A stretch of 64,000 bases of DNA from Arundinibacter roseus. Its GTDB lineage: Bacteria; Bacteroidota; Bacteroidia; Cytophagales; Spirosomataceae. The position numbers and the translations under genes were made by a program. The notes beneath the pieces were generated by a model, which did no database searches, was not told the DNA's origin, and saw only the letters and a list, made by a program, of their open reading frames with translations. The number at the start of each line of letters is the position of its first letter. Positions within the stretch are counted from its first letter, which is position 1. The stretch lies in the NCBI RefSeq assembly GCF_004348825.1, contig NZ_SMJU01000004.1, positions 62,818-126,817 on the forward strand, in the 5' to 3' direction. Positions 1 through 64,000 of the stretch are shown here, piece after piece.

Positions 1-337
1 CAAAGGCAGGATCCAGTACCGGTACGTATTTAAATTCCCTGTTGACAATTTCCTTGCGGTGGGGCCCAATGCCCAGCCCTCCAATGAAGTTTCGGCGGGT
101 GGTGATGAACTGCCACTTGTTGGGGCTTTCGGTAGCAAGCCGGTGCATGACCAAAAGCTTGTCATCATTTTCGCCGCGTCTGACGTATTCATTGGCCGCC
201 GATTGCGTGGTGGATGGTTTTTCCCCATTGGCAAGATCCACCGCTTTGGAGGCATCCTTTCCAAAGGTTACCAGCACACCCGACTGAGGAGCGTAGCTTG
301 CCACGTACACATTTCTCGAAATTTTTTTAAAACTCAT
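1..337 (-). CDS. Portal-like phage protein, N-terminal part (runs off the left edge)
   Basis: An open frame starts with ATG at 337-335 and stays open to base 1, giving 112 residues of a longer protein. Its start shares one base with the stop of the upstream gene (TGATG), so the two are translationally coupled. The visible part has a region around residues 80-100 (NKWQFITTRRNFIGGLGIG) reminiscent of portal N-termini. The main argument is position: it is the second gene after the terminase large subunit in the direction of transcription, where the portal normally sits. The portal call is an inference. An alternative is another head-assembly protein. Confidence 0.5.
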   Translation of the reverse strand, partial: MSFKKISRNVYVASYAPQSGVLVTFGKDASKAVDLANGEKPSTTQSAANEYVRRGENDDKLLVMHRLATESPNKWQFITTRRNFIGGLGIGPHRKEIVNREFKYVPVLDPAF

Positions 338-600
338 CAGTACAGGTGGTTAATGGCCTGGCCGTTGAAAGTCAGCAGAAAGTCTATGTACACATCCAGC
401 AGTTGGTTGTTGGATTGCTGAATCAGTTTGAGCGTACCCGACCGGTTCATCCGTTTGCGTTCACCGCCAGCCGAGTGGGTGGATGTCCGCAGCATGCAGG
501 ATTTTTTTTCTCCCCAGCTTCCATCGACCTTTCGATAGGTAATGTTGAAAACACTTCCTGGCTTATTGACTTCGGACAGTACGGCACTCAATTGGATCAT
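337..600 (-). CDS. Small phage protein between terminase and portal
   Basis: This 87-residue protein starts at an ATG at 600. A TTG eight codons upstream (624) would extend it to 95 residues, but no ribosome-binding site favours that. It has no recognised domain. It contains a short basic stretch (GGERKRMNRSG) and a hydrophobic C-terminal third. It lies between the terminase and the portal-like gene and overlaps the latter by one base. The 238 bp separating it from the terminase hold no convincing gene. Small head-completion or unknown-function proteins are common at this place. Confidence 0.6.
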   Translation of the reverse strand: MIQLSAVLSEVNKPGSVFNITYRKVDGSWGEKKSCMLRTSTHSAGGERKRMNRSGTLKLIQQSNNQLLDVYIDFLLTFNGQAINHLY

Positions 601-838
601 CTTCGTACATTTTTGATACGGCAATGATACTTCCGGCCTTTATTTTAAGGTAGGACACAAGTTTTCCGGCACTTTTTGCAGTCCTTTTTTGGGTAGTAGG
701 TTGATTTTTAAGGCCTTGCCCAAAAATCAATCGTTTTTTAAGCCAGTGACGCAGAGTAAGCTGGCCCGCACTTTACCATAAATGGCAATTGCCAAAATCA
801 AAAAAGGGAATATAGGTTTGGTGATCGGGTCAGCGGCC

Positions 839-2434
839 CTACCTCGAATGGATGAAATTGCGTTGCCGGCGCTGCATGTTCAGATACTTTTTACACTTGA
901 CCCACAGCCAGTAGTCCAGCGCGTCGGTACCATCGGTCGCGTACTCGCGGTTGCGTGCCCTGGTCTCACTTGCTTTGTCTTTCTTTGCTGTGTTGCCTTT
1001 GCCTTTCTTAAAGGTCTTGTCGGTAGTGACTGGTGTCTGTTGGATGTTGATGACCAGTACTTTGTTGGTGTTCTGATTGAATCGCAGCCTGGGGGCGCGT
1101 GGGTTGTTCTCTTCCAGTAGTAGATTAATGAGGGTATACTTTTCCTGATGGTTGGGATAATGAGTGAGCTCACGCCGGAATACACGCCACCCTCTTTTGT
1201 GCAGCACGTCACAAAGGATGTTGTAGAAGGGGCGGTTTTTGTAGGAGGTAGCGGCGCTGGTAGATCGCCCACCCGGATCACCATATACGTATACGTCCTT
1301 GACCTCATTGCTTTCGTAGGTGTCGCAGAACCAGGCACCTAATTGTTCAATGATGCTGGTGTCCTGATCCTCCTTGCTGCCGGTGGGCTTTACGTACTTG
1401 GAGTTGATGACCCGTAGTTCCTTACCTATTTCCTGACCAACAATACCCCATACAATATCCGAGTTGAAGTCAAGTGATAGATCAAGGGGCATATCGCTCA
1501 GGTAATCGTTGGAGCGAAACAGGACCAGGCCGGTTTTATCATCATCCTGGTAGGTGTAGGATTTTGAGTAGCAATGTTTGACCGAAGAAAAGCCGTGGTA
1601 AAAACCGTTGGGAAGTTTTCCCAAACGAAAGTTCAGTACTTCGACCTCAAATTCAAGCGGTTCGAGTTCCTGGCTGAGCCGCTGTTCATAATCATCCGGA
1701 AGAACATCCTGATTGTCTTTGAATGTACTTTCCAGAAAAAGATACTGCGGGGGCGTTTCCTGTAATTGCTCAGGATTCAGGGTTGCCCGTTCTTCGAGCA
1801 TTTGCATCCAACGTTCTTCCACCTCATAAATCCACATGCCTTCCTGACTCCATGAGGCCGAAGAGAAATCAAAGAAGCCATGGTGCCAGGGATGGCTGGC
1901 AAACTTTGCGTACTTGTTGGCACGCACGGCCGGCTGAATGACTTTCTTGATAAAGTCCGGATTCATGGTAGCCGACTCGTCCACCAGAAACCCATCCAGA
2001 TTCAGCCCCCGGTGGGTTTCGGGCCGGTCCTGACTGATGAGCCGGAGCGTAAAGCCGTTAATGAAGGTGATGCAGTATTGATAGCCCAACCGCCCCACCT
2101 TTTTGTAGGGAGACACCCAATGATCAGGCGGTTTGACCCCGATGACATAGGTACCGGAAGGGTTGATTTTGGCATTGAATTCGGTAAGGCCCATCATACC
2201 CAGCGCGTCGCGGATGGACGGAATCACAATCAGGTCGAGCTGTACGTAAGTCAGCCCGACCATTGCCCAGGTAGCTTTGGGAAAGTGATTGAACAAAATC
2301 CCTATGGCCATGCCCATGACCGTTGATTTCCCGGATCCACGGCCGCCGATGAAGCTTTTGCGCTTGGCCCGGGACCTGAGAAACTTGATCTGCTTGTCGT
2401 TGGCGTGTACTTTCCGAACCAGTTCCTTACTCAT
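839..2434 (-). CDS. Phage terminase large subunit
   Basis: This 531-residue protein is the motor of DNA packaging: an ATPase that pumps DNA through the portal, plus a nuclease that cuts concatemers. The N-terminal Walker A loop is GGRGSGKST at residues 30-38. A Walker B-type segment (LDGFLVDE) lies near residue 145. The C-terminal half has the RNase H-fold nuclease signature acidic segments LSLDFNSD, YGDPGG and TDALDYWLW. Length is normal for the family. It overlaps the upstream gene by 8 bp, as small/large terminase pairs often do. Confidence 0.93.
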   Translation of the reverse strand: MSKELVRKVHANDKQIKFLRSRAKRKSFIGGRGSGKSTVMGMAIGILFNHFPKATWAMVGLTYVQLDLIVIPSIRDALGMMGLTEFNAKINPSGTYVIGVKPPDHWVSPYKKVGRLGYQYCITFINGFTLRLISQDRPETHRGLNLDGFLVDESATMNPDFIKKVIQPAVRANKYAKFASHPWHHGFFDFSSASWSQEGMWIYEVEERWMQMLEERATLNPEQLQETPPQYLFLESTFKDNQDVLPDDYEQRLSQELEPLEFEVEVLNFRLGKLPNGFYHGFSSVKHCYSKSYTYQDDDKTGLVLFRSNDYLSDMPLDLSLDFNSDIVWGIVGQEIGKELRVINSKYVKPTGSKEDQDTSIIEQLGAWFCDTYESNEVKDVYVYGDPGGRSTSAATSYKNRPFYNILCDVLHKRGWRVFRRELTHYPNHQEKYTLINLLLEENNPRAPRLRFNQNTNKVLVINIQQTPVTTDKTFKKGKGNTAKKDKASETRARNREYATDGTDALDYWLWVKCKKYLNMQRRQRNFIHSR

Positions 2435-2951
2435 CGAGATCGAGCTGTTTCTTGTACACGTTCACATTATTCACAAAAATGAACTTGGAGGCTTTCATGA
2501 AATCATTTGGATCCAGGCCGATATCTTCGGGTTCATTGAGCCTTGCCAGATCGTCACCCCGTTCGCGGGCTTTTACGGCTGCTTCCAGATTTTTCTCTTT
2601 CAGCGCCATATTGGCAATCAGGTCATAGAAGGCAATGGAGGCCGACCGGCGACCGTCGCGGTCTACCTGATCTAGTTTGCCATGAATGAACTTTGCTTCC
2701 TCAAAAACATACCGGGCCTGCCGCTCCTCGATGTTGTAATCTTTCATAAGCATGGCCCGCACCATATCTTCGGTTCGGCCCATACAGTACCAGCTCCACG
2801 CTTTGCGGTACTTTTCCAGCATATTCAGCTGAGTACCATTCAGATCAGCCGTTTCCACCTCCTGATTGTAGTATCTCAGGTAGATATCCAGCTTGCCTTC
2901 ATCAATTTTCAGTATTCGTTTGAGCCTGCCAATGCTCTTTACATTTCCCAT
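2427..2951 (-). CDS. Probable terminase small subunit / DNA-binding packaging protein
   Basis: This 174-residue charged, helical protein is immediately upstream of the terminase large subunit and overlaps it by 8 bp. The first 90 residues could form helix-turn-helix-like helices (MLMKDYNIEERQARYVFEEA resembles a recognition segment), followed by a lysine/glutamate-rich helix. The small subunit binds the packaging site and directs the large subunit. The assignment rests on position and size, not on a recognised signature. A hairpin with a T-run ends 12 bases before its ATG, so its expression may require read-through. Confidence 0.6.
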   Translation of the reverse strand: MGNVKSIGRLKRILKIDEGKLDIYLRYYNQEVETADLNGTQLNMLEKYRKAWSWYCMGRTEDMVRAMLMKDYNIEERQARYVFEEAKFIHGKLDQVDRDGRRSASIAFYDLIANMALKEKNLEAAVKARERGDDLARLNEPEDIGLDPNDFMKASKFIFVNNVNVYKKQLDLDE

Positions 2952-2962
2952 GCATCATTATT

Positions 2963-2997
2963 AAAAAACCACACTGCTAGATACAATGTGGTTTTTT
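2963..2997 (-). terminator. Hairpin terminator abutting the terminase operon
   Basis: AAAAAACCACA (2963-2973) pairs perfectly with TGTGGTTTTTT (2987-2997), 11 bp, around a 13-base loop. The minus-strand T-run ends 12 bases before the ATG at 2951. As a symmetric A/T-flanked hairpin it can act on both strands. Confidence 0.75.
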
Positions 2998-3070
2998 GGG
3001 GCAGTAGGACAGGAAAAAGTGGCGGATTTATAGCGGTTGCACTACATTTCTTGAAACTGTATACAATTAA

Positions 3071-3098
3071 CAAAAGAGAGCCCCAATCGGGGGCTCTC
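3071..3098 (-). terminator. Terminator downstream of the MgsA-C-like gene
   Basis: GAGAGCCCC (3076-3084) pairs with GGGGCTCTC (3090-3098). On the minus strand it is followed by TTTTG. It lies just after the stop of the 189-residue gene and about 75 bases before a second terminator. Confidence 0.75.
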
Positions 3099-3104
3099 CT
3101 GCAT

Positions 3105-3674
3105 TTAAAATAACCCCATCCCATCTGGATCCTCAATCGCCTTCATCGCTCTTCTTTTGTACTCATCTTCGAGATACACATCCGCAGGATTCTCCAATTT
3201 GGCGCCTTCCCGGAAGAAATGTCCCCATCCACGTTTCAGCATTCGTCCACGTTCGTTGTGCTTGTCGTAGGCAAAGTCCGGCACGTCCAGCCTTCGGATT
3301 TTGTGACTCATCCAGGCCCATATCAGCGCCCAGTCAATCAGTCGGCTTTTTCGGGATCGGCACAGGATAAATATCGCATGCGTCATAAACAGCCTTTGCG
3401 GCTCATTTTTGTCTTCTTTCTTCTTTGCCTGTTCCTTAAACATGGAATACAAAGCCCAAATCTCTGAGGAAATGGATGGGTTGGCCAGCCCCACATCCTC
3501 CGAGCTCATGATCCGTAACCTTTTCCATACATATTCACTGTATCCCGAATTGTACAACTCAACCGCCCAGTACAAGGCTTCTTCTTCCAGACCCCGGCGA
3601 ATGCATTTTTGCATGGCCGAACTGATTTCAAAGAAGTCATACCCGTTCACGGTCGTAATATCATATTTGCCCAT
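3105..3674 (-). CDS. Stand-alone RarA/MgsA C-terminal-like domain protein
   Basis: The 189-residue protein resembles, over residues 17-65, the helical region after the AAA+ module of RarA/MgsA (WRNIP1 family). It shows an ISSAMQKCIRRG segment, ALYWAVELYNSG, and the hallmark SSEDVGLANP, matching the family pattern ASEDIGLADP. No Walker A or B motif is present, so the ATPase half is absent. RarA acts at stalled replication forks with clamp-loader-like architecture, and this region is its oligomerisation/DNA-interaction part. The remaining 120 residues are rich in charged and aromatic residues and unrecognised. A function in phage replication or recombination is inferred. Confidence 0.65.
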   Translation of the reverse strand: MGKYDITTVNGYDFFEISSAMQKCIRRGLEEEALYWAVELYNSGYSEYVWKRLRIMSSEDVGLANPSISSEIWALYSMFKEQAKKKEDKNEPQRLFMTHAIFILCRSRKSRLIDWALIWAWMSHKIRRLDVPDFAYDKHNERGRMLKRGWGHFFREGAKLENPADVYLEDEYKRRAMKAIEDPDGMGLF

Positions 3675-3780
3675 TTATTCAATTTTTTGGTATTGATTGA
3701 TAATCTATTTTCTCTTTGGCATGCATCCGAATAATGCCTACATTTGTCCCGCTTAGATGTTTAATTGCAAAATTAGACTC

Positions 3781-3810
3781 ACAGGAGGCCCGCCGTCAGG
3801 CGGGCTCTTT
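3781..3810 (+). terminator. GC-rich hairpin after the small three-gene operon
   Basis: GCCCGCC and GGCGGGC (about 3788-3806) form a 7-bp stem around GTCA. The T-rich tract (TCTTTTG) follows on the plus strand, so it would stop plus-strand transcription best. On the minus strand it trails the stop at 3815 without a clear T-run. Confidence 0.45.
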
Positions 3811-3814
3811 TGTT

Positions 3815-3979
3815 TTAAAACAGCTTGGTTTGATCGTCCCGAAAAAACAGCGGAAGATCTGTATAGCCCTTTTTCTGATCACGCCTGACTCCGCCCACCG
3901 CGGTGGGTTGCTCTACCATCAGTTCCCGGAGCGCTGCCTGCTCTACCGGCGTTAACTTTTTGAAATCTTTCTTTTTCAT
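3815..3979 (-). CDS. Small phage protein, 54 aa
   Basis: An ATG at 3979-3977 opens a 54-residue frame that overlaps the preceding gene by four bases (ATGA). The N-terminus is basic (MKKKDFKKLTPVEQAALREL). The C-terminus ends in DLPLFFRDDQTKLF. No domain is recognised. It is the last gene of a three-gene overlapping operon (63, 58 and 54 residues) transcribed from the conserved 34-bp repeat at 4378. The tight overlap supports it as real. Confidence 0.55.
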   Translation of the reverse strand: MKKKDFKKLTPVEQAALRELMVEQPTAVGGVRRDQKKGYTDLPLFFRDDQTKLF

Positions 3980-4152
3980 CCTCTTTTACGTAGTTTGGAT
4001 AGTAGGGTAGACTCGTTTACTTTACCTTTCTGAATTCCCCAGGAGAGCCTTAAACTCATGGAGAAACTGACAACTCCCCGGTGGAAAAGCCCCCAGGCTC
4101 GCTGCATAATCAGCCTTAATTTGGCTCGTAGTTTTTCGCTGATATTTCGCAT
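3976..4152 (-). CDS. Small phage protein, 58 aa, basic helical
   Basis: The start ATG (4152-4150) shares one base with the stop of the 63-residue gene (TGATG), and its own stop overlaps the next start (ATGA). The protein begins MRNISEKLRAKLRLIMQRAW and contains FSMSLRLSWGIQKGK. The pattern KAWxLFRxxGxxFSxALxxAW occurs in small phage proteins of unknown function, from general knowledge. It is basic and may bind nucleic acid. A longer 99-residue reading from 4275 in the same frame overlaps the upstream gene and is not favoured. Confidence 0.6.
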   Translation of the reverse strand: MRNISEKLRAKLRLIMQRAWGLFHRGVVSFSMSLRLSWGIQKGKVNESTLLSKLRKRG

Positions 4153-4343
4153 CAGCTGAGCGTTTGCAGGTAGGAGACTCCCAGTTGCCGGGCTTTCCGG
4201 GTGGCTAACCTTTTGGCTTTGCCATACACTGCCATGAAAATGAAAACTTCGTCCTGGATCTGGAAAGCCCAGCACCCAAATCCTCGGGGCCCTTTGCCGT
4301 GTACTCGCTTGTACTTACTCGAATCGACGCTTACATGTGCCAT
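4152..4343 (-). CDS. Small phage protein, 63 aa
   Basis: The frame starts at ATG 4343, preceded by GTCAAAGCAA, a variant of the start context shared with several other prophage genes. The 63-residue protein is basic (KYKRVHGKGPRG, then KAKRLATRKARQLG) with a central FGCWAFQIQDEVFIFMAVYGKAK that predicts beta strands. It has no recognised domain. It is first in a three-gene operon with 1- and 4-bp overlaps, and the conserved promoter-like repeat begins 35 bp upstream. Confidence 0.6.
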   Translation of the reverse strand: MAHVSVDSSKYKRVHGKGPRGFGCWAFQIQDEVFIFMAVYGKAKRLATRKARQLGVSYLQTLS

Positions 4344-4377
4344 TTGCTTTGACGTTTAATTGACTGATATTGAGATG

Positions 4378-4412
4378 TTTAACTGATATAAAGATCTCCC
4401 GACAGAACGGAT
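4378..4412 (-). promoter_or_regulatory. 34-bp conserved promoter/operator repeat, copy A
   Basis: On the minus strand it contains GTTCTGTCGGGAGATCTTTA followed by TATCAGTTAAA, ending 35 bp before the ATG at 4343. It is one of five near-identical copies (4378, 5138, 7625, 8222, 8849), each 27-38 bp before a start codon. The TATATCAG segment resembles the Bacteroidota -7 element TAnnTTTG (6 of 8). An AACGGA/TCCGTT inverted repeat extends copies A and B. Confidence 0.75.
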
Positions 4413-4552
4413 TTAAAAAGCGTCAGTCCGTTTATTTTTTCCTGAAAATCAAGTATTTAACCAGTTTTTTTGAAAGGTTTTTCGCCCCTAAGAATTGCGC
4501 TGCGTGGGGGTTGATAAGGCTCTATTTTTTTGGGATGAATGTAGAGCCACAC

Positions 4553-4582
4553 AAAAAAGCTCCCCCGAAGAACCGGGAGAGC
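4553..4582 (-). terminator. Terminator of the 72/92-aa gene pair
   Basis: GCTCCCCCG (4559-4567) pairs with CGGGAGAGC (4574-4582) with one mismatch. The minus strand continues with TTTTTTGTG. It follows the stop at 4616. Confidence 0.75.
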
Positions 4583-4615
4583 GTATGGCCTATTAAACAA
4601 GGTGAAATCTGAGAA

Positions 4616-4894
4616 TCAGGTGGGCAGCCCAAAATGCCGTTTGATCATTTGGATAGCCATTTCGTACAGCTCATTACCCAACAGATCCAGCGCCTGAGCA
4701 TTAAGCCTGTTTCGTTGTGCTGACTCGCCCGGGCTGTACATGGGTTTTCCAGATCCATAGCGTTCGTAGTCCTCAAAATCATCGTCAGGATGGTAATTGG
4801 CCTTTTCCATAATGATTATCTGTTGTAAAAAATCTATTGCATCCTGCCGGGTTTCTATCGTAGCTGGCAGGCTATTATTGAAATCCTTTTTCAT
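4616..4894 (-). CDS. Hypothetical phage protein, 92 aa
   Basis: The ATG at 4894 overlaps the stop of the preceding gene by four bases, so it is translationally coupled. The 92-residue protein is mostly helical with an acidic middle (HPDDDFEDYERYG) and a C-terminal amphipathic helix (LGNELYEMAIQMIKRHFGL). No domain is recognised. A strong terminator follows. It belongs to a two-gene cassette driven by repeat copy B. Confidence 0.6.
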   Translation of the reverse strand: MKKDFNNSLPATIETRQDAIDFLQQIIIMEKANYHPDDDFEDYERYGSGKPMYSPGESAQRNRLNAQALDLLGNELYEMAIQMIKRHFGLPT

Positions 4895-5109
4895 ATGAAG
4901 AACACCTCCTTTTCTGTAAAGCAGATAAACTGTTTAGGTTTCCCGCGATAAAAGCAAATCCCGAATGCAAAGTCTTCCCTTTGGCTCATCACAATGATGT
5001 TGCGGCATTTCTCAACCTGATTACATTTTACAGGCGGTTTATCAATAAAATTGTAGCCTGCGGATCTCAATTCATCAAGGGCAACTTTTGCGTCTGTTAT
5101 CGTTTTCAT
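4891..5109 (-). CDS. Hypothetical phage protein, 72 aa
   Basis: The frame starts with ATG 5109 and begins MKTITDAKVALDELRSAGYN. It has three cysteines in the middle and end (VKCNQVEKC and FGICF) and a beta-rich C-terminus. The spacing CxxxxxC is not a clear zinc site. It is the first gene of a coupled pair with the 92-residue gene, and repeat copy B lies 29 bp upstream. Confidence 0.6.
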   Translation of the reverse strand: MKTITDAKVALDELRSAGYNFIDKPPVKCNQVEKCRNIIVMSQREDFAFGICFYRGKPKQFICFTEKEVFFI

Positions 5110-5137
5110 ACTGATTAACTGATTTAAAATGAGTTAC

Positions 5138-5171
5138 TTAACTGATATAAATATCTCCCGGCAGAACGGAT
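5138..5171 (-). promoter_or_regulatory. 34-bp conserved promoter/operator repeat, copy B
   Basis: This copy differs from copy A at two core positions (ATATCTCCC for AGATCTCCC, and CGGCAG for CGACAG on the plus strand). It ends 29 bp before the ATG at 5109. AACGGAT (5165-5171) is repeated in inverted form as ATCCGTT at 5185-5191. Confidence 0.75.
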
Positions 5172-5219
5172 ATAAAAAGCGACAATCCGTTTATTTTCAG
5201 CGTTTTATAGAATTAAATA

Positions 5220-5241
5220 ACCTTCCAGTCCGGAAGGCTAT
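5220..5241 (-). terminator. Weak hairpin after the methylase-like gene
   Basis: CCTTCC (5221-5226) pairs with GGAAGG (5232-5237) around AGTCC. The minus strand continues with TTATTTAATTCT, a weak T-rich tail, just after the stop at 5247. Confidence 0.5.
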
Positions 5242-5246
5242 TCCAA

Positions 5247-6059
5247 TCAAAACAGTGATAGCTGACCCGCCCGCACCTGGGTTTTCAGGGGTTCAATGAC
5301 TGGTTTGGATACAGGCTCTTTGGGTTTTACTTCGGCTTTTACTTCCAGCTTTTGTCGCCTTCTTTCCCAGTGCTGCATTGTTTCGCTTTGCTCTTTGGTA
5401 ATAGGTTGCAGGTGAGGAATGGGAGGTATCCCGAATTGGTGGAAATAGTTGATTTGGTAGCCGAACCACCACTTGTCCAGGGCGATGGAGTCCAGGCAGC
5501 ACACTTGCCCCTGACAGCCGTGAATGGCCATGTTTAAGGCAGACATTTTGGCGCAAATCGCATCCAGATCTTCTGCATAAAGATAATTACCGGGATTAAA
5601 TGCATTGAAGGAAAGCAATAGCCGGCCACTGCCTGAGGCCGGATCATTGACTCGTTTTCCGACCGGCCGGTCTTTGCCCTCACCCGTTAGCTGAGTCATC
5701 AAATCGCACAAGTCCGGTGGTGTAAAGAACTGCCCCATCCAGCTGCGTTTGCTTTGGCTTGCCAGATATTCGTAGATGGTTCCCAGGGCATCAAACCAGC
5801 TCGTAGGACTATCAGTCACCAGCTCATCCATGACCTTAAACCATGCGAGCAGCAGTTCCTGCATTTTGGGGTACGCCTTTTCGTATTTCTTTTCCAGGCG
5901 CTGAGCCAGCTCCTTATCTCCTTCAACCAAAAAGCAGGCGATTGCATAATCAATCCAGTCTCTGAATACCTCTGAGGGATCGTATCGGTATTTCCCCATT
6001 TCCCGCAGGACCCGTATCATTGGCTCAACGCTTCGGGGAGCATCTATTAAATAGCTCAT
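5247..6059 (-). CDS. N6-DNA-methylase-like protein lacking NPPY, with clamp-binding C-terminus
   Basis: The 270-residue protein carries the SAM-binding part of gamma-type N6-adenine methylases: GQFFTPPDLCDLM (near 110), motif I VNDPASGSGRLLLSF (near 138), and a motif II-like YAEDLDAICAKMSALNMAIHG. The catalytic NPPY/F motif IV is absent. After CLDSIALDKWWFGYQ the chain turns to a proline/lysine-rich tail. The last residues are GQLSLF, which fits the sliding-clamp-binding consensus QL(S/D)LF. Catalysis is therefore doubtful, and a scaffolding, inhibitory or SAM-binding role at the replisome is possible. Similar truncated methylase proteins occur on mobile elements. Confidence 0.75.
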   Translation of the reverse strand: MSYLIDAPRSVEPMIRVLREMGKYRYDPSEVFRDWIDYAIACFLVEGDKELAQRLEKKYEKAYPKMQELLLAWFKVMDELVTDSPTSWFDALGTIYEYLASQSKRSWMGQFFTPPDLCDLMTQLTGEGKDRPVGKRVNDPASGSGRLLLSFNAFNPGNYLYAEDLDAICAKMSALNMAIHGCQGQVCCLDSIALDKWWFGYQINYFHQFGIPPIPHLQPITKEQSETMQHWERRRQKLEVKAEVKPKEPVSKPVIEPLKTQVRAGQLSLF

Positions 6060-6271
6060 AGTTGCTTTGTGGTTTGGAGGGTTGAAAAAGCGTCAAAGCT
6101 CGAAATAGCTTGCATTTTGCAGGTGCTTGCTCGTTTATGCCATAGCTGTGCTAGCAGAAAGCAATGCCTGTACAGCCAGTACAATCTGTTAGGTTCGGAT
6201 GCAATGCCGTAGAATAGCATTGCTTTATTTTTGGTAGATAAATGCATTATGTCTTTGGATTGAAATGAAAC

Positions 6272-6297
6272 AAAAAAGGCCCCGATCGCTCGGGGCC
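6272..6297 (-). terminator. Terminator of the DUF6876-like gene
   Basis: GGCCCCGA (6278-6285) pairs with TCGGGGCC (6290-6297), and the minus strand continues with TTTTTTG. It directly follows the stop at 6304. Confidence 0.85.
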
Positions 6298-6303
6298 CGT
6301 TAC

Positions 6304-6663
6304 TCAGTATTCGGAGGGTACCATCATGATTCCATCCACGCACCAAAGCGTGAGCAGGTCATGATCAAAATGCGGGCTCCATACGCATTGGGAGACAAGC
6401 GTTTTCCCGTTGCCATCATCGCAGCGTACTTCAAATTCACCCTGTTTTTGCCGCAGGAGCTTCCATACCTGAAAGTAGTTTCCCACCACTCCCTGTGTGA
6501 GTTGATGGCTGGCAATGATATCCAGTAGCCAAAAACATTGCTGTTCTTCGGCCACGGCCTTTGCCCCATCGGTAAACCACATCCCGGGCAACCAGTGCTG
6601 GTACAGATTTTCGGTACCGCAGTACTGCTGATACCTTTCGTTTAAATTAAATTGAACTTCCAT
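6304..6663 (-). CDS. DUF6876-like protein
   Basis: The 119-residue protein contains the pattern YCGTENLYQHWLPGMWFTDGAK, then AEEQQCFWLLDIIASHQ and FQVWKLL, which I associate with DUF6876. That is a family of unknown function found in Bacteroidota phages and mobile elements. The chain is full length for that family. The start is ATG 6663, with the shared upstream context ATCTAAGCAA. It is followed by a strong terminator and forms a single-gene unit. Confidence 0.7.
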   Translation of the reverse strand: MEVQFNLNERYQQYCGTENLYQHWLPGMWFTDGAKAVAEEQQCFWLLDIIASHQLTQGVVGNYFQVWKLLRQKQGEFEVRCDDGNGKTLVSQCVWSPHFDHDLLTLWCVDGIMMVPSEY

Positions 6664-6706
6664 TTGCTTAGATATTTACTGTAAAAATGAAATTGGATTA
6701 AAAATG

Positions 6707-6731
6707 AAAGAGCCCCGAATTTCGGGGCTCT
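6707..6731 (-). terminator. Terminator of the 282-aa gene
   Basis: AGAGCCCCGAA (6709-6719) and TTCGGGGCTCT (6721-6731) form a perfect 11-bp hairpin. The minus strand continues TTCATTTTTAAT. Confidence 0.85.
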
Positions 6732-6738
6732 GGGCGGA

Positions 6739-7587
6739 TCAGAACGGCAGGTCAGCTAACTCCTCATTGGCCGGTACCAGATGGCACATTTTCATTAGGT
6801 GGCTTACGTAATAATCTTTGATCCGGAAAGTGGTCACTGCCTTGAACCGCTCCTCGATGCGCTTGATCAGCAGCTGGGCGGGATTGACGAAGGAGCCGGG
6901 TTTGTGGCTTTTGATGAAGTCAATGGCATCTTCAAAGGTCAGCGGTTGATTGAGCAGGCTCATGCTGTTGATTTCCTCCAATTTTACATCCAGAGCCGCT
7001 GCATCTTTATTCCACCACTTTTTGTTGATGTCTCCCAGATGGTTTTTGTCTCCCCAGCGTTCGAAGTCTTCCTTACTGATTCCGGTTATCCATTCATTTA
7101 GGATTGTTTCCTTGCTGACCCAATTTTCTGCATTGGCCGTTACCCGTTGCCATAGACAGGCTAGTTCGTAGGGGTTTTCGCTGTTTGCAACCAGGTGCTC
7201 ATCCATTTCGGTTTCGGGCATGCCTTCCGGAATTTCGGTAGGACGGTTGGCCAGGTGAGCCACGGTGTAGAGTTCCAGTTTGGCGCAAACCAGTGCATCC
7301 AACTTGTTAATGTGCATCCGCCGTCCTACTTCCGTTGCCCAGTCAAAGTAGTCTTTTTCAGTTTTGCCAGTGGCTTCCAAAAAGCGGTCGATGTTTCGGC
7401 GGGTAGGCACTTTGGGCTGGGAAGGTTGAACCATGGGAGCCACTTGACTTTTCTCTTTAACCACTTTTGCAGTTACCTTTTTCTCCACTTTTTTCTTTGG
7501 CGTTTTGGCTTTCACCAGTACGGTGTTTTTTACTTTGCGAGCACTTGATTTGGCTACTACCGAGGCATTCACTTGTACGTTCTCCAT
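6739..7587 (-). CDS. Hypothetical phage protein with lysine-rich N-terminal tail
   Basis: I place the start at ATG 7587 (MENVQVNASVVAKSSARK), 282 residues. The open frame continues upstream only through repeat copy C, and the shared CTAAGCAAG context immediately precedes this ATG. The first 75 residues are a disordered lysine/valine tail with several KxKxxKKKVEKK-like runs, suited to nucleic-acid binding. The remaining 200 residues are globular and helical, with several tryptophans. No family is recognised. Its position with RadC-, methylase- and RarA-like genes suggests a DNA-metabolism role, but this is inference only. Confidence 0.6.
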   Translation of the reverse strand: MENVQVNASVVAKSSARKVKNTVLVKAKTPKKKVEKKVTAKVVKEKSQVAPMVQPSQPKVPTRRNIDRFLEATGKTEKDYFDWATEVGRRMHINKLDALVCAKLELYTVAHLANRPTEIPEGMPETEMDEHLVANSENPYELACLWQRVTANAENWVSKETILNEWITGISKEDFERWGDKNHLGDINKKWWNKDAAALDVKLEEINSMSLLNQPLTFEDAIDFIKSHKPGSFVNPAQLLIKRIEERFKAVTTFRIKDYYVSHLMKMCHLVPANEELADLPF

Positions 7588-7624
7588 CTTGCTTAGTTGT
7601 TTTAATTGACTGAATATGTGATTG

Positions 7625-7658
7625 TTAACTGATATAAAGATCTCCCGGCAGAACGGAT
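7625..7658 (-). promoter_or_regulatory. 34-bp conserved promoter/operator repeat, copy C
   Basis: The core is identical to copy D except for CGGCAG versus CGACAG. It ends 38 bp before the ATG at 7587. Similarity to copy D extends a further 100 bp or so into the upstream terminator. Confidence 0.8.
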
Positions 7659-7722
7659 TAACAACACCACGGTCCATTTATTTTTCCAAAAAATCAAAGT
7701 TTTTTTTACCGTTTTTGACCAT

Positions 7723-7756
7723 AAAAAAAGGCCCCGTTTCGCTTGAAACAGGGCCT
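7723..7756 (-). terminator. Terminator of the 138-aa gene
   Basis: AAGGCCCCGTTTC and GAAACAGGGCCTT form a long stem (one mismatch) around GCTT. The minus strand continues TTTTTTTATGG. It is closely similar to the terminator at 8321-8352. Confidence 0.85.
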
Positions 7757-7778
7757 TGAAAGGATTGAAAACTAGACA

Positions 7779-8195
7779 TTATTTTGCAAGTATGGCCTTC
7801 AAAGAAATCTCTAATGTGAAATAGACGCACTCCCCATACTTTGTACGGAACCACGTGTAATCATGGTGATTTTTAGACATAAATTTGGCGGCAATTTCCT
7901 TACGAACTTCCTCTGGAATAGCCGTGGCTTCCTTCTCAAGTATTCTTAAAGCTGCCCTTTCAATTGCCGAGGTAGCATATACTCTTGGAAAAGGCTCCTG
8001 CCCGAATTCGCGAGACATTGAAAAGTCCCGCATATACAAAACAAGTACCTTGTTTCGTCCCAGGTAAACCAGTGATCGACTGTCGGTTTTGTCATTGTTT
8101 TTTACTTTTGCATGCTCGCAAACTTCTGCTCTTATTTGCTTGATAAATTCAATGGCCCGAGGACTGGCAAATTTTCCGAATGATAACGTTTTCAT
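7779..8195 (-). CDS. Hypothetical phage protein, 138 aa
   Basis: The ATG at 8195 opens a 138-residue protein starting MKTLSFGKFASPRAIEF. It is basic at the N-terminus, has a central beta segment (RNKVLVLYMRDFSMSREFG) and ends with a hydrophobic strand (GECVYFTLEISLKAIL). No domain is recognised. It is a single-gene cassette with its own repeat promoter (27 bp upstream) and its own terminator. Confidence 0.55.
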   Translation of the reverse strand: MKTLSFGKFASPRAIEFIKQIRAEVCEHAKVKNNDKTDSRSLVYLGRNKVLVLYMRDFSMSREFGQEPFPRVYATSAIERAALRILEKEATAIPEEVRKEIAAKFMSKNHHDYTWFRTKYGECVYFTLEISLKAILAK

Positions 8196-8221
8196 AGTTT
8201 ATTTGTCTGTATATGAGATGT

Positions 8222-8255
8222 TTAACTGATATAAAGATCTCCCGACAGAACGGAT
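8222..8255 (-). promoter_or_regulatory. 34-bp conserved promoter/operator repeat, copy D
   Basis: The core is identical to copies A and E. It ends 27 bp before the ATG at 8195. The sequence upstream on the minus strand (to about 8370) is a near copy of the segment upstream of copy C. Confidence 0.8.
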
Positions 8256-8320
8256 TAACAACACCACGGTTCATTTATTTTTCCAAAAATTTAAAGTTTT
8301 TTTGCCGTTTTTTTGACCAT

Positions 8321-8352
8321 AAAAAAGGCCCTGTTTCGTTAGAAACAGAGCC
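8321..8352 (-). terminator. Terminator of the RadC-like gene
   Basis: GGCCCTGTTTC (8327-8337) pairs with GAAACAGAGCC (8342-8352) with one mismatch. The minus strand continues TTTTTTATGG. It follows the stop at 8378. Confidence 0.85.
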
Positions 8353-8377
8353 TGGAAAGGATTGAAAAAAACAGCTG

Positions 8378-8812
8378 TTAGATGAAGCCGCAATCGGACA
8401 TTGAATTGAACCCCCCTACTGAAACTATGAGGTGATCCAACAGAATAATGTCCATCATTTTTCCAACCTCCTTTACCTGTTTGGTCAACCTGATATCCGA
8501 TTCACTGGGTTGCAGGTTACCGGATGGGTGATTGTGAGCCAGAATAATCCCGCAGGCGGCACATTTGAGCGCGATGCCAAAAAGAATTTTTAAATCCACG
8601 ATGCATCCTGACATTCCCCCGCTGGATAGCTTTTTGTATCCTACAATCTCGTTGGCGCGGTTGCAAATAACGAGGTACATTTCCTCCTGAAATTCGATTT
8701 GATCCGACCATACATTTCTAAGGAATCTTTCGGCATCCTTACTACAGGTAACTTTGACCCGGTCTTGTTTGGCTGGTGGCTGATACGAAACTTTAATTTC
8801 TGCTAATTCCAT
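8378..8812 (-). CDS. RadC-like JAB (JAMM) domain protein
   Basis: The 144-residue protein is the JAB/MPN domain of the RadC family (DUF2466) without the N-terminal helix-hairpin-helix of chromosomal RadC. The metal site is visible as AHNHPSGNLQPSESD with H93, H95 and D106, and an upstream glutamate around 43-44. Phage and mobile-element RadC proteins are widespread. Despite the name, a DNA-repair role is not established, and the fold is that of metal-dependent isopeptidases. It is a single-gene cassette between repeat copy E and its own terminator. Its start is ATG 8812, preceded by ATCTAAGCACG. Confidence 0.88.
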   Translation of the reverse strand: MELAEIKVSYQPPAKQDRVKVTCSKDAERFLRNVWSDQIEFQEEMYLVICNRANEIVGYKKLSSGGMSGCIVDLKILFGIALKCAACGIILAHNHPSGNLQPSESDIRLTKQVKEVGKMMDIILLDHLIVSVGGFNSMSDCGFI

Positions 8813-8848
8813 CGTGCTTAGATAGTTAACTTGCTTTATGTGAGTTAT

Positions 8849-8882
8849 TTAACTGATATAAAGATCTCCCGACAGAACGGAT
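8849..8882 (-). promoter_or_regulatory. 34-bp conserved promoter/operator repeat, copy E
   Basis: The core is identical to copies A and D. It ends 37 bp before the ATG at 8812. A second conserved block (AGAATTGCGCTACATGGGG, 8960-8978) lies 78 bp further upstream, matching an equivalent block 79 bp upstream of copy A. Confidence 0.75.
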
Positions 8883-8889
8883 AAACAAC

Positions 8890-8932
8890 GCAAAAACCTC
8901 ATTTTTTTGGTAAAAAAATGAGGTTTTTTTGC
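8890..8932. terminator. Bidirectional terminator
   Basis: GCAAAAACCTCATTTTTTT (8890-8908) and its reverse complement AAAAAAATGAGGTTTTTTTGC (8912-8932), apart from indel-length A/T runs, form a near-perfect hairpin with A/T runs on both sides. It separates the RadC cassette from the AT-rich 288-residue gene. Confidence 0.85.
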
Positions 8933-9030
8933 TTGATTTTTCAGGAAAAGATGCCCGTGAGAATTGCGCTACATGGGGAATGGTAGAGGTTTGAATATAT
9001 AAGCCAATTGAAATTTAATCAGACAGTTAT

Positions 9031-9897
9031 TTATGGATGATTCGTTGGGTCATTGATTAAACTATTTAATGTATCATCAAACGAAATGTAGGCTTTTGAT
9101 GCAAATGCTTTAATGTCTTCATCTAGGATTTTATTTTCAATAATTTCGTTAAGAATGGATTTTAATTCCTTTACACCAGGTTCTATTCCCTTAAATATCA
9201 TCCCAGGATTGTTTCTCACTGACGAGTCATAATAGTCCTTTATTAATGGAATTGCAGAATAGGTAAATGAAATTGCATCTTTTAACCTACTAATGTAAAT
9301 AATATTATCAGGATTAATTATGTATCTCAAATATGATATTTGAAGTCCTTCTGCAATCAAATTAATCCCTAATGATTTTTGAAATGGAAAAGGAATATAC
9401 TTAATATACTGGTGAATTTCATAAACTCGATTGAGTAAAGAAGAAATATTTTTACTGTTGATTTCTATTCGTGTGTTGAGACCATCTTCCAATGAATCTA
9501 CTTTGCTTTCAAAATCATCTAGTTTAGAATTTAGTGTATTTTTTAATTCTTTATTTTCTAATGAGAAGACTTCTATTTCTTTTCCAAATTTACTGATTTT
9601 AACGAGCGGCTCCTTAAAACTGATATAACCAACTACTGAGATTAATATTGCAATAAATATTGAAGCATATGAGAAAAAGTTCCACTGCTGCTTAAACATA
9701 TCATGGTATTGAGTTAATTCCTTTCTTGTATTGACCATATCCCTTACGGTACTATCCAATTTCGTTTGTATAACCTTATTTTGTAGCTCTAAGGAATATA
9801 TTGCCTGCTCTAATGAGTCAACCCGAGGGCTGATAGTAGTCTGAGCCTGACCCAGGGATATGATGAGACAAAAGGCGAAGGTAAAAAGTGCTTTCAT
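9031..9897 (-). CDS. Membrane-anchored coiled-coil protein, AT-rich cargo gene
   Basis: The 288-residue protein starts MKALFTFAFCLIISLGQAQ, a clear signal peptide. Residues 25-70 form a predicted coiled coil. A transmembrane segment follows at about 75-95 (YASIFIAILISVVGYISF), then a second coiled coil (IEVFSLENKELKNTLNSKL). The last 140 residues are globular and unrecognised. Its base composition is visibly richer in A/T than its neighbours, and it is isolated by terminators. This suggests a recently acquired lysogenic-conversion gene. A surface, exclusion or defence role is possible but unsupported by any motif. Confidence 0.6.
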   Translation of the reverse strand: MKALFTFAFCLIISLGQAQTTISPRVDSLEQAIYSLELQNKVIQTKLDSTVRDMVNTRKELTQYHDMFKQQWNFFSYASIFIAILISVVGYISFKEPLVKISKFGKEIEVFSLENKELKNTLNSKLDDFESKVDSLEDGLNTRIEINSKNISSLLNRVYEIHQYIKYIPFPFQKSLGINLIAEGLQISYLRYIINPDNIIYISRLKDAISFTYSAIPLIKDYYDSSVRNNPGMIFKGIEPGVKELKSILNEIIENKILDEDIKAFASKAYISFDDTLNSLINDPTNHP

Positions 9898-9920
9898 AGG
9901 AAGATTGGCAGGGTTATGTA

Positions 9921-9945
9921 AAAACCCCCGACTACTCGCCGAGGG
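9921..9945 (-). terminator. Terminator of the glycosyltransferase gene
   Basis: CCCCCG (9925-9930) pairs with CGAGGG (9940-9945), one G-T pair. The minus strand continues TTTTTAC. It lies 20 bp beyond the stop at 9966. Confidence 0.7.
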
Positions 9946-9965
9946 CTTACTTTGGTTTTATGGAT

Positions 9966-10706
9966 TCAAAATGGCAGTTTCAGGCTTTTCTGAAACGGAT
10001 GCCGTAAGTTACTTTTTCCAGTCGATTTCCGCAACTCCACCACGCTCCCAAACACCTTTTGAAGCAGTAAAAAGTCCTTTTCTTCATTTTCCACGTTTCT
10101 AAACTCGGCCAGTCCGCCCCGGTTCGTGAAAGTGTCCTTTTGGGCCCAATAGAACCTCGTGTCCTTCCAGATTAGTCTGTGGTGGTGCGCATTAAGGAGC
10201 GATATCCAATAATCTTCGTTACAGATGATATCCGGACTGTACCATAGCTTTGACCCTTCCAATACTCCGTGGGCACAGCCGGTGACGTATCCGCTCAATT
10301 GGATAGGATTGAGGCTATTAAATGAAATGGGTGTAGGAGAGGAGCTGAACCCGAAAAGAAAAGCTCCTGCCTTGCGAGCCGCATAGCCCGTCATTTGGAT
10401 AATCTCGTAGGCAATTTCCGGATCCACCACCGATTCTTCACCTTTTTCAGTGTAGATCCGTGACAAGTGATCTATGTCATCATCTAACATGAAACAATCT
10501 CCCACGTGCTTAATAATCCAGTCGCGCTTGCGGCTGAGGCCTTTAATCGAATCCGGATGCACAATGAGTTCAACCCCCGGATTACATTTTTTATAAATTT
10601 CCGCCTGACTTTCTTCAACGCACAGGGCAGCGCCATATACCGCGCTGGTCGTTCTGATCCGGTTCCAGCGCTTGTGGCTCGGGATCACTATTTTGATGTC
10701 TTTCAT
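9966..10706 (-). CDS. TET-associated-type glycosyltransferase (TAGT-like)
   Basis: The start is ATG 10706, which overlaps the ParB-like stop by four bases (ATGA). A GTG-type extension to 10778 would only re-read the neighbour. The 246-residue protein is a GT-A-fold glycosyltransferase: IVIPSHKR near residues 6-13, GLSRKRDWIIKH before the metal/sugar-nucleotide motif LDDDID (DDD at 75-77), a later NEDYW, and a basic KDTFTNRGGL. This layout matches the TAGT family, which glycosylates oxidised or hydroxymethylated pyrimidines in phage DNA. No TET/JBP dioxygenase or base hydroxymethylase is visible in the window, so the acceptor is unknown. Confidence 0.7.
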   Translation of the reverse strand: MKDIKIVIPSHKRWNRIRTTSAVYGAALCVEESQAEIYKKCNPGVELIVHPDSIKGLSRKRDWIIKHVGDCFMLDDDIDHLSRIYTEKGEESVVDPEIAYEIIQMTGYAARKAGAFLFGFSSSPTPISFNSLNPIQLSGYVTGCAHGVLEGSKLWYSPDIICNEDYWISLLNAHHHRLIWKDTRFYWAQKDTFTNRGGLAEFRNVENEEKDFLLLQKVFGSVVELRKSTGKSNLRHPFQKSLKLPF

Positions 10707-11317
10707 TTGGTGAGAGCGGCAATTGCCTGTTTGGCGTGGATCACATGGGTTGTCCCGATCTTGGAACTTTTGTAGCATTTGGTCCGGTCGAGCCCAAGCT
10801 TTTCGGAGACGTGATTGAAGTCAATTTCATTCTGGCAAATGATCACGATCGAATCGAATTTTTCCGAAAATTTTGCCACAATGGGCATTTCAGGCTCTTC
10901 AAAGTGGGAGTCGCTCAATTCTTCCAGTGCCGCATCCAGGCTGCCAAGGTCAATCCCGTAGGTAGCAAGATCCACTTCTTCCGAAAACTCAGCCTTCAAT
11001 AGTTCCAGATCCCATTCTCCAAAGTGGCTGTTCTCAATGATCGACACTTCCTTGAATTCTTTTTCGGTGAGTTTCCGGCTGGCAATGTTTACGTTGATGG
11101 GTTCATTGCCCAGGCCCAGCTCCTGCAAAACGGTCAGGCGCTGATGACCACTGATGATCGTACCGTCCGAATCAATGACAGGTGGCGTGATCAACCCGTA
11201 GGCTTTTAGCTTTTCTTCAAGTTCTCTTTTGCGGGTAGACTTTATTTTCCGCGGATTCTTGGCGTACGGCAGAAGCTCGTTTGGGCGCCGCTGCCCAATC
11301 TGAAAAAGATCATTCAT
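10703..11317 (-). CDS. ParB-like nuclease-domain protein
   Basis: The 204-residue protein has a ParB/sulfiredoxin-fold domain over residues 10-110: ELLPYAKNPRK, LKAYGLITPPVID, and the key IISGHQRL motif, then EVSIIENSHFGEWD. The C-terminal third (KFSEKFDSIVIICQNEIDF) resembles tails of phage ParB-like proteins that accompany or are fused to DNA-modifying enzymes. It is translationally coupled to the TAGT-like glycosyltransferase. A DNA-binding/nicking or CTP-binding role that guides modification is an inference. It is not a partition system, since no ParA is present. Confidence 0.8.
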   Translation of the reverse strand: MNDLFQIGQRRPNELLPYAKNPRKIKSTRKRELEEKLKAYGLITPPVIDSDGTIISGHQRLTVLQELGLGNEPINVNIASRKLTEKEFKEVSIIENSHFGEWDLELLKAEFSEEVDLATYGIDLGSLDAALEELSDSHFEEPEMPIVAKFSEKFDSIVIICQNEIDFNHVSEKLGLDRTKCYKSSKIGTTHVIHAKQAIAALTK

Positions 11318-11380
11318 TTGTAAAACTCAGTTAGTGTACTGCCTCAAAGAAAGCTTGCACCTCTGAATTTCATAAGGACA

Positions 11381-11412
11381 AAAAATGGCCCTTCAATCCG
11401 TTGAAGAGCCAT
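11381..11412 (-). terminator. Terminator overlapping the end of the 112-aa gene
   Basis: ATGGCCCTTCAA (11385-11396) pairs with TTGAAGAGCCAT (11401-11412) with one mismatch. The minus strand continues TTTTTTGTCC. The hairpin overlaps the last codons of the gene ending at 11393. Confidence 0.8.
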
Positions 11413-11731
11413 CGGTAATTTTTCCTTTGAAGGATTTTTTCAGGTTTGAATTTCCGCCTTTTCCACTCAGTTCATCATCATCCGTCACCCACCACCACTC
11501 AAAAATGAAAAAATTATCCATTTCTTCCGGAATATCAAAGACAAAGAGCCAGGCCCGGCCGGGCTGAACCAGATCCGGCGTCACCCGCCGCGTAATAGTT
11601 TCCTGATTAACCCGTTTAAGCCGAACCATCACTTCTCCCCGTCGAGGCAGTGGAGTGGTGTTGACGACCCGGAAAACGGCCTTAGGCAGCTTTTGGGTCT
11701 GTACCCGTACATTCATTAAATGATTTACCAT
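11393..11731 (-). CDS. Hypothetical phage protein, 112 aa
   Basis: The ATG at 11731 opens a 112-residue protein starting MVNHLMNVRVQTQK. It is rich in arginine and valine in the first 60 residues (beta-rich), then has FVFDIPEEMDNFFIFEWWWVTDDDELSGKGG with a triple tryptophan. No family is recognised. It sits 14 bp after the 228-residue gene, probably in one transcript, and a terminator covers its end. Confidence 0.55.
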   Translation of the reverse strand: MVNHLMNVRVQTQKLPKAVFRVVNTTPLPRRGEVMVRLKRVNQETITRRVTPDLVQPGRAWLFVFDIPEEMDNFFIFEWWWVTDDDELSGKGGNSNLKKSFKGKITDGSSTD

Positions 11732-11745
11732 TAGCCGGTTTTAAT

Positions 11746-12432
11746 TTATAAGGTCACAAACAAGGCCTGCATTACTTCCAGCTTTGCCAATCCAACCGCA
11801 ATCTTCCGTTCGTATTCCGTTTTTTTAGCTGAGGTCTTAGCGGCTGATACTTTAGCCGGCCATTTGTGTTGCACATTGATCGCCATATTTTTGATCATCC
11901 GGTCGAGCTCGAATTTATCCCTGGGCAGCTCGGCAGTAAATTTGGTGGGAAACAGGGCGGTATCCTGCGGCGGTGCGCTTTCCGGCAATTGCCCGTTTCG
12001 TTTCACGTACCAAATCCGGTCGCCCAATTCTTCCCATTGCCTCCTTAAATTCATGATCCGCTCGGTGAGCTCAGGACAGGGCACCGAAGCCGGTATCTGT
12101 TGGAGTTTCATGGAAACATTCCGCTTTTCCACATCGAGGGTAGACCGCTGTGCTTCCAGCTCCTGAATGTGGCGGATCATTTCCGGACTGAGTACCACTT
12201 CCGGTGCGGCAATTGCCTGTTCAACCTTCGTGGCCCCAGGTACGTAGGGCTTTTCGGTTGTTTCCCTGACTTTATCTGTTGAGGCAGGAATATGTTTTCC
12301 AAGCTTACAACTCACCCGCCAGGCCGCTTCTACTTCCTCAGAGGAAGCCTTACCTGCCCGATGACGTAATTTCAACAGTTCCCAGTTTGCCTTCGCCTTG
12401 ATCCGTTCTTCCAGAAGCTTCTTTTCGTCCAT
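11746..12432 (-). CDS. Phage coiled-coil protein, 228 aa
   Basis: I choose ATG 12432 (MDEKKLLEERIKAKANW) because a strong terminator hairpin lies at 12472-12505, inside the longer open frame. The protein is charged, with heptad-like helices at residues 1-30 and 95-150 (IQELEAQRSTLDVEKRN, then ITERIMNLRRQWEELGDRIW) and a basic C-terminus. No domain is recognised. It precedes the 112-residue gene by 14 bp. Confidence 0.55.
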   Translation of the reverse strand: MDEKKLLEERIKAKANWELLKLRHRAGKASSEEVEAAWRVSCKLGKHIPASTDKVRETTEKPYVPGATKVEQAIAAPEVVLSPEMIRHIQELEAQRSTLDVEKRNVSMKLQQIPASVPCPELTERIMNLRRQWEELGDRIWYVKRNGQLPESAPPQDTALFPTKFTAELPRDKFELDRMIKNMAINVQHKWPAKVSAAKTSAKKTEYERKIAVGLAKLEVMQALFVTL

Positions 12433-12471
12433 GATCCAAAAATCATTCGGAAAACTGGCAATTGCCAAGAC

Positions 12472-12505
12472 AAAAAAATGCTCCCGATCCTGGAAAGGAG
12501 GGAGC
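12472..12505 (-). terminator. Terminator of the 71-aa gene
   Basis: GCTCCC (12480-12485) pairs with GGGAGC (12500-12505). The minus strand continues with a T7 run. It ends the unit that begins with the structured leader RNA. Confidence 0.8.
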
Positions 12506-12528
12506 ATAGCACCTAAAAACAACACGAA

Positions 12529-12744
12529 TTAAATCAACCCTAAAAAATCTTCGACCGTTTGCCGGTATCCCACCGCTTCCAGCCAGCCCACCGGATCCTC
12601 ATAGTGATCCTTTTCGGCGGTCATTTCAGCGCAGTAATCATTGTATTCATGCAGAGCGTTTTTCAGCTCCTTTACATCAATACCCCTTGATCTGAGAAAC
12701 GGGCCAACCCCTTCAAAGGGTAGCTCCTGAGTAAGAATTAGCAT
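12529..12744 (-). CDS. Small acidic phage protein, 71 aa, behind a structured leader
   Basis: The ATG at 12744 opens a 71-residue protein starting MLILTQELPFEGVGPFL. It is acidic, with a helical core (DVKELKNALHEYNDYCAEM). It has no recognised family. It is the only gene between a promoter-like sequence (12848-12878) and the terminator at 12472-12505, so it forms its own transcript. Its 5' leader of about 100 nt folds into a three-way junction, and the bases just before the start can pair with part of that fold. Its product is therefore likely under RNA-level control. Confidence 0.6.
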   Translation of the reverse strand: MLILTQELPFEGVGPFLRSRGIDVKELKNALHEYNDYCAEMTAEKDHYEDPVGWLEAVGYRQTVEDFLGLI

Positions 12745-12751
12745 AAAGATA

Positions 12752-12846
12752 CCGGTTGGTCACTGCTAAACTCACTGTTAAGACAGAGACGATGGGGTAC
12801 TTACAACCCCATGCCAACCGGCAAGTTCTTACCGGTTCGTCTCTGT
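12752..12846 (-). ncRNA. Structured leader RNA: three-way junction with potential kissing loops
   Basis: Stem P1 is ACAGAGACG (12783-12791) with CGTCTCTGT (12838-12846), 9 bp. Inside it are two 6-bp hairpins: ATGGGG/CCCCAT (12792-12797/12807-12812) and AACCGG/CCGGTT (12816-12821/12832-12837), separated only by GCC. On the minus strand the two loops are UAAGAACUUG and UUGUAAGUA. ACUUG and UAAGU can pair (one G-U). CCGGTTGG (12752-12759), just before the start codon, is complementary to CCAACCGG (12814-12821), so pairing with the leader would compete with the second hairpin. This gives a switch-like architecture. All helices are exact. The ligand or trigger is unknown. Confidence 0.7.
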
Positions 12847-12847
12847 A

Positions 12848-12878
12848 CAATAATATTAACTGAGCTTAGCGGGGGCAA
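12848..12878 (-). promoter_or_regulatory. Bacteroidota-type promoter of the structured leader
   Basis: On the minus strand TTG (12878-12876) is followed after 20 bases by TATTATTG (12855-12848), one mismatch from TAnnTTTG. The expected start of transcription is about 12844, at the first bases of stem P1. Confidence 0.55.
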
Positions 12879-12885
12879 TATACGC

Positions 12886-12911
12886 AAAAATCCCGCCTGG
12901 TGGAGCGGGAT
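12886..12911 (-). terminator. Terminator of the disordered-protein gene(s)
   Basis: ATCCCGC (12890-12896) pairs with GCGGGAT (12905-12911). The minus strand continues TTTTTGCG. It insulates the downstream leader-RNA unit from the structural operon. Confidence 0.8.
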
Positions 12912-12948
12912 TCTGGTTGTAATCTGCATCAGAATTTAAAGAAATTCC

Positions 12949-13293
12949 TTACTCATTGTCTTTCAGGTGCATTCTTGGGTCACTGATGTCGCTATCAACC
13001 GGGTCAGGGTCAGACTGCTCCATCTGGTTTTTCAGCGCTTCCAGCTGCCTTTTTGCTTTTTGCTGAATTTGTTCTTCCCAGGTCTTTGCTTTTGGCAGTG
13101 TCTGTGGCTGGATCATCTCCGGCTCCTGCGGATCCTCCGGCATTGGAGGAAGGTCCTGACTCTCGCCGGGTACTGCCGGATCTTCCGTTGGCTCCGGAGT
13201 TACTACCTCCGTCTTTATTGGAGTCGATGCCTGCTCTACCTTCTGGGTTGGAGATATCGGCTGCGTCTTTGGTGCTTGCTGAGTTTTGCTCAT
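12949..13293 (-). CDS. Proline/glutamate-rich phage protein, overlapping the 151-aa frame
   Basis: ATG 13293 opens a 114-residue protein. The first 65 residues are a proline/threonine/glutamate-rich disordered segment (TPEPTEDPAVPGESQDLPP). The rest is a coiled-coil-like helix (WEEQIQQKAKRQLEALKNQM) with an acidic tail. It overlaps the 151-residue gene over 284 bp in another frame. Its codons look protein-like throughout, and its C-terminal helix argues that it is translated. It could start independently inside the upstream gene or be joined to it by frameshifting. Confidence 0.5.
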   Translation of the reverse strand: MSKTQQAPKTQPISPTQKVEQASTPIKTEVVTPEPTEDPAVPGESQDLPPMPEDPQEPEMIQPQTLPKAKTWEEQIQQKAKRQLEALKNQMEQSDPDPVDSDISDPRMHLKDNE

Positions 13294-13465
13294 CGCTGTT
13301 TGTAGAAGTATTAAGTTTGAAATAACGAGTAAAGCCCAAAGCCATCAGGGCGTCAATCGTTTTGTCCTGCAATTGATCATGGATTTTCACAAAGCCGAAA
13401 CCCGGCACACAATGTCCGATTCCTTCTTTGGGAACACCCATGATCACATATTTTCTTTGCTTCAT
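13010..13465 (-). CDS. Phage protein with ordered N-terminus and serine/glycine-rich tail, 151 aa
   Basis: ATG 13465 opens a 151-residue frame. Residues 1-53 look like a compact domain (VPKEGIGHCVPGFGFVKIHDQLQ, then TIDALMALGFTRYFKLN). The remaining residues are a low-complexity Ser/Gly/Ala/Asp tail that is the other-frame reading of the neighbouring proline-rich gene. The N-terminal part has no competing frame and is probably real. Whether the tail is translated is uncertain. The gene lies downstream of the capsid operon's 222-residue gene. Confidence 0.5.
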   Translation of the reverse strand: MKQRKYVIMGVPKEGIGHCVPGFGFVKIHDQLQDKTIDALMALGFTRYFKLNTSTNSDEQNSASTKDAADISNPEGRAGIDSNKDGGSNSGANGRSGSTRRESGPSSNAGGSAGAGDDPATDTAKSKDLGRTNSAKSKKAAGSAEKPDGAV

Positions 13466-13502
13466 TGCCTTTGCCTTAAAAAATGGATTTAGGATTTAAC
13501 CC

Positions 13503-14171
13503 TTAAACGCCTTCGGTGGCAATTTCGAGCTCAGCTACCTGGGCAGTTGCCAAGGGCAGAATATCCCACACAAACCCGTCCTGCTCGCCCTTCATGGTAA
13601 ATCCACGCTTGTCATTCCCTTTCTTTCCACCCTTGAAGGCCTGCTTTACGAAAATTGCGTTGTCGCTTGATCCAACCACGGCATAAGTTCCGTCGTTCAT
13701 CTCGACAATGAATACCGCGCCGGCATTCATGTACTTTTCAAGCTCAGCCTGAATCGCTTTGGAGAATCCAGAGAACATAAACTCAATCGCGTGCTTATAG
13801 CTCTGAAATCCGGGATCACCCTGTTTTTCTGAACTCACCTCGATGGTTCCGTCCGGACATTCATACCTGGCCCACTTGGTTGCTTCCGGATCCAGCGTTG
13901 GAACCGAGGTGATTTCTCCGCCCGTAATATCCGATCGTTTGGGCCATACGCCGGTGATGGATTTTGCCAGAGCTACCAGCAGCTGACGCGTGCCTCCGGG
14001 GTTTCCCGTTTGGTGGGAGGTAGCATCCAGGGTTGCAAAATTCAAAACGGCACCCAACACCAGGCCACTCGCAGCGGGATCACCCAGTACGTGGGCCAAT
14101 ACCTCATTGGGCAATACAACGGCTACCGCGAATACCGCCAGAGCCACTAAAACATTCATAACCTTTTTCAT
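13503..14171 (-). CDS. Phage structural protein after the capsid, with signal-like N-terminus
   Basis: The 222-residue protein begins MKKVMNVLVALAVFAVAVVLP, a hydrophobic signal or anchor sequence, unusual for a head protein. The body is beta-rich with glycines (GAVFIVEMNDGTYAVVGSSDN, then RGFTMKGEQDGFVWDILPL), in the style of head-decoration or tail-tube proteins. It follows the major capsid gene, separated from it by a terminator hairpin at 14212. The structural role is inferred from position and composition. Whether the hydrophobic N-terminus is cleaved cannot be told. Confidence 0.55.
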   Translation of the reverse strand: MKKVMNVLVALAVFAVAVVLPNEVLAHVLGDPAASGLVLGAVLNFATLDATSHQTGNPGGTRQLLVALAKSITGVWPKRSDITGGEITSVPTLDPEATKWARYECPDGTIEVSSEKQGDPGFQSYKHAIEFMFSGFSKAIQAELEKYMNAGAVFIVEMNDGTYAVVGSSDNAIFVKQAFKGGKKGNDKRGFTMKGEQDGFVWDILPLATAQVAELEIATEGV

Positions 14172-14211
14172 AAAATCAATGTAAAAAATAGATGAAATAA
14201 CTTGAAAACAA

Positions 14212-14240
14212 GCCCCAAAGCATAGCTGATGCTTTGGGGC
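14212..14240 (-). terminator. Terminator of the capsid gene
   Basis: GCCCCAAAGCAT (14212-14223) pairs perfectly with ATGCTTTGGGGC (14229-14240). The minus strand continues TTGTTTTC. Confidence 0.85.
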
Positions 14241-14248
14241 GTAGAGTT

Positions 14249-15262
14249 TTATTCCTCCGGTTCGGCGACATCGCCCATCCAGAAAAGTTCACTGATGGCC
14301 CAGTCCATTCCTACCTGAAAATCGACCATGTAGGCCAGTGAGCGGGTACGCTTGTCGTAGTCAAACTCCAACCGCGTCTGATCGCCTTCATCATCATAGA
14401 GCCAGGCCAGGTTCTCACGAGTCGTGATCACCGGGGACTCGAACTTAGTGGCGCCGGTAATGGCCATGCCGGGTTCAACCACAAATTCAATCATGGTTCC
14501 CTCAATTTGCATTTTATCAAAACCCGCATTGTAGGGGCTCGTGCCATATTGTTCGCGGTAGTGGCGCTCGTAGGCCTGCTTGTATTTAAGAGGCGTGATA
14601 CATACCAGATCTTCATAAAAATAATCAGAAGGCACCATGTCAATGATCTTCTCAATCTCGGTCACGCCGTTGGCGGCCGTGATGGCATTGATTGTGGCAA
14701 TTTGTCCGGCCGTAATTCCTCCCGATGCTTTTTCGGTGGCAAGCTTGAAGAACAAACCGTCCATGGTATCCACGGCAGCGGTACCGGCTTCATTCCGCAC
14801 GCCATTGATCAGCGCAATATTCCGAAGGTCTGTCATCAGGCGGTCGAACACCTTTTTGATCACTTCCGCCTCAAACGGATAGGTAGTCCGGTCAATCTTG
14901 CCGCCGCGGATCTGACCAAAGTACGACTTGTACATGGCCATGATCGTGGTTTCCTTCATGAGCAAATCCACCTTGCAGGGCTTCACCTTCGCTTTGCGGG
15001 GTTTGAGCTTTACCGCGTTGTTCTTGGGGTTGAAGCTGTCTTTGGCTCCGGGCTGGAGCACGCTGTCAATGTAGAGCTCCGTCAGGACCACTTCATCATT
15101 GCCCACTACGGGCATCATGTAGTCCGTAATGGGTTTGATGGGCGTACCTGGCCGGCCAGCCAGACCACCGCTGTAAATCTTTGAAAAAATGTGATCCTTA
15201 TTGTCCCGGGCGTAGTCTGTCGCCGTAGTGGCCAATAGTGATAAATCTACTGAATCTGCCAT
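14249..15262 (-). CDS. Major capsid protein
   Basis: The 337-residue protein has the size and features of a HK97-fold capsid protein of Bacteroidota phages. It has an early IYSGGLAGRPGTPIKPITDYM segment, basic KLKPRKAKVKPCKVDLLMKET, a long spine-like helix (EAEVIKKVFDRLMTDLRNIALING), and a C-terminal LEFDYDKRTRSLAYMVDFQVGMDWAI. It follows a S49 protease and a scaffold-like gene, the usual order. A strong terminator follows. The start is ATG 15262. The fold assignment is by context and pattern, not by alignment. Confidence 0.8.
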   Translation of the reverse strand: MADSVDLSLLATTATDYARDNKDHIFSKIYSGGLAGRPGTPIKPITDYMMPVVGNDEVVLTELYIDSVLQPGAKDSFNPKNNAVKLKPRKAKVKPCKVDLLMKETTIMAMYKSYFGQIRGGKIDRTTYPFEAEVIKKVFDRLMTDLRNIALINGVRNEAGTAAVDTMDGLFFKLATEKASGGITAGQIATINAITAANGVTEIEKIIDMVPSDYFYEDLVCITPLKYKQAYERHYREQYGTSPYNAGFDKMQIEGTMIEFVVEPGMAITGATKFESPVITTRENLAWLYDDEGDQTRLEFDYDKRTRSLAYMVDFQVGMDWAISELFWMGDVAEPEE

Positions 15263-15324
15263 AGCTAATAGAAAAATTAATAATTGATAAAAACTCGTTG
15301 AAATCGGTAATTGACCGGCAATTC

Positions 15325-15858
15325 CTAGTTATTCCAGGGCGCCTTTTGCCAGCTTTTGGTTTCGGCCGGGCCAACATCCACTGCGTCAGCTGTACTGCCG
15401 GAGCCAACTTCGGCGGTTGCGTATTCGTACCAGCTTTTCAGGACGCCGTACTCGGCTTTGGTCTTGTTCCAGGCGCCTGCATCAGCGCGCAGCTGAGCCA
15501 GTTCATGGGAGGCAATGGATTCCATCTGTACACCCGCCAGGGCCGGTTCTTCCAGTGGCGTTTCCTGCTCAGAATCCTCCGTCGTTTCTTGAGCTGCTTC
15601 CGGCTCTGGATCTGTGGCGGCGCTTTCTTCTATGGCAGGCGGCACTTCTTCGGTTTTGTCATCCACCTGTACATCAACGGCTTCCAAAGTAGTGGGCGAG
15701 GGTGGGGCAGTGGCTTCCGTATCCAGGCGCCCCTGAATGGCCTGGACATCCTCGGTAAGTTCGTTGAATTCCTCGGTGCTGAGTTTTTCACTCAAAGCCC
15801 GGTTGGATTTTGGGAACAGGCTGGCCAGCAGTCCTCCCAGAGTTATTGGTTTTGTCAT
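15325..15858 (-). CDS. Scaffold-like acidic phage protein
   Basis: The 177-residue protein sits between the prohead protease and the capsid gene, the usual place of a scaffold. It starts MTKPITLGGLLASLFPKSNR, then has a helix (LSTEEFNELTEDVQAIQGRL), a long disordered Glu/Thr/Ala/Pro-rich acidic middle (residues 45-110), and a C-terminal helix (ELAQLRADAGAWNKTKAEYG). Scaffolds are typically acidic and low in complexity, and are removed by the protease. The role is inferred. Confidence 0.6.
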   Translation of the reverse strand: MTKPITLGGLLASLFPKSNRALSEKLSTEEFNELTEDVQAIQGRLDTEATAPPSPTTLEAVDVQVDDKTEEVPPAIEESAATDPEPEAAQETTEDSEQETPLEEPALAGVQMESIASHELAQLRADAGAWNKTKAEYGVLKSWYEYATAEVGSGSTADAVDVGPAETKSWQKAPWNN

Positions 15859-15903
15859 GGCTAATTGAAAAAATTGATACTTAATTATCGCAGAAATTGA
15901 ATA

Positions 15904-16770
15904 CTACACAGCTTTTTTTCGGGCGAGCGTGATGGCATCTCCCAGGGTACCGAGCCGGTCCACAAGACCTTCTTTGAGTGCAGCTTTCTTTTTGAACATC
16001 CGGCCGGTCAGTACGTCATCACTTTTGAGTTTTCCCGCTCTTCCACGCCGGACGTAGCCGTGAAAGGCTACCATGGCTTCATTCAGATCCGTTTGAATTT
16101 GTTTTTCCAGCTCGGCGGTCAAAGGCTCTATGCCATTGATCAATGCCTTTTCCTGGGAACCTTTGGCCCGGTAAATAGTGACTGCCAACCCCTCTCTTTC
16201 CAGGGCGGCGCTTTGATCGACGTAAACCATCAGGACTCCAATCGAGCCTACCTCACTGGAAATGGAGTTTTCCAGCATGATCTCATCGCACTGACTGGCC
16301 ACAAAATATCCGGCGCTGGCGCAGTAGTTGGTCCAGGCGATAATGGGTTTGGAGAAATTCCGAATAATGTCCGCCAGCATATCGGTACTATCGACCGTAC
16401 CGCCCGGTGTGTCGAGCTTCAACACCACAGCTTTGACTTCTGGCTCACTATCAGCTTCCTGCAAAACGCTGGCAATGCGTTCATTGCCGTAGCCACAAAA
16501 GCCGTAGCGGCTCATGGTCCCTTCCACCGGGATGACGGCAACATCACCACCGCCCGTTCTCAGAAAATTCCGCAGATACCACCGGTCTTCATTCCATCCG
16601 CCTTTCTCATCGTAAGGAGAAATTTCGTAGCGAAGTCGTGAGGAAGCCTGATTTATATGCGCTGGAATGGGGTCTTTGCCTGCAATTAGGCGGGGGAGAA
16701 TGATTCCCTGCATGCGGGAGGCAAATGGTTCATCAATAAACCACATGCCCGAAAAAGTTTCTGCCGTCAC
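15904..16770 (-). CDS. SppA/S49-type prohead protease
   Basis: The 288-residue protein is a S49 serine protease with a Ser-Lys dyad. The nucleophile lies in NYCASAGYFVAS (S152), and a general-base lysine in IYRAKGSQEKAL (K203 or K208). LDTPGGTVDST is the family's oxyanion-region loop. Phage members of this family cleave scaffold and capsid during head maturation. The first in-frame start is GTG 16770. ATG 16746 (MWFIDEPFASRM) is an equally plausible start, giving 280 residues. It opens the head-protein block, after two tandem terminators. Confidence 0.88.
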   Translation of the reverse strand: MTAETFSGMWFIDEPFASRMQGIILPRLIAGKDPIPAHINQASSRLRYEISPYDEKGGWNEDRWYLRNFLRTGGGDVAVIPVEGTMSRYGFCGYGNERIASVLQEADSEPEVKAVVLKLDTPGGTVDSTDMLADIIRNFSKPIIAWTNYCASAGYFVASQCDEIMLENSISSEVGSIGVLMVYVDQSAALEREGLAVTIYRAKGSQEKALINGIEPLTAELEKQIQTDLNEAMVAFHGYVRRGRAGKLKSDDVLTGRMFKKKAALKEGLVDRLGTLGDAITLARKKAV

Positions 16771-16842
16771 ATTACCGTACGTTTGATTTTACATAAATCG
16801 TCAGGTACGAAATAGCAGAATAAGAAGTCAATAGATCAGGAC

Positions 16843-16880
16843 AAAAAAAAGTCAGCCCGGCTGCAAAGCAACCAGGCTGA
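16843..16880 (-). terminator. Terminator just upstream of the protease gene
   Basis: TCAGCCCGG (16852-16860) pairs with CCAGGCTGA (16872-16880), one mismatch. The minus strand continues with a T8 run. It stops about 70 bp before the protease start. Confidence 0.8.
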
Positions 16881-16960
16881 TTGGAATATCCCTCCTCTAA
16901 AATTAATGGTGCAATGTATGCAAAGAATTCATGTTTGCAATACTCTTTAATGGGTATGCA

Positions 16961-16997
16961 AAAAATACAGCCCGACCGCAAGAGCAGTCGGGCTGTA
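16961..16997 (-). terminator. Terminator of the DUF1353 gene
   Basis: TACAGCCCGAC and GTCGGGCTGTA (16966-16976/16987-16997) pair perfectly. The minus strand continues TTTTTTGC. Together with 16843-16880 it brackets an 80-bp segment without a gene. Confidence 0.85.
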
Positions 16998-17044
16998 ATG
17001 ACATATATCCACACCATTAAAGTGCTAATTTAAAAAAATCCAAA

Positions 17045-17419
17045 TCAATTGACCCACCATTTTTGACCAAAAAGACGCACAATACCGTAAAACAGGTAGG
17101 CTTGCCACTTGGGTACGCCCTCCCGAAGCATATCAAACAAAAAGTCATGATCGGCCCAGTACCTGGCTTCTTGCGGTCCTAGCTCATTTTCCATTACCTT
17201 TTTGTCATACCACCAATCATGCTTAATGGCGGCATTCGTCCACCGGCCGTGCGGTGGGAACAGACTCCACAAAATCCGTGGTACTGACGCGAAGTCCGTT
17301 TTGTAGCCGGCAGAAATGATCATCTTTCCACAGTCACAATCTTCCGCAATTTCAAACCAGTCAATCTTTGCCTGGGGCTCTACGCATTTCCGGAGTCGGA
17401 TGTCAGGATACTTTGTCAT
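17045..17419 (-). CDS. DUF1353 phage protein
   Basis: The 124-residue protein shows the DUF1353 signature GYKTDFASVPRILWSLFPPHGRW followed by AAIKHDWWYD. This family is frequent in tail or lysis regions of phages, and its function is not established. The histidine-aspartate pair and the conserved TDFASVPR suggest a hydrolase-like fold, but this is speculation. The length is typical. It overlaps the upstream gene by four bases (ATGA) and is followed by a strong terminator. Confidence 0.85.
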   Translation of the reverse strand: MTKYPDIRLRKCVEPQAKIDWFEIAEDCDCGKMIISAGYKTDFASVPRILWSLFPPHGRWTNAAIKHDWWYDKKVMENELGPQEARYWADHDFLFDMLREGVPKWQAYLFYGIVRLFGQKWWVN

Positions 17420-17832
17420 ACCAGGCTTCTAAAATCGTCAAACACCCCACTTTCATCCATGCGTTGAATCAGAAATTCATCCAGGATCTGATGGATCTGA
17501 CCTAACGGAAGTGCCAGGGCTTCTCCCGATTCAGGATTTCTGGGGACAAACGCTGCCAAAAATGAATATTCGCCAACGGCCCCTTCGGGAGTGGCTCCTT
17601 CAGAATCTGGATAAACGCGAGCACCTGTTAACGAATCGACCAACTTATCATCACTCGTTTCAACCGTACGGTTAATCACCGGCGACTCAATACCGTACCA
17701 GGGCGCTCCATCTTTCACATGCGAAATGCGTAGGGTATACGAGCCACGGCGTTCAGTAGGCATGTCTACCCGCGCCAATATCTCTACAAAGCGCTCAACC
17801 GAAGGAGCGTCAGGATGATTTGAAATTTTCAT
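17416..17832 (-). CDS. Hypothetical phage protein, 138 aa
   Basis: ATG 17832 shares one base with the stop of the fibre-like gene (TAATG), which favours it over a start at 17862. The protein starts MKISNHPDAPSVERFVEIL and ends with a helical MDESGVFDDFRSLV. The centre is beta-rich. It may be a fibre chaperone or a small baseplate/tail protein by position, but no signature is seen. It is coupled to DUF1353 by a four-base overlap. Confidence 0.6.
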   Translation of the reverse strand: MKISNHPDAPSVERFVEILARVDMPTERRGSYTLRISHVKDGAPWYGIESPVINRTVETSDDKLVDSLTGARVYPDSEGATPEGAVGEYSFLAAFVPRNPESGEALALPLGQIHQILDEFLIQRMDESGVFDDFRSLV

Positions 17833-19400
17833 TAGGTCCAGGGAGTTATTTGGATGGTACAAAAGCCTGATCCGGTTAACGGCAGGCTGAAACTCGTATT
17901 AGCGGCATTGATCACTGAGGTTGAAAGCGTTGTGCTTCCAACCGTACAAGCCGCATCTTTATGTAAAATCGTATAGTAAAATGGAAAGGGACGGTTGATC
18001 GTGTACGTATCACCCGCCTTTAACATCAATGTTTGAGGGGTGCTATCCACATTCTCATATTGCACCGTAGCATCATTAGCGGGTTCGACAATTTTAAGGT
18101 AGTTGATGATATTCCGGACAATTGAAACGATTGAACTAATTGAATTGCCTGTAAATTTGAGCGTTACCCAAAAATGATTGGTATATACATTTGCGGGCCT
18201 TTGGATTGGGATCTTAACGTTTTCAATAGCATTCCCCGGAGTAGCGGTCCCAATAATTGCCGTAAAGCTGCTCGCTCCACCGGTGTTCCGATACGTGACT
18301 ACCTTCGTTTGACGGATACTGGAAGCACTTCCAATTGCTCCTGAATAAAAGGAATAGTGTTTCGTGACCATTTTCTGCATGACCCAGCCAACCCCAAAAC
18401 CAGATCCTACTGTCATTTCCAGATCGCAATAAATGCCCATACCTGGCAGGAACTCCACGTAAGCTATTTTTGCGTTGGCACCATCACCCGGAAAGGTAAT
18501 AGGGAAGGTGATCTCAATGTCATTCATCGACTGCTTGCAGATCACTATTCGACCATTGAGTGTGAAAATAGCTTTTTCCAGAAAATTAACCTGTTCAAAA
18601 GCATTTTCCCCAAGTATAACAGTACCACTGTTCCGGGTATAGTTAGAATCTCCGCCCAGCGGATTGTAAATCACGCTGCCCGAGTTTGTTCCTGAAAACA
18701 TAACGGTATTATTTCCCACATTCAGATTTATACCTCGAACAGAAATATTCTGTTTGGTATAACTCATCCATGCCTGTGCACCGCGTTGCACCAAATTGAT
18801 TGTACCCTGAGCTAACATATAGGAAGTGAGGTTGGCACCACCTACGGGATTACAGTTCTCGGTTTGAAGGGTCGGAACGCCGGAGTTTGGTGTAAACATG
18901 GCATTCAGACAGAATAGGCTCAGTTTATAGGGCTGCTCATAGGCGGTCGGTCCAGATCCATACGTTTTCTTCCGGAAATACAGTCCAGTACCGGCATTGA
19001 ATGCAAAGGCAATGAACGGTACATTGATCATCACGTCCTGGGTTACTTCGATTACTCCGCCCTGGATCTGAACAATGACCAAATTGAATTTGTCCGATAC
19101 GATTGCCGCCAATCTATGCAGGGAAGCAATGGGGGAGCCGGACGTTCCGGGGTTTGCATCATTACCCGTTAATGGGTTAATATAGATGGTGGTCTGCAAA
19201 CTGCTGAACCGGTTGGGATAATCTGCCAACAAACCGTTGGCATGTACCCGAATATCATCTGCCCACTTGCCGGTATCCGAAAGCGCTTCCAGAACATCCA
19301 GGTTGCTTACACCTTCTGATCCTCCAACTCCTCGAATAGGTTTGATAAGCCTTGTGGTTATGGTGTCAATGAATTGTTGAAGACCTGCGAAATAAGCCAT
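17832..19400 (-). CDS. Tail-fibre-like protein with beta-helix region
   Basis: The 522-residue protein has a helical N-terminus (residues 1-60) that could attach to the virion. YINPLTGNDANPGTSGSPIAS follows, the opening typical of right-handed parallel beta-helix proteins. Repeated short beta-rich segments with many N, G, T and V residues continue to about residue 420, and a compact beta C-terminus (TLMLKAGDTYTINRPFPF) ends it. Such proteins are usually receptor-binding fibres or depolymerases. No catalytic residues can be assigned. It lies in a tight cluster with the 138-residue and DUF1353 genes. Confidence 0.7.
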   Translation of the reverse strand: MAYFAGLQQFIDTITTRLIKPIRGVGGSEGVSNLDVLEALSDTGKWADDIRVHANGLLADYPNRFSSLQTTIYINPLTGNDANPGTSGSPIASLHRLAAIVSDKFNLVIVQIQGGVIEVTQDVMINVPFIAFAFNAGTGLYFRKKTYGSGPTAYEQPYKLSLFCLNAMFTPNSGVPTLQTENCNPVGGANLTSYMLAQGTINLVQRGAQAWMSYTKQNISVRGINLNVGNNTVMFSGTNSGSVIYNPLGGDSNYTRNSGTVILGENAFEQVNFLEKAIFTLNGRIVICKQSMNDIEITFPITFPGDGANAKIAYVEFLPGMGIYCDLEMTVGSGFGVGWVMQKMVTKHYSFYSGAIGSASSIRQTKVVTYRNTGGASSFTAIIGTATPGNAIENVKIPIQRPANVYTNHFWVTLKFTGNSISSIVSIVRNIINYLKIVEPANDATVQYENVDSTPQTLMLKAGDTYTINRPFPFYYTILHKDAACTVGSTTLSTSVINAANTSFSLPLTGSGFCTIQITPWT

Positions 19401-19412
19401 TGTCGAGAGTTA

Positions 19413-19976
19413 TTAAGTATTGAAATGTAGGCCAAAATGGTAGGAGAACTGTCCCTGTGGAAATAGCTCTTGAAGTTCGAAGCCAGTGATTTTGAAAGAG
19501 GGAAAAGAGAAACTACCCTGAATAGCTACCAGTAGAATGTTTTGGCCGCTGGCGGTCCGGCTCCTTTGCAGCCGAAGGCCGAACTCTTCATTTCCCGAAA
19601 TCCAGGCTACATCGTTATAATCTTCCCATAGCACGACCCAATCTTCCTGCTGATGAGTGATCAGCCATTGAAGCAGGCTCGCGGATGGCTTTGGGATTTC
19701 AAAAGAGAATGAGGTGTCAAAGGCCAGGCCCTGTTCATTTTCAAAAGCACTTTCAGAAAAGCGAATGGTTTTGGGAGGCAGTGAAAAAGTAAATCCCTGA
19801 GCTCCCTCTTTAACGATCAGACCTGAGAAAGGAATTTCGTACATGGGTCCATATCCCGGAAATCGGACAGGATCCATCACGCTGACTACATCCTGTTTTC
19901 TCAATAGCCTGATCCGGCGCACAAAGCCAGCGTTTGTGTCCTGATCAAATCCACCAATTTCCTGAACTGTAATCAT
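19413..19976 (-). CDS. Phage structural-type protein, 187 aa
   Basis: I take ATG 19976 (MITVQEIGGFDQDTN). A GTG at 20048 would add 24 residues with no support. The protein is beta-rich with aromatic residues and a glutamine/leucine C-terminus (ELQELFPQGQFSYHFGLHFNT). It ends 12 bp before the fibre-like gene and is likely cotranscribed. A role as a tail or fibre-attachment protein is inferred from position. Confidence 0.55.
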   Translation of the reverse strand: MITVQEIGGFDQDTNAGFVRRIRLLRKQDVVSVMDPVRFPGYGPMYEIPFSGLIVKEGAQGFTFSLPPKTIRFSESAFENEQGLAFDTSFSFEIPKPSASLLQWLITHQQEDWVVLWEDYNDVAWISGNEEFGLRLQRSRTASGQNILLVAIQGSFSFPSFKITGFELQELFPQGQFSYHFGLHFNT

Positions 19977-20090
19977 ACATAGCAAGTTGGCAATAGCCAC
20001 TTTCACTTCAAAGGACACCTTTTTTGGAAGGCTTTTGCCGTGGGACACAAAACCTACAAATCAGGACAGCTTTCTTTGAAAACAGGACAT

Positions 20091-20119
20091 AAAAAAACCT
20101 CCCGCTTTCAGGAGGTTTT
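20091..20119 (-). terminator. Terminator of the 148-aa gene
   Basis: AAAACCTCC (20094-20102) pairs with GGAGGTTTT (20111-20119). The minus strand continues with a T7 run. Confidence 0.85.
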
Positions 20120-20138
20120 CCAAAAATTTAGAAACTTG

Positions 20139-20585
20139 CTACAAATGGGCTCTTGCCCGTTGGGCTACTTTGAAGGCTGCATCCAGATCGTAGTCTTCGC
20201 TCGAAATGCCATATTCCTCATAAAACTTTCGTACAGCACCCTGTTCGGACAGGAGCAGCGTCATCCGGCCCTGCACATAAAAGACCATCGCCATTTTGAA
20301 CCAGGCTTCCAGGCCCATGCCAATTCTGGCCAAATGCCCATCGGTCACCAGCTGATAGTTGATCTTAAATGTTGGATTAATGACAATAGTTGAGTACTTG
20401 CTTACTTGTGCAGGCATGTAATCAACCCCGAGGTCATTGCGATCAAGCGGGTGAAAGCTCAGGACCGCCAGCAGGATCTCGCCCAACCAGTGATCCTTCC
20501 GGATGTCGGAAGGTCCCGGCCCCAGGTTGATCGGGTGCTCTAAAAAAGTTTTGACATGTGGTTTCACAGGAATTTCGAGTTGCAT
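20139..20585 (-). CDS. Hypothetical phage protein, 148 aa
   Basis: The ATG at 20585 opens a 148-residue protein starting MQLEIPVKPHVKTFLEH, with IRKDHWLGEILLAVLSF and a long helix (GMGLEAWFKMAMVFYVQGRM) and C-terminal helices ending RARAHL. I recall similar proteins in Bacteroidota prophages but cannot name a family or function. It has its own terminator and stands between umuC and the tail-fibre cluster. Confidence 0.6.
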   Translation of the reverse strand: MQLEIPVKPHVKTFLEHPINLGPGPSDIRKDHWLGEILLAVLSFHPLDRNDLGVDYMPAQVSKYSTIVINPTFKINYQLVTDGHLARIGMGLEAWFKMAMVFYVQGRMTLLLSEQGAVRKFYEEYGISSEDYDLDAAFKVAQRARAHL

Positions 20586-20681
20586 CGCTTCTAAGGAAAA
20601 AATAGTAAATTAGCCCCGGCCAAAGTACTAGTTACTTATTTTTACTGAGTGGAGCCAACCCTTAAATTTCTGTTTTTGAAC

Positions 20682-20724
20682 TAATGAGAAGGCCAGGTAT
20701 CCGTGATGCCTGGCCTTCTCATTA
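20682..20724. terminator. Perfect 16-bp hairpin downstream of umuC
   Basis: TAATGAGAAGGCCAGG (20682-20697) and CCTGGCCTTCTCATTA (20709-20724) are exact reverse complements around an 11-base loop. There is no T-run on the minus strand. It may act as a terminator/mRNA stabiliser for umuDC, or be a remnant of an element. Confidence 0.6.
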
Positions 20725-20816
20725 GGCCCGATTTATTTTTGCTACCAAGATTCTTCATTATATCATTTTATTTATAGAAAGATCAATTTGCATAAAAAAT
20801 AATTATGGAAGTAAGA

Positions 20817-22076
20817 TTATACTTCCAACATCTCTTCCCATCGGGTGGTGTAGCGGAGGGATCGTTTTTCCTGCCGTAGGTGCCAGCTTCGGTTATAGCC
20901 CATTTTGGCGACTTTGATGGTATCTCGGCCCATGCGGCGATTGAGTTTGTCGAGCACAGCCATAGCCTTTCGGTCTCGCTCTCGGCGGTTTGGATCCATG
21001 ACAAAGAGGTCTGTTTGGACTTGTCCTTCAGGGACAATGCCGCTGACCATTATTCCCGCTTTTTTGTAGTGATAATTTTCCCGAAAAATGATTTTTAGAG
21101 CCTTCATGGCGTAGGAGATCATCTCCATTGTGGAGTTGGAGGCCATTGGAAAATGGATAACCCGGTTGCCGTAGTATTGCGGCTGCTCGGGTTTGTGGTA
21201 GTTGGTAAATACAAAAACGTGCATGAGGTTGGCAGCGGAGTGTTGTCTCCTTAGTTTTTCGGCACAGCGGGCGGTAAAGGTGGCGATGGCTTCTTCCAGG
21301 ATTTTAAACTCGGTTACTGCTTTGCCAAAACTCCGGCTTGTGCAGATTCCTTTTTTTGCCTGGGGCTGATCTTCCAGCCGGTAGCAGGGCTGTCCGCAAA
21401 GCTCCCGGACCATCCGCTCGCCGACGATACTCATGTGTTTTTTGATCCAGCCAATATCGGTCAAGGCAAGATCGAGAGCTGTATGGACATTATGTTGTTG
21501 GAGAAGTTTGGTGTATTGCCGGCCAATTCCCCAGACGTCTTCCAGTTTTGTGAGTGATAATGCCTGCTCCTGGATGGCTTCACTGTCGATAATGAAGATG
21601 CCGTTGTCGGTCCGTTTTTTGGCGATTCGATTGGCGATTTTGGCGAGGGTTTTGGTTGGAGCCACTCCAACGCAAACGGGGATGCCGGTGTATTGATATA
21701 CAGTATTCCTAATTTTGAAGGCCAGATCGGTTAAGTTTTCGTAGGGCATTTGGCCGAGATCGACAAAGGCTTCGTCGATGCTGTAAATTTCCAGCGCGGG
21801 GACGAGGTCGAAAATGACGCGCATGACTCGGGCGGACATGTCGCCGTAGAGGGCGTAGTTGGATGAAAAAACATGGATGTTGTTTTTTCTGAATAGTTCT
21901 TCGTTGAGGAAGGCGGGCGCTCCCATTTCGATGCCGAGGGCTTTGGCCTCATTGCTCCGGGCGATGACGCAACCGTCGTTGTTGCTGAGGACCACCATGG
22001 GTTTTCCATTTAGTTTTGGGTCGAAAACTCGCTCGCAGCTGGCGTAAAAGTTGTTGCAGTCAATAAGTGCGTACAT
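20817..22076 (-). CDS. umuC: UmuC, Y-family DNA polymerase V subunit
   Basis: The 419-residue protein is a full-length translesion polymerase. It starts [18 protein letters not shown] with the first catalytic aspartate (D6). It has the [11 protein letters not shown] motif with the paired acidic residues, the [15 protein letters not shown] finger segment, and a helix-hairpin-helix region ([15 protein letters not shown]). QTDLF within [10 protein letters not shown] fits a clamp-binding motif. It works with UmuD' in SOS mutagenesis. The start lies 5 bp after the umuD stop, so they form one operon. Confidence 0.95.
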
Positions 22077-22081
22077 GGGTT

Positions 22082-22483
22082 TTAGTGTTTATGGATAGTG
22101 TATGTGACGACGCCCCAAATCTGAAATTCTGAATCTTCGCTAATTGGAATGGGCTTATAAGCCGGGTGTTCGGGCACGAGGTAGGTGCCTTTCTCGGTCA
22201 GTAGCAGGCGCTTTACGGTAAACTCGCCGTTGAGTACGGCCACGACAACTTTGCCAGAAGTGGCTGGTTTGGAGCGATCAACTAGGAGGATGTCTCCGGC
22301 GTGGATGTTGGCGCCTTCCATGCTGTTGCCTTTGACTTTGACGCAAAATGTGGCGGAGGGGTTCTGAATGAGGTGCTCATTCAGGTTAAGTTCAAGCTCA
22401 ATGTAGTCATCCGCAGGAGACGGAAAGCCCGCTTGTATAGGGCTGACGTACAACGGCAGAAGGATTTTGTAGGTGTCTATCAT
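22082..22483 (-). CDS. umuD: UmuD/LexA-like self-cleaving S24 protease
   Basis: I choose ATG 22483 ([20 protein letters not shown]), 133 residues, as UmuD normally has no longer N-terminus. The cleavage site is QAGF (A18-G19). The catalytic dyad is S54 in GNSMEG and K91 in TVKRLL. RecA-stimulated self-cleavage makes UmuD', which activates UmuC. A longer start at 22543 would translate the operator region. An inverted repeat lies about 20 bp upstream of the start. Confidence 0.93.
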
Positions 22484-22503
22484 GAAGGAGTATGTTTGAA
22501 TTA

Positions 22504-22518
22504 TATCATAAATTGATA
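22504..22518 (-). promoter_or_regulatory. Possible SOS/repressor operator of umuDC
   Basis: TATCA and TGATA (22504-22508/22514-22518) form a dyad with 5-base spacing about 21 bp before the umuD start, next to TATAGTTG, a near match to the Bacteroidota -7 element. It is a candidate operator for LexA or the phage repressor. No known consensus was matched. Confidence 0.35.
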
Positions 22519-22571
22519 CAACTATAATAAAAAACAAACACAATCCAGTGATTTATTTTTGTTTAAAGCCC

Positions 22572-22596
22572 AAAAAGCCCTCCGGGTGGGGAGGGC
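22572..22596 (-). terminator. Terminator insulating umuDC
   Basis: GCCCTCC (22577-22583) pairs with GGAGGGC (22590-22596), followed on the minus strand by TTTTTGGGC. It would stop minus-strand read-through from the early genes before the umuD promoter. Confidence 0.7.
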
Positions 22597-22809
22597 GCCT
22601 AAGTAGGGAGGGGGAGGGGTTACAAATGATTTTGGTCTTATGGAGATGAAAATAACTATAGAAGAATTGTATTTATTAGAATCACTAAGTTAATATTTGA
22701 GGCAATTAGAATCAAATGGCTAGCAAGTAATTTAATTATTTGATAATGAAGGTGTTCAGTCATATTTGATGGATTTATTTTAAAATTGGGATGTTTTAAC
22801 CCTTCCCAA

Positions 22810-23250
22810 ATGGAATATAGAGCATCAGAGGCATTATGTGAAATCTTGTTAAAGAATGGTTTTGTTGATACTACGCATATACCCTATCCTGGATATGCGA
22901 AGCAAATGAAGGATAGAGGTTATGATCCAGGCTTCATGAGGAGGAAATTGTCATTTGGCGGCCCACGTGGACGAAATCATATTTTATTTGTTGAAGGCTC
23001 ATTTCTAATTTATGTAATGGGTAATTATATAAAACCAGGTTTATTTTTCTCTTTGAGGCCCGAAGAATTGAAATCGGTTATTGCATTCTTTAAATGTGAT
23101 GCATTCTCTCGTAGTAAGCTTTTTTCTGATCACAATGGTAAGATTTATGAATTGTATCAGGTATTACGAGAAATGCAAGAAGAGCCTAATTTCTATACAC
23201 AGAAGCGATATGAGCTATTTAGGGAGGAGTTTGATAAGGTAAAGTTGTAG
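22810..23250 (+). CDS. Hypothetical AT-rich cargo protein on the opposite strand
   Basis: ATG 22810 gives 146 residues starting MEYRASEALCEILLKNGFVD. A TTG eight codons upstream (22786) is also open. The protein is basic in the middle (GFMRRKLSFGGPRGRNH), contains HILFVEGSFLIYVMGNYIKPG with a possible hydrophobic strand pair, and ends in a charged helix. No domain is recognised. It is the only plus-strand gene in the prophage body apart from the repressor and is AT-richer than its neighbours. That is typical of a moron gene expressed in the lysogen. Confidence 0.6.
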   Translation: MEYRASEALCEILLKNGFVDTTHIPYPGYAKQMKDRGYDPGFMRRKLSFGGPRGRNHILFVEGSFLIYVMGNYIKPGLFFSLRPEELKSVIAFFKCDAFSRSKLFSDHNGKIYELYQVLREMQEEPNFYTQKRYELFREEFDKVKL

Positions 23251-23282
23251 AGTGCTTTGAAAATCTCTGAATCTAAAATGAA

Positions 23283-23318
23283 AGAGACTGTCTCAAAATT
23301 TGATTTGAGACAGTCTCT
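23283..23318. terminator. Perfect 15-bp hairpin between convergent genes
   Basis: AGAGACTGTCTCAAA (23283-23297) and TTTGAGACAGTCTCT (23304-23318) are exact complements around a 6-base loop. The T-rich tail (TTTCATTTT) is on the minus strand, so it best serves the converging minus-strand transcript and may also cap the plus-strand cargo gene. Confidence 0.75.
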
Positions 23319-23561
23319 ACCCCATGAGCAAGGTTTATACCTAAATAGTTGCCTGCCATTTGCCAAGACGTTTGACTGTTTAGCAATATGGAAAAGTTTA
23401 CGTGTGAAAAATCGAAAACAAAAGATAATTTGGTTGGACAGCTGCTGCATCGGATGCTGCGGAGCATGATCTTGACCGTTTCGACCAGGCTAACTGGCTA
23501 CTTTCCAATGTTTCGCAAAAACCAACCATAGAATCTTTGGTTTTCATTAAATACCGAAGCT
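23319..23561. other. Intergenic segment with no convincing gene
   Basis: The segment between the hairpin and the stop of the 114-residue gene contains only a 47-codon plus-strand frame (23388-23531) with no start signal or recognisable product. I see no other structure. Confidence 0.4.
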
Positions 23562-23906
23562 TTAAAATAGCTCTGGCTTTATGGGATTGGGCTTCAATCC
23601 ACGTTTCGTTAATTCATAATCTATCCCGCATAATACCATTTGTAATTCCTGCGAAATGTCTTCCTGCTGAAATCTTCGATGCAGAATCCTGGAAACCGAA
23701 ACTGGTATTTGGTAATGGTAAGATTTTCCCTTGTCTGTTTTTCGGGATGCCCGGATGTACATTACTTCCAGTTTTAATGAAAATTCGGCCAATACAATTA
23801 GTTCTTCCCGCGCCTGAGGGTTATGGGCTATTCGCTCTGCAACTCGCACATAATTTCTTAATTCTGTGAGCTCATGCAGGTTGAGCTTAATTCGTAATGG
23901 CTCCAT
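23562..23906 (-). CDS. Hypothetical early phage protein, 114 aa
   Basis: The ATG at 23906 opens a 114-residue protein, MEPLRIKLNLHELTELRNYV, with long charged helices and a basic middle (YIRASRKTDKGKSYHYQIPV). The terminal half contains ISQELQMVLCGIDYELTKRG. No family is recognised. It starts 3 bp after the 113-residue gene and is probably in one operon with it and the replication-type gene. Confidence 0.55.
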   Translation of the reverse strand: MEPLRIKLNLHELTELRNYVRVAERIAHNPQAREELIVLAEFSLKLEVMYIRASRKTDKGKSYHYQIPVSVSRILHRRFQQEDISQELQMVLCGIDYELTKRGLKPNPIKPELF

Positions 23907-23909
23907 TTA

Positions 23910-24251
23910 TTACCAGTTAAACTGTTTCTCCATTTTCCAGACCCCATTTTCAAACTGGTAGATTTTGTTCTCAGCCCCGGTATCTTTATTAATTCTGGTA
24001 TCAAAGATTGCGGCAGAATGTACTTTTCCTCTAAAATAGGTCTCCATGATCCGGAACATTTCGTTTACAGCATCTCCAATATTCCTGATCCGGGGCTGAG
24101 CCCATTCGTTGGACCACTTGGACCACTCATTGCCATCATGGAAATTAACGACCATGTAGCAGCTGGCCATTTTTCGTTGCTTATCTTTCTGCTCCTGGGT
24201 CAGCGGTTTACGCTTGGAGGTCTGCTGTCCTAAAAATCGACGATCTTTCAT
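23910..24251 (-). CDS. Hypothetical early phage protein, 113 aa
   Basis: The ATG at 24251 carries the shared start context ATCTAAGCAA. The protein starts with a basic, disordered 30 residues (SKRKPLTQEQKDKQRKMAS), then a beta-rich domain with several tryptophans (DGNEWSKWSNEWAQPRIRN) and ends GVWKMEKQFNW. It is unrecognised. It lies between the replication-type gene and the 114-residue gene. Confidence 0.55.
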   Translation of the reverse strand: MKDRRFLGQQTSKRKPLTQEQKDKQRKMASCYMVVNFHDGNEWSKWSNEWAQPRIRNIGDAVNEMFRIMETYFRGKVHSAAIFDTRINKDTGAENKIYQFENGVWKMEKQFNW

Positions 24252-24294
24252 TTGCTTAGATGTGTTTATAAATGGATAACTGCTTAAATTTTAA

Positions 24295-25758
24295 TCAATC
24301 GGTATAATACCCTGTACCATCACCTTCCATGTAATTTTCAACATACACAATCACTTCCTTAGTAACTTCTCCACCTGCCCGGCGGGCTCGTTGGGCGGCC
24401 TGAAAGCGTGGTGACTGAAAATTATGGGTTTGGCGATCAAGATATTGTTTGGCAAAACGTTCCCGGTATTTAGCGCCCAGGCCTGCGAATAAAGCATCAT
24501 AGTATTGATACAATCCCAGTTCGGTTTTGCCGGCTACCTCTTTGCGAGGTGTTTGTCCCATTCGTAGTTTCAGGAAGTCACGTCGGGCAGTAATGAGCAA
24601 TCGATCACAGCGCTTCCGATGAGCATACGCATCTCGTTGCCGTTTCTGCTCTATTTTGTCCTTCTTCATCCAGGCTTCAATGCCAATGAATCCGAGATGG
24701 TTTTCTCTGTCAAAATAGCCTTTTCCGGCGATGACCACTGCGTATGGATCCGGTCGATAGGCATCCGGGTGTCGATCAAAGTAACGTCCGGCTTTATCAA
24801 GTTTGCTTAGCTGATAGACCTGTACGTTTAGCCATTCTGCATCCGAAAGCGGATCGGTAAAATTGTTGTAGACACCTGCCATTATGGCGTATAGGGCAGC
24901 TTCCTGCTCCTGATCATTGAAATCTCGTCCCGGATAAATCACTCGCCATGCATATAGCCAGAACTCAACCAGCATTTTAAGATGCATTGGGGCGAGATCC
25001 TTAGGGTTACGACGAGGTGTTGTGGGTTGTGGCAGCCGTATGGAGGTCATCGCCTGCCGGGGCCGCACGCCGCCGCCTCCAACTTGATCTTCTCTCCGTC
25101 CGGCGGTATTGAGGGGTTGCTGGCCGACAGCTGTGGTTTCTGCTCGACCCCTCTGTCCCTGAACGTTCTCTCCGTGTTCAACCAACATATCCACTTTCCT
25201 TGTTTCTTTTTTTTCTATTATCTCTATGTAGGTACTATTAAGCGGAAAAATTTTCGGGTTTTCCCCTTCAAAATGCGGTTTTGGAGCATTTTTGAACTCG
25301 TTGGCGGGGGTTTCTGATTCGGGCTCAAACAGGAATTTCGGGCTTATCCACACTTCAAAATCCTTCCTTGTACCATGAAATTTTGTTTGGATGTAGCCAA
25401 GCTCCCTGAGCCTGGAAAGATGGTTTCTGACGGTTCGATCGGTGCATCGGCAAAAGGGGGCGAGACGTACATTATTGGTATGTAGACCAGGCGGTGAATC
25501 CTTCGTATAGGCTCCATCAGCCATCATGGAAGCCGTGCGGTTATAATTTCGGACATACTCCGTTACCAAAGCGTGAAAGGTGGTACTAATCGCTTCCGGA
25601 ATCAGGCCGACCCTGCGGTGTATGAGCTGAACATCTGGTTTGCCATCTGCTGTCATGATCTTTCGTTCAACAGCTTGCGTAGGGCAGCTATTGTTATGCT
25701 CATCAATGGCCTTATATGCCCGCCGTACTACATTTGATATCTCAATTCTGGGTAGCAT
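24295..25758 (-). CDS. Winged-helix, replication-initiator-like phage protein
   Basis: The 487-residue protein has a winged-helix segment near residues 105-135 (FCRCTDRTVRNHLSRLRELGYIQTK), matching the layout of phage replication/DNA-binding proteins. A disordered Gly/Arg/Gln-rich linker follows (residues 190-255). A helical C-terminal domain has several lysine/arginine-rich helices (WMKKDKIEQKRQRDAYAHRKR). It is the largest gene of the early region. An initiator or helicase-loader role is inferred. It is preceded by a 415-bp leader containing two tRNA-like elements and further hairpins. ATG 25758 is the only sensible start. Confidence 0.6.
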   Translation of the reverse strand: MLPRIEISNVVRRAYKAIDEHNNSCPTQAVERKIMTADGKPDVQLIHRRVGLIPEAISTTFHALVTEYVRNYNRTASMMADGAYTKDSPPGLHTNNVRLAPFCRCTDRTVRNHLSRLRELGYIQTKFHGTRKDFEVWISPKFLFEPESETPANEFKNAPKPHFEGENPKIFPLNSTYIEIIEKKETRKVDMLVEHGENVQGQRGRAETTAVGQQPLNTAGRREDQVGGGGVRPRQAMTSIRLPQPTTPRRNPKDLAPMHLKMLVEFWLYAWRVIYPGRDFNDQEQEAALYAIMAGVYNNFTDPLSDAEWLNVQVYQLSKLDKAGRYFDRHPDAYRPDPYAVVIAGKGYFDRENHLGFIGIEAWMKKDKIEQKRQRDAYAHRKRCDRLLITARRDFLKLRMGQTPRKEVAGKTELGLYQYYDALFAGLGAKYRERFAKQYLDRQTHNFQSPRFQAAQRARRAGGEVTKEVIVYVENYMEGDGTGYYTD

Positions 25759-25843
25759 ACAGGCGTATGAGTGGGGTTAGTGACTTCATTTTGTTCATAC
25801 TAAAATGGCATTTGCATAAAATTTTAAACAAACCTTCCCTTAC

Positions 25844-25869
25844 CCACGCCAGGCGTTACCCTGGCGTGG
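25844..25869 (-). terminator. Perfect 10-bp hairpin in the leader of the replication gene
   Basis: CCACGCCAGG (25844-25853) and CCTGGCGTGG (25860-25869) flank CGTTAC. On the minus strand the following bases are GTAAGGGAAGGTTTG, not a clean T-run, so it could be an attenuator or mRNA stem, not a full terminator. Confidence 0.5.
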
Positions 25870-25904
25870 TTTGGGCACTCATGTAGAATTCTGCTCTACC
25901 CTGT

Positions 25905-25961
25905 GAAAGCTCCAGGAATCGAACCCGGCCCCGAACCAACACGGGGGCACCGGCAGCTTTC
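25905..25961 (-). ncRNA. tRNA-like element 1 (57 nt)
   Basis: On the minus strand the 5' end GAAAGCT pairs perfectly with AGCTTTC at the 3' end (7-bp acceptor-like stem). Immediately inside the 3' end is a T-arm: CCGGG, loop TTCGATT, CCTGG (canonical TTCRANY loop, 5-bp stem with one G-U). The D arm is absent. The linker GCCGGTG contains a GG pair that could dock on the T-loop, and a CCCC/GGGG hairpin (loop about 11) replaces the anticodon arm. A 22-nt leader (25962-25983) is shared with element 2. It is not a functional tRNA by any standard layout. Confidence 0.65.
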
Positions 25962-25983
25962 TCCTTGCCTGAGTAAGCAGACA
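25962..25983 (-). repeat. 22-nt leader repeat of the tRNA-like elements, copy 1
   Basis: TGTCTGCTTACTCAGGCAAGGA on the minus strand (reported here in two parts: TGTCTGCTTACT and CAGGCAAGGA) immediately precedes the acceptor-like stem. Copy 2 at 26118-26139 differs at one base. Confidence 0.75.
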
Positions 25984-26014
25984 ACTCCTTCTTAAAAACC
26001 CTCCTCTATCCGAT

Positions 26015-26039
26015 ATCTGATGTCTTTACATCATCAGAT
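26015..26039 (-). other. Hairpin between the two tRNA-like elements
   Basis: ATCTGATG (26015-26022) and CATCAGAT (26032-26039) form an 8-bp stem with a 9-base loop. It directly follows the 3' end of element 2 in the minus-strand direction. Confidence 0.55.
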
Positions 26040-26041
26040 GC

Positions 26042-26117
26042 GAAAGCTCCGGGAGTCGAACCCGGCCTCACCAATCACCTACATTCAATATCCACTCTGA
26101 GGGCTCCAACAGCTTTC
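26042..26117 (-). ncRNA. tRNA-like element 2 (76 nt)
   Basis: The ends are the same as in element 1: GAAAGCT and AGCTTTC pair over 7 bp, and the T-arm is CCGGG, loop TTCGACT, CCCGG, here perfect. The linker GTTGGAGC again contains GG. CCTCA and TGAGG (5 bp) close a loop of 27 bases in place of the D and anticodon arms. Total length is that of a tRNA, but no D-stem or anticodon stem can be drawn. It is preceded by the second copy of the 22-nt leader (26118-26139). Confidence 0.65.
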
Positions 26118-26139
26118 TCCATGCCTGAGTAAGCAGACA
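26118..26139 (-). repeat. 22-nt leader repeat of the tRNA-like elements, copy 2
   Basis: This copy matches 25962-25983 at 21 of 22 positions and abuts element 2 in the same way as copy 1 abuts element 1. Confidence 0.75.
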
Positions 26140-26173
26140 GCACCTTGCATTAGTATCCCGTTATCATGTTTAC

Positions 26174-26419
26174 TCACTTTGCTAGTTTTTCCAGATACTC
26201 CTTCATTGCATCATCTCGTTTCCTGATGAGCTTTGGCCGGCTGCACCCCCAGCGCAGATACACCAGCCAGGGAGATTTATTTTTTGATTCCCGGACCGCC
26301 CATTCCCAGAAAACGAAAAGCGCTGCTGATGCTTCTAATCCGGAGGAGTCCTCTAATTGCCCGCACAAGGCCGCTGCCCAGGTACGACTTTGGCCTATTG
26401 TTTTGCTTTCGTGCTTCAT
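26174..26419 (-). CDS. Hypothetical early phage protein, 81 aa
   Basis: The ATG at 26419 opens an 81-residue protein, MKHESKTIGQSRTWAAALCG, with a hydrophobic centre (ASAALFVFWEWAV) and a basic helix (YLRWGCSRPKLIRKRDDAM). No family is recognised. It follows the 94-residue gene by 8 bp and is the last gene before the leader with tRNA-like elements. Confidence 0.55.
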   Translation of the reverse strand: MKHESKTIGQSRTWAAALCGQLEDSSGLEASAALFVFWEWAVRESKNKSPWLVYLRWGCSRPKLIRKRDDAMKEYLEKLAK

Positions 26420-26427
26420 AATAGTTG

Positions 26428-26712
26428 TCAGATTGAGCCATTCAATTTCTCTGAAATCTTCGTTATCGATAAGCCAAGAAATGCTTCATGCAAGCCTTTC
26501 ATTGTAAATGATTTTTCGACGCTCGTAATCATAAATTCAGCAGATCTTCCTGTGAATTCTCCCTTTATTGCGCACCGTTCTTTGATCATGAGTCTGTCGC
26601 CAATGCAAACTTTTTCATCAAAGAAAACCTGTTCAATAATCAGGAATTTCAAGTTGCCTTGGATCAAATTTTCGTAGCGGATGGGCGTGGAAGTGATGGC
26701 GTATTCATTCAT
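26428..26712 (-). CDS. Hypothetical early phage protein, 94 aa
   Basis: I choose ATG 26712 (MNEYAITSTPIRYEN), overlapping the zinc-finger gene by 8 bp; a longer frame to 26832 would overlap it by 128 bp. The protein is beta-rich with alternating charged residues (FLIIEQVFFDEKVCIGDRLMI) and ends in a short helix. It is unrecognised. It sits in a tight four-gene early operon. Confidence 0.55.
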   Translation of the reverse strand: MNEYAITSTPIRYENLIQGNLKFLIIEQVFFDEKVCIGDRLMIKERCAIKGEFTGRSAEFMITSVEKSFTMKGLHEAFLGLSITKISEKLNGSI

Positions 26713-27037
26713 GACTACCTCCTTTCCCACAAAAGCGGACGTGAGCTCCACGAGCCTGTTTAGAGTTAAAGGTTTTGCCACAATCGGGGCAGGCAAATAG
26801 CGCATCAATACTCGTAGCTTTTCCTGGCTCAACCTGCGAAGCTTTTATTGGGAGTTGATTTCCCCGACGTTCTTCTGCCTTTTGAACTAGCCAGCTGTTG
26901 GGAGCCAGCATAAGCTTCCGACATAGACGTGCAATAGCTGTCAAATGATGGTATTCCTGAATCATATCTCCCTCACATTCAAGCATTCGCTCGTAGTGAT
27001 TTTCCAGCTTTTCCTTGTAGTAGGATATTAAATGCAT
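26705..27037 (-). CDS. Small phage protein with C-terminal C2HC zinc-finger-like motif
   Basis: The 110-residue protein has a helical N-terminus (residues 1-60) and ends with FACPDCGKTFNSKQARGAHVRFCG: C-x2-C-x12-H-x3-C, a classical zinc-finger spacing with cysteine in place of the second histidine. Such fingers are rare in bacteria and occur in phage early proteins and Ros/MucR-type regulators. DNA or RNA binding is likely. It overlaps both neighbours by about 10 bp in an early operon next to the switch region. Confidence 0.65.
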   Translation of the reverse strand: MHLISYYKEKLENHYERMLECEGDMIQEYHHLTAIARLCRKLMLAPNSWLVQKAEERRGNQLPIKASQVEPGKATSIDALFACPDCGKTFNSKQARGAHVRFCGKGGSHE

Positions 27038-27234
27038 TGCATTAACTGTTTCAGAGTTTTCACCAACTTTGGTTTATAGCGCAACATGGGCGTTGCCGTA
27101 TAAACCTTTGCTTCTTTACGAAAACCACCAGTTGCGCCAAGGGCAAGTAGGGCATCGTTCCATTTTGAAGTAGGGATATACCCCACCAGTCTACCGTCCA
27201 CCCGGACGGTACATTGATTTTCAATCGTGATCAT
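27028..27234 (-). CDS. Hypothetical early phage protein, 68 aa
   Basis: ATG 27234 has the shared start context ATCTAAGCAA. The 68-residue protein starts MITIENQCTVRVDGRLVGYI (a beta hairpin) and has a basic C-terminus (LRYKPKLVKTLKQLMQCI). It is unrecognised and overlaps the zinc-finger gene by 10 bp. It heads the early operon. Confidence 0.55.
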   Translation of the reverse strand: MITIENQCTVRVDGRLVGYIPTSKWNDALLALGATGGFRKEAKVYTATPMLRYKPKLVKTLKQLMQCI

Positions 27235-27277
27235 TTGCTTAGATGTATAGTTGAAAATGGACTCTAAAAAGCTCTCA

Positions 27278-27379
27278 TTACGGATCTGAGTTATTCAGTC
27301 CCTTAGCTATTTGCCTTCCCCAGGCAAGGATTGCCAGACATAGGCAGATGTATAGGAATATGTAAATCATTTTCTTCAT
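27278..27379 (-). CDS. 33-aa single-span membrane peptide
   Basis: ATG 27379 opens a 33-codon frame, MKKMIYIFLYICLCLAILAW and a polar tail, ending at a TAA. It has a basic start, one hydrophobic span of about 17 residues and a short tail, like phage lysis or membrane-active peptides. It is too short to be certain. It lies between the regulator gene's terminator and the 68-residue gene. Confidence 0.4.
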   Translation of the reverse strand: MKKMIYIFLYICLCLAILAWGRQIAKGLNNSDP

Positions 27380-27401
27380 GTAGTTGAGTTCATTTTAAAA
27401 T

Positions 27402-27454
27402 GGGCCTGAGCTGCGCTCCTCAATCCTCATGCATTCCATGGCAGCATCAGGCCC
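27402..27454 (-). terminator. Hairpin after the small regulator gene
   Basis: GGGCCTGA-GCTGC (27402-27414) pairs with GCAGC-A-TCAGGCCC (27441-27454), 13 bp with one bulge. The minus strand continues ATTTTAAAATG. It is long-looped, so moderately certain. Confidence 0.6.
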
Positions 27455-27479
27455 TTACTGTGTGTGTAGAGTAGTATGG

Positions 27480-27737
27480 CTATGCGTCTGTTTCAAACAA
27501 GCAGGGTATCGCCTTACTCGGTAGTCTGAATAGCGATTCGGCTTTCGGGATATTTCTACAAATTATTGTTTTCAGAATAGTAGGCATTTCTACCATTCTA
27601 TTATCAGGCTTTACGGTCCAGTTGTAAAACCTTTGGTGACTTACTCCGGCCGCTGCAAGATCTTCCAGGATTTGAGCTCTAACAGGTCTCCGTTGCTGTT
27701 GATACAGCTTCCCTAGCTTGTTTTTTTCTTTTGCCAT
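27480..27737 (-). CDS. Small lysogeny-region regulator (Cro-like by position)
   Basis: ATG 27737 (MAKEKNKLGKLYQQQRRPVR) gives 85 residues. The longer frame to 28070 would be an AT-rich, low-complexity leader and is rejected. The segment LEDLAAAGVSHQRFYNWTVK predicts a helix-turn-helix where the second helix contacts DNA. It diverges from the repressor across a 580-bp AT-rich control region, like cro versus cI. No family was recognised. Confidence 0.55.
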   Translation of the reverse strand: MAKEKNKLGKLYQQQRRPVRAQILEDLAAAGVSHQRFYNWTVKPDNRMVEMPTILKTIICRNIPKAESLFRLPSKAIPCLFETDA

Positions 27738-28319
27738 AGTCAATTCTATATGCCATTTGTACAAAAAACTTTGATTTTTTATCAATAAGTTTGTACAATT
27801 GTGCAATTCTTTATGCAATAATAGATGATATAATCTATAAAATAAAAGATATAATATAAAAATTTTTATCATAAAATTCAATATGTTGATTATCAATGTA
27901 TTATAAAAATATGAATTAGAGTATATAGTTGAATTATTACATTGAAAATTCTGAGAATTCAGGAGAAGCCCTGATAAATGAAAATAAATCAGAATTTCAA
28001 GTGAGAAATTGATCAGTGCATCGCCAAACAGATAATGATCATTATTAGGCAATAGAAGAATTAGCGACACTAGTAGATCAATTCTTAGAATTTAGGACTT
28101 GTTTCAAAACAATTTAGAAAATGTTTGTTTTGATAAGCAGGTAGGTGTTCGAGTTCAATTCGATCAGAAAACTTGTTGATCAACGGGTCATTAAGTTTCT
28201 ATCAGGTTAGCATAATTAAACAATTGGTAATACACTATATTCCTAAGCCAATTAAATTAATTTATTGATAGTGAGTTATTTAAAGAAAAAATTTTAACAA
28301 AAAATCAAAAGTAAAATTT
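27738..28319. promoter_or_regulatory. AT-rich divergent control region of the lysogeny switch
   Basis: The 582 bp between the small regulator and the repressor are strongly AT-rich and carry no credible gene. This is where divergent promoters and operators should lie. No clear set of repeated operators stands out by eye. Confidence 0.45.
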
Positions 28320-28763
28320 ATGGAAAACACGGTTAATAATAGGATTAATCAGCTGATTCATTTCCTAAATAAGAACCACAAGACGTTTGCCGAATCTATC
28401 GGTAAGGCGCCAACGGTTATTTACAACACCGTTAAAGGAAAGAACAAACCAAGCTTTGATGTTCTGGAAGCTATTTGCGAGGTTTATCCTCAGGTCAACC
28501 CAGGCTGGCTGTTGAAAGGCGAAGGGGAGATATTACAATCCGAGCCAAAATCAAAACTAACAGATCAAGCACCAGACGGATATTTGCATGAGCATATTCG
28601 GCGATTAGAGGAAAATTTTTCAAAACTGGCCAACCAACTTGAAAAAAAAGATGAGCAAATTGAGAATTTGCACGAAATGTTGAAGATGGCGTTGGGAAAG
28701 TTTGATCCTGACAGCGACGAACCGAAAATGGCATCTTTTACAATTTTGAGAAACGCTAGTTAA
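28320..28763 (+). CDS. XRE-family phage repressor with C-terminal coiled coil
   Basis: The 147-residue protein begins with a HTH_3/XRE domain over residues 5-65: INQLIHFLNKNHKTFAESIG, APTVIYNTVKGKNKPSFDVL, and ICEVYPQVNPGWLLKGEGE, the last being the usual ending of this domain in Bacteroidota phage regulators. A coiled coil follows (residues 85-125, HIRRLEENFSKLANQLEKK). It is on the plus strand, opposite the rest of the prophage, as expected for the lysogeny repressor. ATG 28320 is the first start. Confidence 0.85.
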   Translation: MENTVNNRINQLIHFLNKNHKTFAESIGKAPTVIYNTVKGKNKPSFDVLEAICEVYPQVNPGWLLKGEGEILQSEPKSKLTDQAPDGYLHEHIRRLEENFSKLANQLEKKDEQIENLHEMLKMALGKFDPDSDEPKMASFTILRNAS

Positions 28764-28783
28764 GTTGTTTTTTGATATATAAA

Positions 28784-28938
28784 GGTGGCACTTACGGTGT
28801 CAGGATAATAAGCCACTGGCTTAAACGGTTCTTTATCAGTTTTTTATGTCTATCAGAATGATCCGATATTCTCCACAAAACCCGCTTTACAGCTATGTAA
28901 AGCGGGTTTTTGCTGTATGTGCCACCCTATTTGCCACC
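28784..28938. other. Candidate prophage right end / attachment region
   Basis: GGTGGCAC (28784-28791) and GTGCCACC (28919-28926) are inverted, part of a longer imperfect match, and TTGCCACC (28931-28938) repeats the motif. TAAGCCACTGGCTTA (28809-28823) is a short palindrome that could be a core or operator. The segment lies between the last phage gene and the first host gene. Arm-type repeats of a tyrosine recombinase are one explanation. The matching left end is outside the window. Confidence 0.35.
28877..28911 (+). terminator. Strong terminator after the repressor
   Basis: AAAACCCGCTTTACA (28877-28891) pairs perfectly with TGTAAAGCGGGTTTT (28896-28910) over 15 bp and is followed by TTTTTG on the plus strand. 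It isolates the host sialidase gene from the prophage. Confidence 0.85.
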
Positions 28939-28953
28939 GTTAATACTATTCGC

Positions 28954-30102
28954 ATGATCAATCGCTCCCTTTTTCTGATTTTCCTTTTAATTATTTGTAG
29001 CTCCCCGCTTTTTGCGCAAGCTATAACCGTCTTTGAAAATGGTGAAGCGGGCTACCGTTGTTTCCGGATTCCGGCAATTGTCAGTGCTCCTTCGGGAAAC
29101 TTGCTGGCCTTTGCCGAAGGGCGCCGGAACAACTGCGGAGATTTTGGTGATGTGGATGTGGTCATGAAAATCAGCACCGATCAGGGTAAATCCTGGGGAG
29201 AATTGAGGATTGTGGCCGAAAATCAGGATTTGCAGGCAGGAAATCCAGCTCCTGTTTTTGACTTTACAGATCCGAACTTTCCAGAAGGAAGACTTTTTTT
29301 GATTTACAATACAGGAAATGCTTCCGAGCAGAAGGTTCGGGAAGGGAAGGGCGTACGGGAAGTTTGGGTAAAAACGTCTGTGGATGAAGGTACAACCTGG
29401 TCCGAAGCCCAAAATATAACGACTTACGTGCATCGACCAAACAATCCATCGTTTGCATCAGCTTACACTTTTTCGGAAGATTGGCGCTCCTACGCCAATA
29501 CGCCCGGCCACGCCATTCAACTGACCAAAGGCAGGTATCGCGGACGTTTGCTGGTGCCGGCCAACCACTCGGTAGGGCCGCCCAAAGCCGATTTTACTGA
29601 TTATCGGGCGCACGCTTTTTTCTCGGACGATCATGGAAAAACATGGCAACTTTCTGACGAAATAGATTTCCTGGGCTCCAACGAAAGTACAGCGGCACAA
29701 CTTGCTAATGGTCAGGTGTTGATGAATATGAGAAATCAAATGGGAGAGCCCAAGTTCCGACTCGTGGCCAAAAGTAAAGATGGAGGGAAAACCTGGGGGA
29801 ATACGATTGTGGAGACCCAATTGCCCGATCCGGTTTGTGAGGGAAGTATATTGGCAGTTGGTACAAAAAGCGGGAAAAGATGCCTGCTATTCTCAAACCT
29901 AAACCATCAAAGTCTCCGACAAAATCTGACAATTTACCGCAGTGATGACCGCAAGGGCGAGTCCTGGAAGCGCTGTAAAACCGTGGAGGAAGGTTCAGCG
30001 GCTTACTCAGATTTGGTAGAAGTACAGCGCGGACTACCAGGGATTTTGTATGAAAAAGAGGAATACAGCAAGATTGTATTCCAGGCATTTGTTTTAGATT
30101 AA
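28954..30102 (+). CDS. Exo-alpha-sialidase (GH33)
   Basis: I start at ATG 28954, which gives a clear signal peptide (MINRSLFLIFLLIICSS...FAQ). An upstream in-frame start would read the terminator. The 382-residue protein has the FRIP motif (residues 37-40) whose arginine binds the sialate carboxylate, and four Asp-boxes of the S-x-D-x-G-x-x-W type: STDQGKSW, SVDEGTTW, SDDHGKTW and SKDGGKTW. It should fold as a six-bladed propeller releasing terminal sialic acid in the periplasm or at the surface. It is the first host gene after the prophage. Confidence 0.93.
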   Translation: MINRSLFLIFLLIICSSPLFAQAITVFENGEAGYRCFRIPAIVSAPSGNLLAFAEGRRNNCGDFGDVDVVMKISTDQGKSWGELRIVAENQDLQAGNPAPVFDFTDPNFPEGRLFLIYNTGNASEQKVREGKGVREVWVKTSVDEGTTWSEAQNITTYVHRPNNPSFASAYTFSEDWRSYANTPGHAIQLTKGRYRGRLLVPANHSVGPPKADFTDYRAHAFFSDDHGKTWQLSDEIDFLGSNESTAAQLANGQVLMNMRNQMGEPKFRLVAKSKDGGKTWGNTIVETQLPDPVCEGSILAVGTKSGKRCLLFSNLNHQSLRQNLTIYRSDDRKGESWKRCKTVEEGSAAYSDLVEVQRGLPGILYEKEEYSKIVFQAFVLD

Positions 30103-30242
30103 ACCTGATTTTTAGAATAAAATTCATGCATAAAATATGACAGGTAAGGAATGAAAAAAGTATCGTTTGTGTTTTAAAAGTCTATAATGTTACTAGATTA
30201 ATAGAAACAATATTTTTCATAACTAACCAAAACAGTACATAT

Positions 30243-30878
30243 ATGTCACTTCGATTAGGCGATATCGCACCGGATTTCGAGGCCAATACTACACAGGGCC
30301 CCATTAAGTTTCATGATTGGCTGGGAGATAGCTGGGGACTGCTGTTCTCGCATCCTGCCGATTTTACGCCTGTTTGTACCACCGAACTAGGAAAAACCGC
30401 TTTGCTCAAAGGTGAATTTGAGAAAAAAGGCGTGAAGGTAATTGCCGTAAGCGTAGATGATCTTGAATCTCACAACCGCTGGATTCCGGACATTAATGAG
30501 GTCAATAACGTGGAAATGAACTTTCCAATAATTGCTGATGAAGGCCGGAAAGTTGCCGAATTATACGATATGATCCATCCCAATGCCAGCGAAAAGGCAA
30601 CCGTTCGCTCGGTGTTTATTATCGGCCCAGATAAGAAAATCAAACTTATGTTGGTTTATCCAGCGTCTACGGGTCGCAATTTTACCGAGATTCTCCGCGT
30701 CATTGATTCATTGCAGCTAACCGCCAATCACTCGGTAGCTACACCCGCTGACTGGCAGGATGGCGACGATGTAATCGTGGTGCCGGCAATCAGCACCGAA
30801 GATGCGAAGGTGAAATTTACCAAAGGTATCCGCATCGTGAAGCCGTACCTGCGCTATACGCCACAACCCAATAAATAA
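30243..30878 (+). CDS. 1-Cys peroxiredoxin (Prx6 family)
   Basis: The 211-residue protein has the peroxidatic cysteine in HPADFTPVCTTELG (C45) and the Prx6-type C-terminal domain (ending KGIRIVKPYLRYTPQP), with no second resolving cysteine in the usual place. It reduces hydroperoxides in the cytoplasm. Length is normal. A terminator follows at 30900. Confidence 0.93.
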   Translation: MSLRLGDIAPDFEANTTQGPIKFHDWLGDSWGLLFSHPADFTPVCTTELGKTALLKGEFEKKGVKVIAVSVDDLESHNRWIPDINEVNNVEMNFPIIADEGRKVAELYDMIHPNASEKATVRSVFIIGPDKKIKLMLVYPASTGRNFTEILRVIDSLQLTANHSVATPADWQDGDDVIVVPAISTEDAKVKFTKGIRIVKPYLRYTPQPNK

Positions 30879-30899
30879 CCTGACTTATTGGTACGTTAC

Positions 30900-30929
30900 A
30901 AAAGCCTTTCCTTATGGATCGGCTTTTTT
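30900..30929 (+). terminator. Terminator of the peroxiredoxin gene
   Basis: AAAAGCC and GGCTTTTTTT (30899-30905/30921-30929) form a 7-bp stem followed by a T-run on the plus strand. Confidence 0.75.
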
Positions 30930-30946
30930 TCTATTTTTGCGTTGCT

Positions 30947-31759
30947 ATGCCACCACGTAAAAAACGCAAAGGTTTACTACTCACTCACGCTACCGATAGA
31001 AAACCACTTCCGCCAAAAGGCTGGGTGATTTTGGGCGGTGTTGTACTTTTTGTCCTGCTGGTGATTGGCTGGATGAGGTACAAAAATGAAAATCAATGGA
31101 CCTACGTGCAGCGCTTTGGCATTCGGCTACCTCTGCGCTATGGCATTCATGGCATAGATGTTTCGCATCACAATGCCCGCATTCAGTGGGACAAACTCAA
31201 AGCTGCAAAAGCCGAAAATGTGCGGATGGATTTTGTGTATATCAAAGCCACCGAAGGCGCTACGCACCTCGACCGACAGTTTGACCGCAACTGGCGCGAG
31301 GCCAAACGAGTCGGAATTCGGCGTGGTGCTTATCATTTTTACAATCCCAGGGTATATTCTGATCAACAGGCGGCCCATTTTATCAAGCGGGTTGTCATGG
31401 AGCCGGGCGATTTGCCACCCGTTTTGGATCTGGAAATTGAGGCTGGAAAGCCCGCGGAAATCATTATTAAAGGGGTAGCAAACTGGCTTACAATTGTTGA
31501 AAAGCACTACGGTATTCGTCCTGTTATTTATACGAATGAGCATTTTTATAAAAAGTTTATTGCCGGAAATTTCGACGAATATCCGCTTTGGCTGGCCGGT
31601 TATTCTCGTACCCAAATCGACGATTTGTCCGAAAACTCCAATGTGCTGCTATGGCAACATAGCGAAAAAGGATACGTTGACGGCATCAAGGGATTTGTCG
31701 ATTTTAACGTTTTTTTGCACGATGACGAAACCTGGCAAAGGGTCGGTTCGCCAGAATAA
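30947..31759 (+). CDS. GH25 lysozyme (muramidase), membrane-anchored
   Basis: I choose ATG 30947 (MPPRKKRKG) because the upstream ATG at 30914 lies in the preceding terminator. The 270-residue protein has a basic N-terminus, a transmembrane segment near 25-45 (WVILGGVVLFVLLVIGWM) and a GH25 domain. Signature pieces are HGIDVSHHNARIQW, FVYIKATEGATHLD, YHFYNP, and the catalytic PVLDLEIE. It cleaves the beta-1,4 bond between N-acetylmuramic acid and N-acetylglucosamine, presumably for wall turnover. Confidence 0.9.
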   Translation: MPPRKKRKGLLLTHATDRKPLPPKGWVILGGVVLFVLLVIGWMRYKNENQWTYVQRFGIRLPLRYGIHGIDVSHHNARIQWDKLKAAKAENVRMDFVYIKATEGATHLDRQFDRNWREAKRVGIRRGAYHFYNPRVYSDQQAAHFIKRVVMEPGDLPPVLDLEIEAGKPAEIIIKGVANWLTIVEKHYGIRPVIYTNEHFYKKFIAGNFDEYPLWLAGYSRTQIDDLSENSNVLLWQHSEKGYVDGIKGFVDFNVFLHDDETWQRVGSPE

Positions 31760-31783
31760 TGATAGCTGTGCATTTTACAAAGA

Positions 31784-32572
31784 ATGATTATGGAAGAAAA
31801 TCAAAGCGAATCGACTCGGCTCAATAAATTTATTAGTGAAACCGGCTTTTGCTCCCGACGCGAGGCCGATAAACTTATTGCCGATGGCCACGTTCAACTC
31901 AATGGCCGCACCGCCGTGCTTGGCGACCGCGCATCGGTTCAGGATGAAGTGCTCGTTCGGGGAAAGCAGATTCGGGCGACTAATAAAGACAAAGCTGTTT
32001 ATATTGCCTTTCATAAACCCGTTGGCATTACCTGCACAACTGAGCGACATATTCCCGGCAACATTATAGATTATATCAAGCATCCCGAACGAGTTTTTCC
32101 GATTGGTCGTCTCGACAAACCTTCCGAAGGTTTGATTTTCCTGACGAGCAATGGGGATATTGTGAATAAAATTTTACGGGCTGGGAATAGGCATGAAAAA
32201 GAATACGAAGTAGCGGTGGATCGACCGATTGCGCCTGAGTTTTTACATAAAATGCAAAATGGTGTGCCAATTTTGGGTACAATTACTCAAAAATGTGTGG
32301 TTAGAAAAAAAAGTAAGTACATCTTTACAATTATTCTGACACAGGGATTGAACCGGCAAATTCGCCGGATGTGCAGCTATTTGGGGTATTCGGTTACTCG
32401 CCTGAAACGAGTACGAATCATGAATGTGACGCTCGATGGACTTGCGGCAGGGAAATGGCGAAACCTGACCGAACAGGAAATGACGATCATTCATGGGTTG
32501 GTTGCAGATTCTACCAAAACGGAAGAAGCCTCCCGATTGAATCACCTGTCTGCCGAAGAGGATTACAATTAA
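31784..32572 (+). CDS. rluF: 23S rRNA pseudouridine synthase RluF
   Basis: The 262-residue protein has an N-terminal S4 RNA-binding domain (LNKFISETGFCSRREADKLIADG) and the RsuA/RluB-family catalytic domain with GRLDKPSEGLIFLTSNGD, where the aspartate is the catalytic base. It then has NKILRAGNRHEKEYEV, the diagnostic RluF run. It modifies 23S rRNA (position 2604 in E. coli numbering). A second ATG at 31790 is equally possible. It is followed by the CPA2 antiporter. Confidence 0.9.
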   Translation: MIMEENQSESTRLNKFISETGFCSRREADKLIADGHVQLNGRTAVLGDRASVQDEVLVRGKQIRATNKDKAVYIAFHKPVGITCTTERHIPGNIIDYIKHPERVFPIGRLDKPSEGLIFLTSNGDIVNKILRAGNRHEKEYEVAVDRPIAPEFLHKMQNGVPILGTITQKCVVRKKSKYIFTIILTQGLNRQIRRMCSYLGYSVTRLKRVRIMNVTLDGLAAGKWRNLTEQEMTIIHGLVADSTKTEEASRLNHLSAEEDYN

Positions 32573-32599
32573 TAGATATTTTCAAATACATTTTGCCCG

Positions 32600-33784
32600 A
32601 TGGAGCTGCATATACTTGTCAATATTTTTATACTTCTAGCTGCCACCGTAGTAGTTGTATATATATGTAATTTTTTCAAAATTCCGCACCTGATCGGGTA
32701 CTTGTTTAGCGGAATATTGCTAAGCCCCAAAACCCTTAATCTGGTCGATGAGGCCACCGAGGTGGAAGCTTATGCCGAAATCGGGGTGATTTTACTGCTG
32801 TTTAGTGTAGGGCTGGAATTTTCGTTTTCTAATCTTAGGAAAATACAACGCTATGTTCTTTTAGGTGGTTTTTTGCAGGTAATACTTACGATTTTGGTCA
32901 CTACCGTCCTAATCGTTTTAATGGGTAGATCATTGAATCAGAGTATTTTCTGGGGGTTCGTTACTTGTTTGAGCAGTACGGCAATTGTCGTAAAGACGAT
33001 GCAGGATAAATTCCAATTGAATACACCTCACGGAAAAGTGATACTAGCGATGTTACTTTTTCAGGATATAGTAATTGTTCCACTCATGCTACTTACCCCG
33101 ATTCTCGCGGGAAAAGGGGATAATCCACTGCTTCAAATCGGGCTGCTCCTGCTAAAACTGGCAAGCATGGGCCTGCTTGCCTGGCTTCTAGCAAAGTACA
33201 TCATCCCGCGCTATTTCAAGTACATTATGAAACTGCAAAGTCAGGAAATATTCCTGCTTTCTACTATCGTCATTATTTTAGGAATCGCCCTTTTCACTGC
33301 TCAACTTGGTCTTTCACTGGCCTTGGGAGCATTTGTTGCGGGTCTGATTGTGGCCGAAACGGACTACAACAAAATGGCAATTTCGTGTTTTGTGCCTTTT
33401 CGTTACCTCTTTATCAGCTTCTTTTTCATTTCCATGGGAATGTTGCTCGACTACCACATATTTTTAGAGCACCTGGACTTGATACTTTTCTGGTTCGTAT
33501 TTATCATTTTTGTAAAAACACTTGCAGGTTTTTTAGCATCTATTGCGCTCAAAGTAACCCGTCGAACAGCTCTAGCTGTGGGCTTGTCAATTGCTCAAAT
33601 CGGGGAATTCTCATTTGTGTTGTCCAAATCAGGTTTGGAATATGGACTTATTTCAGAAACCAATTATCAGATATTCCTGTCGGTTTCCATCCTGACCATG
33701 ATTCTGACGCCGTTCATCCTGAATAATCTTGACGCACTGTTAAACAAATTCGCAAAACTATCATGGCTGAAAGCAACAAACTGA
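32600..33784 (+). CDS. CPA2 cation/proton antiporter (KefB-like)
   Basis: The 394-residue protein has about 12 hydrophobic segments and ends without a cytoplasmic TrkA-N domain. Segments characteristic of the Na/H exchanger family (PF00999) include PHLIGYLFSGILLSP, AEIGVILLLFSVGLEFSF, CLSSTAIVVKTMQDK, and ALGAFVAGLIVAETD. It moves cations (K+ or Na+) against protons. Its last 22 bp overlap the start of the glutaredoxin-like gene, so they are cotranslated. Confidence 0.9.
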   Translation: MELHILVNIFILLAATVVVVYICNFFKIPHLIGYLFSGILLSPKTLNLVDEATEVEAYAEIGVILLLFSVGLEFSFSNLRKIQRYVLLGGFLQVILTILVTTVLIVLMGRSLNQSIFWGFVTCLSSTAIVVKTMQDKFQLNTPHGKVILAMLLFQDIVIVPLMLLTPILAGKGDNPLLQIGLLLLKLASMGLLAWLLAKYIIPRYFKYIMKLQSQEIFLLSTIVIILGIALFTAQLGLSLALGAFVAGLIVAETDYNKMAISCFVPFRYLFISFFFISMGMLLDYHIFLEHLDLILFWFVFIIFVKTLAGFLASIALKVTRRTALAVGLSIAQIGEFSFVLSKSGLEYGLISETNYQIFLSVSILTMILTPFILNNLDALLNKFAKLSWLKATN

Positions 33785-34023
33785 AAATATTTGGTACCGG
33801 ATGGTGCCCAAAATCCGCAATCTTAGCCAACCACTTGCAGGCTGAATGGATTGATTTTGAGTTTCTAAATGTGGAAACTGATGCGCAGGCCGAACAAACC
33901 GTTCGAAATTTGTATCAGGGTGAATTGAAATTTCCAACCGTTATGTTTGAAGAAAAACACCTCAAAAATCCGACGATTTTGGAGCTCAACAAATTTTTGA
34001 AAGAAAATAATATTGACGAATAA
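33763..34023 (+). CDS. Glutaredoxin-like thioredoxin-fold protein
   Basis: The 86-residue protein has an N-terminal FGTGWCPKSAILAN with a CPxS-type (monothiol) active site and a predicted beta-alpha-beta fold. The cis-proline segment KFPTVMFEE fits a glutaredoxin/NrdH-like domain. It overlaps the antiporter gene by 22 bp and precedes the thioesterase gene. A redox link to the antiporter is an inference from the overlap. Confidence 0.8.
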   Translation: MAESNKLKIFGTGWCPKSAILANHLQAEWIDFEFLNVETDAQAEQTVRNLYQGELKFPTVMFEEKHLKNPTILELNKFLKENNIDE

Positions 34024-34046
34024 AACGCCCCCAAACCCCTGATTCC

Positions 34047-34901
34047 ATGGATAATGTACACGAACTGATTGATTTGCTGAACCTCGAAAAAATTGAGGAG
34101 AATATTTACCGGGGTGAAAATTATCAGGCACCGTGGAAACGTGTTTTTGGGGGACAAGTGCTGGCGCAGGCCCTGCACGCCTGCTACCAAACTGTGCCCG
34201 AAGGTCGGTTGGTACACTCCATGCATGCCTATTTTATTTTGGCAGGAGACATCGGTCAGCCAATTATTTACGATGTTGACCGTATCCGCGACGGCGGAAG
34301 TTTTACTACTCGCAGAGTTGTAGCCATTCAAAAAGGAACCCCCATTTTTAGCATGGGTGCATCATTTCAGTCTGTTCAGGAAGGCCTTGACCATCAGATT
34401 AGTATGCCCAATGTACCGCCACCGGATATGCTGATTTCGGATGAAAAATTAGCCGAGGTTTTTAAAGAAGCTGCTCCTGAGATTTACCGAAGCCTGGCGT
34501 TTCCCCGACCGCTGGAATTTCGTCCAGTTGAAAAATTGAACCCGTTGGCAGGAAAGGACTACCCGCCGTATCGACACGTATGGATCAAAGCCAAAAATCC
34601 CCTGCCGGACGACATTCGGTTGCATCAAACCATTTTGGCCTATGCGTCTGACTACAATTTGCTCACTACCGCCACGCTTCCACACTGGGGAAAGGTCATG
34701 CCTAACGAACTTTTTCTCGCAAGTCTCGACCACGCCATGTGGTTTCATCGCTCCTTTCGAATTGACGAGTGGTTACTTTATGCACTCGATAGTCCGAGTG
34801 CTTCCAACGCTCGTGGATTTACGAGAGGTAATGTTTTCAGTCAGGATGGTCAGTTGGTAGCTTCGGTTGTGCAGGAAGGGCTTATTCGTAAAAGAGATTA
34901 G
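34047..34901 (+). CDS. tesB: Acyl-CoA thioesterase II (TesB)
   Basis: The 284-residue protein is a double hotdog thioesterase. It begins with DLLNLEKIEENIYRGENY, then VFGGQVLAQAL, HSMHAYFILAGD, DGGSFTTRRV, and a C-terminal LDHAMWFHRSFRIDEWLLYAL with the catalytic region, as in E. coli TesB. It hydrolyses acyl-CoAs to free fatty acids. Length is normal. Confidence 0.93.
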   Translation: MDNVHELIDLLNLEKIEENIYRGENYQAPWKRVFGGQVLAQALHACYQTVPEGRLVHSMHAYFILAGDIGQPIIYDVDRIRDGGSFTTRRVVAIQKGTPIFSMGASFQSVQEGLDHQISMPNVPPPDMLISDEKLAEVFKEAAPEIYRSLAFPRPLEFRPVEKLNPLAGKDYPPYRHVWIKAKNPLPDDIRLHQTILAYASDYNLLTTATLPHWGKVMPNELFLASLDHAMWFHRSFRIDEWLLYALDSPSASNARGFTRGNVFSQDGQLVASVVQEGLIRKRD

Positions 34902-34912
34902 AATGGATAGTC

Positions 34913-34981
34913 AGTTAACCATTAAGGAATTAAGAATTTAAGTTGAATACTTAATGTACCTTAACCCCTTAATGGTTAACT
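34913..34981. repeat. 69-bp inverted-repeat element between tesB and a DinB gene
   Basis: AGTTAACCATTAAGG (34913-34927) and CCTTAATGGTTAACT (34967-34981) are exact complements around a 39-base loop that repeats TTAAG/CTTAA words. The element lies between convergent genes, so it may serve as a bidirectional terminator. It may also be a small repetitive (REP-like or MITE-like) element. Only one copy is in the window. Confidence 0.6.
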
Positions 34982-34982
34982 A

Positions 34983-35474
34983 TCAAAGAATCAAGTCAGT
35001 TTTTGATACCCATTCAGGAGCGTCATTGGTTTCTTGTCTAAGAATTAAATTTAACTGCGCGGCGTGATGCTGCACATGACGCATGTTGTAAAGTGCTAAT
35101 TCTATGACCGAAAAATGCATCGTTTTTGATTGATTTGTCCAGATTTCGGCTGCTGTATCATGTGTTAGAGTAGCTACTAATTCACGACATTTTTTGCGAC
35201 AATAATTCACGTATTCCAGTAGCTCTGCTTTTGTGTAGGTTCGTTCAGGAAGTTGATCTTCAAATTCCGAAAATGTGAATGGTGCAGGTGGTATAAACTC
35301 TTCGGCTTTTCTTGTTAAATAATAATCTAAAAAGAAAAGACAATGAAACGCATTGTACCAAAATTTTTTGTCTGTGTCCCACACATCCGCAGGACACGCA
35401 AGGATTGCATTTTCCAGCATGTTAATACTTGCTCCAAACTGATTCCAGAGAAAATTGTACGGTTTTTCAGTCAT
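34983..35474 (-). CDS. DinB-family protein
   Basis: The 163-residue protein has the four-helix-bundle DinB/YfiT fold pattern: an N-terminal helix (FLWNQFGASINMLENAILAC), an early histidine in NAFHCLFFLDYYL, and the late pair NMRHVQHHAAQLNLIL, consistent with a three-histidine metal site. DinB proteins often act as thiol-dependent transferases, but the substrate is unknown. It converges on tesB across the inverted repeat. Confidence 0.85.
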   Translation of the reverse strand: MTEKPYNFLWNQFGASINMLENAILACPADVWDTDKKFWYNAFHCLFFLDYYLTRKAEEFIPPAPFTFSEFEDQLPERTYTKAELLEYVNYCRKKCRELVATLTHDTAAEIWTNQSKTMHFSVIELALYNMRHVQHHAAQLNLILRQETNDAPEWVSKTDLIL

Positions 35475-35478
35475 GATT

Positions 35479-36618
35479 CTACACTTTTACAAATACCTTT
35501 TTCTTCCATAAAAAATAGAGTAGTAACCACGCCAAAAGTAAACCTCCGAGCGTTTGAAATACCTCGTGCCAGGGTTCGGCAGCGTGAGAATATATTCCCG
35601 AAAATAACAAATACGAAGATCTATTAAAATCAAAAAAACGATAGGCAAGGTACATGACCAATGAATTCATGCCGATAACCCTGAAAAAGAATGACCATCG
35701 GATTAATCCCTTTATATCAATGATCCAATAAAAAAGAAGTAAAGCCAGCGAAGAAAGTCCAGCTGTAAGCAAGATAAAGGAGCTAGACCATAAATGCTTA
35801 TTGATAGGAAAAAGTAAATTCCAAAGCAAACCAAGGGTAATTCCTCCGGCTGCCATCAGCGCAAGTTTCTGCATTTTGGTGCGTATAGGTTGTGAACTCA
35901 GCAGCGTATCGCCCGCCAGACTCCCAAAAATAGCCAGGCAAACGGCGGGCAGTTGTGTAGTAAGTGCCAGTTCGTCGTAGGTTCCCTGCAAGAGCCTTCC
36001 GGGCATAAGGTGACGATCGAGCCAGCCTACAAGATTTCCCTCAAACGAAAAATCACCAGCACCAAAACCTGGAACAGGAATCAATAAAAGTGCCAGATAA
36101 TAAATTGTCAAAATTGACAATGCCCAATAAAAACGTTGGGCTTTTGAGAAGTTAAGGTAAAGCACCGCTGCAACCATCGTCGAAATACCAATGCGTCCCA
36201 ATACGCTGCCGAAGCGGATTTGTGCAGGATCAAAAGGATTGAGCGGCGCGTTTTTATACAAAATTCCAAGACAAATCAGCACCAACATGCGGCGGAATAC
36301 TTTGCCCAAGAGTTTGTTTTTAGAAAAACCTTTGGCTAATCCGTTACTGACACTAAACGGAAGTGAAACGCCCGCAAGAAAAATAAATAACGGGAAAATG
36401 AAGTCATAAAAAGCAAAACCGTGCCAGGGCGGATGTTCAAATTGTGCGGCCATTCCATCTATCCAGTTAATACCTGTTTTACCGCCCAAAAGCGCTATGA
36501 ACTGTCCTCCGCCAGCAATCATGAGCATGTCAAATCCTCGCAAAGCATCAATAGAAGCCAGTCGGGTGGGGGGCGCAAGGACTTCGACTGATGGAGATTC
36601 AACCGTTGTTTTTTCCAT
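35479..36618 (-). CDS. DUF5009/NagX-type membrane acyltransferase
   Basis: The 379-residue protein has about ten transmembrane spans and starts with the family pattern RLASIDALRGFDMLMIAGGG. It then has FYDFIFPLFIFLAGVSLPFSV, a region related to heparan-alpha-glucosaminide N-acetyltransferase (HGSNAT) and DUF5009 proteins. The family transfers acetyl groups onto amino sugars across the inner membrane (inferred from HGSNAT and NagX). It lies 65 bp downstream of the GH109-type gene and is probably transcribed with it. Confidence 0.88.
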   Translation of the reverse strand: MEKTTVESPSVEVLAPPTRLASIDALRGFDMLMIAGGGQFIALLGGKTGINWIDGMAAQFEHPPWHGFAFYDFIFPLFIFLAGVSLPFSVSNGLAKGFSKNKLLGKVFRRMLVLICLGILYKNAPLNPFDPAQIRFGSVLGRIGISTMVAAVLYLNFSKAQRFYWALSILTIYYLALLLIPVPGFGAGDFSFEGNLVGWLDRHLMPGRLLQGTYDELALTTQLPAVCLAIFGSLAGDTLLSSQPIRTKMQKLALMAAGGITLGLLWNLLFPINKHLWSSSFILLTAGLSSLALLLFYWIIDIKGLIRWSFFFRVIGMNSLVMYLAYRFFDFNRSSYLLFSGIYSHAAEPWHEVFQTLGGLLLAWLLLYFLWKKKVFVKV

Positions 36619-36682
36619 GGGAGAGAGTTTTGAAGGGTCTTGGGTAAAGGCTGTAACGTGTTATTAATAAGTTGGTTATGTC

Positions 36683-38071
36683 TCAGGATTTAACTTTTGT
36701 CGTTCCACCCTGCGCCATTGAAATATCCACCGGGCGGTTCGTTTTCCAGGCACCGGCTGTAAAATCGGGAATATCAACCGAAGCCGAGCGGTTACTGACC
36801 GATTGTTCTGTCAAAGGCGCAATGACGCTCCACGAAGCGGCGTCGTACACATCCTGATCCAGAGGAAGGCCATTGCGAAGGCAGTCGATAAGACGCCAAT
36901 CCATCAGGAAATCCATTCCGCCATGCCCACCCACTTTTTTTGCCAGTTCGCCAATGCGCTTGACAATTTCGGGTTGATATTTTTTTTCCAGTTCGGCATA
37001 TTCATCGGCAGACATCCATTCGTGGCCTTTTGAAATACGTCCTTTTTCCTGCGGACCTTCGAGCGGATATTTCTGTGCGGTTGCCTTTGTACCGCTAACT
37101 AAATGCAGACGCGAGTAGGGCCGGGGGGAAGACACATCGTGCTGCAACATAATGGTCTTGCCTTTGGCGGTTCGGATGGTAGTCGTATTCATGTTTCCCC
37201 GAAATGATTTTCCGGCAAAAGGAGCAAAATCAGCAGAAGTTGAGGCGAGTGTGTGCACGCGCGGAGTGAGCATAAAATCGGCGGTAGAAACGGACACCAG
37301 ATAGTCCATTTTATCCCCTCGATTAATATCCAAAATCTGCGCCACTGGACCCAAACCGTGGGTAGGATACAGGTTCCCGTTGCGTTGGTTTTCTTTCAAT
37401 CGCCAGAGGTCGTACCGTTTGGAGGTATCCAGAAATGAATCCAGAATATCATGAATATACGCGCCTTCTACATGCACGACTTCGCCAAAAAAGCCCTGTC
37501 GGGCCATGTTCAGGGTCAATAGTTCAAAAAAATCGTAGCAGCAGTTTTCCAGCATCATACAATGCTTCTTGGTGCGCTCGGAGGTCTCAACAAGCTTCCA
37601 GCAGTCCTCAGCAGTTGTGGCGGCCGGGATTTCAACGGCAACGTGTTTCCCCTGCTCCATGGCGTAAAGGGCCATGGGGGCGTGCAGATTCCAGGGTGTA
37701 CAAATATAAATCAGGTCAATGTCGGGCCGCTCGCATACCTTTTTCCATGCATCTGCGTGGCCCGAATAAGCCTCAGGTTGATGATTGGTGCCTTTGAATG
37801 CGTCGGCTGCCAGGGCCACACGTTCGGGCCGGATGTCACAAAGGGCTTTTACTTCGACATTTTCGAGATGGACAATCCGTTTCAAAGCCCCGGCGCCCCG
37901 GTTTCCAATGCCGAGATAGCCGATCCGAACCGTGTCGATTTTCGGCGCTGCATATCCGCACATATTAAAGGTCTGCACGTGCGGGATTGTTTTTTTGGGC
38001 GCAGCAGTGGCGGTAAAGCTGCTGCCGAGCATGCTTAGTCCGCTGATTTTCAGAAAGTCACGTTTTTTCAT
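36683..38071 (-). CDS. Gfo/Idh/MocA family glycosidase-type protein (GH109-like)
   Basis: The 462-residue protein starts MKKRDFLKISGLSMLGSS, resembling a TAT-type or lipoprotein-like signal. It has the Rossmann NAD-binding pattern VRIGYLGIGNRGAGALK and CDIRPERVALAADAFKG. The catalytic-region sequences IYICTPWNLHAPM and GKHVAVEIPAA are typical of GH109 alpha-N-acetylgalactosaminidases, which use a tightly bound NAD. YPTHGLGPVAQIL follows. It acts on glycans such as mucin-type O-glycans, in keeping with the neighbouring NagX-like gene. Confidence 0.85.
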   Translation of the reverse strand: MKKRDFLKISGLSMLGSSFTATAAPKKTIPHVQTFNMCGYAAPKIDTVRIGYLGIGNRGAGALKRIVHLENVEVKALCDIRPERVALAADAFKGTNHQPEAYSGHADAWKKVCERPDIDLIYICTPWNLHAPMALYAMEQGKHVAVEIPAATTAEDCWKLVETSERTKKHCMMLENCCYDFFELLTLNMARQGFFGEVVHVEGAYIHDILDSFLDTSKRYDLWRLKENQRNGNLYPTHGLGPVAQILDINRGDKMDYLVSVSTADFMLTPRVHTLASTSADFAPFAGKSFRGNMNTTTIRTAKGKTIMLQHDVSSPRPYSRLHLVSGTKATAQKYPLEGPQEKGRISKGHEWMSADEYAELEKKYQPEIVKRIGELAKKVGGHGGMDFLMDWRLIDCLRNGLPLDQDVYDAASWSVIAPLTEQSVSNRSASVDIPDFTAGAWKTNRPVDISMAQGGTTKVKS

Positions 38072-38198
38072 TTTTCGGGTAAAAAAAGGTTAGCAGGAGA
38101 ACGAGTTGTTCAAATACTACCTTTATTTGTCCAAAAAAGACTACCAACGTTCCTGCTTACTGATATTCTGTCGACCCAATCGCGGCAGAGTAAATACC

Positions 38199-39395
38199 TT
38201 AGCTTGAAGATCCATTTGTTTCGCTGCTTTCTACCCGTGGCGCCATGGTACCAAGCACTAGGTCATAGGTAAGTTTGATCCAAATCAAAATGCACGGAAC
38301 CGCCTTGACAACATACGGTTGAAACCATTCGCTTCGGACAAATCCGGGAAAAATATCGGTGGGAGAAAGGATCGTAAAAATCAAGGCTAGAATCAGCAGG
38401 CTAAAATTCACTGCGCTCCGTGACTGCCCATAGTACCAGAGAGCAACCCCGGAAATGGCGATAATGAAGGTGGGCGATTCTGCCCGATGATTAAAAATAA
38501 CCACCCAAAGCAGCACGGACGCCAGCATCAGGAGTCGGAATGTATACACCTGGTATTTTTTGAGTAACGCCAGTGGAAGGCAGAATATAAGCACTCCAAT
38601 CAGGCTTACAATTGTTTTATCCGGTTGAAATCCAAACCAGGTTTTGAGCCAGCCAATTACCGAAAGCCCATCCGAAATGGAGTGATCATTTGCCAGCAGA
38701 TAACCCCAACTTTGATACAAAAACAGCAATTGGTCCCAGGAAACAACCAGTAACGGCATGCTTGCAAAAAGTAAAACCCAACTGCCCGTTGTGTAGGTAA
38801 GCTTCCATTTGTTGGGATAAAACAGGTACAACGCCAAACCTACAATACCAAAAAGTTTGATGAAAATACTGGCTACCAAACACAGGGAAGCCAGCCAATA
38901 GCGGCGGCGTTCGAGCATGCCAAAACTCAAAATCATGAGTCCGGCCATTAATCCGTTGCTTTGTTCATTTTGTAACGAAGTCAGGAGTTCAATCAGGACA
39001 AAAAGAAGGACAAGTCCCTTGGTGCGTAGCGAGAAATGAGGGAGTGAATAAACGGCCAAAAAAAGTACGAATGCATTCATCGCATTCCAAAGCAAAAGCC
39101 CCAAAAGATCGGGTATACTGGCGAGCGGCGCAAATAGGAGTGCAAAAGCAGGGCTATACTTATAAAGATCCCACTGTTCCTGTGGGTACAGAATATACAG
39201 GTCTTTTTGGTCAATTAAATGAAAAAAGGATTGTTTAAAAATCAGGTAATTGTTGTAGCTCGTGTAAAGAATTTCGCTGCCCGGGAAGGTCTTCATGGAG
39301 CCAATGTAGGATTGAAGAGTTGCCAATACTACCACCAAACCTACAAGTATTAAAATAGCTTTTTTGTTGATTAACAGGTTGTTAATTCGTTTCAT
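38199..39395 (-). CDS. GT87/DUF2029 membrane glycosyltransferase
   Basis: I choose ATG 39395 (MKRINNLLINKKAILILVG), giving 398 residues; a longer frame to 39434 lacks support. About ten transmembrane spans are present. The loop after the first span contains LYTSYNNYLIFKQSF and DLYILYPQEQWDLYKYSPAFALL, the polyprenol-dependent mannosyltransferase (PimE/GT87) pattern (DUF2029). It transfers a sugar from a lipid carrier outside the membrane. The acceptor in this organism is unknown. Confidence 0.8.
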   Translation of the reverse strand: MKRINNLLINKKAILILVGLVVVLATLQSYIGSMKTFPGSEILYTSYNNYLIFKQSFFHLIDQKDLYILYPQEQWDLYKYSPAFALLFAPLASIPDLLGLLLWNAMNAFVLFLAVYSLPHFSLRTKGLVLLFVLIELLTSLQNEQSNGLMAGLMILSFGMLERRRYWLASLCLVASIFIKLFGIVGLALYLFYPNKWKLTYTTGSWVLLFASMPLLVVSWDQLLFLYQSWGYLLANDHSISDGLSVIGWLKTWFGFQPDKTIVSLIGVLIFCLPLALLKKYQVYTFRLLMLASVLLWVVIFNHRAESPTFIIAISGVALWYYGQSRSAVNFSLLILALIFTILSPTDIFPGFVRSEWFQPYVVKAVPCILIWIKLTYDLVLGTMAPRVESSETNGSSS

Positions 39396-39689
39396 GACTC
39401 TTTTTCTTGTTTTGTTTGGTAAATCTTCGTCCAAATCTATGGATAAAATTGGTCACGTCTGAATATGCGTTGATCCTTTACCTGCGTCCGTTAATCATTT
39501 AAATTCCATTAAATTCCGTATTTTTAATTAATTCGACCCTAACTTAAATGCAACCATTTACGTCATTTTGACATCTCTTTTCCTAATGAACCGATCGTAA
39601 AACAAGTATTATTTCACACCTTATCAGTTTCTAAAACTTGGGGGTTTAATGAACAAAGCACATTCAAAATTTGAATTCAAACTACATTT

Positions 39690-42488
39690 ATGCTACGTAC
39701 ACTACTGATTTTGAGTCTTCTGATGCTGGTAAATGGCTATTCACTGGAAGCCCAAACAGCCAAAACTGCTTCGGGTTTAAAAGGAATCGTGAAAACCACC
39801 AAAGGCGAACCGCTGCCTTTTGCCGCTGTTTTTGTCAAAGGAACCGATATTGGAACTATTTCAAACGAAGAAGGCCGCTACCAATTGGATCTCAAAGCCG
39901 GCTACTATGAAGTTGTGTTTCAGTACCTCGGATTTCGCACGGGGATGAAATCCATTACAATTGAAGGTACAAGCCTGCAAACGTTCGACGCCGTGCTGGA
40001 AGAACAGGCCCTAAGCCTGGGGGAAGTACGCATTGGCAGCCGCGACGAAGACCCCGCCTATACGATCATGCGGCGGGCAATTGCCAAAAGTCGCTACCAT
40101 TTTTTGCAGGTAGAAAGCTACACGGCCAAGGCATACAGCAAATCATCCTTTGTTGTTACGGATTTGCCGTTGGAGTTTTTGTATAAAAAAGAATTGAAAG
40201 AAATTGAAAAAGAAGCCAACTTTAAGAAAGGCGTACCGATATTGAATGAAACAGTTTCGGAAGTGACTTTTCGGCAGCCTAATTCTTACAAACAAAAAGT
40301 TATTGCCTCCCGCAATAGTCAGGATAAAAACTTCTCGAACGCCAATGCTTACTTTCTGACGAGCTTTTATCAGCCGGAAGTAGTCAAAGCGGTGTCGCCC
40401 TTGTCGCCACGTGCTTTTGCCTATTACAAATTTGAATATTTGGGGTCATTTCGGGAAAATGGCATTGAAGTAAACAAGATAAAAGTGACGCCCCGGTCGT
40501 ACGGTGAAGGCGTGTACCGCGGCACGATTCAGATTATTGAAAATGAGTGGAGTATTTACTCCCTGAATCTGGAAACGGTCAATACTGGTTTTACGATTCA
40601 GATTAAGCAGGTTTACAGTCCCGTTCAGGGCGTTTGGATGCCGATCAATCAGCAGTTTCACGTTGCCGGAGGGATATATGGATTTAAAGGCAAAGGTGAT
40701 TTGGTTATTTCTCAAACCTTTTCCAAACTAAAAGTAAATCCAGCGTTTCAGCCTGACATTGTGGTACTTGACCCCAAAAAAGAAAAGGATAAAGCACAGC
40801 AGTTTAAGTTGTCCGGTCGGGAAATGAAAACGCAGAAACTCGAAGAAGTGGTCAGCAAACAGAAAGAGTTTTCGGCCAAAAACCTGCGCAAACTCATGAA
40901 AGAATATGAAAAGCAGGATTTGAAAGAGAAAGAAGAAAAGGGCGAAGATGTGGATTTGAACAACACCCGGCGCGATTCTACGGTGATTGACTCGCTTGCC
41001 GGTTTGCGTAGCACGGCTTTTTGGGACTCGATCCGGACGGTACCGCTGACTATTGCGGAGGTTAAAAGTTATACCCGGCTCGACAGTCTTGTGATTATCA
41101 AGGAAGGAACGCAGGAGCAAAAAGATAGTCTCAAAGTAGCAAAAAGCGATACTACCGCCAAAAAAGGAAAAAGCGGAATGGGTGTATTTGCAGGAATTCT
41201 GACGGGTCACACCTTTCGACTGGGAAAGAAAAGTCCGTGGCGGCTCCAATACCACAGTCCACTTTTGGATGGGCAAATTAATACCGTGGAAGGCGTAGTA
41301 CTCAACGGCGGCGGGTTGCGGTTAAAATATCAGGCAAAGGGGAAACCCTCTCAAAATCAGGAAACCATTCGAATTTCGACCGGAGGGGTGAGCCACACGT
41401 CTACTCGGGCGCAACCTGCCTGGTCGGTTTATGGGTTGACGCGCTATTCGTTCGCACGCGAAAAACTAATGGCTACGGGAGGAATAGATTATGCCTGGAA
41501 AAGAAGTCAGATTCAGGTGTCGGGTGGGCAAACTGTTGCGCAGTTTAATCCTGAAAACCCCATGCAACCTTTTTTAAATAGTTTAACAACCACATTGCTC
41601 GAACAAAATTTTATTAAAATCTACGAGAAAAATTTCCTGCGGGCAGATTTTTCATCCAATCGTGAGAATGAACATTTTGAGTTAAAAGCCTCCATAGAAT
41701 ACGCCGACCGGCGTTCGCTGCAAAACCTGGAAAATACGGATCGGTATCGGTGGATTGACTGGAAAAGACGGACTTTTACGCCCAATAATCCCTTTAACGA
41801 AGAGCGTTTGGACGAATCGGGCGCAGCTTCGCCCGTCATGCAGCCGCATCAGGCCTTAACTCTTGGGGTATCGGCCGTGTATAAACCCTGGCAAAAATAC
41901 CGCATCAAAGGAGGGAAAACTTCCTATTATTCCGACGACTCACCCAAGCTGATGCTTGCCTATCGAAAGGGAATTCAGGGTGTGTTTGGAAGCGATGCCG
42001 ATTTTGATTTTGTGCAGGCCGGACTGTCTCATGGGTTTGATTTGGGCGTGCGGAGTAAACTGCGCTACAAAGTTGCTGCCGGTGCTTTTTTAAACAACGA
42101 ATCGGTTCAGTTGCCTGATTTTCAGCATTTTGCCGGAAATTTATTTTTCTTCCAATACGGCGATCCGGTCGGTACTTTCCGAATGCTCGACTACTACCGG
42201 TTCAGTACGTCAAAGCAATTTGTGGAGGCACACGTCCTAACCGAGCTGCGGCAGTTTTTACTTACCCAACTTACCTGGTTCAGGATTTTGGGGATTAAGG
42301 AAAATTTCTTTGCGCACTATCTCGCCACTCCCGTTTCCAACAATTACCTCGAACTTGGCTACGGGCTCGACATCGGAATCCGGTTTCCACTGCGAATCGA
42401 AGTCGCCAATAGTTTTGAAGGATTTAAGTACCAAAATACCGTATTTCGAGTGGGCACGACGATGAATATTTCTTTTGGCAAAAATTAA
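39690..42488 (+). CDS. DUF5686 outer-membrane protein with carboxypeptidase-regulatory-like domain
   Basis: The 932-residue protein has a signal peptide (first 24 residues), then a CarboxypepD_reg-like beta-sandwich (residues 28-120, GIVKTTKGEPLPFAAVFVKG). A DUF5686 region follows from about 130 (DPAYTIMRRAIAKSRYHFLQVESYTAKAY), and then repeated beta strands of an outer-membrane barrel up to a C-terminus ending SFGKN. A charged insertion lies at about 390-490. It is likely a surface-exposed transport or assembly protein of Bacteroidota; the cargo is unknown. A terminator follows. Confidence 0.88.
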   Translation: MLRTLLILSLLMLVNGYSLEAQTAKTASGLKGIVKTTKGEPLPFAAVFVKGTDIGTISNEEGRYQLDLKAGYYEVVFQYLGFRTGMKSITIEGTSLQTFDAVLEEQALSLGEVRIGSRDEDPAYTIMRRAIAKSRYHFLQVESYTAKAYSKSSFVVTDLPLEFLYKKELKEIEKEANFKKGVPILNETVSEVTFRQPNSYKQKVIASRNSQDKNFSNANAYFLTSFYQPEVVKAVSPLSPRAFAYYKFEYLGSFRENGIEVNKIKVTPRSYGEGVYRGTIQIIENEWSIYSLNLETVNTGFTIQIKQVYSPVQGVWMPINQQFHVAGGIYGFKGKGDLVISQTFSKLKVNPAFQPDIVVLDPKKEKDKAQQFKLSGREMKTQKLEEVVSKQKEFSAKNLRKLMKEYEKQDLKEKEEKGEDVDLNNTRRDSTVIDSLAGLRSTAFWDSIRTVPLTIAEVKSYTRLDSLVIIKEGTQEQKDSLKVAKSDTTAKKGKSGMGVFAGILTGHTFRLGKKSPWRLQYHSPLLDGQINTVEGVVLNGGGLRLKYQAKGKPSQNQETIRISTGGVSHTSTRAQPAWSVYGLTRYSFAREKLMATGGIDYAWKRSQIQVSGGQTVAQFNPENPMQPFLNSLTTTLLEQNFIKIYEKNFLRADFSSNRENEHFELKASIEYADRRSLQNLENTDRYRWIDWKRRTFTPNNPFNEERLDESGAASPVMQPHQALTLGVSAVYKPWQKYRIKGGKTSYYSDDSPKLMLAYRKGIQGVFGSDADFDFVQAGLSHGFDLGVRSKLRYKVAAGAFLNNESVQLPDFQHFAGNLFFFQYGDPVGTFRMLDYYRFSTSKQFVEAHVLTELRQFLLTQLTWFRILGIKENFFAHYLATPVSNNYLELGYGLDIGIRFPLRIEVANSFEGFKYQNTVFRVGTTMNISFGKN

Positions 42489-42491
42489 TTG

Positions 42492-42540
42492 AAAAAGTAC
42501 ATACAGGAAATTGTATATAATTTTCCTGTACGTACTTTTT
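42492..42540 (+). terminator. Terminator after the DUF5686 gene
   Basis: A 19-bp stem with one mismatch (AAAAAGTACATACAGGAAA at 42492 and its partner at 42522) ends in TTTTT. Confidence 0.8.
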
Positions 42541-42593
42541 ACCATAAATTACATTTTAATTCTTAACCTACCCTTTATCAAATATTTTAACTC

Positions 42594-44384
42594 ATGAAAA
42601 AATACTCTATGCGATTTGTTGAGCTTTTTGTTTATTTAATTCTTCTCGGGTTTGGGACTACATTCCCGCTTTCGGCGCAGGTTTCGACGTTGTATGAGCA
42701 GGCCACCGAAACCTCCGGACTTGTGATTCAGTATGGGCAGGACATCCGGGCGGTGCTTCACTTTTACTCGCCGATGTTAAGGCAGGAGGGCGGTTTTTCT
42801 TCCTCGGTTTCGGTGCTCAATTCTCCCGAACAGCGCAATCGGCTCGAAAAAGTGGATCGGGAATATCTTGAAAAGTTGAAAAAACTGGATTTCAAAAGTT
42901 TGAGTCAAGGTGGAAAAGTAGATTATGTTTTATTGAAAAGAGCTATTGAAGACCACCTGCTTACGTTGGACCAGGAAAAAACAAAGTATACTTCACTTGA
43001 ATCGTATCTGCCTTTCGCCAATAAAATCTATGCGCTCGAAAAAATGCGTCGCCGGGGTGATGTTGTGGATGGAAAAGTTATTGCGGCAGAAATGACTGCC
43101 CTAAGCACGGAGGTTGAGACGGCTCAGGAAAAACTCAAAGAGGTAAAGGAATTGGATAAATCGTTGACCAATTTTGGTGAACAGGCTATCCGAAGTTTGA
43201 AATTGCGGTTGAAAAGTACCTATGAGTTTTACAACAGCTACGACCCGGCATTTACGTGGTGGGTGCCGGTTCCCTATAAAGGCCTTGACAGTGTTTTAAC
43301 GGTTTATAGCAAGACTTTGGCAGGAAAAGGCAAGCTGTCAACAACTCAAAAAGAAGATAAAAGCGGGATTAAAGGCGTACCAATTGGCAAAGAAGAACTT
43401 CTGCGTCAACTGAAAGCTGAGATGATTATGTATACACCGGATGAATTAATTGCCCTCGCCAACAAAGAGTTTGCCTGGTGCGATGCCGAATTGCTGAAAG
43501 CTTCCCGCGAGATGGGTTTTGGCGATGATTGGAAAAAAGCGCAGGAAAAGGTGAAGAATTCCTACGTGCCCGAAGGGCAACAACCGGCATTAATTTTGAA
43601 GCTTTATAACGACGCAAAAACATTTATTGAGGCCAACAATCTGCTGGATTATCCAGAAATGGCAGATGAAACCTGGGGGATGCAAATGATGACACCTGAG
43701 CGGCAGTTGACTTCACCTTTTTTTCTGGGCGGTCGGGATATTATTATTTCGTACCCCACCAATGCCATGGAGCATACAGACAAACTGATGAGCATGCGGG
43801 GAAATAATCCCTACTTTTCCCGCGCCACGGTACATCATGAGTTAGTCCCCGGACATCATTTGCAGTACTACATGAATAGTCGGTATAAAACCTACCGTTC
43901 GGCATTTCGCACACCTTTCTGGACCGAAGGCTGGGCTTTGTATTGGGAATTGCTTCTATACGACAAAGGCTTTGCCAAAACTCCCGAAGAGCGAATCGGC
44001 ATGTTGTTTTGGCGCATGCACCGCTGCGCCCGCATTATTTTTTCCCTTAACTACCACATGGGCGAATGGAGTCCACAGGAATGCATCGATTTTCTGGTAG
44101 ATCGGGTTGGCCACGAACGTGCCAATGCCGAAGGAGAAGTGCGCCGGTCGTTTGAAGGAAACTATGGGCCACTCTATCAATTGGCGTACCTGGTTGGTGG
44201 ATTGCAAATCTGGGGGTTGAAAAAAGAATTGGTCGATAGCAAAAAAATGACGTATAAACAGTTTCATACGGCCTTTATGAAGGAAAATAGCCTACCCATA
44301 GAAATGGTACGAGCTACGCTGACCAATCAACCGCTGACCCCGGAATATAAACCGGGCTGGAAATTTTATTCGTCTGATAATTAA
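42594..44384 (+). CDS. DUF885 metallopeptidase-like protein
   Basis: The 596-residue protein has a signal peptide (about 25 residues, ending LSAQ) and the DUF885 pattern with zinc-site HHELVPGHHLQ at about residues 414-424, followed by WTEGWALYWELLLYDKG. The trailing segment GMLFWRMHRCARIIFSLNYHMGEWSPQECIDFL is typical. The family contains putative M32-like carboxypeptidases and DPP-like proteins, and its substrate is not known. It is exported. Its stop lies in a 17-bp tandem duplication that also contains the start of the next gene. Confidence 0.88.
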   Translation: MKKYSMRFVELFVYLILLGFGTTFPLSAQVSTLYEQATETSGLVIQYGQDIRAVLHFYSPMLRQEGGFSSSVSVLNSPEQRNRLEKVDREYLEKLKKLDFKSLSQGGKVDYVLLKRAIEDHLLTLDQEKTKYTSLESYLPFANKIYALEKMRRRGDVVDGKVIAAEMTALSTEVETAQEKLKEVKELDKSLTNFGEQAIRSLKLRLKSTYEFYNSYDPAFTWWVPVPYKGLDSVLTVYSKTLAGKGKLSTTQKEDKSGIKGVPIGKEELLRQLKAEMIMYTPDELIALANKEFAWCDAELLKASREMGFGDDWKKAQEKVKNSYVPEGQQPALILKLYNDAKTFIEANNLLDYPEMADETWGMQMMTPERQLTSPFFLGGRDIIISYPTNAMEHTDKLMSMRGNNPYFSRATVHHELVPGHHLQYYMNSRYKTYRSAFRTPFWTEGWALYWELLLYDKGFAKTPEERIGMLFWRMHRCARIIFSLNYHMGEWSPQECIDFLVDRVGHERANAEGEVRRSFEGNYGPLYQLAYLVGGLQIWGLKKELVDSKKMTYKQFHTAFMKENSLPIEMVRATLTNQPLTPEYKPGWKFYSSDN

Positions 44385-44411
44385 CGTATTCTTGTAATTA
44401 ACGTATTCTTG
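44378..44411 (+). repeat. Perfect 17-bp tandem duplication between two genes
   Basis: TAATTAACGTATTCTTG occurs at 44378-44394 and again at 44395-44411 without mismatch. The first unit holds the stop of the DUF885 gene (TAA, 44382-44384) and the second ends in the TTG start codon of the BNR-4 gene. It looks like a recent slippage duplication. Confidence 0.9.
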
Positions 44412-45740
44412 AAAAAACTTCTGTTTTCTTTGCTGTCCCTTTTGGGCGTTTTGGGCTTGTTTCCGCAAGCTCAAAACGCTTTCGCTCAAAGTATTAAGTA
44501 CCCGCTGCTCATTGACAGCGTGTGGACGGGGCATCCGGTTCGCTTCGATTTACTGACTTCCAATACGTTTCAATACGCTGCTTATTACAACGCTAACCGA
44601 CAATTGGTAGTGGCTCAGCGAGCGCTAAATGATTCAAAATGGCAAAAAACGCTACTACCTACACAGGTAGCCTGGGATAGTCATAACTATGTGACAATGG
44701 CGATGGATTCGGATGGTTTTCTACATGTTTCGGGTAATATGCACAATGTGCCCATCATTTATTTCCGGTCTCAAAAGCCTGAGTCCATTTCTTCGTTTGA
44801 TAAACTGCCAATGACCGGAAAACACGAAGATCGTGCGACTTATCCGGTATTTTTTAAGGATCAAAGCGGAACACTCTTTTTTCAATACCGCAACGGCGGC
44901 AGCGGAGATGGGCAAACTTATTGGAATCGCTACGATACGGGAACAAAAAGCTGGACGAGCCTTTTTGAAACTCCTTTTTTTGATGGAGAAAAAGAAGCCA
45001 ACGCCTACATGACTAATCCAAAACTTGGGCCGGATGGCTATTTTTATATCGTTTGGATGTGGCGACTTTCACCTCTGGCCAATACCAATCATAATTTGTC
45101 GTGTATCCGAAGTAAAAATCTGGTTGACTGGGAAAATCTTGCCGGGGAAAATATCCCTCTTCCTGTACAATGGCGAAATACCCGTGCGGTCGTTGACCCC
45201 GTGGCACCATGGAATGGACTCATCAATATGGGTTTTCAAATTAGCTGGGATAAAAGTAAACTTCCCTACATTAGCTATCATAAATTTGATAATCAAGGAA
45301 TTAGTCAGGTATTTTTAGCTCGTTGGGAGAAAGACCAAAATCATAAAAATGCCTGGATTACCTATCAAATCAGCCAATGGAAAGACTTTACCTGGGAGCT
45401 TAATCTCAATGGCTCTCTAAACTATTCGGTGAGTATTTCTGGAATTACTGATGGCGAGGACGGGAAATTGTCGGTTCAGTATGCGCACGAAAAATACGGA
45501 CACGGAACCTGGATTTTGAACCGAAAAAGCTTAAAAATAGAGCAAACGTTACCAGATTCAACGGCAAAAAAACAAATGATTGATTCGCATTCAAGCATTC
45601 CGCAAGGAATGACTGGTCAAAAACATGCCGATAAGTCAGGGGATTATTGGCTAAACTGGTATACACTGCCTGCCAATCGGGACAAACCCCGCCCGGCACC
45701 ATTCCCGGCTCCGGCTCCTCTGTTCCTTTACAAAAAATAG
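44409..45740 (+). CDS. BNR-4 repeat secreted protein (possible polysaccharide lyase/hydrolase)
   Basis: The first in-frame start is TTG 44409, which gives a good signal peptide (MKKLLFSLLSLLGVLG...FAQ); no ATG is nearer. The 443-residue protein matches the BNR-4 layout (PF15892): VAWDSHNYVTMAMDSDGFLHVSGNMH, FQYRNGGSGDGQTYWNRYD, WVWMWRLSP-like and TNHNLSC segments. Some relatives are ulvan lyases (PL24-type). It converges, with a 7-bp gap, on a PL38-type lyase, which supports glycan degradation. The exact substrate cannot be told. Confidence 0.8.
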   Translation: MKKLLFSLLSLLGVLGLFPQAQNAFAQSIKYPLLIDSVWTGHPVRFDLLTSNTFQYAAYYNANRQLVVAQRALNDSKWQKTLLPTQVAWDSHNYVTMAMDSDGFLHVSGNMHNVPIIYFRSQKPESISSFDKLPMTGKHEDRATYPVFFKDQSGTLFFQYRNGGSGDGQTYWNRYDTGTKSWTSLFETPFFDGEKEANAYMTNPKLGPDGYFYIVWMWRLSPLANTNHNLSCIRSKNLVDWENLAGENIPLPVQWRNTRAVVDPVAPWNGLINMGFQISWDKSKLPYISYHKFDNQGISQVFLARWEKDQNHKNAWITYQISQWKDFTWELNLNGSLNYSVSISGITDGEDGKLSVQYAHEKYGHGTWILNRKSLKIEQTLPDSTAKKQMIDSHSSIPQGMTGQKHADKSGDYWLNWYTLPANRDKPRPAPFPAPAPLFLYKK

Positions 45741-45747
45741 ATAGAAG

Positions 45748-46941
45748 TTAATTTACCACAGAAACATGTGTCCAAAGTAGCGGATTTCTGATGGGTAAAT
45801 TACGGATAACTTCCTCCGTTTGAGGATTATGGTCAAGTTTTTTCCAGCTTTCCAGCCAGGGTGTCCGGCCATACTTTGCGTAGGCAAAAAGCAGAAAAGG
45901 ATGCGCTACGGGCCAATTGTCCCAGTACATCACATCTTCCCCAAACGGCCACTTTGCTTTGTCTGCTACATAGGGATATAAAAAATCTACTGCTTTTCGG
46001 AGGGTTCGGCCATCGGAGAGAGTAAAATCCCACAGGCTTGCAGCAGGCGTCGACAATACATGACACAGGGTAGTCATTGCGTCCAGATTAAAAAGCGAAT
46101 AGCCATAAGGTTTAGTACGTTTGGTTTCCAATGGAAAACTGCCATCAGTGGCCAATTGTGTCGGCAAAAGTACCTTTTTAAACCGTTCCCGGCAGTAATC
46201 TAGCAAAGCCTGATTTCGGGTAAGGCGCGCAAAAACAGCGACTTGCATGGCCCAGCAGGTTCCATGATTGTTAAGGGCTTCGCGCTCACTTACGCCATAC
46301 GGATGAGTGGTTACCCAAATCAGGTATTTCTCAAACCATTGCTGAATTTGATGAAAATCTTCGGGCGAAAACTCTTTGGCTTTTTCCATAACCAACACTC
46401 CCTGAGCAACTTCCATCATCTGAATCATGTCGATAATGCCAATGCCACGACCCGTTACCCGGCCCTGAATAGCCTGTGCATAGAGTAAGGAAGGATTCAT
46501 ACGGGTTTCTGGATTGATAAACCACGCTTTTAGGTGCGTTACCGCATGTTTTACATAGGACTCATCGCCCGTAAGTATATAGGCAGAAGCCAAGGTTCCT
46601 ACGACCTGACTAAACCGGATCATTGCCTGACGATGAGCGGTAAAATTCTCCGGATTGGTCTGCCCGTCGCGTTGAATGTATGGTCCATTTGGATCATCCG
46701 GATTGGGCCACCAATAGTCTCCTTCTGAGTAAAAATCATGTAGTCCGCCCGCTGATCGCTCGCAGGAGGTGGCTGTCACAGTCACGGGTACCTGCATCAT
46801 TGCCCAATGCGTTTTTTCAAGAATTATAGGGCGAAGTACCTCGCTTACTTCTTCCGAAAGAACTGATTTTCTGTCCCGTTGTGCATAGCATGTTTGGTAA
46901 AGTGCCAGTAAAAAGCAAAGAAGTATAAGTATTTTTTTCAT
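45748..46941 (-). CDS. Alginate-lyase-family (PL38-type) secreted enzyme
   Basis: ATG 46941 (MKKILILLCFLLALYQTCYA) gives 397 residues with a signal peptide. It has an alpha/alpha barrel-type lyase region: DYWWPNPDDPNGPYIQRDGQ near residue 75, NNHGTCWAMQVAVFARL (the asparagine/histidine catalytic-type NNHG), and DGSFPLETKRTKPYGYSLFNLDAM. This pattern matches PF05426 proteins of PL38, acting on glucuronan or alginate. It converges with the BNR-4 gene. Confidence 0.82.
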   Translation of the reverse strand: MKKILILLCFLLALYQTCYAQRDRKSVLSEEVSEVLRPIILEKTHWAMMQVPVTVTATSCERSAGGLHDFYSEGDYWWPNPDDPNGPYIQRDGQTNPENFTAHRQAMIRFSQVVGTLASAYILTGDESYVKHAVTHLKAWFINPETRMNPSLLYAQAIQGRVTGRGIGIIDMIQMMEVAQGVLVMEKAKEFSPEDFHQIQQWFEKYLIWVTTHPYGVSEREALNNHGTCWAMQVAVFARLTRNQALLDYCRERFKKVLLPTQLATDGSFPLETKRTKPYGYSLFNLDAMTTLCHVLSTPAASLWDFTLSDGRTLRKAVDFLYPYVADKAKWPFGEDVMYWDNWPVAHPFLLFAYAKYGRTPWLESWKKLDHNPQTEEVIRNLPIRNPLLWTHVSVVN

Positions 46942-47327
46942 AGAATTCACTCAATAGTTCACTGCAAAAAGGTACCCAAAATTTTGTACCCAATATCTTC
47001 TAAGAAGAGAATTTTAGGAGAAGTATACTAATTCCCAGGAAAGAGATGAGAAGTAGTGGGGTGTTAGATATATTGATCAAAATTTGAAAATAATATGAAA
47101 ACGTGATAATATCGTTATGTATTTAATTTTAAGAAAATGGAGCTTAATGTATGCCTGTAAAATTTGGCCAATTGCGGAGAAAGAAAGCATTTATTGTATA
47201 AGTAGGGGTAAGGATCGCTTTGATTCGTCGATCAGAAAGTAGAAGGAACTTTATCTGAAATAGATAAAGGGAAGAAAGAAATCTACTTCAATCGCATTTT
47301 TTGTAATTATTCATAGGTAATTGATTC
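46942..47327. other. Intergenic AT-rich segment, no gene seen
   Basis: The 386 bp between the lyase start and the next terminator contain only short frames with stop codons in all readings, and no structure other than A/T-rich promoter-like tracts. Confidence 0.5.
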
Positions 47328-47363
47328 AAAAGGACGTCCCTGATTAGAGACGTTCTTTTTTTA
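47328..47363 (-). terminator. Terminator of the 214-aa gene
   Basis: AAAAGGACGTC (47328-47338) pairs with GACGTTCTTTT (47349-47359), one G-T pair. The minus strand ends TTTT after the stem. It follows the stop at 47365. Confidence 0.7.
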
Positions 47364-47364
47364 G

Positions 47365-48009
47365 TTATTGCAAATCTTCTAAAACCTTCTGCTTCACGTT
47401 GTCATGAAAGGCCGCAATTACCTTTGCGTGTAGGAAAGGGTAAAGTACCTGCTCCCGAATATACGATTTCTCTGTGCCTTTATAAGTCGTTTTGTGAACG
47501 ATTTTGGTAGTTACAGAATCAATTGCAGAAAAGCTCAGCACCTGACTTCCCTCGGTTTTTCCCCCTTCGATGTATGAAAATTCAATTTCTTTCTTCACCG
47601 AATCGACACGGATAATCTGATGAGCAACTGCGATGTTAACCAGGCCCCAAAGCAAACTAATATTTAAAAACAGGACCTGACCCTCTCGTAATCCGTCATA
47701 TTCGTCTTCCATGTAGGTAAGCTCCTGACTGTTTTTGCAGTACATGCAACCAAAACTTACAATCTCGCTGCGCCAGGTCTCACGGGGCGAAATACTCAGG
47801 TAAGTATTCCATACGGTTGAAAGCTTGGCTTTTACCAGAAAGGTTTTGGAGTGTACGTGGTAAGTACTCTGTTCGGCAGGCTGATAGGAGGTAGATTTCA
47901 ATTTGTCGAAATCAGCACAAGCGTGTAATTTTTTATCGGCCAAATATTCCTGAACGGTTTTTTGAGGTATGCGTTCAGATTGGATTATGGAGGTTTCTGA
48001 AATAGGCAT
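47365..48009 (-). CDS. Hypothetical START-like-size protein, 214 aa
   Basis: ATG 48009 (MPISETSIIQSERIPQKTV) gives 214 residues; a longer frame to 48051 is less likely. The protein has a beta-rich body with GCMYCKNSQELTYMEDEYDGL (two cysteines) and a hydrophobic helix (GQVLFLNISLLWGLVNIAV). It ends in a charged helix (LHAKVIAAFHDNVKQKVL), a layout that loosely suggests a SRPBCC lipid-binding fold. I do not recognise a family. Confidence 0.55.
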   Translation of the reverse strand: MPISETSIIQSERIPQKTVQEYLADKKLHACADFDKLKSTSYQPAEQSTYHVHSKTFLVKAKLSTVWNTYLSISPRETWRSEIVSFGCMYCKNSQELTYMEDEYDGLREGQVLFLNISLLWGLVNIAVAHQIIRVDSVKKEIEFSYIEGGKTEGSQVLSFSAIDSVTTKIVHKTTYKGTEKSYIREQVLYPFLHAKVIAAFHDNVKQKVLEDLQ

Positions 48010-48246
48010 ATAGGCAAGTTTGCAACAGAGCGTAAAGCTAGTTAACGGCAAGAATTTAACTACTAATATAAACCTGATAGGGAATAGAATATACTTTTAT
48101 AAGACTGGAAAATGTGCGGTACTAGGTAAAACTTGGGCCTCTAAATCAATTATAGGTAGAAATTCAGCTGAAAGAGCATTCCTGATTATCAGCAAATTGA
48201 ATTACGAATAGTTGTTGATGTATTTAAATCTTCGAAGGATCAAAAA

Positions 48247-48516
48247 TTATGATTTTTTCAAATACTCCAAAAGCGTTAGCACCAAAACCCATCCAACAAC
48301 GAATAAAGCCGGGGCCAAAATCCACCAACCACTCATTGCTGCACCTACAACCAACTTCGCAATAATCAGCCCAATAGTACTAAGGAGATAGAGCACGATA
48401 CCGGCAAAAAAGTAGGATTTGGCAATTTTTTTTTCTTTTAGAGTGCGTATTTTGTGCATAGCATGAACCGAAAAATTATCAGATAAATGTTTCTTTATAC
48501 GTGCAAAAGTTAACAA
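48247..48516 (-). CDS. Small two-span membrane protein, 89 aa
   Basis: ATG 48516 opens an 89-residue protein with a basic N-terminus (ARIKKHLSDNFSVHAMHKIRT), two hydrophobic spans (FFAGIVLYLLSTIGLIIAK and WWILAPALFVVGWVLVL) and a basic tail. No family was recognised. It stands alone. Confidence 0.65.
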   Translation of the reverse strand: MLTFARIKKHLSDNFSVHAMHKIRTLKEKKIAKSYFFAGIVLYLLSTIGLIIAKLVVGAAMSGWWILAPALFVVGWVLVLTLLEYLKKS

Positions 48517-50686
<2,170 letters not shown>

Positions 50687-50691
50687 TCAGC

Positions 50692-50722
50692 CGCAGGGAT
50701 GGAAGTGCTTTTCTGTCCCTGC
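50692..50722 (+). terminator. Stem between pgi and the esterase gene
   Basis: GCAGGGA and TCCCTGC flank a 16-base loop. There is no clear T-run, so it may be a weak terminator. Confidence 0.4.
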
Positions 50723-50741
50723 ATTCATCCATTTATCAACT

Positions 50742-52622
50742 ATGTTTGCACGTGTAGCAGGAGGGTTTTTGATAGTTTTTACCTTAACAATCACGCAGGC
50801 TTTTGCGCAATTAACCATCACATTTCCCACTACACGTGCTGTTTTTCAACGCAACAATTCCAACCAAACTACACTTTACATGGCAGGCACATTTGACATC
50901 TGCCTGGACCGTATCGAAGCCCGGCTTACTCCGCGTGTAGCAGGTCAGGGAACTGCCCTAAACTGGACAACCCTCCAAACAAACCCTGTTGGCGGACAAT
51001 TTTATGGATCTGTGGTAGCGTTTGGTGGGTGGTATGATCTGGAAATTCGGGGTATCCGAAATGAAAGCGTAGTAGCTACTCATTCAGTGGAGCGGATTGG
51101 CATTGGTGAAGTCTTTGTCATTGCCGGGCAGTCCAACGCCACAGGAGGAGGCGACCTGCCAAACGGACCCGGGGCGGCTGATGATCGGGTCAGTAGTATT
51201 AATTTCCAAAATATCAATCTTGAGACAAATACGGTAATTCCCTATCCGCAGGCGCAGCTTCCTTGTCCTGAATTTGTACATTTGGACGCTAATGTAAAAA
51301 CCGCTCCGTTCGGAAATTATGCCTGGTGTTGGGGGGCGTTTGGTGATTTGGTCGCCGCCCGGCTCAATGTGCCCGTTCTGATTTTTAACGCAGGTTGGTC
51401 AGGTACCTCTTTATTCAATTGGAGGGAGAGTATTCCAACCAATGGCCAAACAAATAGTAACTTTGGGTTCCCTTTTCCTACGGGCCTGCCTTTTGGACAT
51501 CTTCGTCTTGCGCTCAATAACTACGTTGCGCAACAGGGCTACCGGGCCGTTTTGTGGCATCAGGGCGAACTGGATAATTTCTACGAAACATCCAGAGAAA
51601 GCTATCGGTCTGATCTGAGGCAAATCATTGAAGCGAGCCGCAGCTTATCGGGCAAGCCCAATCTCGCCTGGATGGTTGCCCGTGTTTCGCGCATGACCAA
51701 GAATGGCGTCTCCCGGCTATGGCAACCCGTAATTGACGCTCAAAACGATGTGATTGGGAACAATGGAAATGATCCGGCTTTGGTTTTACCTCAGGTTTTT
51801 TCGGGCCCCGAAACGGATGTTTTGGAGGGTCCGGCTTTTCGGCAGGCAGATAATATCCATTTTACAGGAAGCGGATTAATTTCCCTGGCGCAGGCATGGG
51901 ACGGAAGCATTACGGAATCCTTCCTTTCTTCTTCATCTCCTTATCTACCAACTGCCCCTCCACAGGTGGCTGTTGCCTGCGGGCCCGCGACAAATCAGTT
52001 GACGTTTCAGGCACCGGGAGGCTGGGTGGCACAGCAATGGCTCCCCCAAAATGACTGTCATCAGGTATTGGACCAAAACCAATCGTGGGCAGCTTCGACG
52101 GGAGTTTATCGATTAAAAGTTCGGGACAATTTTGATAATGTGGTACTGTCGCCTTTGTTAAAAGTACCTTCCCAAACAAACGCTGACGTGTCGGCTTACG
52201 GAAATACGACGGTTAGTCAGGGCGGAACGCTAACCATTCTTTCGTCGTCGGCCACGGCATGTTCCTATTCATGGACAGGCCCGGCGGGGTTTGCCAGCAC
52301 AAATCCAACGGTATTTATTTCCAACACACAGTCTTCACAAGCCGGGACGTATACGGTTTCGGTTACTAACCCCTACGGTTGTCAGGCCGTAAGCTCGGTA
52401 CTGGTTTCGGTGGTTTCAACGCTTGAAAGTGCTTCCTCAGGCAATTGGAACGAGCCTTCTACCTGGACCTGCAACTGCCTTCCCAATGCATCAACGTGTG
52501 TGAAAATTAATGCCGGCCATTCGATCACAATCAATGGCGCTACGGTACAGGCAAAGTCTGTCACGCTCGAAGCAGGTAATTTGATTTTTGAAAATGGAGG
52601 AGTGCTGTCAACAAACAACTAA
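50742..52622 (+). CDS. Secreted SASA-type (sialate O-acetylesterase-like) esterase with Ig-like C-terminus
   Basis: The 626-residue protein has a signal peptide (about 22 residues). The SASA/CE6-type SGNH hydrolase follows, with FVIAGQSNATGGG (nucleophile serine in GQSN near residue 130), FNAGWSGTSLFNW, and VLWHQGELDN, and a late FRQADNIHFTGSGL carrying the catalytic Asp/His. The C-terminal third has an Ig-like or PKD-like domain (TYTVSVTNPYGCQAVS) and a terminal strand-rich stretch (GNLIFENGGVLSTNN). It deacetylates sugars, possibly sialate or plant polysaccharides. Confidence 0.87.
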   Translation: MFARVAGGFLIVFTLTITQAFAQLTITFPTTRAVFQRNNSNQTTLYMAGTFDICLDRIEARLTPRVAGQGTALNWTTLQTNPVGGQFYGSVVAFGGWYDLEIRGIRNESVVATHSVERIGIGEVFVIAGQSNATGGGDLPNGPGAADDRVSSINFQNINLETNTVIPYPQAQLPCPEFVHLDANVKTAPFGNYAWCWGAFGDLVAARLNVPVLIFNAGWSGTSLFNWRESIPTNGQTNSNFGFPFPTGLPFGHLRLALNNYVAQQGYRAVLWHQGELDNFYETSRESYRSDLRQIIEASRSLSGKPNLAWMVARVSRMTKNGVSRLWQPVIDAQNDVIGNNGNDPALVLPQVFSGPETDVLEGPAFRQADNIHFTGSGLISLAQAWDGSITESFLSSSSPYLPTAPPQVAVACGPATNQLTFQAPGGWVAQQWLPQNDCHQVLDQNQSWAASTGVYRLKVRDNFDNVVLSPLLKVPSQTNADVSAYGNTTVSQGGTLTILSSSATACSYSWTGPAGFASTNPTVFISNTQSSQAGTYTVSVTNPYGCQAVSSVLVSVVSTLESASSGNWNEPSTWTCNCLPNASTCVKINAGHSITINGATVQAKSVTLEAGNLIFENGGVLSTNN

Positions 52623-52632
52623 CTTTTAATTC

Positions 52633-54138
52633 TCACCGAATCAGTAAAACCCGACCCAAACGGGTGTGGACTTCACTTGGGTCATAGGCAAGGCGGTACG
52701 AAATACGGTACGTATAAAGATCTGAGTTGGTCGGACTTTCCATGTACATTCCGTTCCAGGATACCGCAGGGTCCGCTGTTTCAAAAACCACTTCTCCCCA
52801 TCGATTAAATATCTGCATAGAAAAAGTAGTAAATGCGCAGGTAGTAAATACCTCAAACGTATCATTATAGCCATCTTTATTGGGCGAAAAAGCCTCGGGC
52901 AGAAACAAATCGCAGGCTCCGCAATCTTCATAACTTACCTGTACCCCGGCATTGACTGTACCACAAGTACTACTTATTTCAACGGAGTAAAATCCGGGAC
53001 TTGCAATGGTTCGGGTGGGTAGTTGACTGCCATCCTGCCACCGATACCTTACATCAGGATTCACAGGTAGGGCAATTTTCCAGCTTTTTGAAGCGCAAAG
53101 AACCGTATCAGCAGGCCAATTTGGTTGCAAGGTTCCAACTTGTGCACGAATCATCGCCGTATCCCGACAGTCGTTTTCACCTACAACATACAAAAATTCA
53201 TACGATCCGGGTTTGTAATCAGCTATGACGAGTTCGGGGTCGGCAGAAAGGGCCGAATTCCCAGGTCCTAGCCATTTTCCACCCGTATCATGCGAACGGA
53301 GTAAGGTGTTCAGAAGGAAATTTGAAGAGGTTTCGCAAAGAAAAATAGTTGAGTCCCGTCCGGCTTTTGCTTTTTGCTGCGTATTTGCTTCCAGGGCAGA
53401 GGCTGCTCCATAGATAATCCCGTTGAGGTTCAGGTTAGAACAAACACGGGAAGTACCCGCATTGGTAGCTGATACCTCATACAGACTGTTGCCGCCAAGT
53501 GCATACATGCGGGGTTTTCCTCCGGAACAATCCAGTGCGCCGATGGTAACAACCCCAAAAATGGTACTTGTGGCGTTCATTCTGCCCAAAGAAACAGATT
53601 GTTCGGGATTGGTGATATTTACACGAACGAGGTTATTATTCTCAGCCGCGAGGTAGAGATTGCCTTCAAAAAAAGTAAGATCGCCTGCGGCCTGAAATCT
53701 CATGTTTCCAAGTACACTGGTTACTGCCGAGGTGGTATCAACCGAAAATAGAAAACTAGACTTGCTGGATGCTGCGTATAAAATTCCGGAAGCGCTGAAT
53801 ACCAGGGAGTTGAAGTCGTCGCCCGGCAAAGGATATAAGTTTCCAATCAAACTGGGTGCCGCTGTTTCACGATTAATTTTGTATAGTCGGTTATCCTTTC
53901 CATTGCCATACAGCTCGCCACCGGGGCTGATCGCTATGTCAAACATAGGAACTCCCGTATTCCCAATGATTTGACCGGAACATTTCTCTACGTCAATCAG
54001 CACCAGATTCCCATTGTCAAGGGATACATAAGCTTGTTGGGCTAGTCCATGAGTAGTAAAAAACAGAAGAGCAATAGCGCTGAAAAGGCAGCCACGAACT
54101 GGGTTTAGGAAGGAAAGTTTTAAAGTCAACATGGACAT
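52633..54138 (-). CDS. Secreted propeller protein with CHU_C (type B, T9SS) sorting domain
   Basis: The 501-residue protein has a signal peptide (first 34 residues), then beta-propeller-like repeats (residues 40-265, with LYGNGKDNRLYKINRETAAP and similar strands). An Ig-like segment follows, then a C-terminal gliding-motility-associated CHU_C domain (about 405-500: LFLPEAFSPNKDGYNDTFEV, NRWGEVVFETADPAVSWNG). The domain directs type IX secretion and surface attachment. It converges with the SASA gene. Confidence 0.9.
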   Translation of the reverse strand: MSMLTLKLSFLNPVRGCLFSAIALLFFTTHGLAQQAYVSLDNGNLVLIDVEKCSGQIIGNTGVPMFDIAISPGGELYGNGKDNRLYKINRETAAPSLIGNLYPLPGDDFNSLVFSASGILYAASSKSSFLFSVDTTSAVTSVLGNMRFQAAGDLTFFEGNLYLAAENNNLVRVNITNPEQSVSLGRMNATSTIFGVVTIGALDCSGGKPRMYALGGNSLYEVSATNAGTSRVCSNLNLNGIIYGAASALEANTQQKAKAGRDSTIFLCETSSNFLLNTLLRSHDTGGKWLGPGNSALSADPELVIADYKPGSYEFLYVVGENDCRDTAMIRAQVGTLQPNWPADTVLCASKSWKIALPVNPDVRYRWQDGSQLPTRTIASPGFYSVEISSTCGTVNAGVQVSYEDCGACDLFLPEAFSPNKDGYNDTFEVFTTCAFTTFSMQIFNRWGEVVFETADPAVSWNGMYMESPTNSDLYTYRISYRLAYDPSEVHTRLGRVLLIR

Positions 54139-54165
54139 ATAAGTAGCCAGTGTAAGGACAAATCT

Positions 54166-54543
54166 CTAGTTGGAAATCGTGTGCCGCTGAATGGTCGGAC
54201 GAGAAACGATATAAAATCCTAGCGCCAGAAAAACTCCGACGGCATCGGCCAGGGCGTCCCACCAGTCAAATGTCCGGTCAAATGGAAGCCATTGCTGATA
54301 AAATTCCAGGAAAATTCCGAAGCAAATTCCAGATAAACAAACGATCAGAATCTTCTTTGGATACAGAAGCAACCATAGGAGCGTCCATCCAAAAAACAAC
54401 CCAAAGTGGACGATTTTATCAAAGCCAATTATGGGGGCATTGGGTATGCTTTTCCCGGGAAGCGTGCAGGCTACCACGATCAAAAATGTCCACAAAAGTG
54501 CAGGCCATGAATGCCGGGAAAAATAGGTAAGGATCGCTTTCAA
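54166..54543 (-). CDS. VanZ-family membrane protein
   Basis: The first in-frame start is TTG 54543, giving 125 residues with four transmembrane spans. The VanZ pattern is visible in IGFDKIVHFGLFFGWTLLW and FLEFYQQWLPFDRTFDWWDALADAVG. VanZ-like proteins are of poorly known function; only some confer teicoplanin resistance. It is 28 bp upstream of the CHU_C gene and may be cotranscribed. Confidence 0.82.
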   Translation of the reverse strand: MKAILTYFSRHSWPALLWTFLIVVACTLPGKSIPNAPIIGFDKIVHFGLFFGWTLLWLLLYPKKILIVCLSGICFGIFLEFYQQWLPFDRTFDWWDALADAVGVFLALGFYIVSRPTIQRHTISN

Positions 54544-54705
54544 GAGGAGAATGGAGTTTAAATTTTATATAGAAATGTATGTGTGCATTACATTTTGCCG
54601 TGGCGGTACTTTAGATTTCAGACCTCAATATAATATTCTGTGTGTCAGGATCTGATTAAAATAACGATACATAAAAAATACCGACCCATTGGGAGCTCGT
54701 TTCCA

Positions 54706-55218
54706 TTAATCAGCATTTTTTATATTCAGATTTACACCAGCATAAAATCCCAAATCTTCATTCCGAAGCTGTTTCGTCCAAAAAGCGATTTGGCCGGTAT
54801 GATAGGAATAATGCTCGACCACATGAATAATTATCCCGATACCTGTAAGTTCATATCCCTGTACCTGAATTGTCGTCAGAAGTGCTGTTTCGTTAGCGGA
54901 CCTGATAACCTCCTCCGCTTCTTGCACCGTATCTTTCAATCGTTGTAAAAGTTCCTGTTTTAGCAAGCCGCCCGTAGCCGAAAATTCGGCATCGCGGGTA
55001 CGGCTGTCAGGCTGACGCCCCAAACCAGAAATAATATACTGCCGAATATTTCCGCACAAATGCAGCAGAAGGTTACCCATGCTGTTGGAGGCGTTGTTGG
55101 GGCGCTGCCAGACCTCTTCTTCGGTGAGCCTGCCCAGGCAAGCCTCAATGCGGGGCGTATTTAATTGCATTCGGTGAATCGACTCTTTGGAAAATTCGGT
55201 TATCCAGGGGGATGTCAT
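54706..55218 (-). CDS. DinB-family protein (DUF1572-like)
   Basis: The 170-residue protein has the four-helix DinB fold: ITEFSKESIHRMQLN..., NSMGNLLLHLCGNIRQYI with the first histidine, and GIIIHVVEHYSYHTGQIAFWTK with two more. It is the same superfamily as the gene at 34983 but only distantly similar. The substrate is unknown. Confidence 0.85.
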   Translation of the reverse strand: MTSPWITEFSKESIHRMQLNTPRIEACLGRLTEEEVWQRPNNASNSMGNLLLHLCGNIRQYIISGLGRQPDSRTRDAEFSATGGLLKQELLQRLKDTVQEAEEVIRSANETALLTTIQVQGYELTGIGIIIHVVEHYSYHTGQIAFWTKQLRNEDLGFYAGVNLNIKNAD

Positions 55219-55274
55219 TGTAATACAGTTATTATTTTTACTTCAAAGTAGCTTTTGTAAAAAGAACTATCGAT

Positions 55275-55604
55275 TTATAAATTAAAATCTCCCCACGAAT
55301 AAGCACGTTCCACCAGGCAAATTCGGGTAGTATAGGCAGTATACCAGTCGCTCCGGCCTGTTTGTTGAGCAAGGATATGTTCTGTATTCGTTTTCCAGTT
55401 TCTGATAGCTTCAAGACTTTCCCAGTACGAAACCGTCACACCGATCTGCTCACGGGCAGCCTCGTGGCCAAGGTAACCGGGTTGTTGTTTGGCGAGCTCT
55501 TCCATGCGTTGGGCCGTTTCTGCATAGCCTTCGATGATGTCAGAGCGAACGCTCGTAAAAATAACTGCGTAGTAGGGGGGTGGAGGTGTAGTAGCTAAAT
55601 GCAT
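55275..55604 (-). CDS. Antibiotic biosynthesis monooxygenase-type (ABM) protein
   Basis: The 109-residue protein fits the ABM ferredoxin-like fold: YYAVIFTSVRSDIIEGYAETAQRM, EQPGYLGHEAAREQIG-like centre, and SYWESLEAIRNWKTNTEH. The family includes quinol monooxygenases and heme-related enzymes. Catalysis cannot be predicted. Confidence 0.82.
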   Translation of the reverse strand: MHLATTPPPPYYAVIFTSVRSDIIEGYAETAQRMEELAKQQPGYLGHEAAREQIGVTVSYWESLEAIRNWKTNTEHILAQQTGRSDWYTAYTTRICLVERAYSWGDFNL

Positions 55605-55650
55605 GTTTTAGGAAGAACAGGGTGGTAAACTGTCCTATAAAAATAGTGAT

Positions 55651-56859
55651 TTATCCGTGAACTACCGTCTGACGGCGTTTTAGAATCAGGCGCTGAACCA
55701 GGATTAAGGAGGCACTGCAAATGGCACAAAAAGCCATCACGCCAGTCATGGGAAAGGCCGTTTGATTATGTAAAACACTCACCATGGCAGAAGCTACTGC
55801 GCCAAAAAACATTTGGGAAAAACCGATGAGAGCGGAGGCGCTGCCCGCATGTTCAGAAAAAGGAGCTAACGCAAGCGCCATGCTGTTTGGTCCCAAAAAA
55901 CCATTTCCGAATAAAAACAGGAACAGCAAACCCAACAAAATCCAGGCAGATAAGGTCGAAAAGCTAACACTTAACACCAGTAGAAAACCAAACAGTGCTA
56001 CAATTAATGAAGTGTTTTCGGCAATCTGCAAACTGTTGAAACGCTTTAAAGCAAGTCTATTGAGTTGACTTCCAGCAATATATCCAAAAGAATTAAAACT
56101 AAAAAGAAACCCGTATTGGGTTTGAGTAAACCCTAGTTTTTCCATAAAGATAAAAGGCGATCCACTGATGTAGGCAAAAAGGCTGGCCATAGTAAAACCG
56201 CCCGCCAATCCGTACACAATGAAAGCCGGTTCTTTCACAACGTACCAATAGCCTTTAAGTACCGATGCGGGCGCAAGCTTTACGCTAGGGTCGGGGCCAC
56301 GGCTTTCGGGTAAGATCAGAAAAACCGCCGTCAACATGGATGCGCTGATGAGCGCAAGGGTATAAAAAATGGCGCGCCAGCCGAGTACGGTCACCATCCA
56401 ACCGCCAATCGTGGGGGCAATCAGCGGTGCTGCACCCATAACGAGCATCAGTGTAGATATAACTTTTGCAATGTCGGAAGGTGGAAATAAGTCGCGCACA
56501 ACGGCCCGTCCGGCCACCATGCCTGCACAACCACCAAGTGCCAGGAGCATGCGCAGGCCAATGAGCCATTCGATACTCGGTGCCCATGCACAGGCGACAG
56601 CCGCAAGTGTATAGAGCGTTAGGCCAAATAAAATGGGTATTTTACGTCCGAATCTGTCTACAATAGGCCCGTACAAAAGTTGTCCGACGCTTATACCAAT
56701 GAAATAGCTTGTCAGAGAATAGCCCACTTCGGCAATGCTCGTGTTGAGGTCGGCCGCGATGGCTGGAAAACCCGGCAGGTACATGTCGATACTGAATGGA
56801 CCAAGTGCCGAAAGGACGCCCAGTAGCAGAATAATTTTTTTTAGTTCACGCGGATTCAT
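55651..56859 (-). CDS. Bcr/CflA-family MFS multidrug transporter
   Basis: ATG 56859 (MNPRELKKIILLLGVLSALG) gives 402 residues; a GTG three codons upstream is possible. It has 12 transmembrane spans with MFS signatures: SIDMYLPGFPAIAADLN (Bcr/CflA start), GQLLYGPIVDRFGRKIPI with the RxxxG cytoplasmic loop, and AVVRDLF. It exports drugs or sugars by proton antiport. Substrate is unknown. Confidence 0.92.
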   Translation of the reverse strand: MNPRELKKIILLLGVLSALGPFSIDMYLPGFPAIAADLNTSIAEVGYSLTSYFIGISVGQLLYGPIVDRFGRKIPILFGLTLYTLAAVACAWAPSIEWLIGLRMLLALGGCAGMVAGRAVVRDLFPPSDIAKVISTLMLVMGAAPLIAPTIGGWMVTVLGWRAIFYTLALISASMLTAVFLILPESRGPDPSVKLAPASVLKGYWYVVKEPAFIVYGLAGGFTMASLFAYISGSPFIFMEKLGFTQTQYGFLFSFNSFGYIAGSQLNRLALKRFNSLQIAENTSLIVALFGFLLVLSVSFSTLSAWILLGLLFLFLFGNGFLGPNSMALALAPFSEHAGSASALIGFSQMFFGAVASAMVSVLHNQTAFPMTGVMAFCAICSASLILVQRLILKRRQTVVHG

Positions 56860-57093
56860 TCTCCTCACTAATAATAGAATACAAATACAAAGATAGTCTT
56901 TTGGATGGAGGACTTGAATTAAAATCCAGTAAACAAATTGTATTTTTTTGATATAATAATAAATAGTGTCTTAAAGTTACCTATGTGATTCGTGCATTCA
57001 GTTTCCTGATTATTTGGATGAATTATAAACCAAATTGGATAAAAGAGTGTAGTATCTCATAGAATATTTTAAACCAAATCCTGGCTACATACG

Positions 57094-57372
57094 ATGAAAG
57101 CAACGTGGAATAATCAGATACTAGCAGAAAGTGAGGCAATTGTGGTGATAGAGAATAATCATTATTTTCCGATCGAATCTGTCAAAACAGAGTTTTTGAA
57201 ATCCTCTGATACTCATACGATTTGTCCCTGGAAAGGTACTGCGTCCTATTATACTCTGGTAGTAGACGGAGAGGTTAATAAGGATGCTGCCTGGTACTAT
57301 CCGGAACCCAAAGAAGCTGCTGCCGAAATTGCAGGCTATGTGGCGTTCTGGAAAGGTGTGAAGATTAGTTAG
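57094..57372 (+). CDS. DUF427 protein
   Basis: The 92-residue protein is a single DUF427 domain: KATWNNQILAESEAIVVIENN, FPIESVKTEFLKSSDTHTICPWKGTASYY, and a C-terminal WYYPEPKEAAAEIAGYVAFW. It is a small beta-barrel family of unknown function. Length is typical. Confidence 0.92.
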   Translation: MKATWNNQILAESEAIVVIENNHYFPIESVKTEFLKSSDTHTICPWKGTASYYTLVVDGEVNKDAAWYYPEPKEAAAEIAGYVAFWKGVKIS

Positions 57373-57428
57373 TTGTACGGCAGGGAGCCGGTTGTTCGGT
57401 TTCTCTTGTTCATCTTTTGCTTCGGCTC

Positions 57429-58985
57429 ATGAATCAGCTGCGTCCTTTTGTTTTCTGGCCGCCATTTTTGGTACTAATCGGAGTTTGTGGGGCAAGCCTT
57501 GCCAATCCGCAGGCAGTCATTGGCGTTATCTCAACCTTGAATACGGCCATGATGAACAGCTTTGGCTGGCTGTTTTCGGTGAGTGCTCTGTTGTTTTTTG
57601 GGTTATGCCTGGCTGCCTATGTCTCTCCTCTGGGACGTATCCGACTCGGTGGGGCCCAGGCCCGGCCTTTCCTGAGCCGTTGGCGTTGGTTTGCCGTTAC
57701 GCTTTGTACGACTATTGCTACGGGCATCCTTTTCTGGGGAACGGCCGAGCCTCTGTTTCACCTGCACGCTCCGCCTCCGAGCCTTGCTATTGAGCCAAAC
57801 AGCCGTGCCGCCGCCCGATTTGCGGTTTCTACCATGTATATGCATTGGTCGCTAATTCCCTACGGCATGTATACCCTTGCCGGACTGATGTTTGCCCTGG
57901 TCTATCACAACCTCAATCAACCTTTTAGCCTTGGCTCCATGCTTTTTCCGGTATTTGGTCATCGCGTCCATCGTTCTTTGGGTACACTCATTGACTCCAT
58001 CTGCCTGTTTTGTCTTGTGGCAGGCATGTCGGCTTCGCTTGGGGCTGGCATTTTGATCATTACGGGTGGGCTTCAGGAATTGGCCGGAATTTCGTACTCC
58101 ATTTTGAGTATGGGTTGCGTGGCAGCGGCTATTGTGCTGGCTTTCGTGGCATCTGCGGCAAGTGGACTTTTGCGGGGAATTCGGATTTTGTCCGAAATCA
58201 ATTTGAGTATTTTTATACTTCTTGGTTTTTTCATGTTTGTTGCCGGGCCTACCACCTTTTTGCTGTCGTTTGGTGCTGAGGCAATGGGCGAGTATCTGAC
58301 CCATTTTTTGGAACGCAGTTTGCTAGGAACCCTCACCCCCGATGTAGACTGGGCCCGTAGCTGGACCATCTTCAACTGGACCAATTGGCTGGCCTGGACG
58401 CCAATTACAGCGCTTTTTCTAGGGAAAATTGCGCGTGGTTACACGGTTCGTCAGTTCATTGTATACAATCTTTTTTTGCCCGCGCTGTTTGCCTGTCTTT
58501 GGATCATGGTATTTAGCGGAACCTCCATACATATGGACTTGCTTTCTTCTGATTCTCCGCTCTATGCCGTTCTGAATCAGGAAGGAGGGGCTAGCCGGGT
58601 TATTTTCAGCATTCTAAATAAGCTTCCTCTTTCGGTGTTGACAAGCGTTGTTTTTTTTCTGACTGCTTTCTTATCCTATGTTACGGCGGCAGATTCCAAT
58701 ACCTCAGCCATGAGCGGGATTAGTGTCAAAGGGCTGAAAACGATCGAGGAAGAACCTCCGTTTTTTGTCAAAGCAGTTTGGGGAATTCTCATCGGGCTGA
58801 TCGCCTGGATCATGGTGTCCTTCGCCGGTGACGGTCGGGAGAAGGGACTGGAAGGAGTGAAAATTCTGTCCAATCTGGGTGGTTTTCCTGCCTTAGTGTT
58901 GTTATTGCTAGTGGCCGTAGGAATGGTAAAATGCATGTTGAATCCCGGGCAATTCCTGGTGCCGGACTCTTCAAGTGCTGAGTAG
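57429..58985 (+). CDS. BCCT-family transporter
   Basis: ATG 57429 (MNQLRPFVFWPPFLVLIG) gives 518 residues with about 12 spans. It carries the BCCT signature in GTAEPLFHLHAPPP, MYMHWSLIPYGMYTLAG, and the tryptophan-rich SWTIFNWTNWLAWTPITALFLGKIARGYTVRQF. It likely takes up betaine, choline or carnitine, for osmoprotection or as a nutrient. The substrate is uncertain. Confidence 0.93.
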   Translation: MNQLRPFVFWPPFLVLIGVCGASLANPQAVIGVISTLNTAMMNSFGWLFSVSALLFFGLCLAAYVSPLGRIRLGGAQARPFLSRWRWFAVTLCTTIATGILFWGTAEPLFHLHAPPPSLAIEPNSRAAARFAVSTMYMHWSLIPYGMYTLAGLMFALVYHNLNQPFSLGSMLFPVFGHRVHRSLGTLIDSICLFCLVAGMSASLGAGILIITGGLQELAGISYSILSMGCVAAAIVLAFVASAASGLLRGIRILSEINLSIFILLGFFMFVAGPTTFLLSFGAEAMGEYLTHFLERSLLGTLTPDVDWARSWTIFNWTNWLAWTPITALFLGKIARGYTVRQFIVYNLFLPALFACLWIMVFSGTSIHMDLLSSDSPLYAVLNQEGGASRVIFSILNKLPLSVLTSVVFFLTAFLSYVTAADSNTSAMSGISVKGLKTIEEEPPFFVKAVWGILIGLIAWIMVSFAGDGREKGLEGVKILSNLGGFPALVLLLLVAVGMVKCMLNPGQFLVPDSSSAE

Positions 58986-59443
58986 GAATTTGTCCTTTGA
59001 TGTAAATTCAAAAAGGTACCAGCCCTGAAATTATTTTTCTTCCTCAACTAATTTTCCTAAAAGTGTAGAAGGAAAAGTGGGAATCACAGCTGTTGATCAA
59101 ATTCCTCAAATTAGTCCCTTTTGATTGACTAATTCCCTGATTTACAGGGAGATTTCTTGGTGATTTCTTTTGACTGTTTTTTCCTGAAAATATCCTGAAA
59201 AAGAATGGTAAAGCAATAGGTGCTAAGCATTTTAGTGGAATCGTATAGGAAAAACCGTTCATGAACATGAATTATGAAAGAAAAAAAGTAACTCAAATAA
59301 GTAAAGAATTGCGGCGCTCAATTTCGAGTTACAAAAATGCATAAATCCCGTTCCAGAGGTGTTTTGGCCTGGTATACTTCTTTCCTCTACCAAACTATGA
59401 GGCGAGTACTGCCCCATAAGTTGCCATCCCTAAACACGACAAC
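58986..59443. other. Intergenic region, no convincing gene
   Basis: The 458 bp hold only short frames and no clear hairpin terminator. The last 100 bp should contain the promoter of the following gene. Confidence 0.5.
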
Positions 59444-59941
59444 ATGGAAAATTACGAACTGAAAGAATTTGTGAGAAATACAGCTATGCTTTGGAAAGAG
59501 CATAAAAAAAGAGAACTGCTGTATATGAAAGTCATGCAAAAGGATGACCTGGGTAATATTCGTAAGTTGTGTAAACAAGGGCACATCACGGCTTTGCTGT
59601 TTCAGAAAGAGATTCAATGGATTTATGAATATTTTAAGTGTAGCCTCAATGACTGCGACCTGAAAGATTATTTCATGGAAGGTATAGAGGCCGGCAATAC
59701 CCTTGATGCTGTGGAAGACAAAGGCGTGCTGTTTCGGATTTTGAAAGAAACCGAGTGGTTAACTATTCGTTCCTACGAGACGGTTCTCACTTTTGTGGAC
59801 AAAGACGGGGAGGTGTATGCCATTTTACACGATCACCTGGACCGTATGAATGATTTTTACGATCGGTTTTCCAGAGAAATCAGCACGTTGTCGCAAAGAA
59901 AAATACGTCCTGTACAAGCAGCTGAACTCGTATTGGCTTAA
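59444..59941 (+). CDS. Hypothetical helical protein, PA2169/DUF2383-like in size
   Basis: The 165-residue protein is almost entirely helical and charged (ELKEFVRNTAMLWKEHKKREL, DLKDYFMEGIEAGNTLDAVED, LDRMNDFYDRFSREISTLSQRK). A four-helix bundle resembling PA2169/DUF2383 is possible, but I do not see a metal site. It converges on topoisomerase IB with only 2 bp between their stops. Confidence 0.55.
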   Translation: MENYELKEFVRNTAMLWKEHKKRELLYMKVMQKDDLGNIRKLCKQGHITALLFQKEIQWIYEYFKCSLNDCDLKDYFMEGIEAGNTLDAVEDKGVLFRILKETEWLTIRSYETVLTFVDKDGEVYAILHDHLDRMNDFYDRFSREISTLSQRKIRPVQAAELVLA

Positions 59942-59943
59942 AC

Positions 59944-61047
59944 TTAAACTATTGCCTGAGTTTTAAGCAGTTTCATGACCTGTTGCTCAGCTACCGAATG
60001 TATCGAATCATCCTGAGGGTTTGCACTGGCAAGCCCTTTGATTTTTTGAGCAGTATAGGCACTCAGTACCGCCGGATGAACATAATAGCGTTTGCAAACT
60101 GCCCGTGTATTGCCCAATCGGGCAGCAACTACATCAAAGCATTGGTTAAGTTTACGCGTCAAATCTGTTTGGTTTTTGGGTGGTTCAAGCGTAGCCAAAT
60201 ACTCATAAGCTGTTAAAGTACCCATCCATGTTCTGAAATCCTTGGCCGAAAAATCCCCGTCCGTATGTTCCCGAAGGTAGGCATTTACCTGCTCTGCCTG
60301 TACGTTCTTTCTGAACCCGTCGTCTGTTACATATTGAAACAACCGACGGCCCGGCAGACTCTTTAAATGCTGAATCTGACGGGCAAGGCTGCGGTCACGC
60401 AGCAAAATATCATGTTTGATCCCTTTTTTGCCGGTAAATCGGAACCGAATCGTTGCACCGGACACCTGCGCATGCCGGGCATCCAGGGTGGTAATACCTG
60501 AGCTTCCGTGCTGTTTTCGGTAGCGTTGGTTACCAATTCTAATACAGGTTTTTTCCATCAGACGGATGACCAATGCTGTTACCTTTGTACAGGAATAGTC
60601 CTTTTTGCGCAAATCTTTATCCACTTGTTCGCGCAAGATGGGAAGCGCTTTTGCAAAATTGAGCAATCGAAAATACTTGGTATAATTACGAATCTGTGTC
60701 CAGTATTCATGGTACCGATACTGTTTCCGACCGGCTTCATCAATGCCCGTTGCCTGCAAATGTCCCATTGAATCCTTACAAATCCAGACGTTTTTCCAGG
60801 CTGGCGGAAGCACTAGATTTTTGAATCGCTGCAAATCTTGTTTATTTTTACAGCGGTTACCTATTTCATCTAAATAATAAAAACCTTTCCCTGCTTTTTT
60901 GCGGAAATAGCCCGCGCTGGTGCCCGGCTCAACATACAATAGCCCGACTGCCTCAGCCGTAAGTACTGGACTACGACGAATTTTTCTTAATGAACTTCGG
61001 CTCAATGCACCAAACACGGGATTTACAGGGTCAATGGAGACTGTCAT
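59944..61047 (-). CDS. DNA topoisomerase IB
   Basis: The 367-residue protein matches bacterial type IB topoisomerases. It has KGFYYLDEIGNRCKNKQDL, LVLPPAWKNVWICKDSMGHLQATGID, EKTCIRIGNQRYRKQHGSSGITTLDARH with active-site arginine, KGIKHDILLRDRSLARQI, TDGDFSAKDFRTWMGTL, and KRYYVHPAVL with the nucleophile tyrosine near residue 322. It relaxes supercoils through a 3'-phosphotyrosine link. Length is normal. Confidence 0.95.
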   Translation of the reverse strand: MTVSIDPVNPVFGALSRSSLRKIRRSPVLTAEAVGLLYVEPGTSAGYFRKKAGKGFYYLDEIGNRCKNKQDLQRFKNLVLPPAWKNVWICKDSMGHLQATGIDEAGRKQYRYHEYWTQIRNYTKYFRLLNFAKALPILREQVDKDLRKKDYSCTKVTALVIRLMEKTCIRIGNQRYRKQHGSSGITTLDARHAQVSGATIRFRFTGKKGIKHDILLRDRSLARQIQHLKSLPGRRLFQYVTDDGFRKNVQAEQVNAYLREHTDGDFSAKDFRTWMGTLTAYEYLATLEPPKNQTDLTRKLNQCFDVVAARLGNTRAVCKRYYVHPAVLSAYTAQKIKGLASANPQDDSIHSVAEQQVMKLLKTQAIV

Positions 61048-61461
61048 GGGACGAATTGCGTAAAATGTAAGTAGTTTTACGCTAATACAACAAAAATACC
61101 CAGGAGAAAAAAAAGCAGAAAGGTTTAATAAAAAATGACTGATTATTAGTGCGTTAGGATTATTTTATTAAACTAAAAGTAAGAAGATTTGTAACGGATG
61201 GTTGGGGTAAATCTTGTACATATATGTATCTGAGTTCTCTGAAAAATGAGTAATAAAAAGCACAGTATTAGAATAAAACAGTCCATTTTTTGTTGAACTC
61301 TATGGGTGGATTTGGATTCATTAAACCGAAGTTTAACGAATTATTCGTGTGAAAGTAAATTGAATAAAGAGTAGTATTAAGCGGTAAAATCTTTTTAAAA
61401 TCGGCTATAAATTAAAATGGCCCGTTCATAACATAGTAAACCCATTTAGATCAATTAGTAT
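61048..61461. other. Intergenic promoter region, no gene seen
   Basis: The 414 bp are AT-rich with no coding-looking frame. They should hold the divergent promoters of topoisomerase IB and the SMP-30 gene. Confidence 0.5.
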
Positions 61462-62358
61462 ATGAATATAAGTACACTGATTACACTGTTTTTACTTATG
61501 GCTAGTCCAAAACCAGCATTCATCGACTCCCCTTTGGTAAAGGAAGGAGCTACACTTCAAAAACTTGCCGGAGAATTTGCCTTCACCGAAGGGCCGATTT
61601 CTGATGCAGAAGGTAACGTCTATTTTACAGACCAACCCAACGACCGAATCATGAAGTGGGGCATTGATCAGACGCTGTCTACCTACATGCAACCGTCTGG
61701 ACGTGCCAACGGCATGTTCATGGACAGTAAAGGCAGCTTGTGGGTGTGTGCCGACGAAAAAAACGAGCTTTGGAAAATTGATAAAAATAAGAAAGTAACC
61801 GTTCTTCTTACGGAGTACAACGGGCAATTGCTCAACGGCCCCAACGATGTGTGGGTCATGCCAAACGGCAGCGCATTTTTTACGGATCCATTCTACGCCC
61901 GTCCGTGGTGGAACCGAAAAGATATGAAACAAGACGTACAGGGCGTGTATTTTCTTAGTAAAAATCACAAAACCCTGACCCGCGTAGTGGATGACATGAA
62001 ACAGCCAAACGGGATTATCGGCACTGCCGACGGCAAGAAGTTGTATGTCGCCGACATTGGCGCTGGCAAAACGTATGTGTTTGATATTGATGCCAAAGGA
62101 AAACTAAGCAACCGTAAACTTTTTTGTGAGAAAGGCTCCGATGGCATGACCCTCGATACGAAAGGAAATGTGTACCTCACACATGGTGATGGTGTTACGG
62201 TGTACAGTCCGGAAGGCGAAAAATTGCTCAATATTCCGACCGGAGAAGGCTGGACGGCTAATGTTTGTTTTGGTGGTAAAAACCATTCAACGCTTTTCAT
62301 CACCGCAAGTAAAGGCCTTTATGCCCTCGAAATGAATGTACAGGGGATTAAACCGTAA
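61462..62358 (+). CDS. SMP-30/gluconolactonase-family protein
   Basis: The 298-residue protein has a short hydrophobic N-terminus (signal-like) and a six-bladed propeller: FAFTEGPISDAEGNVYFTDQPND, GPNDVWVMPNGSAFFTDPFYARPW, MKQPNGIIGTADGKKLYVADIG, and DGMTLDTKGNVYLTHGDG. The glutamate/asparagine/aspartate metal site is consistent with lactonase activity. Substrate is unknown. Confidence 0.93.
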   Translation: MNISTLITLFLLMASPKPAFIDSPLVKEGATLQKLAGEFAFTEGPISDAEGNVYFTDQPNDRIMKWGIDQTLSTYMQPSGRANGMFMDSKGSLWVCADEKNELWKIDKNKKVTVLLTEYNGQLLNGPNDVWVMPNGSAFFTDPFYARPWWNRKDMKQDVQGVYFLSKNHKTLTRVVDDMKQPNGIIGTADGKKLYVADIGAGKTYVFDIDAKGKLSNRKLFCEKGSDGMTLDTKGNVYLTHGDGVTVYSPEGEKLLNIPTGEGWTANVCFGGKNHSTLFITASKGLYALEMNVQGIKP

Positions 62359-62406
62359 ACCCACTTTTAGAAATTTATTCTTTTTATATTCCTTTGAATT
62401 GACCTT

Positions 62407-64000
62407 ATGCAACCAACTTTTACCCGGCGTCGGCTACTTTTTATAGGCCTGGTTTTTTTTCTCGTTTTTCATGGTCTTTCGGGAAAAGCACTGGCGCAAA
62501 AAGCCGAGACAAGCGGACGAATCCTGGATGCGCAGGTTGACAATGCTCCGTTGAGTTTTGCGAGTATCCGTTTGTTTAAAGCGGGCAGCGATCCCAAAGT
62601 CGCCGATTCTTTTGTGGCAGGGGCAGTAGCCGACGAAAAAGGGAATTTTGTAGTGCAAAGTCCCTACGGCAGCTACTTTGCCATGATTGAGTTTTTGGGC
62701 TATAAAACCATTACTACCAATACTTTTACGCTGACAGCCGATAAGCCAAAGCACGATTTGGGAACGCTGAAACTGGAAACTTCGGCTAACTCACTGGATG
62801 AAGTAGTAGTGCAGGCAGAAAAAAGCTCCATGGAGCTTTCGCTTGATAAACGGATATTTAATGTTGGTAAAGATTTGGCTAATGCGGGTGGTTCTGCCAC
62901 CGAAATTCTGAGCAATATTCCTTCTGTTTCAGTAGATCCCGAAGGAAATGTGAAACTACGAGGCAGCGGCAATGTCCGCATTTTGATTGATGGGAAACCT
63001 TCCGGCCTGGTAAGTTTTAAAGGCGGGAGCGGCTTGCAGCAATTGCAGGGAAGCTTGATCGAACGTGTAGAAATCATAACCAATCCTTCGGCCCGCTATG
63101 AAGCCGAAGGAATGGCGGGGATTATTAATATTGTCCTGAAAAAAGAACGTAAAGAGGGGTTTAACGGATCTTTTGAAGTAATTACCGGGCAGCCTGTCAA
63201 CTATGGCGGTGCAGCGAATTTGAATTACCGTCACCGGAAAGTCAACTTTTTTATCAACTACGGCATTGCCTACCGGATTCAGCCTGGCCGGAGTTCCTTG
63301 TATCAGGAAGTTTATACGCCCGATACAACGTTTTATCTGCAACAAAGTAACAAGGGCCGCATCCTGGGATTCAACCAGAATATCCGGGGAGGTTTGGATT
63401 TTTTCTTTACAGAAAAAAGCATTTTGACTGCCTCTTATCTGTTTCGTCGGTCCGACGCCAATCGGATAACGGATATAGAATATCAGGACTTTGCTTTTAC
63501 ACCAACCAACCTCACGAGCCGGACGTTTCGGCGGCAGGATGAGGATGAAGTAGAACCTAATTCAGAATATGTGCTAAGTTATAAGCGGGAGTTTGCCCGT
63601 AAGGATCACAATCTGACTGCCGAAGTGCGGTTCCTGGACAACTGGGAGCGCTCCGATCAATTATTCACCCAACGGTCAGAATCACCAGGTGGAAAGCCTC
63701 TTCCGGCCCTGGATCAGGTGCAACATTCGTTAAATGATGAGTTTGAAAAGCAACTGTTGTTTCAGCTGGACTACATTCAGCCCCTGGGAAAGGAAGGTAA
63801 ATTTGAGTCAGGCCTTCGGTCGAGTTTTCGGGATATGGTCAATGATTTTGTCGTTAATGAGCAGAACGAACAAGGCCAATGGGAAGCGTTGCCAAACCTG
63901 AAAAACTACTTTATTTACAATGAAAATATTCACGCAGCGTACGGTATTTTGGGAAACAAAACCAATAAACTTTCCTATCAGGTAGGGTTGCGAGCCGAGT
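62407..64000 (+). CDS. Outer-membrane beta-barrel family protein (partial)
   Basis: ATG 62407 opens a frame that runs off the right edge after 531 codons. It starts with a signal peptide (RRLLFIGLVFFLVFHGLSG). A CarboxypepD_reg-like domain follows (residues 35-130, FASIRLFKAGSD), then a plug-like region (LSNIPSVSVDPEGNVKLRGSGNVRILIDGKP), and the start of the PF14905 outer-membrane barrel with repeated amphipathic strands. It resembles a TonB-dependent receptor-type protein but is not a SusC pair. Confidence 0.9.
   Translation, partial: MQPTFTRRRLLFIGLVFFLVFHGLSGKALAQKAETSGRILDAQVDNAPLSFASIRLFKAGSDPKVADSFVAGAVADEKGNFVVQSPYGSYFAMIEFLGYKTITTNTFTLTADKPKHDLGTLKLETSANSLDEVVVQAEKSSMELSLDKRIFNVGKDLANAGGSATEILSNIPSVSVDPEGNVKLRGSGNVRILIDGKPSGLVSFKGGSGLQQLQGSLIERVEIITNPSARYEAEGMAGIINIVLKKERKEGFNGSFEVITGQPVNYGGAANLNYRHRKVNFFINYGIAYRIQPGRSSLYQEVYTPDTTFYLQQSNKGRILGFNQNIRGGLDFFFTEKSILTASYLFRRSDANRITDIEYQDFAFTPTNLTSRTFRRQDEDEVEPNSEYVLSYKREFARKDHNLTAEVRFLDNWERSDQLFTQRSESPGGKPLPALDQVQHSLNDEFEKQLLFQLDYIQPLGKEGKFESGLRSSFRDMVNDFVVNEQNEQGQWEALPNLKNYFIYNENIHAAYGILGNKTNKLSYQVGLRAE

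Follow-up and report, generated by a model that had tools for sequence, protein, structure and literature searches.

Two tandem tRNA-like units lie upstream of a replication-type gene in a prophage of the host genome (labelled G000 here), which confirms an observation made in an earlier note on this DNA. The units are real tRNA-like elements, as that note had claimed, and each has a 7-bp acceptor stem and a T arm with a TTCRANY loop. They are best read as sitting within a larger leader that extends to about 25837. The order on the minus strand is the 81-aa gene, unit 1, unit 2 and the 487-aa gene. Positions are those of the window, the whole stretch of 64,000 nucleotides that was analysed, and the features are as follows.

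26174 to 26419, minus strand: small gene of 81 aa, upstream of the units
26122 to 26139, minus strand: leader hairpin of unit 1, TGTCTG-CTTACT-CAGGCA, 6 bp
26042 to 26117, minus strand: tRNA-like unit 1, 76 nt, with stem CCTCA/TGAGG and a linker containing GG
26015 to 26039, minus strand: hairpin 3' of unit 1, ATCTGATG / CATCAGAT, a by-eye reading
25966 to 25983, minus strand: leader hairpin of unit 2
25905 to 25961, minus strand: tRNA-like unit 2, 57 nt, with a mini D hairpin and stem CCCCG/CGGGG
25883 to 25904, minus strand: start of the 3' module, N-CA-GGGTAG.., with small hairpin GTAGA/TCTAC (read by eye, outside the covariance model)
25837 to 25875, minus strand: GC hairpin (25869-25844) with loop GTAACG, within CCC/GGG, with covariation
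24295 to 25758, minus strand: replication-initiator-type gene of 487 aa, with a winged-helix-like N terminus

Architecture, prophage setting and copies of the units

Within each unit, a leader hairpin is followed by four bases, the 7-bp acceptor stem, a GG linker, one stem and the T arm (loop TTCGAYT), which abuts the acceptor stem directly. The acceptor stem of unit 1 pairs GAAAGCT (26117-26111) with AGCTTTC (26048-26042), and its T arm is CCGGG-TTCGACT-CCCGG (26065-26049). In unit 2 the acceptor stem pairs 25961-25955 with 25911-25905, and the T arm is CCGGG-TTCGATT-CCTGG (25928-25912), with one G-U pair in the T stem. The full 22-nt leaders (26139-26118 and 25983-25962, minus strand) are identical at 21 of 22 positions and differ at one base, just as had been reported, and both contain a 6-bp hairpin with the loop CTTACT. 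A normal D arm and anticodon arm are absent from both units; their replacement by a GG-containing linker and a single stem, as previously described, holds with the amendment that the linker (GYYGGWGC) is able to form a 2-bp mini D hairpin. The 57 and 76 nt once given as lengths of the middles are those of the whole units, and the middles measure 26 and 45 nt. The 3' flank of unit 1 differs from that of unit 2.

ARAGORN predicted no tRNAs in the window, and Rfam called no family there at gathering scores. The claim that the units are not tRNAs was sustained in part: they fall below the RF00005 gathering cut-off, though they have its acceptor stem and TTCRANY T arm. A complete tRNA is present in many relatives, so the most fitting reading of the window units is that of tRNAs which were reduced where they stand. 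Because these reduced units were missed by ARAGORN and by the Rfam cut-offs in the window, such elements may be commoner than known.

The units are encoded by a prophage whose terminase and head-protease genes share their strand. A DNA polymerase match and a gene for an S24 peptidase lie between these genes and the units, and the divergent gene at 28320 matches repressors. The units also occur in two IMG/VR contigs, which are probably the host's own genome. Two more IMG/VR contigs (L062 and L063) carry relatives of the 487-aa protein preceded by an ARAGORN tRNA; judging by sequence, L062 repeats G085 and L063 probably repeats G057. The DNA polymerase (phrog_1268) and S24 peptidase genes stand side by side as a UmuDC-like pair (20817-22543, minus strand). 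Elsewhere in the prophage is a beta-glucosyl-HMC-alpha-glucosyltransferase match (9966-10778, minus strand; phrog_842, E 6e-26), and a BNR/sialidase-type repeat gene (28846-30102, plus strand; PF13088, E 3e-40) adjoins the prophage repressor.

Calling the 487-aa gene replication-type seems fair but not proven. Its protein matched two phage replication initiator families in PHROGs weakly (phrog_270, E 5e-5; phrog_186, E 7e-4) and had no match in Pfam or NCBIfam. When its AlphaFold2 model (mean pLDDT 74.8, pTM 0.39) was compared with a viral fold library, some matches were named replication initiator or lambda O, with E values from 1e-5 and low TM-scores; a PDB fold search gave nothing at E 0.001 or better, and the top rows, with E values worse than this, include plasmid Rep or initiator domains. 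By DNA similarity, the region had no match in phage, plasmid and E. coli collections. The replication protein likewise had no match in the phage collection, and among plasmids it matched 2 of 72,556 records over only 21% of its length. The small upstream genes were not named by PHROGs, Pfam or NCBIfam, apart from a sub-threshold zinc-finger hint.

The region of the units was matched at four places in the host genome, and six units with the exact leader core were found at four prophage loci: two in the window, two at C39:400673, one at C9:79333 and one at C11:393481 (C9, C11, C39 and C42 are contigs of this genome). The C9 unit looks as if the start of unit 1 had been fused to the end of unit 2, and the C11 unit belongs to a more distant prophage, in which the replication protein is 47% identical. 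A counterpart of the 81-aa gene precedes the unit at all four loci. The 3' ends read N-CA in five of the six units and N-TA in the other; CCA was encoded by none of the 14 host-family tRNA genes checked, and the own-genome units likewise mostly end in N-CA. The genome has five copies of the replication gene (also on C39, C9, C11 and C42), and their unit sets differ.

The acceptor and T-arm pattern is far more frequent than chance resampling yields. A finder for this pattern, near-identical to that of the locus survey below, was applied to 40 related upstream regions and to 200 Markov resamplings. The loose finder gave 43 hits, with 30 of the 40 regions positive, against resampled means of 1.85 hits and 1.8 regions (maximum 6), and the strict finder gave 26 hits in 21 of the 40 regions against 0.025 in the resamplings. 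Loose hits numbered six on the reverse strands of the same 40 regions, four in the remainder of the window on both strands and seven in 12 other stretches of the host genome, with zero strict hits in each of these controls.

Across the six own-genome units, standard pairs filled 99.3% of pair cells, and pairing fell to 51-53% when the structure was slid by one column. The leader hairpin keeps its six pairs in all six units with one U-G/C-G change, and the C9 unit is unpaired at one acceptor position. Two pairs of the middle stem changed on both sides (CCTCA/TGAGG, CCCCG/CGGGG and CCTCG/CGGGG). The covariation score of the six units was reached by 5 of 500 shuffles and their count of pairs changed on both sides by 209 of 500, which is not unusual; taken alone, this covariation is modest evidence. 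Folding energy gave no distinction from shuffles, with z-scores of 0.54 and -0.64 for the single units and -1.17 for the C11 unit, and the minimum-energy fold of a 135-nt stretch with part of the 3' module differs from the proposed one.

Related loci and the 3' module

We detected homologues of the replication protein in 26 of 222 genomes of the host's bacterial family, which we take to be Spirosomataceae; two homologues are in records of Dyadobacter soli and Runella sp. At 41 homologous loci we surveyed as much as 1.7 kb of upstream sequence with ARAGORN and the acceptor/T-arm finder. ARAGORN called a sense tRNA at 25 loci and the finder an element at 33, so that a tRNA or reduced tRNA preceded the gene at 34 of the 41 loci, which are not independent and include near-copies (three from the own genome, two from G085 and four from G077/G036/G052). 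No antisense ARAGORN tRNA was found upstream of any of the 41. One hit, 563 bases upstream in G012_C442, was judged spurious, which gives 33 of 41 loci by reading. Seven loci gave no hit, two of them with little upstream sequence (G012_C656, only 162 bases; G052_C171, only 791) and five with the full 1.7 kb (three in G068, together with G062 and G077_C48b). The link drawn in the earlier note between the units and the replication gene is upheld, and the pattern, whose absence from related prophages was to count against that note's reading, is present upstream of homologous replication genes in related genomes.

The form of the element varies widely among these loci. RF00005 scored above its cut-off at 21 of the 41, and the anticodons called by ARAGORN include Met, Trp, Pro, Asn, Glu, Ile, Ala and others. 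Some elements have enlarged anticodon arms (G057, G028 and G001b), some a single stem (the window, C11, G003, G025 and the second G074 elements) and some only an acceptor and T arm joined by roughly 15 linker bases (C42, the second G209 element and G123). The anticodon and body are variable or gone and the acceptor and T arm usually retained, in agreement with the constraint on these ends proposed before; by eye, the proximal elements of G012 and G000:C42 have no canonical T loop. The G209 element has 92% identity with its host's initiator tRNA, with paired changes in the acceptor and anticodon stems. Several relatives (G209, G074) have kept a full tRNA whose anticodon stem, too, shows paired changes. 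Some members at least are therefore host-like, with the whole fold retained. A quick tree was built from 37 proteins of the family and 6 from outside it. With element labels assigned by hand and G012_C656 entered as present, presence or absence changed at least four times on this tree and the states none, reduced and tRNA at least eight times. A hairpin with the core CCTGCTTACTCAGG recurs before the G003 unit, and at many loci (for example L036, L045 and L084) a GC-rich hairpin, sometimes followed by a T-rich stretch, was seen by eye 5' of the tRNA.

Downstream of the units, the 3' module is conserved in its own right. Its class A (12 sequences) has the consensus N-CA-GGGTAGG, in which GGTA is invariant in all 12, then the small hairpin and then the GC hairpin (loop consensus GTAACG) in its CCC/GGG frame. 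In the alignment of T arm and module, both partners had changed in 12 of the 17 pairs, and the covariation score of T arm plus hairpin was 0.545 against 0.205 in shuffles (none of 500 reached it) and at most 0.163 when slid. A model of the module found 17 places at E < 1e-5 in the 222 family genomes, of which 12 had built the model and five were further ones, including one duplicate copy. All 17 adjoin the replication gene or the gene directly before it. No place outside the family was found at E < 1e-4 in 390 genomes of the order (best 4e-4). At E 0.05, with the stricter filters of Infernal, weak hits of this model (R2) occurred in 70 of 222 family and 78 of 390 order genomes; among hits above 1e-5, those in G049:C12 and G001 sit at the replication gene by coordinates, and the remaining weak hits may be host tRNA T arms or chance. 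By eye, more distant relatives have a class B (N-CCA-CCGAAGTAGGC) or a class C (N-CA-ACGAGGACGCC) module. An open frame lies between the element or module and the initiator gene in G023 (151 aa) and G102 (155 aa). These two proteins (L031:2939-3394, minus strand; L038:1047-1514, plus strand) resemble each other and are presumably of the DUF4494 type.

The element appears to be characteristic of a single lineage and not to accompany the gene wherever it occurs. A 25-sequence profile had a match in 54 of 380 genomes of the order, 13 of them in the host's family, and in 9 of 395 genomes of the phylum, 7 of them outside the order. No ARAGORN tRNA or acceptor/T-arm unit was found within 1.5 kb of the match for 22 outside-family homologues (18 in family f12 and four weak ones in f26, leaving out the weak or fragmentary matches L172-L174, L176, L178 and L180), nor for G062 of the host's family, which was re-examined alongside. 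The 22 homologues without a unit indicate that such replication genes manage without it.

Comparison with known tRNA-like RNAs

The nearest Rfam structure to the units was mascRNA-menRNA (RF01684), which matched unit 2 at 26.3 bits (E 0.0036) and the other unit at 14.7 bits, both below the cut-off of 42.5. Unit 2 aligns over positions 1-56 of 56 and shares the arrangement of acceptor stem, mini D hairpin, one stem and T arm, with the anticodon absent, though its mini D stem has 2 bp and that of the model 3. Unlike mascRNA and menRNA, the window units belong to a prophage, lie 5' of a coding operon, are tandem and carry a leader hairpin and 3' module, and the likeness is probably convergent. 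PMC4919922 describes mascRNA and menRNA as RNAs that RNase P and RNase Z release from MALAT1 and MEN beta, a tRNA-like t-element as a substrate of plant protein-only RNase P, and phage-induced RNAs among the substrates of bacterial RNase P. In PMC11143913, E. coli RNase P RNA cuts hairpins composed of an acceptor stem, T stem and T loop, and bacterial RNase P cuts the phage RNAs M3 and C4. The window units are likewise phage-encoded, but their cleavage is predicted; they would join phage RNase P substrates of the M3 and C4 kind if cleavage were shown. They appear to be a real variant of RNase P-substrate phage RNAs, and RNase P processing, one of the roles suggested earlier, stands as a candidate. 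Priming and mimicry of a host tRNA, also raised there, may have a part as well.

Mitochondrial tRNA punctuation and plant mitochondrial t-elements also place tRNA or tRNA-like folds between genes as cutting signals. The mitochondrial scheme is genome-wide, whereas the window arrangement occupies one place in a phage operon. A further comparison, with tmRNA, had been drawn in the earlier note and proved correct only for the acceptor and T arm and the lack of a normal D arm, which the tRNA-like domain of tmRNA shares with the units. The alanine identity pair of tmRNA is G3-U70, but pair 3:70 is A-U in all six units, which also have no long insert. This pair and a match of 10.7 bits over 17 positions, a T-arm piece scoring against a cut-off of 47, rule tmRNA out. 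A literature search found no description of such an element, which is weak evidence given its narrow terms and thin coverage of subscription journals.

Explanations for the units

The analysis demonstrates the structures, their covariation, their place on the sense strand and their link to the replication gene. The explanation that we prefer, with about even confidence, is that the units are tRNAs reduced in place that serve as RNA-processing signals (tRNA punctuation) in the leader of the prophage replication operon. A single transcript would begin with the early genes, pass through the units and continue into the replication genes. Host RNase P would cut on the 5' side of the acceptor/T-arm fold, at the 26118/26117 and 25962/25961 junctions, and RNase Z would cut after the discriminator base, at 26041 and 25904. 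Both cuts together would release small tRNA-like RNAs and give the replication mRNA a structured 5' leader of defined extent, comprising the 3' module and GC hairpin. We infer the transcription, both cleavages and an effect on replication-gene expression. In favour of this explanation are the frequency of the element upstream of homologous genes, with all its ARAGORN tRNAs in sense, the cutting of acceptor/T hairpins by RNase P RNA, the likeness to mascRNA, the N-CA ends alongside host-family tRNA genes that encode no CCA, and the position of the 17 strong 3' module places. The acceptor/T-arm half of a tRNA is read by RNase P, RNase Z, the CCA enzyme and EF-Tu, and the retention of the acceptor and T arm with the decoding half shed points to partners that read that half. 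A sense position heading the replication genes would suit a signal that divides early messages from replication messages. The chief objection to a pure processing signal is the persistence of full tRNAs at many loci, which leaves room for translation, decoy or small-RNA roles; the paired anticodon-stem changes in G209 and G074 also count against it, being more than a bare processing signal needs. Further points against it are the two proximal elements with no canonical T loop, the unpaired acceptor position of the C9 unit, the seven loci with no hit, the outside-family homologues without a unit and the folding energies, which resemble those of shuffles.

Should the units be processing signals, they would show that a bacterial virus can punctuate its protein-gene transcripts with tRNAs. 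They would also provide a natural series on how little tRNA the processing enzymes need in cells, and a handle on replication-gene control in temperate Bacteroidota phages. More tentatively, and with somewhat less than even confidence, we suggest that prophages of this family may hold a "tRNA slot". Host tRNAs, often initiator-like, would enter it and wear down stepwise, to D-armless single-stem forms and then to acceptor plus T arm, with the 3' module staying and RNase P and RNase Z cuts setting replication-gene expression. Such a slot would parallel, in bacteria, both mascRNA and the tRNA punctuation of mitochondria, and living genomes would still show the series that leads from full tRNA to minimal substrate.

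Several other explanations were weighed. The processed unit could itself be the product: a small, stable tRNA-like RNA with effects in trans, which might, for instance, tie up tRNA-binding proteins or serve as an antisense or immunity RNA in the manner of P1 C4 or P4 CI, the latter a phage RNase P substrate of this kind. The differing middles of units 1 and 2 would allow separate targets, and PMC4919922 and PMC11143913 describe phage RNAs made by RNase P, but the bodies differ between loci, down to a bare linker, and it is the operon-side 3' module that recurs, so we regard this as unlikely. We find it similarly improbable that the units are captured host tRNAs that supplemented translation or resisted tRNA-cutting defences and are now partly decaying. 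Decoding requires an anticodon, which the window units do not have, and the acceptor and T stems of reduced units are still paired, unlike in free decay; nor is there an evident reason for sense placement at one gene. What speaks for capture is the complete end of the series: the 21 of 41 loci above the RF00005 cut-off and the G209 element, so close to its host's initiator tRNA and with paired changes in both its acceptor and anticodon stems.

Placement of all 17 strong 3' module hits at the replication gene would also suit replication control, with the tRNA-like RNA as a primer or the stretch as part of an origin beside the initiator gene. The 151- and 155-aa frames between element and initiator gene in G023 and G102 fit an operon leader better, and 25700-26250 contains only two short two-copy repeats (13-14 nt) besides the units, which makes such control quite unlikely. 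Least probable, and in our view very unlikely, is a nut/put-like antitermination or termination site before the replication genes in which the tRNA fold is incidental: it would account for the position, the two-hairpin 3' module and the GC hairpins seen by eye 5' of many units too, but it leaves the retention of acceptor and T arm unexplained, and a search of 24000-28400 confined to intrinsic-terminator-like sites called none at the units. An attachment-site tRNA fragment was not favoured, given the element's position at the replication gene.

The 5' motif GGGTTTA occurred at 6 of 32 loci (1.3 expected) and GGTTTAG at 7 of 32 (0.9 expected), and neither was used in the argument. Initiator-tRNA-like elements with an enlarged anticodon arm were seen at L074:2215-2304 and L070:2930-3021 (both minus strand), and another in G183 (L033:3081-3151, minus strand) has the anticodon CTA and was called tRNA-Pyl by ARAGORN, possibly an amber-reading tRNA or a product of decay.
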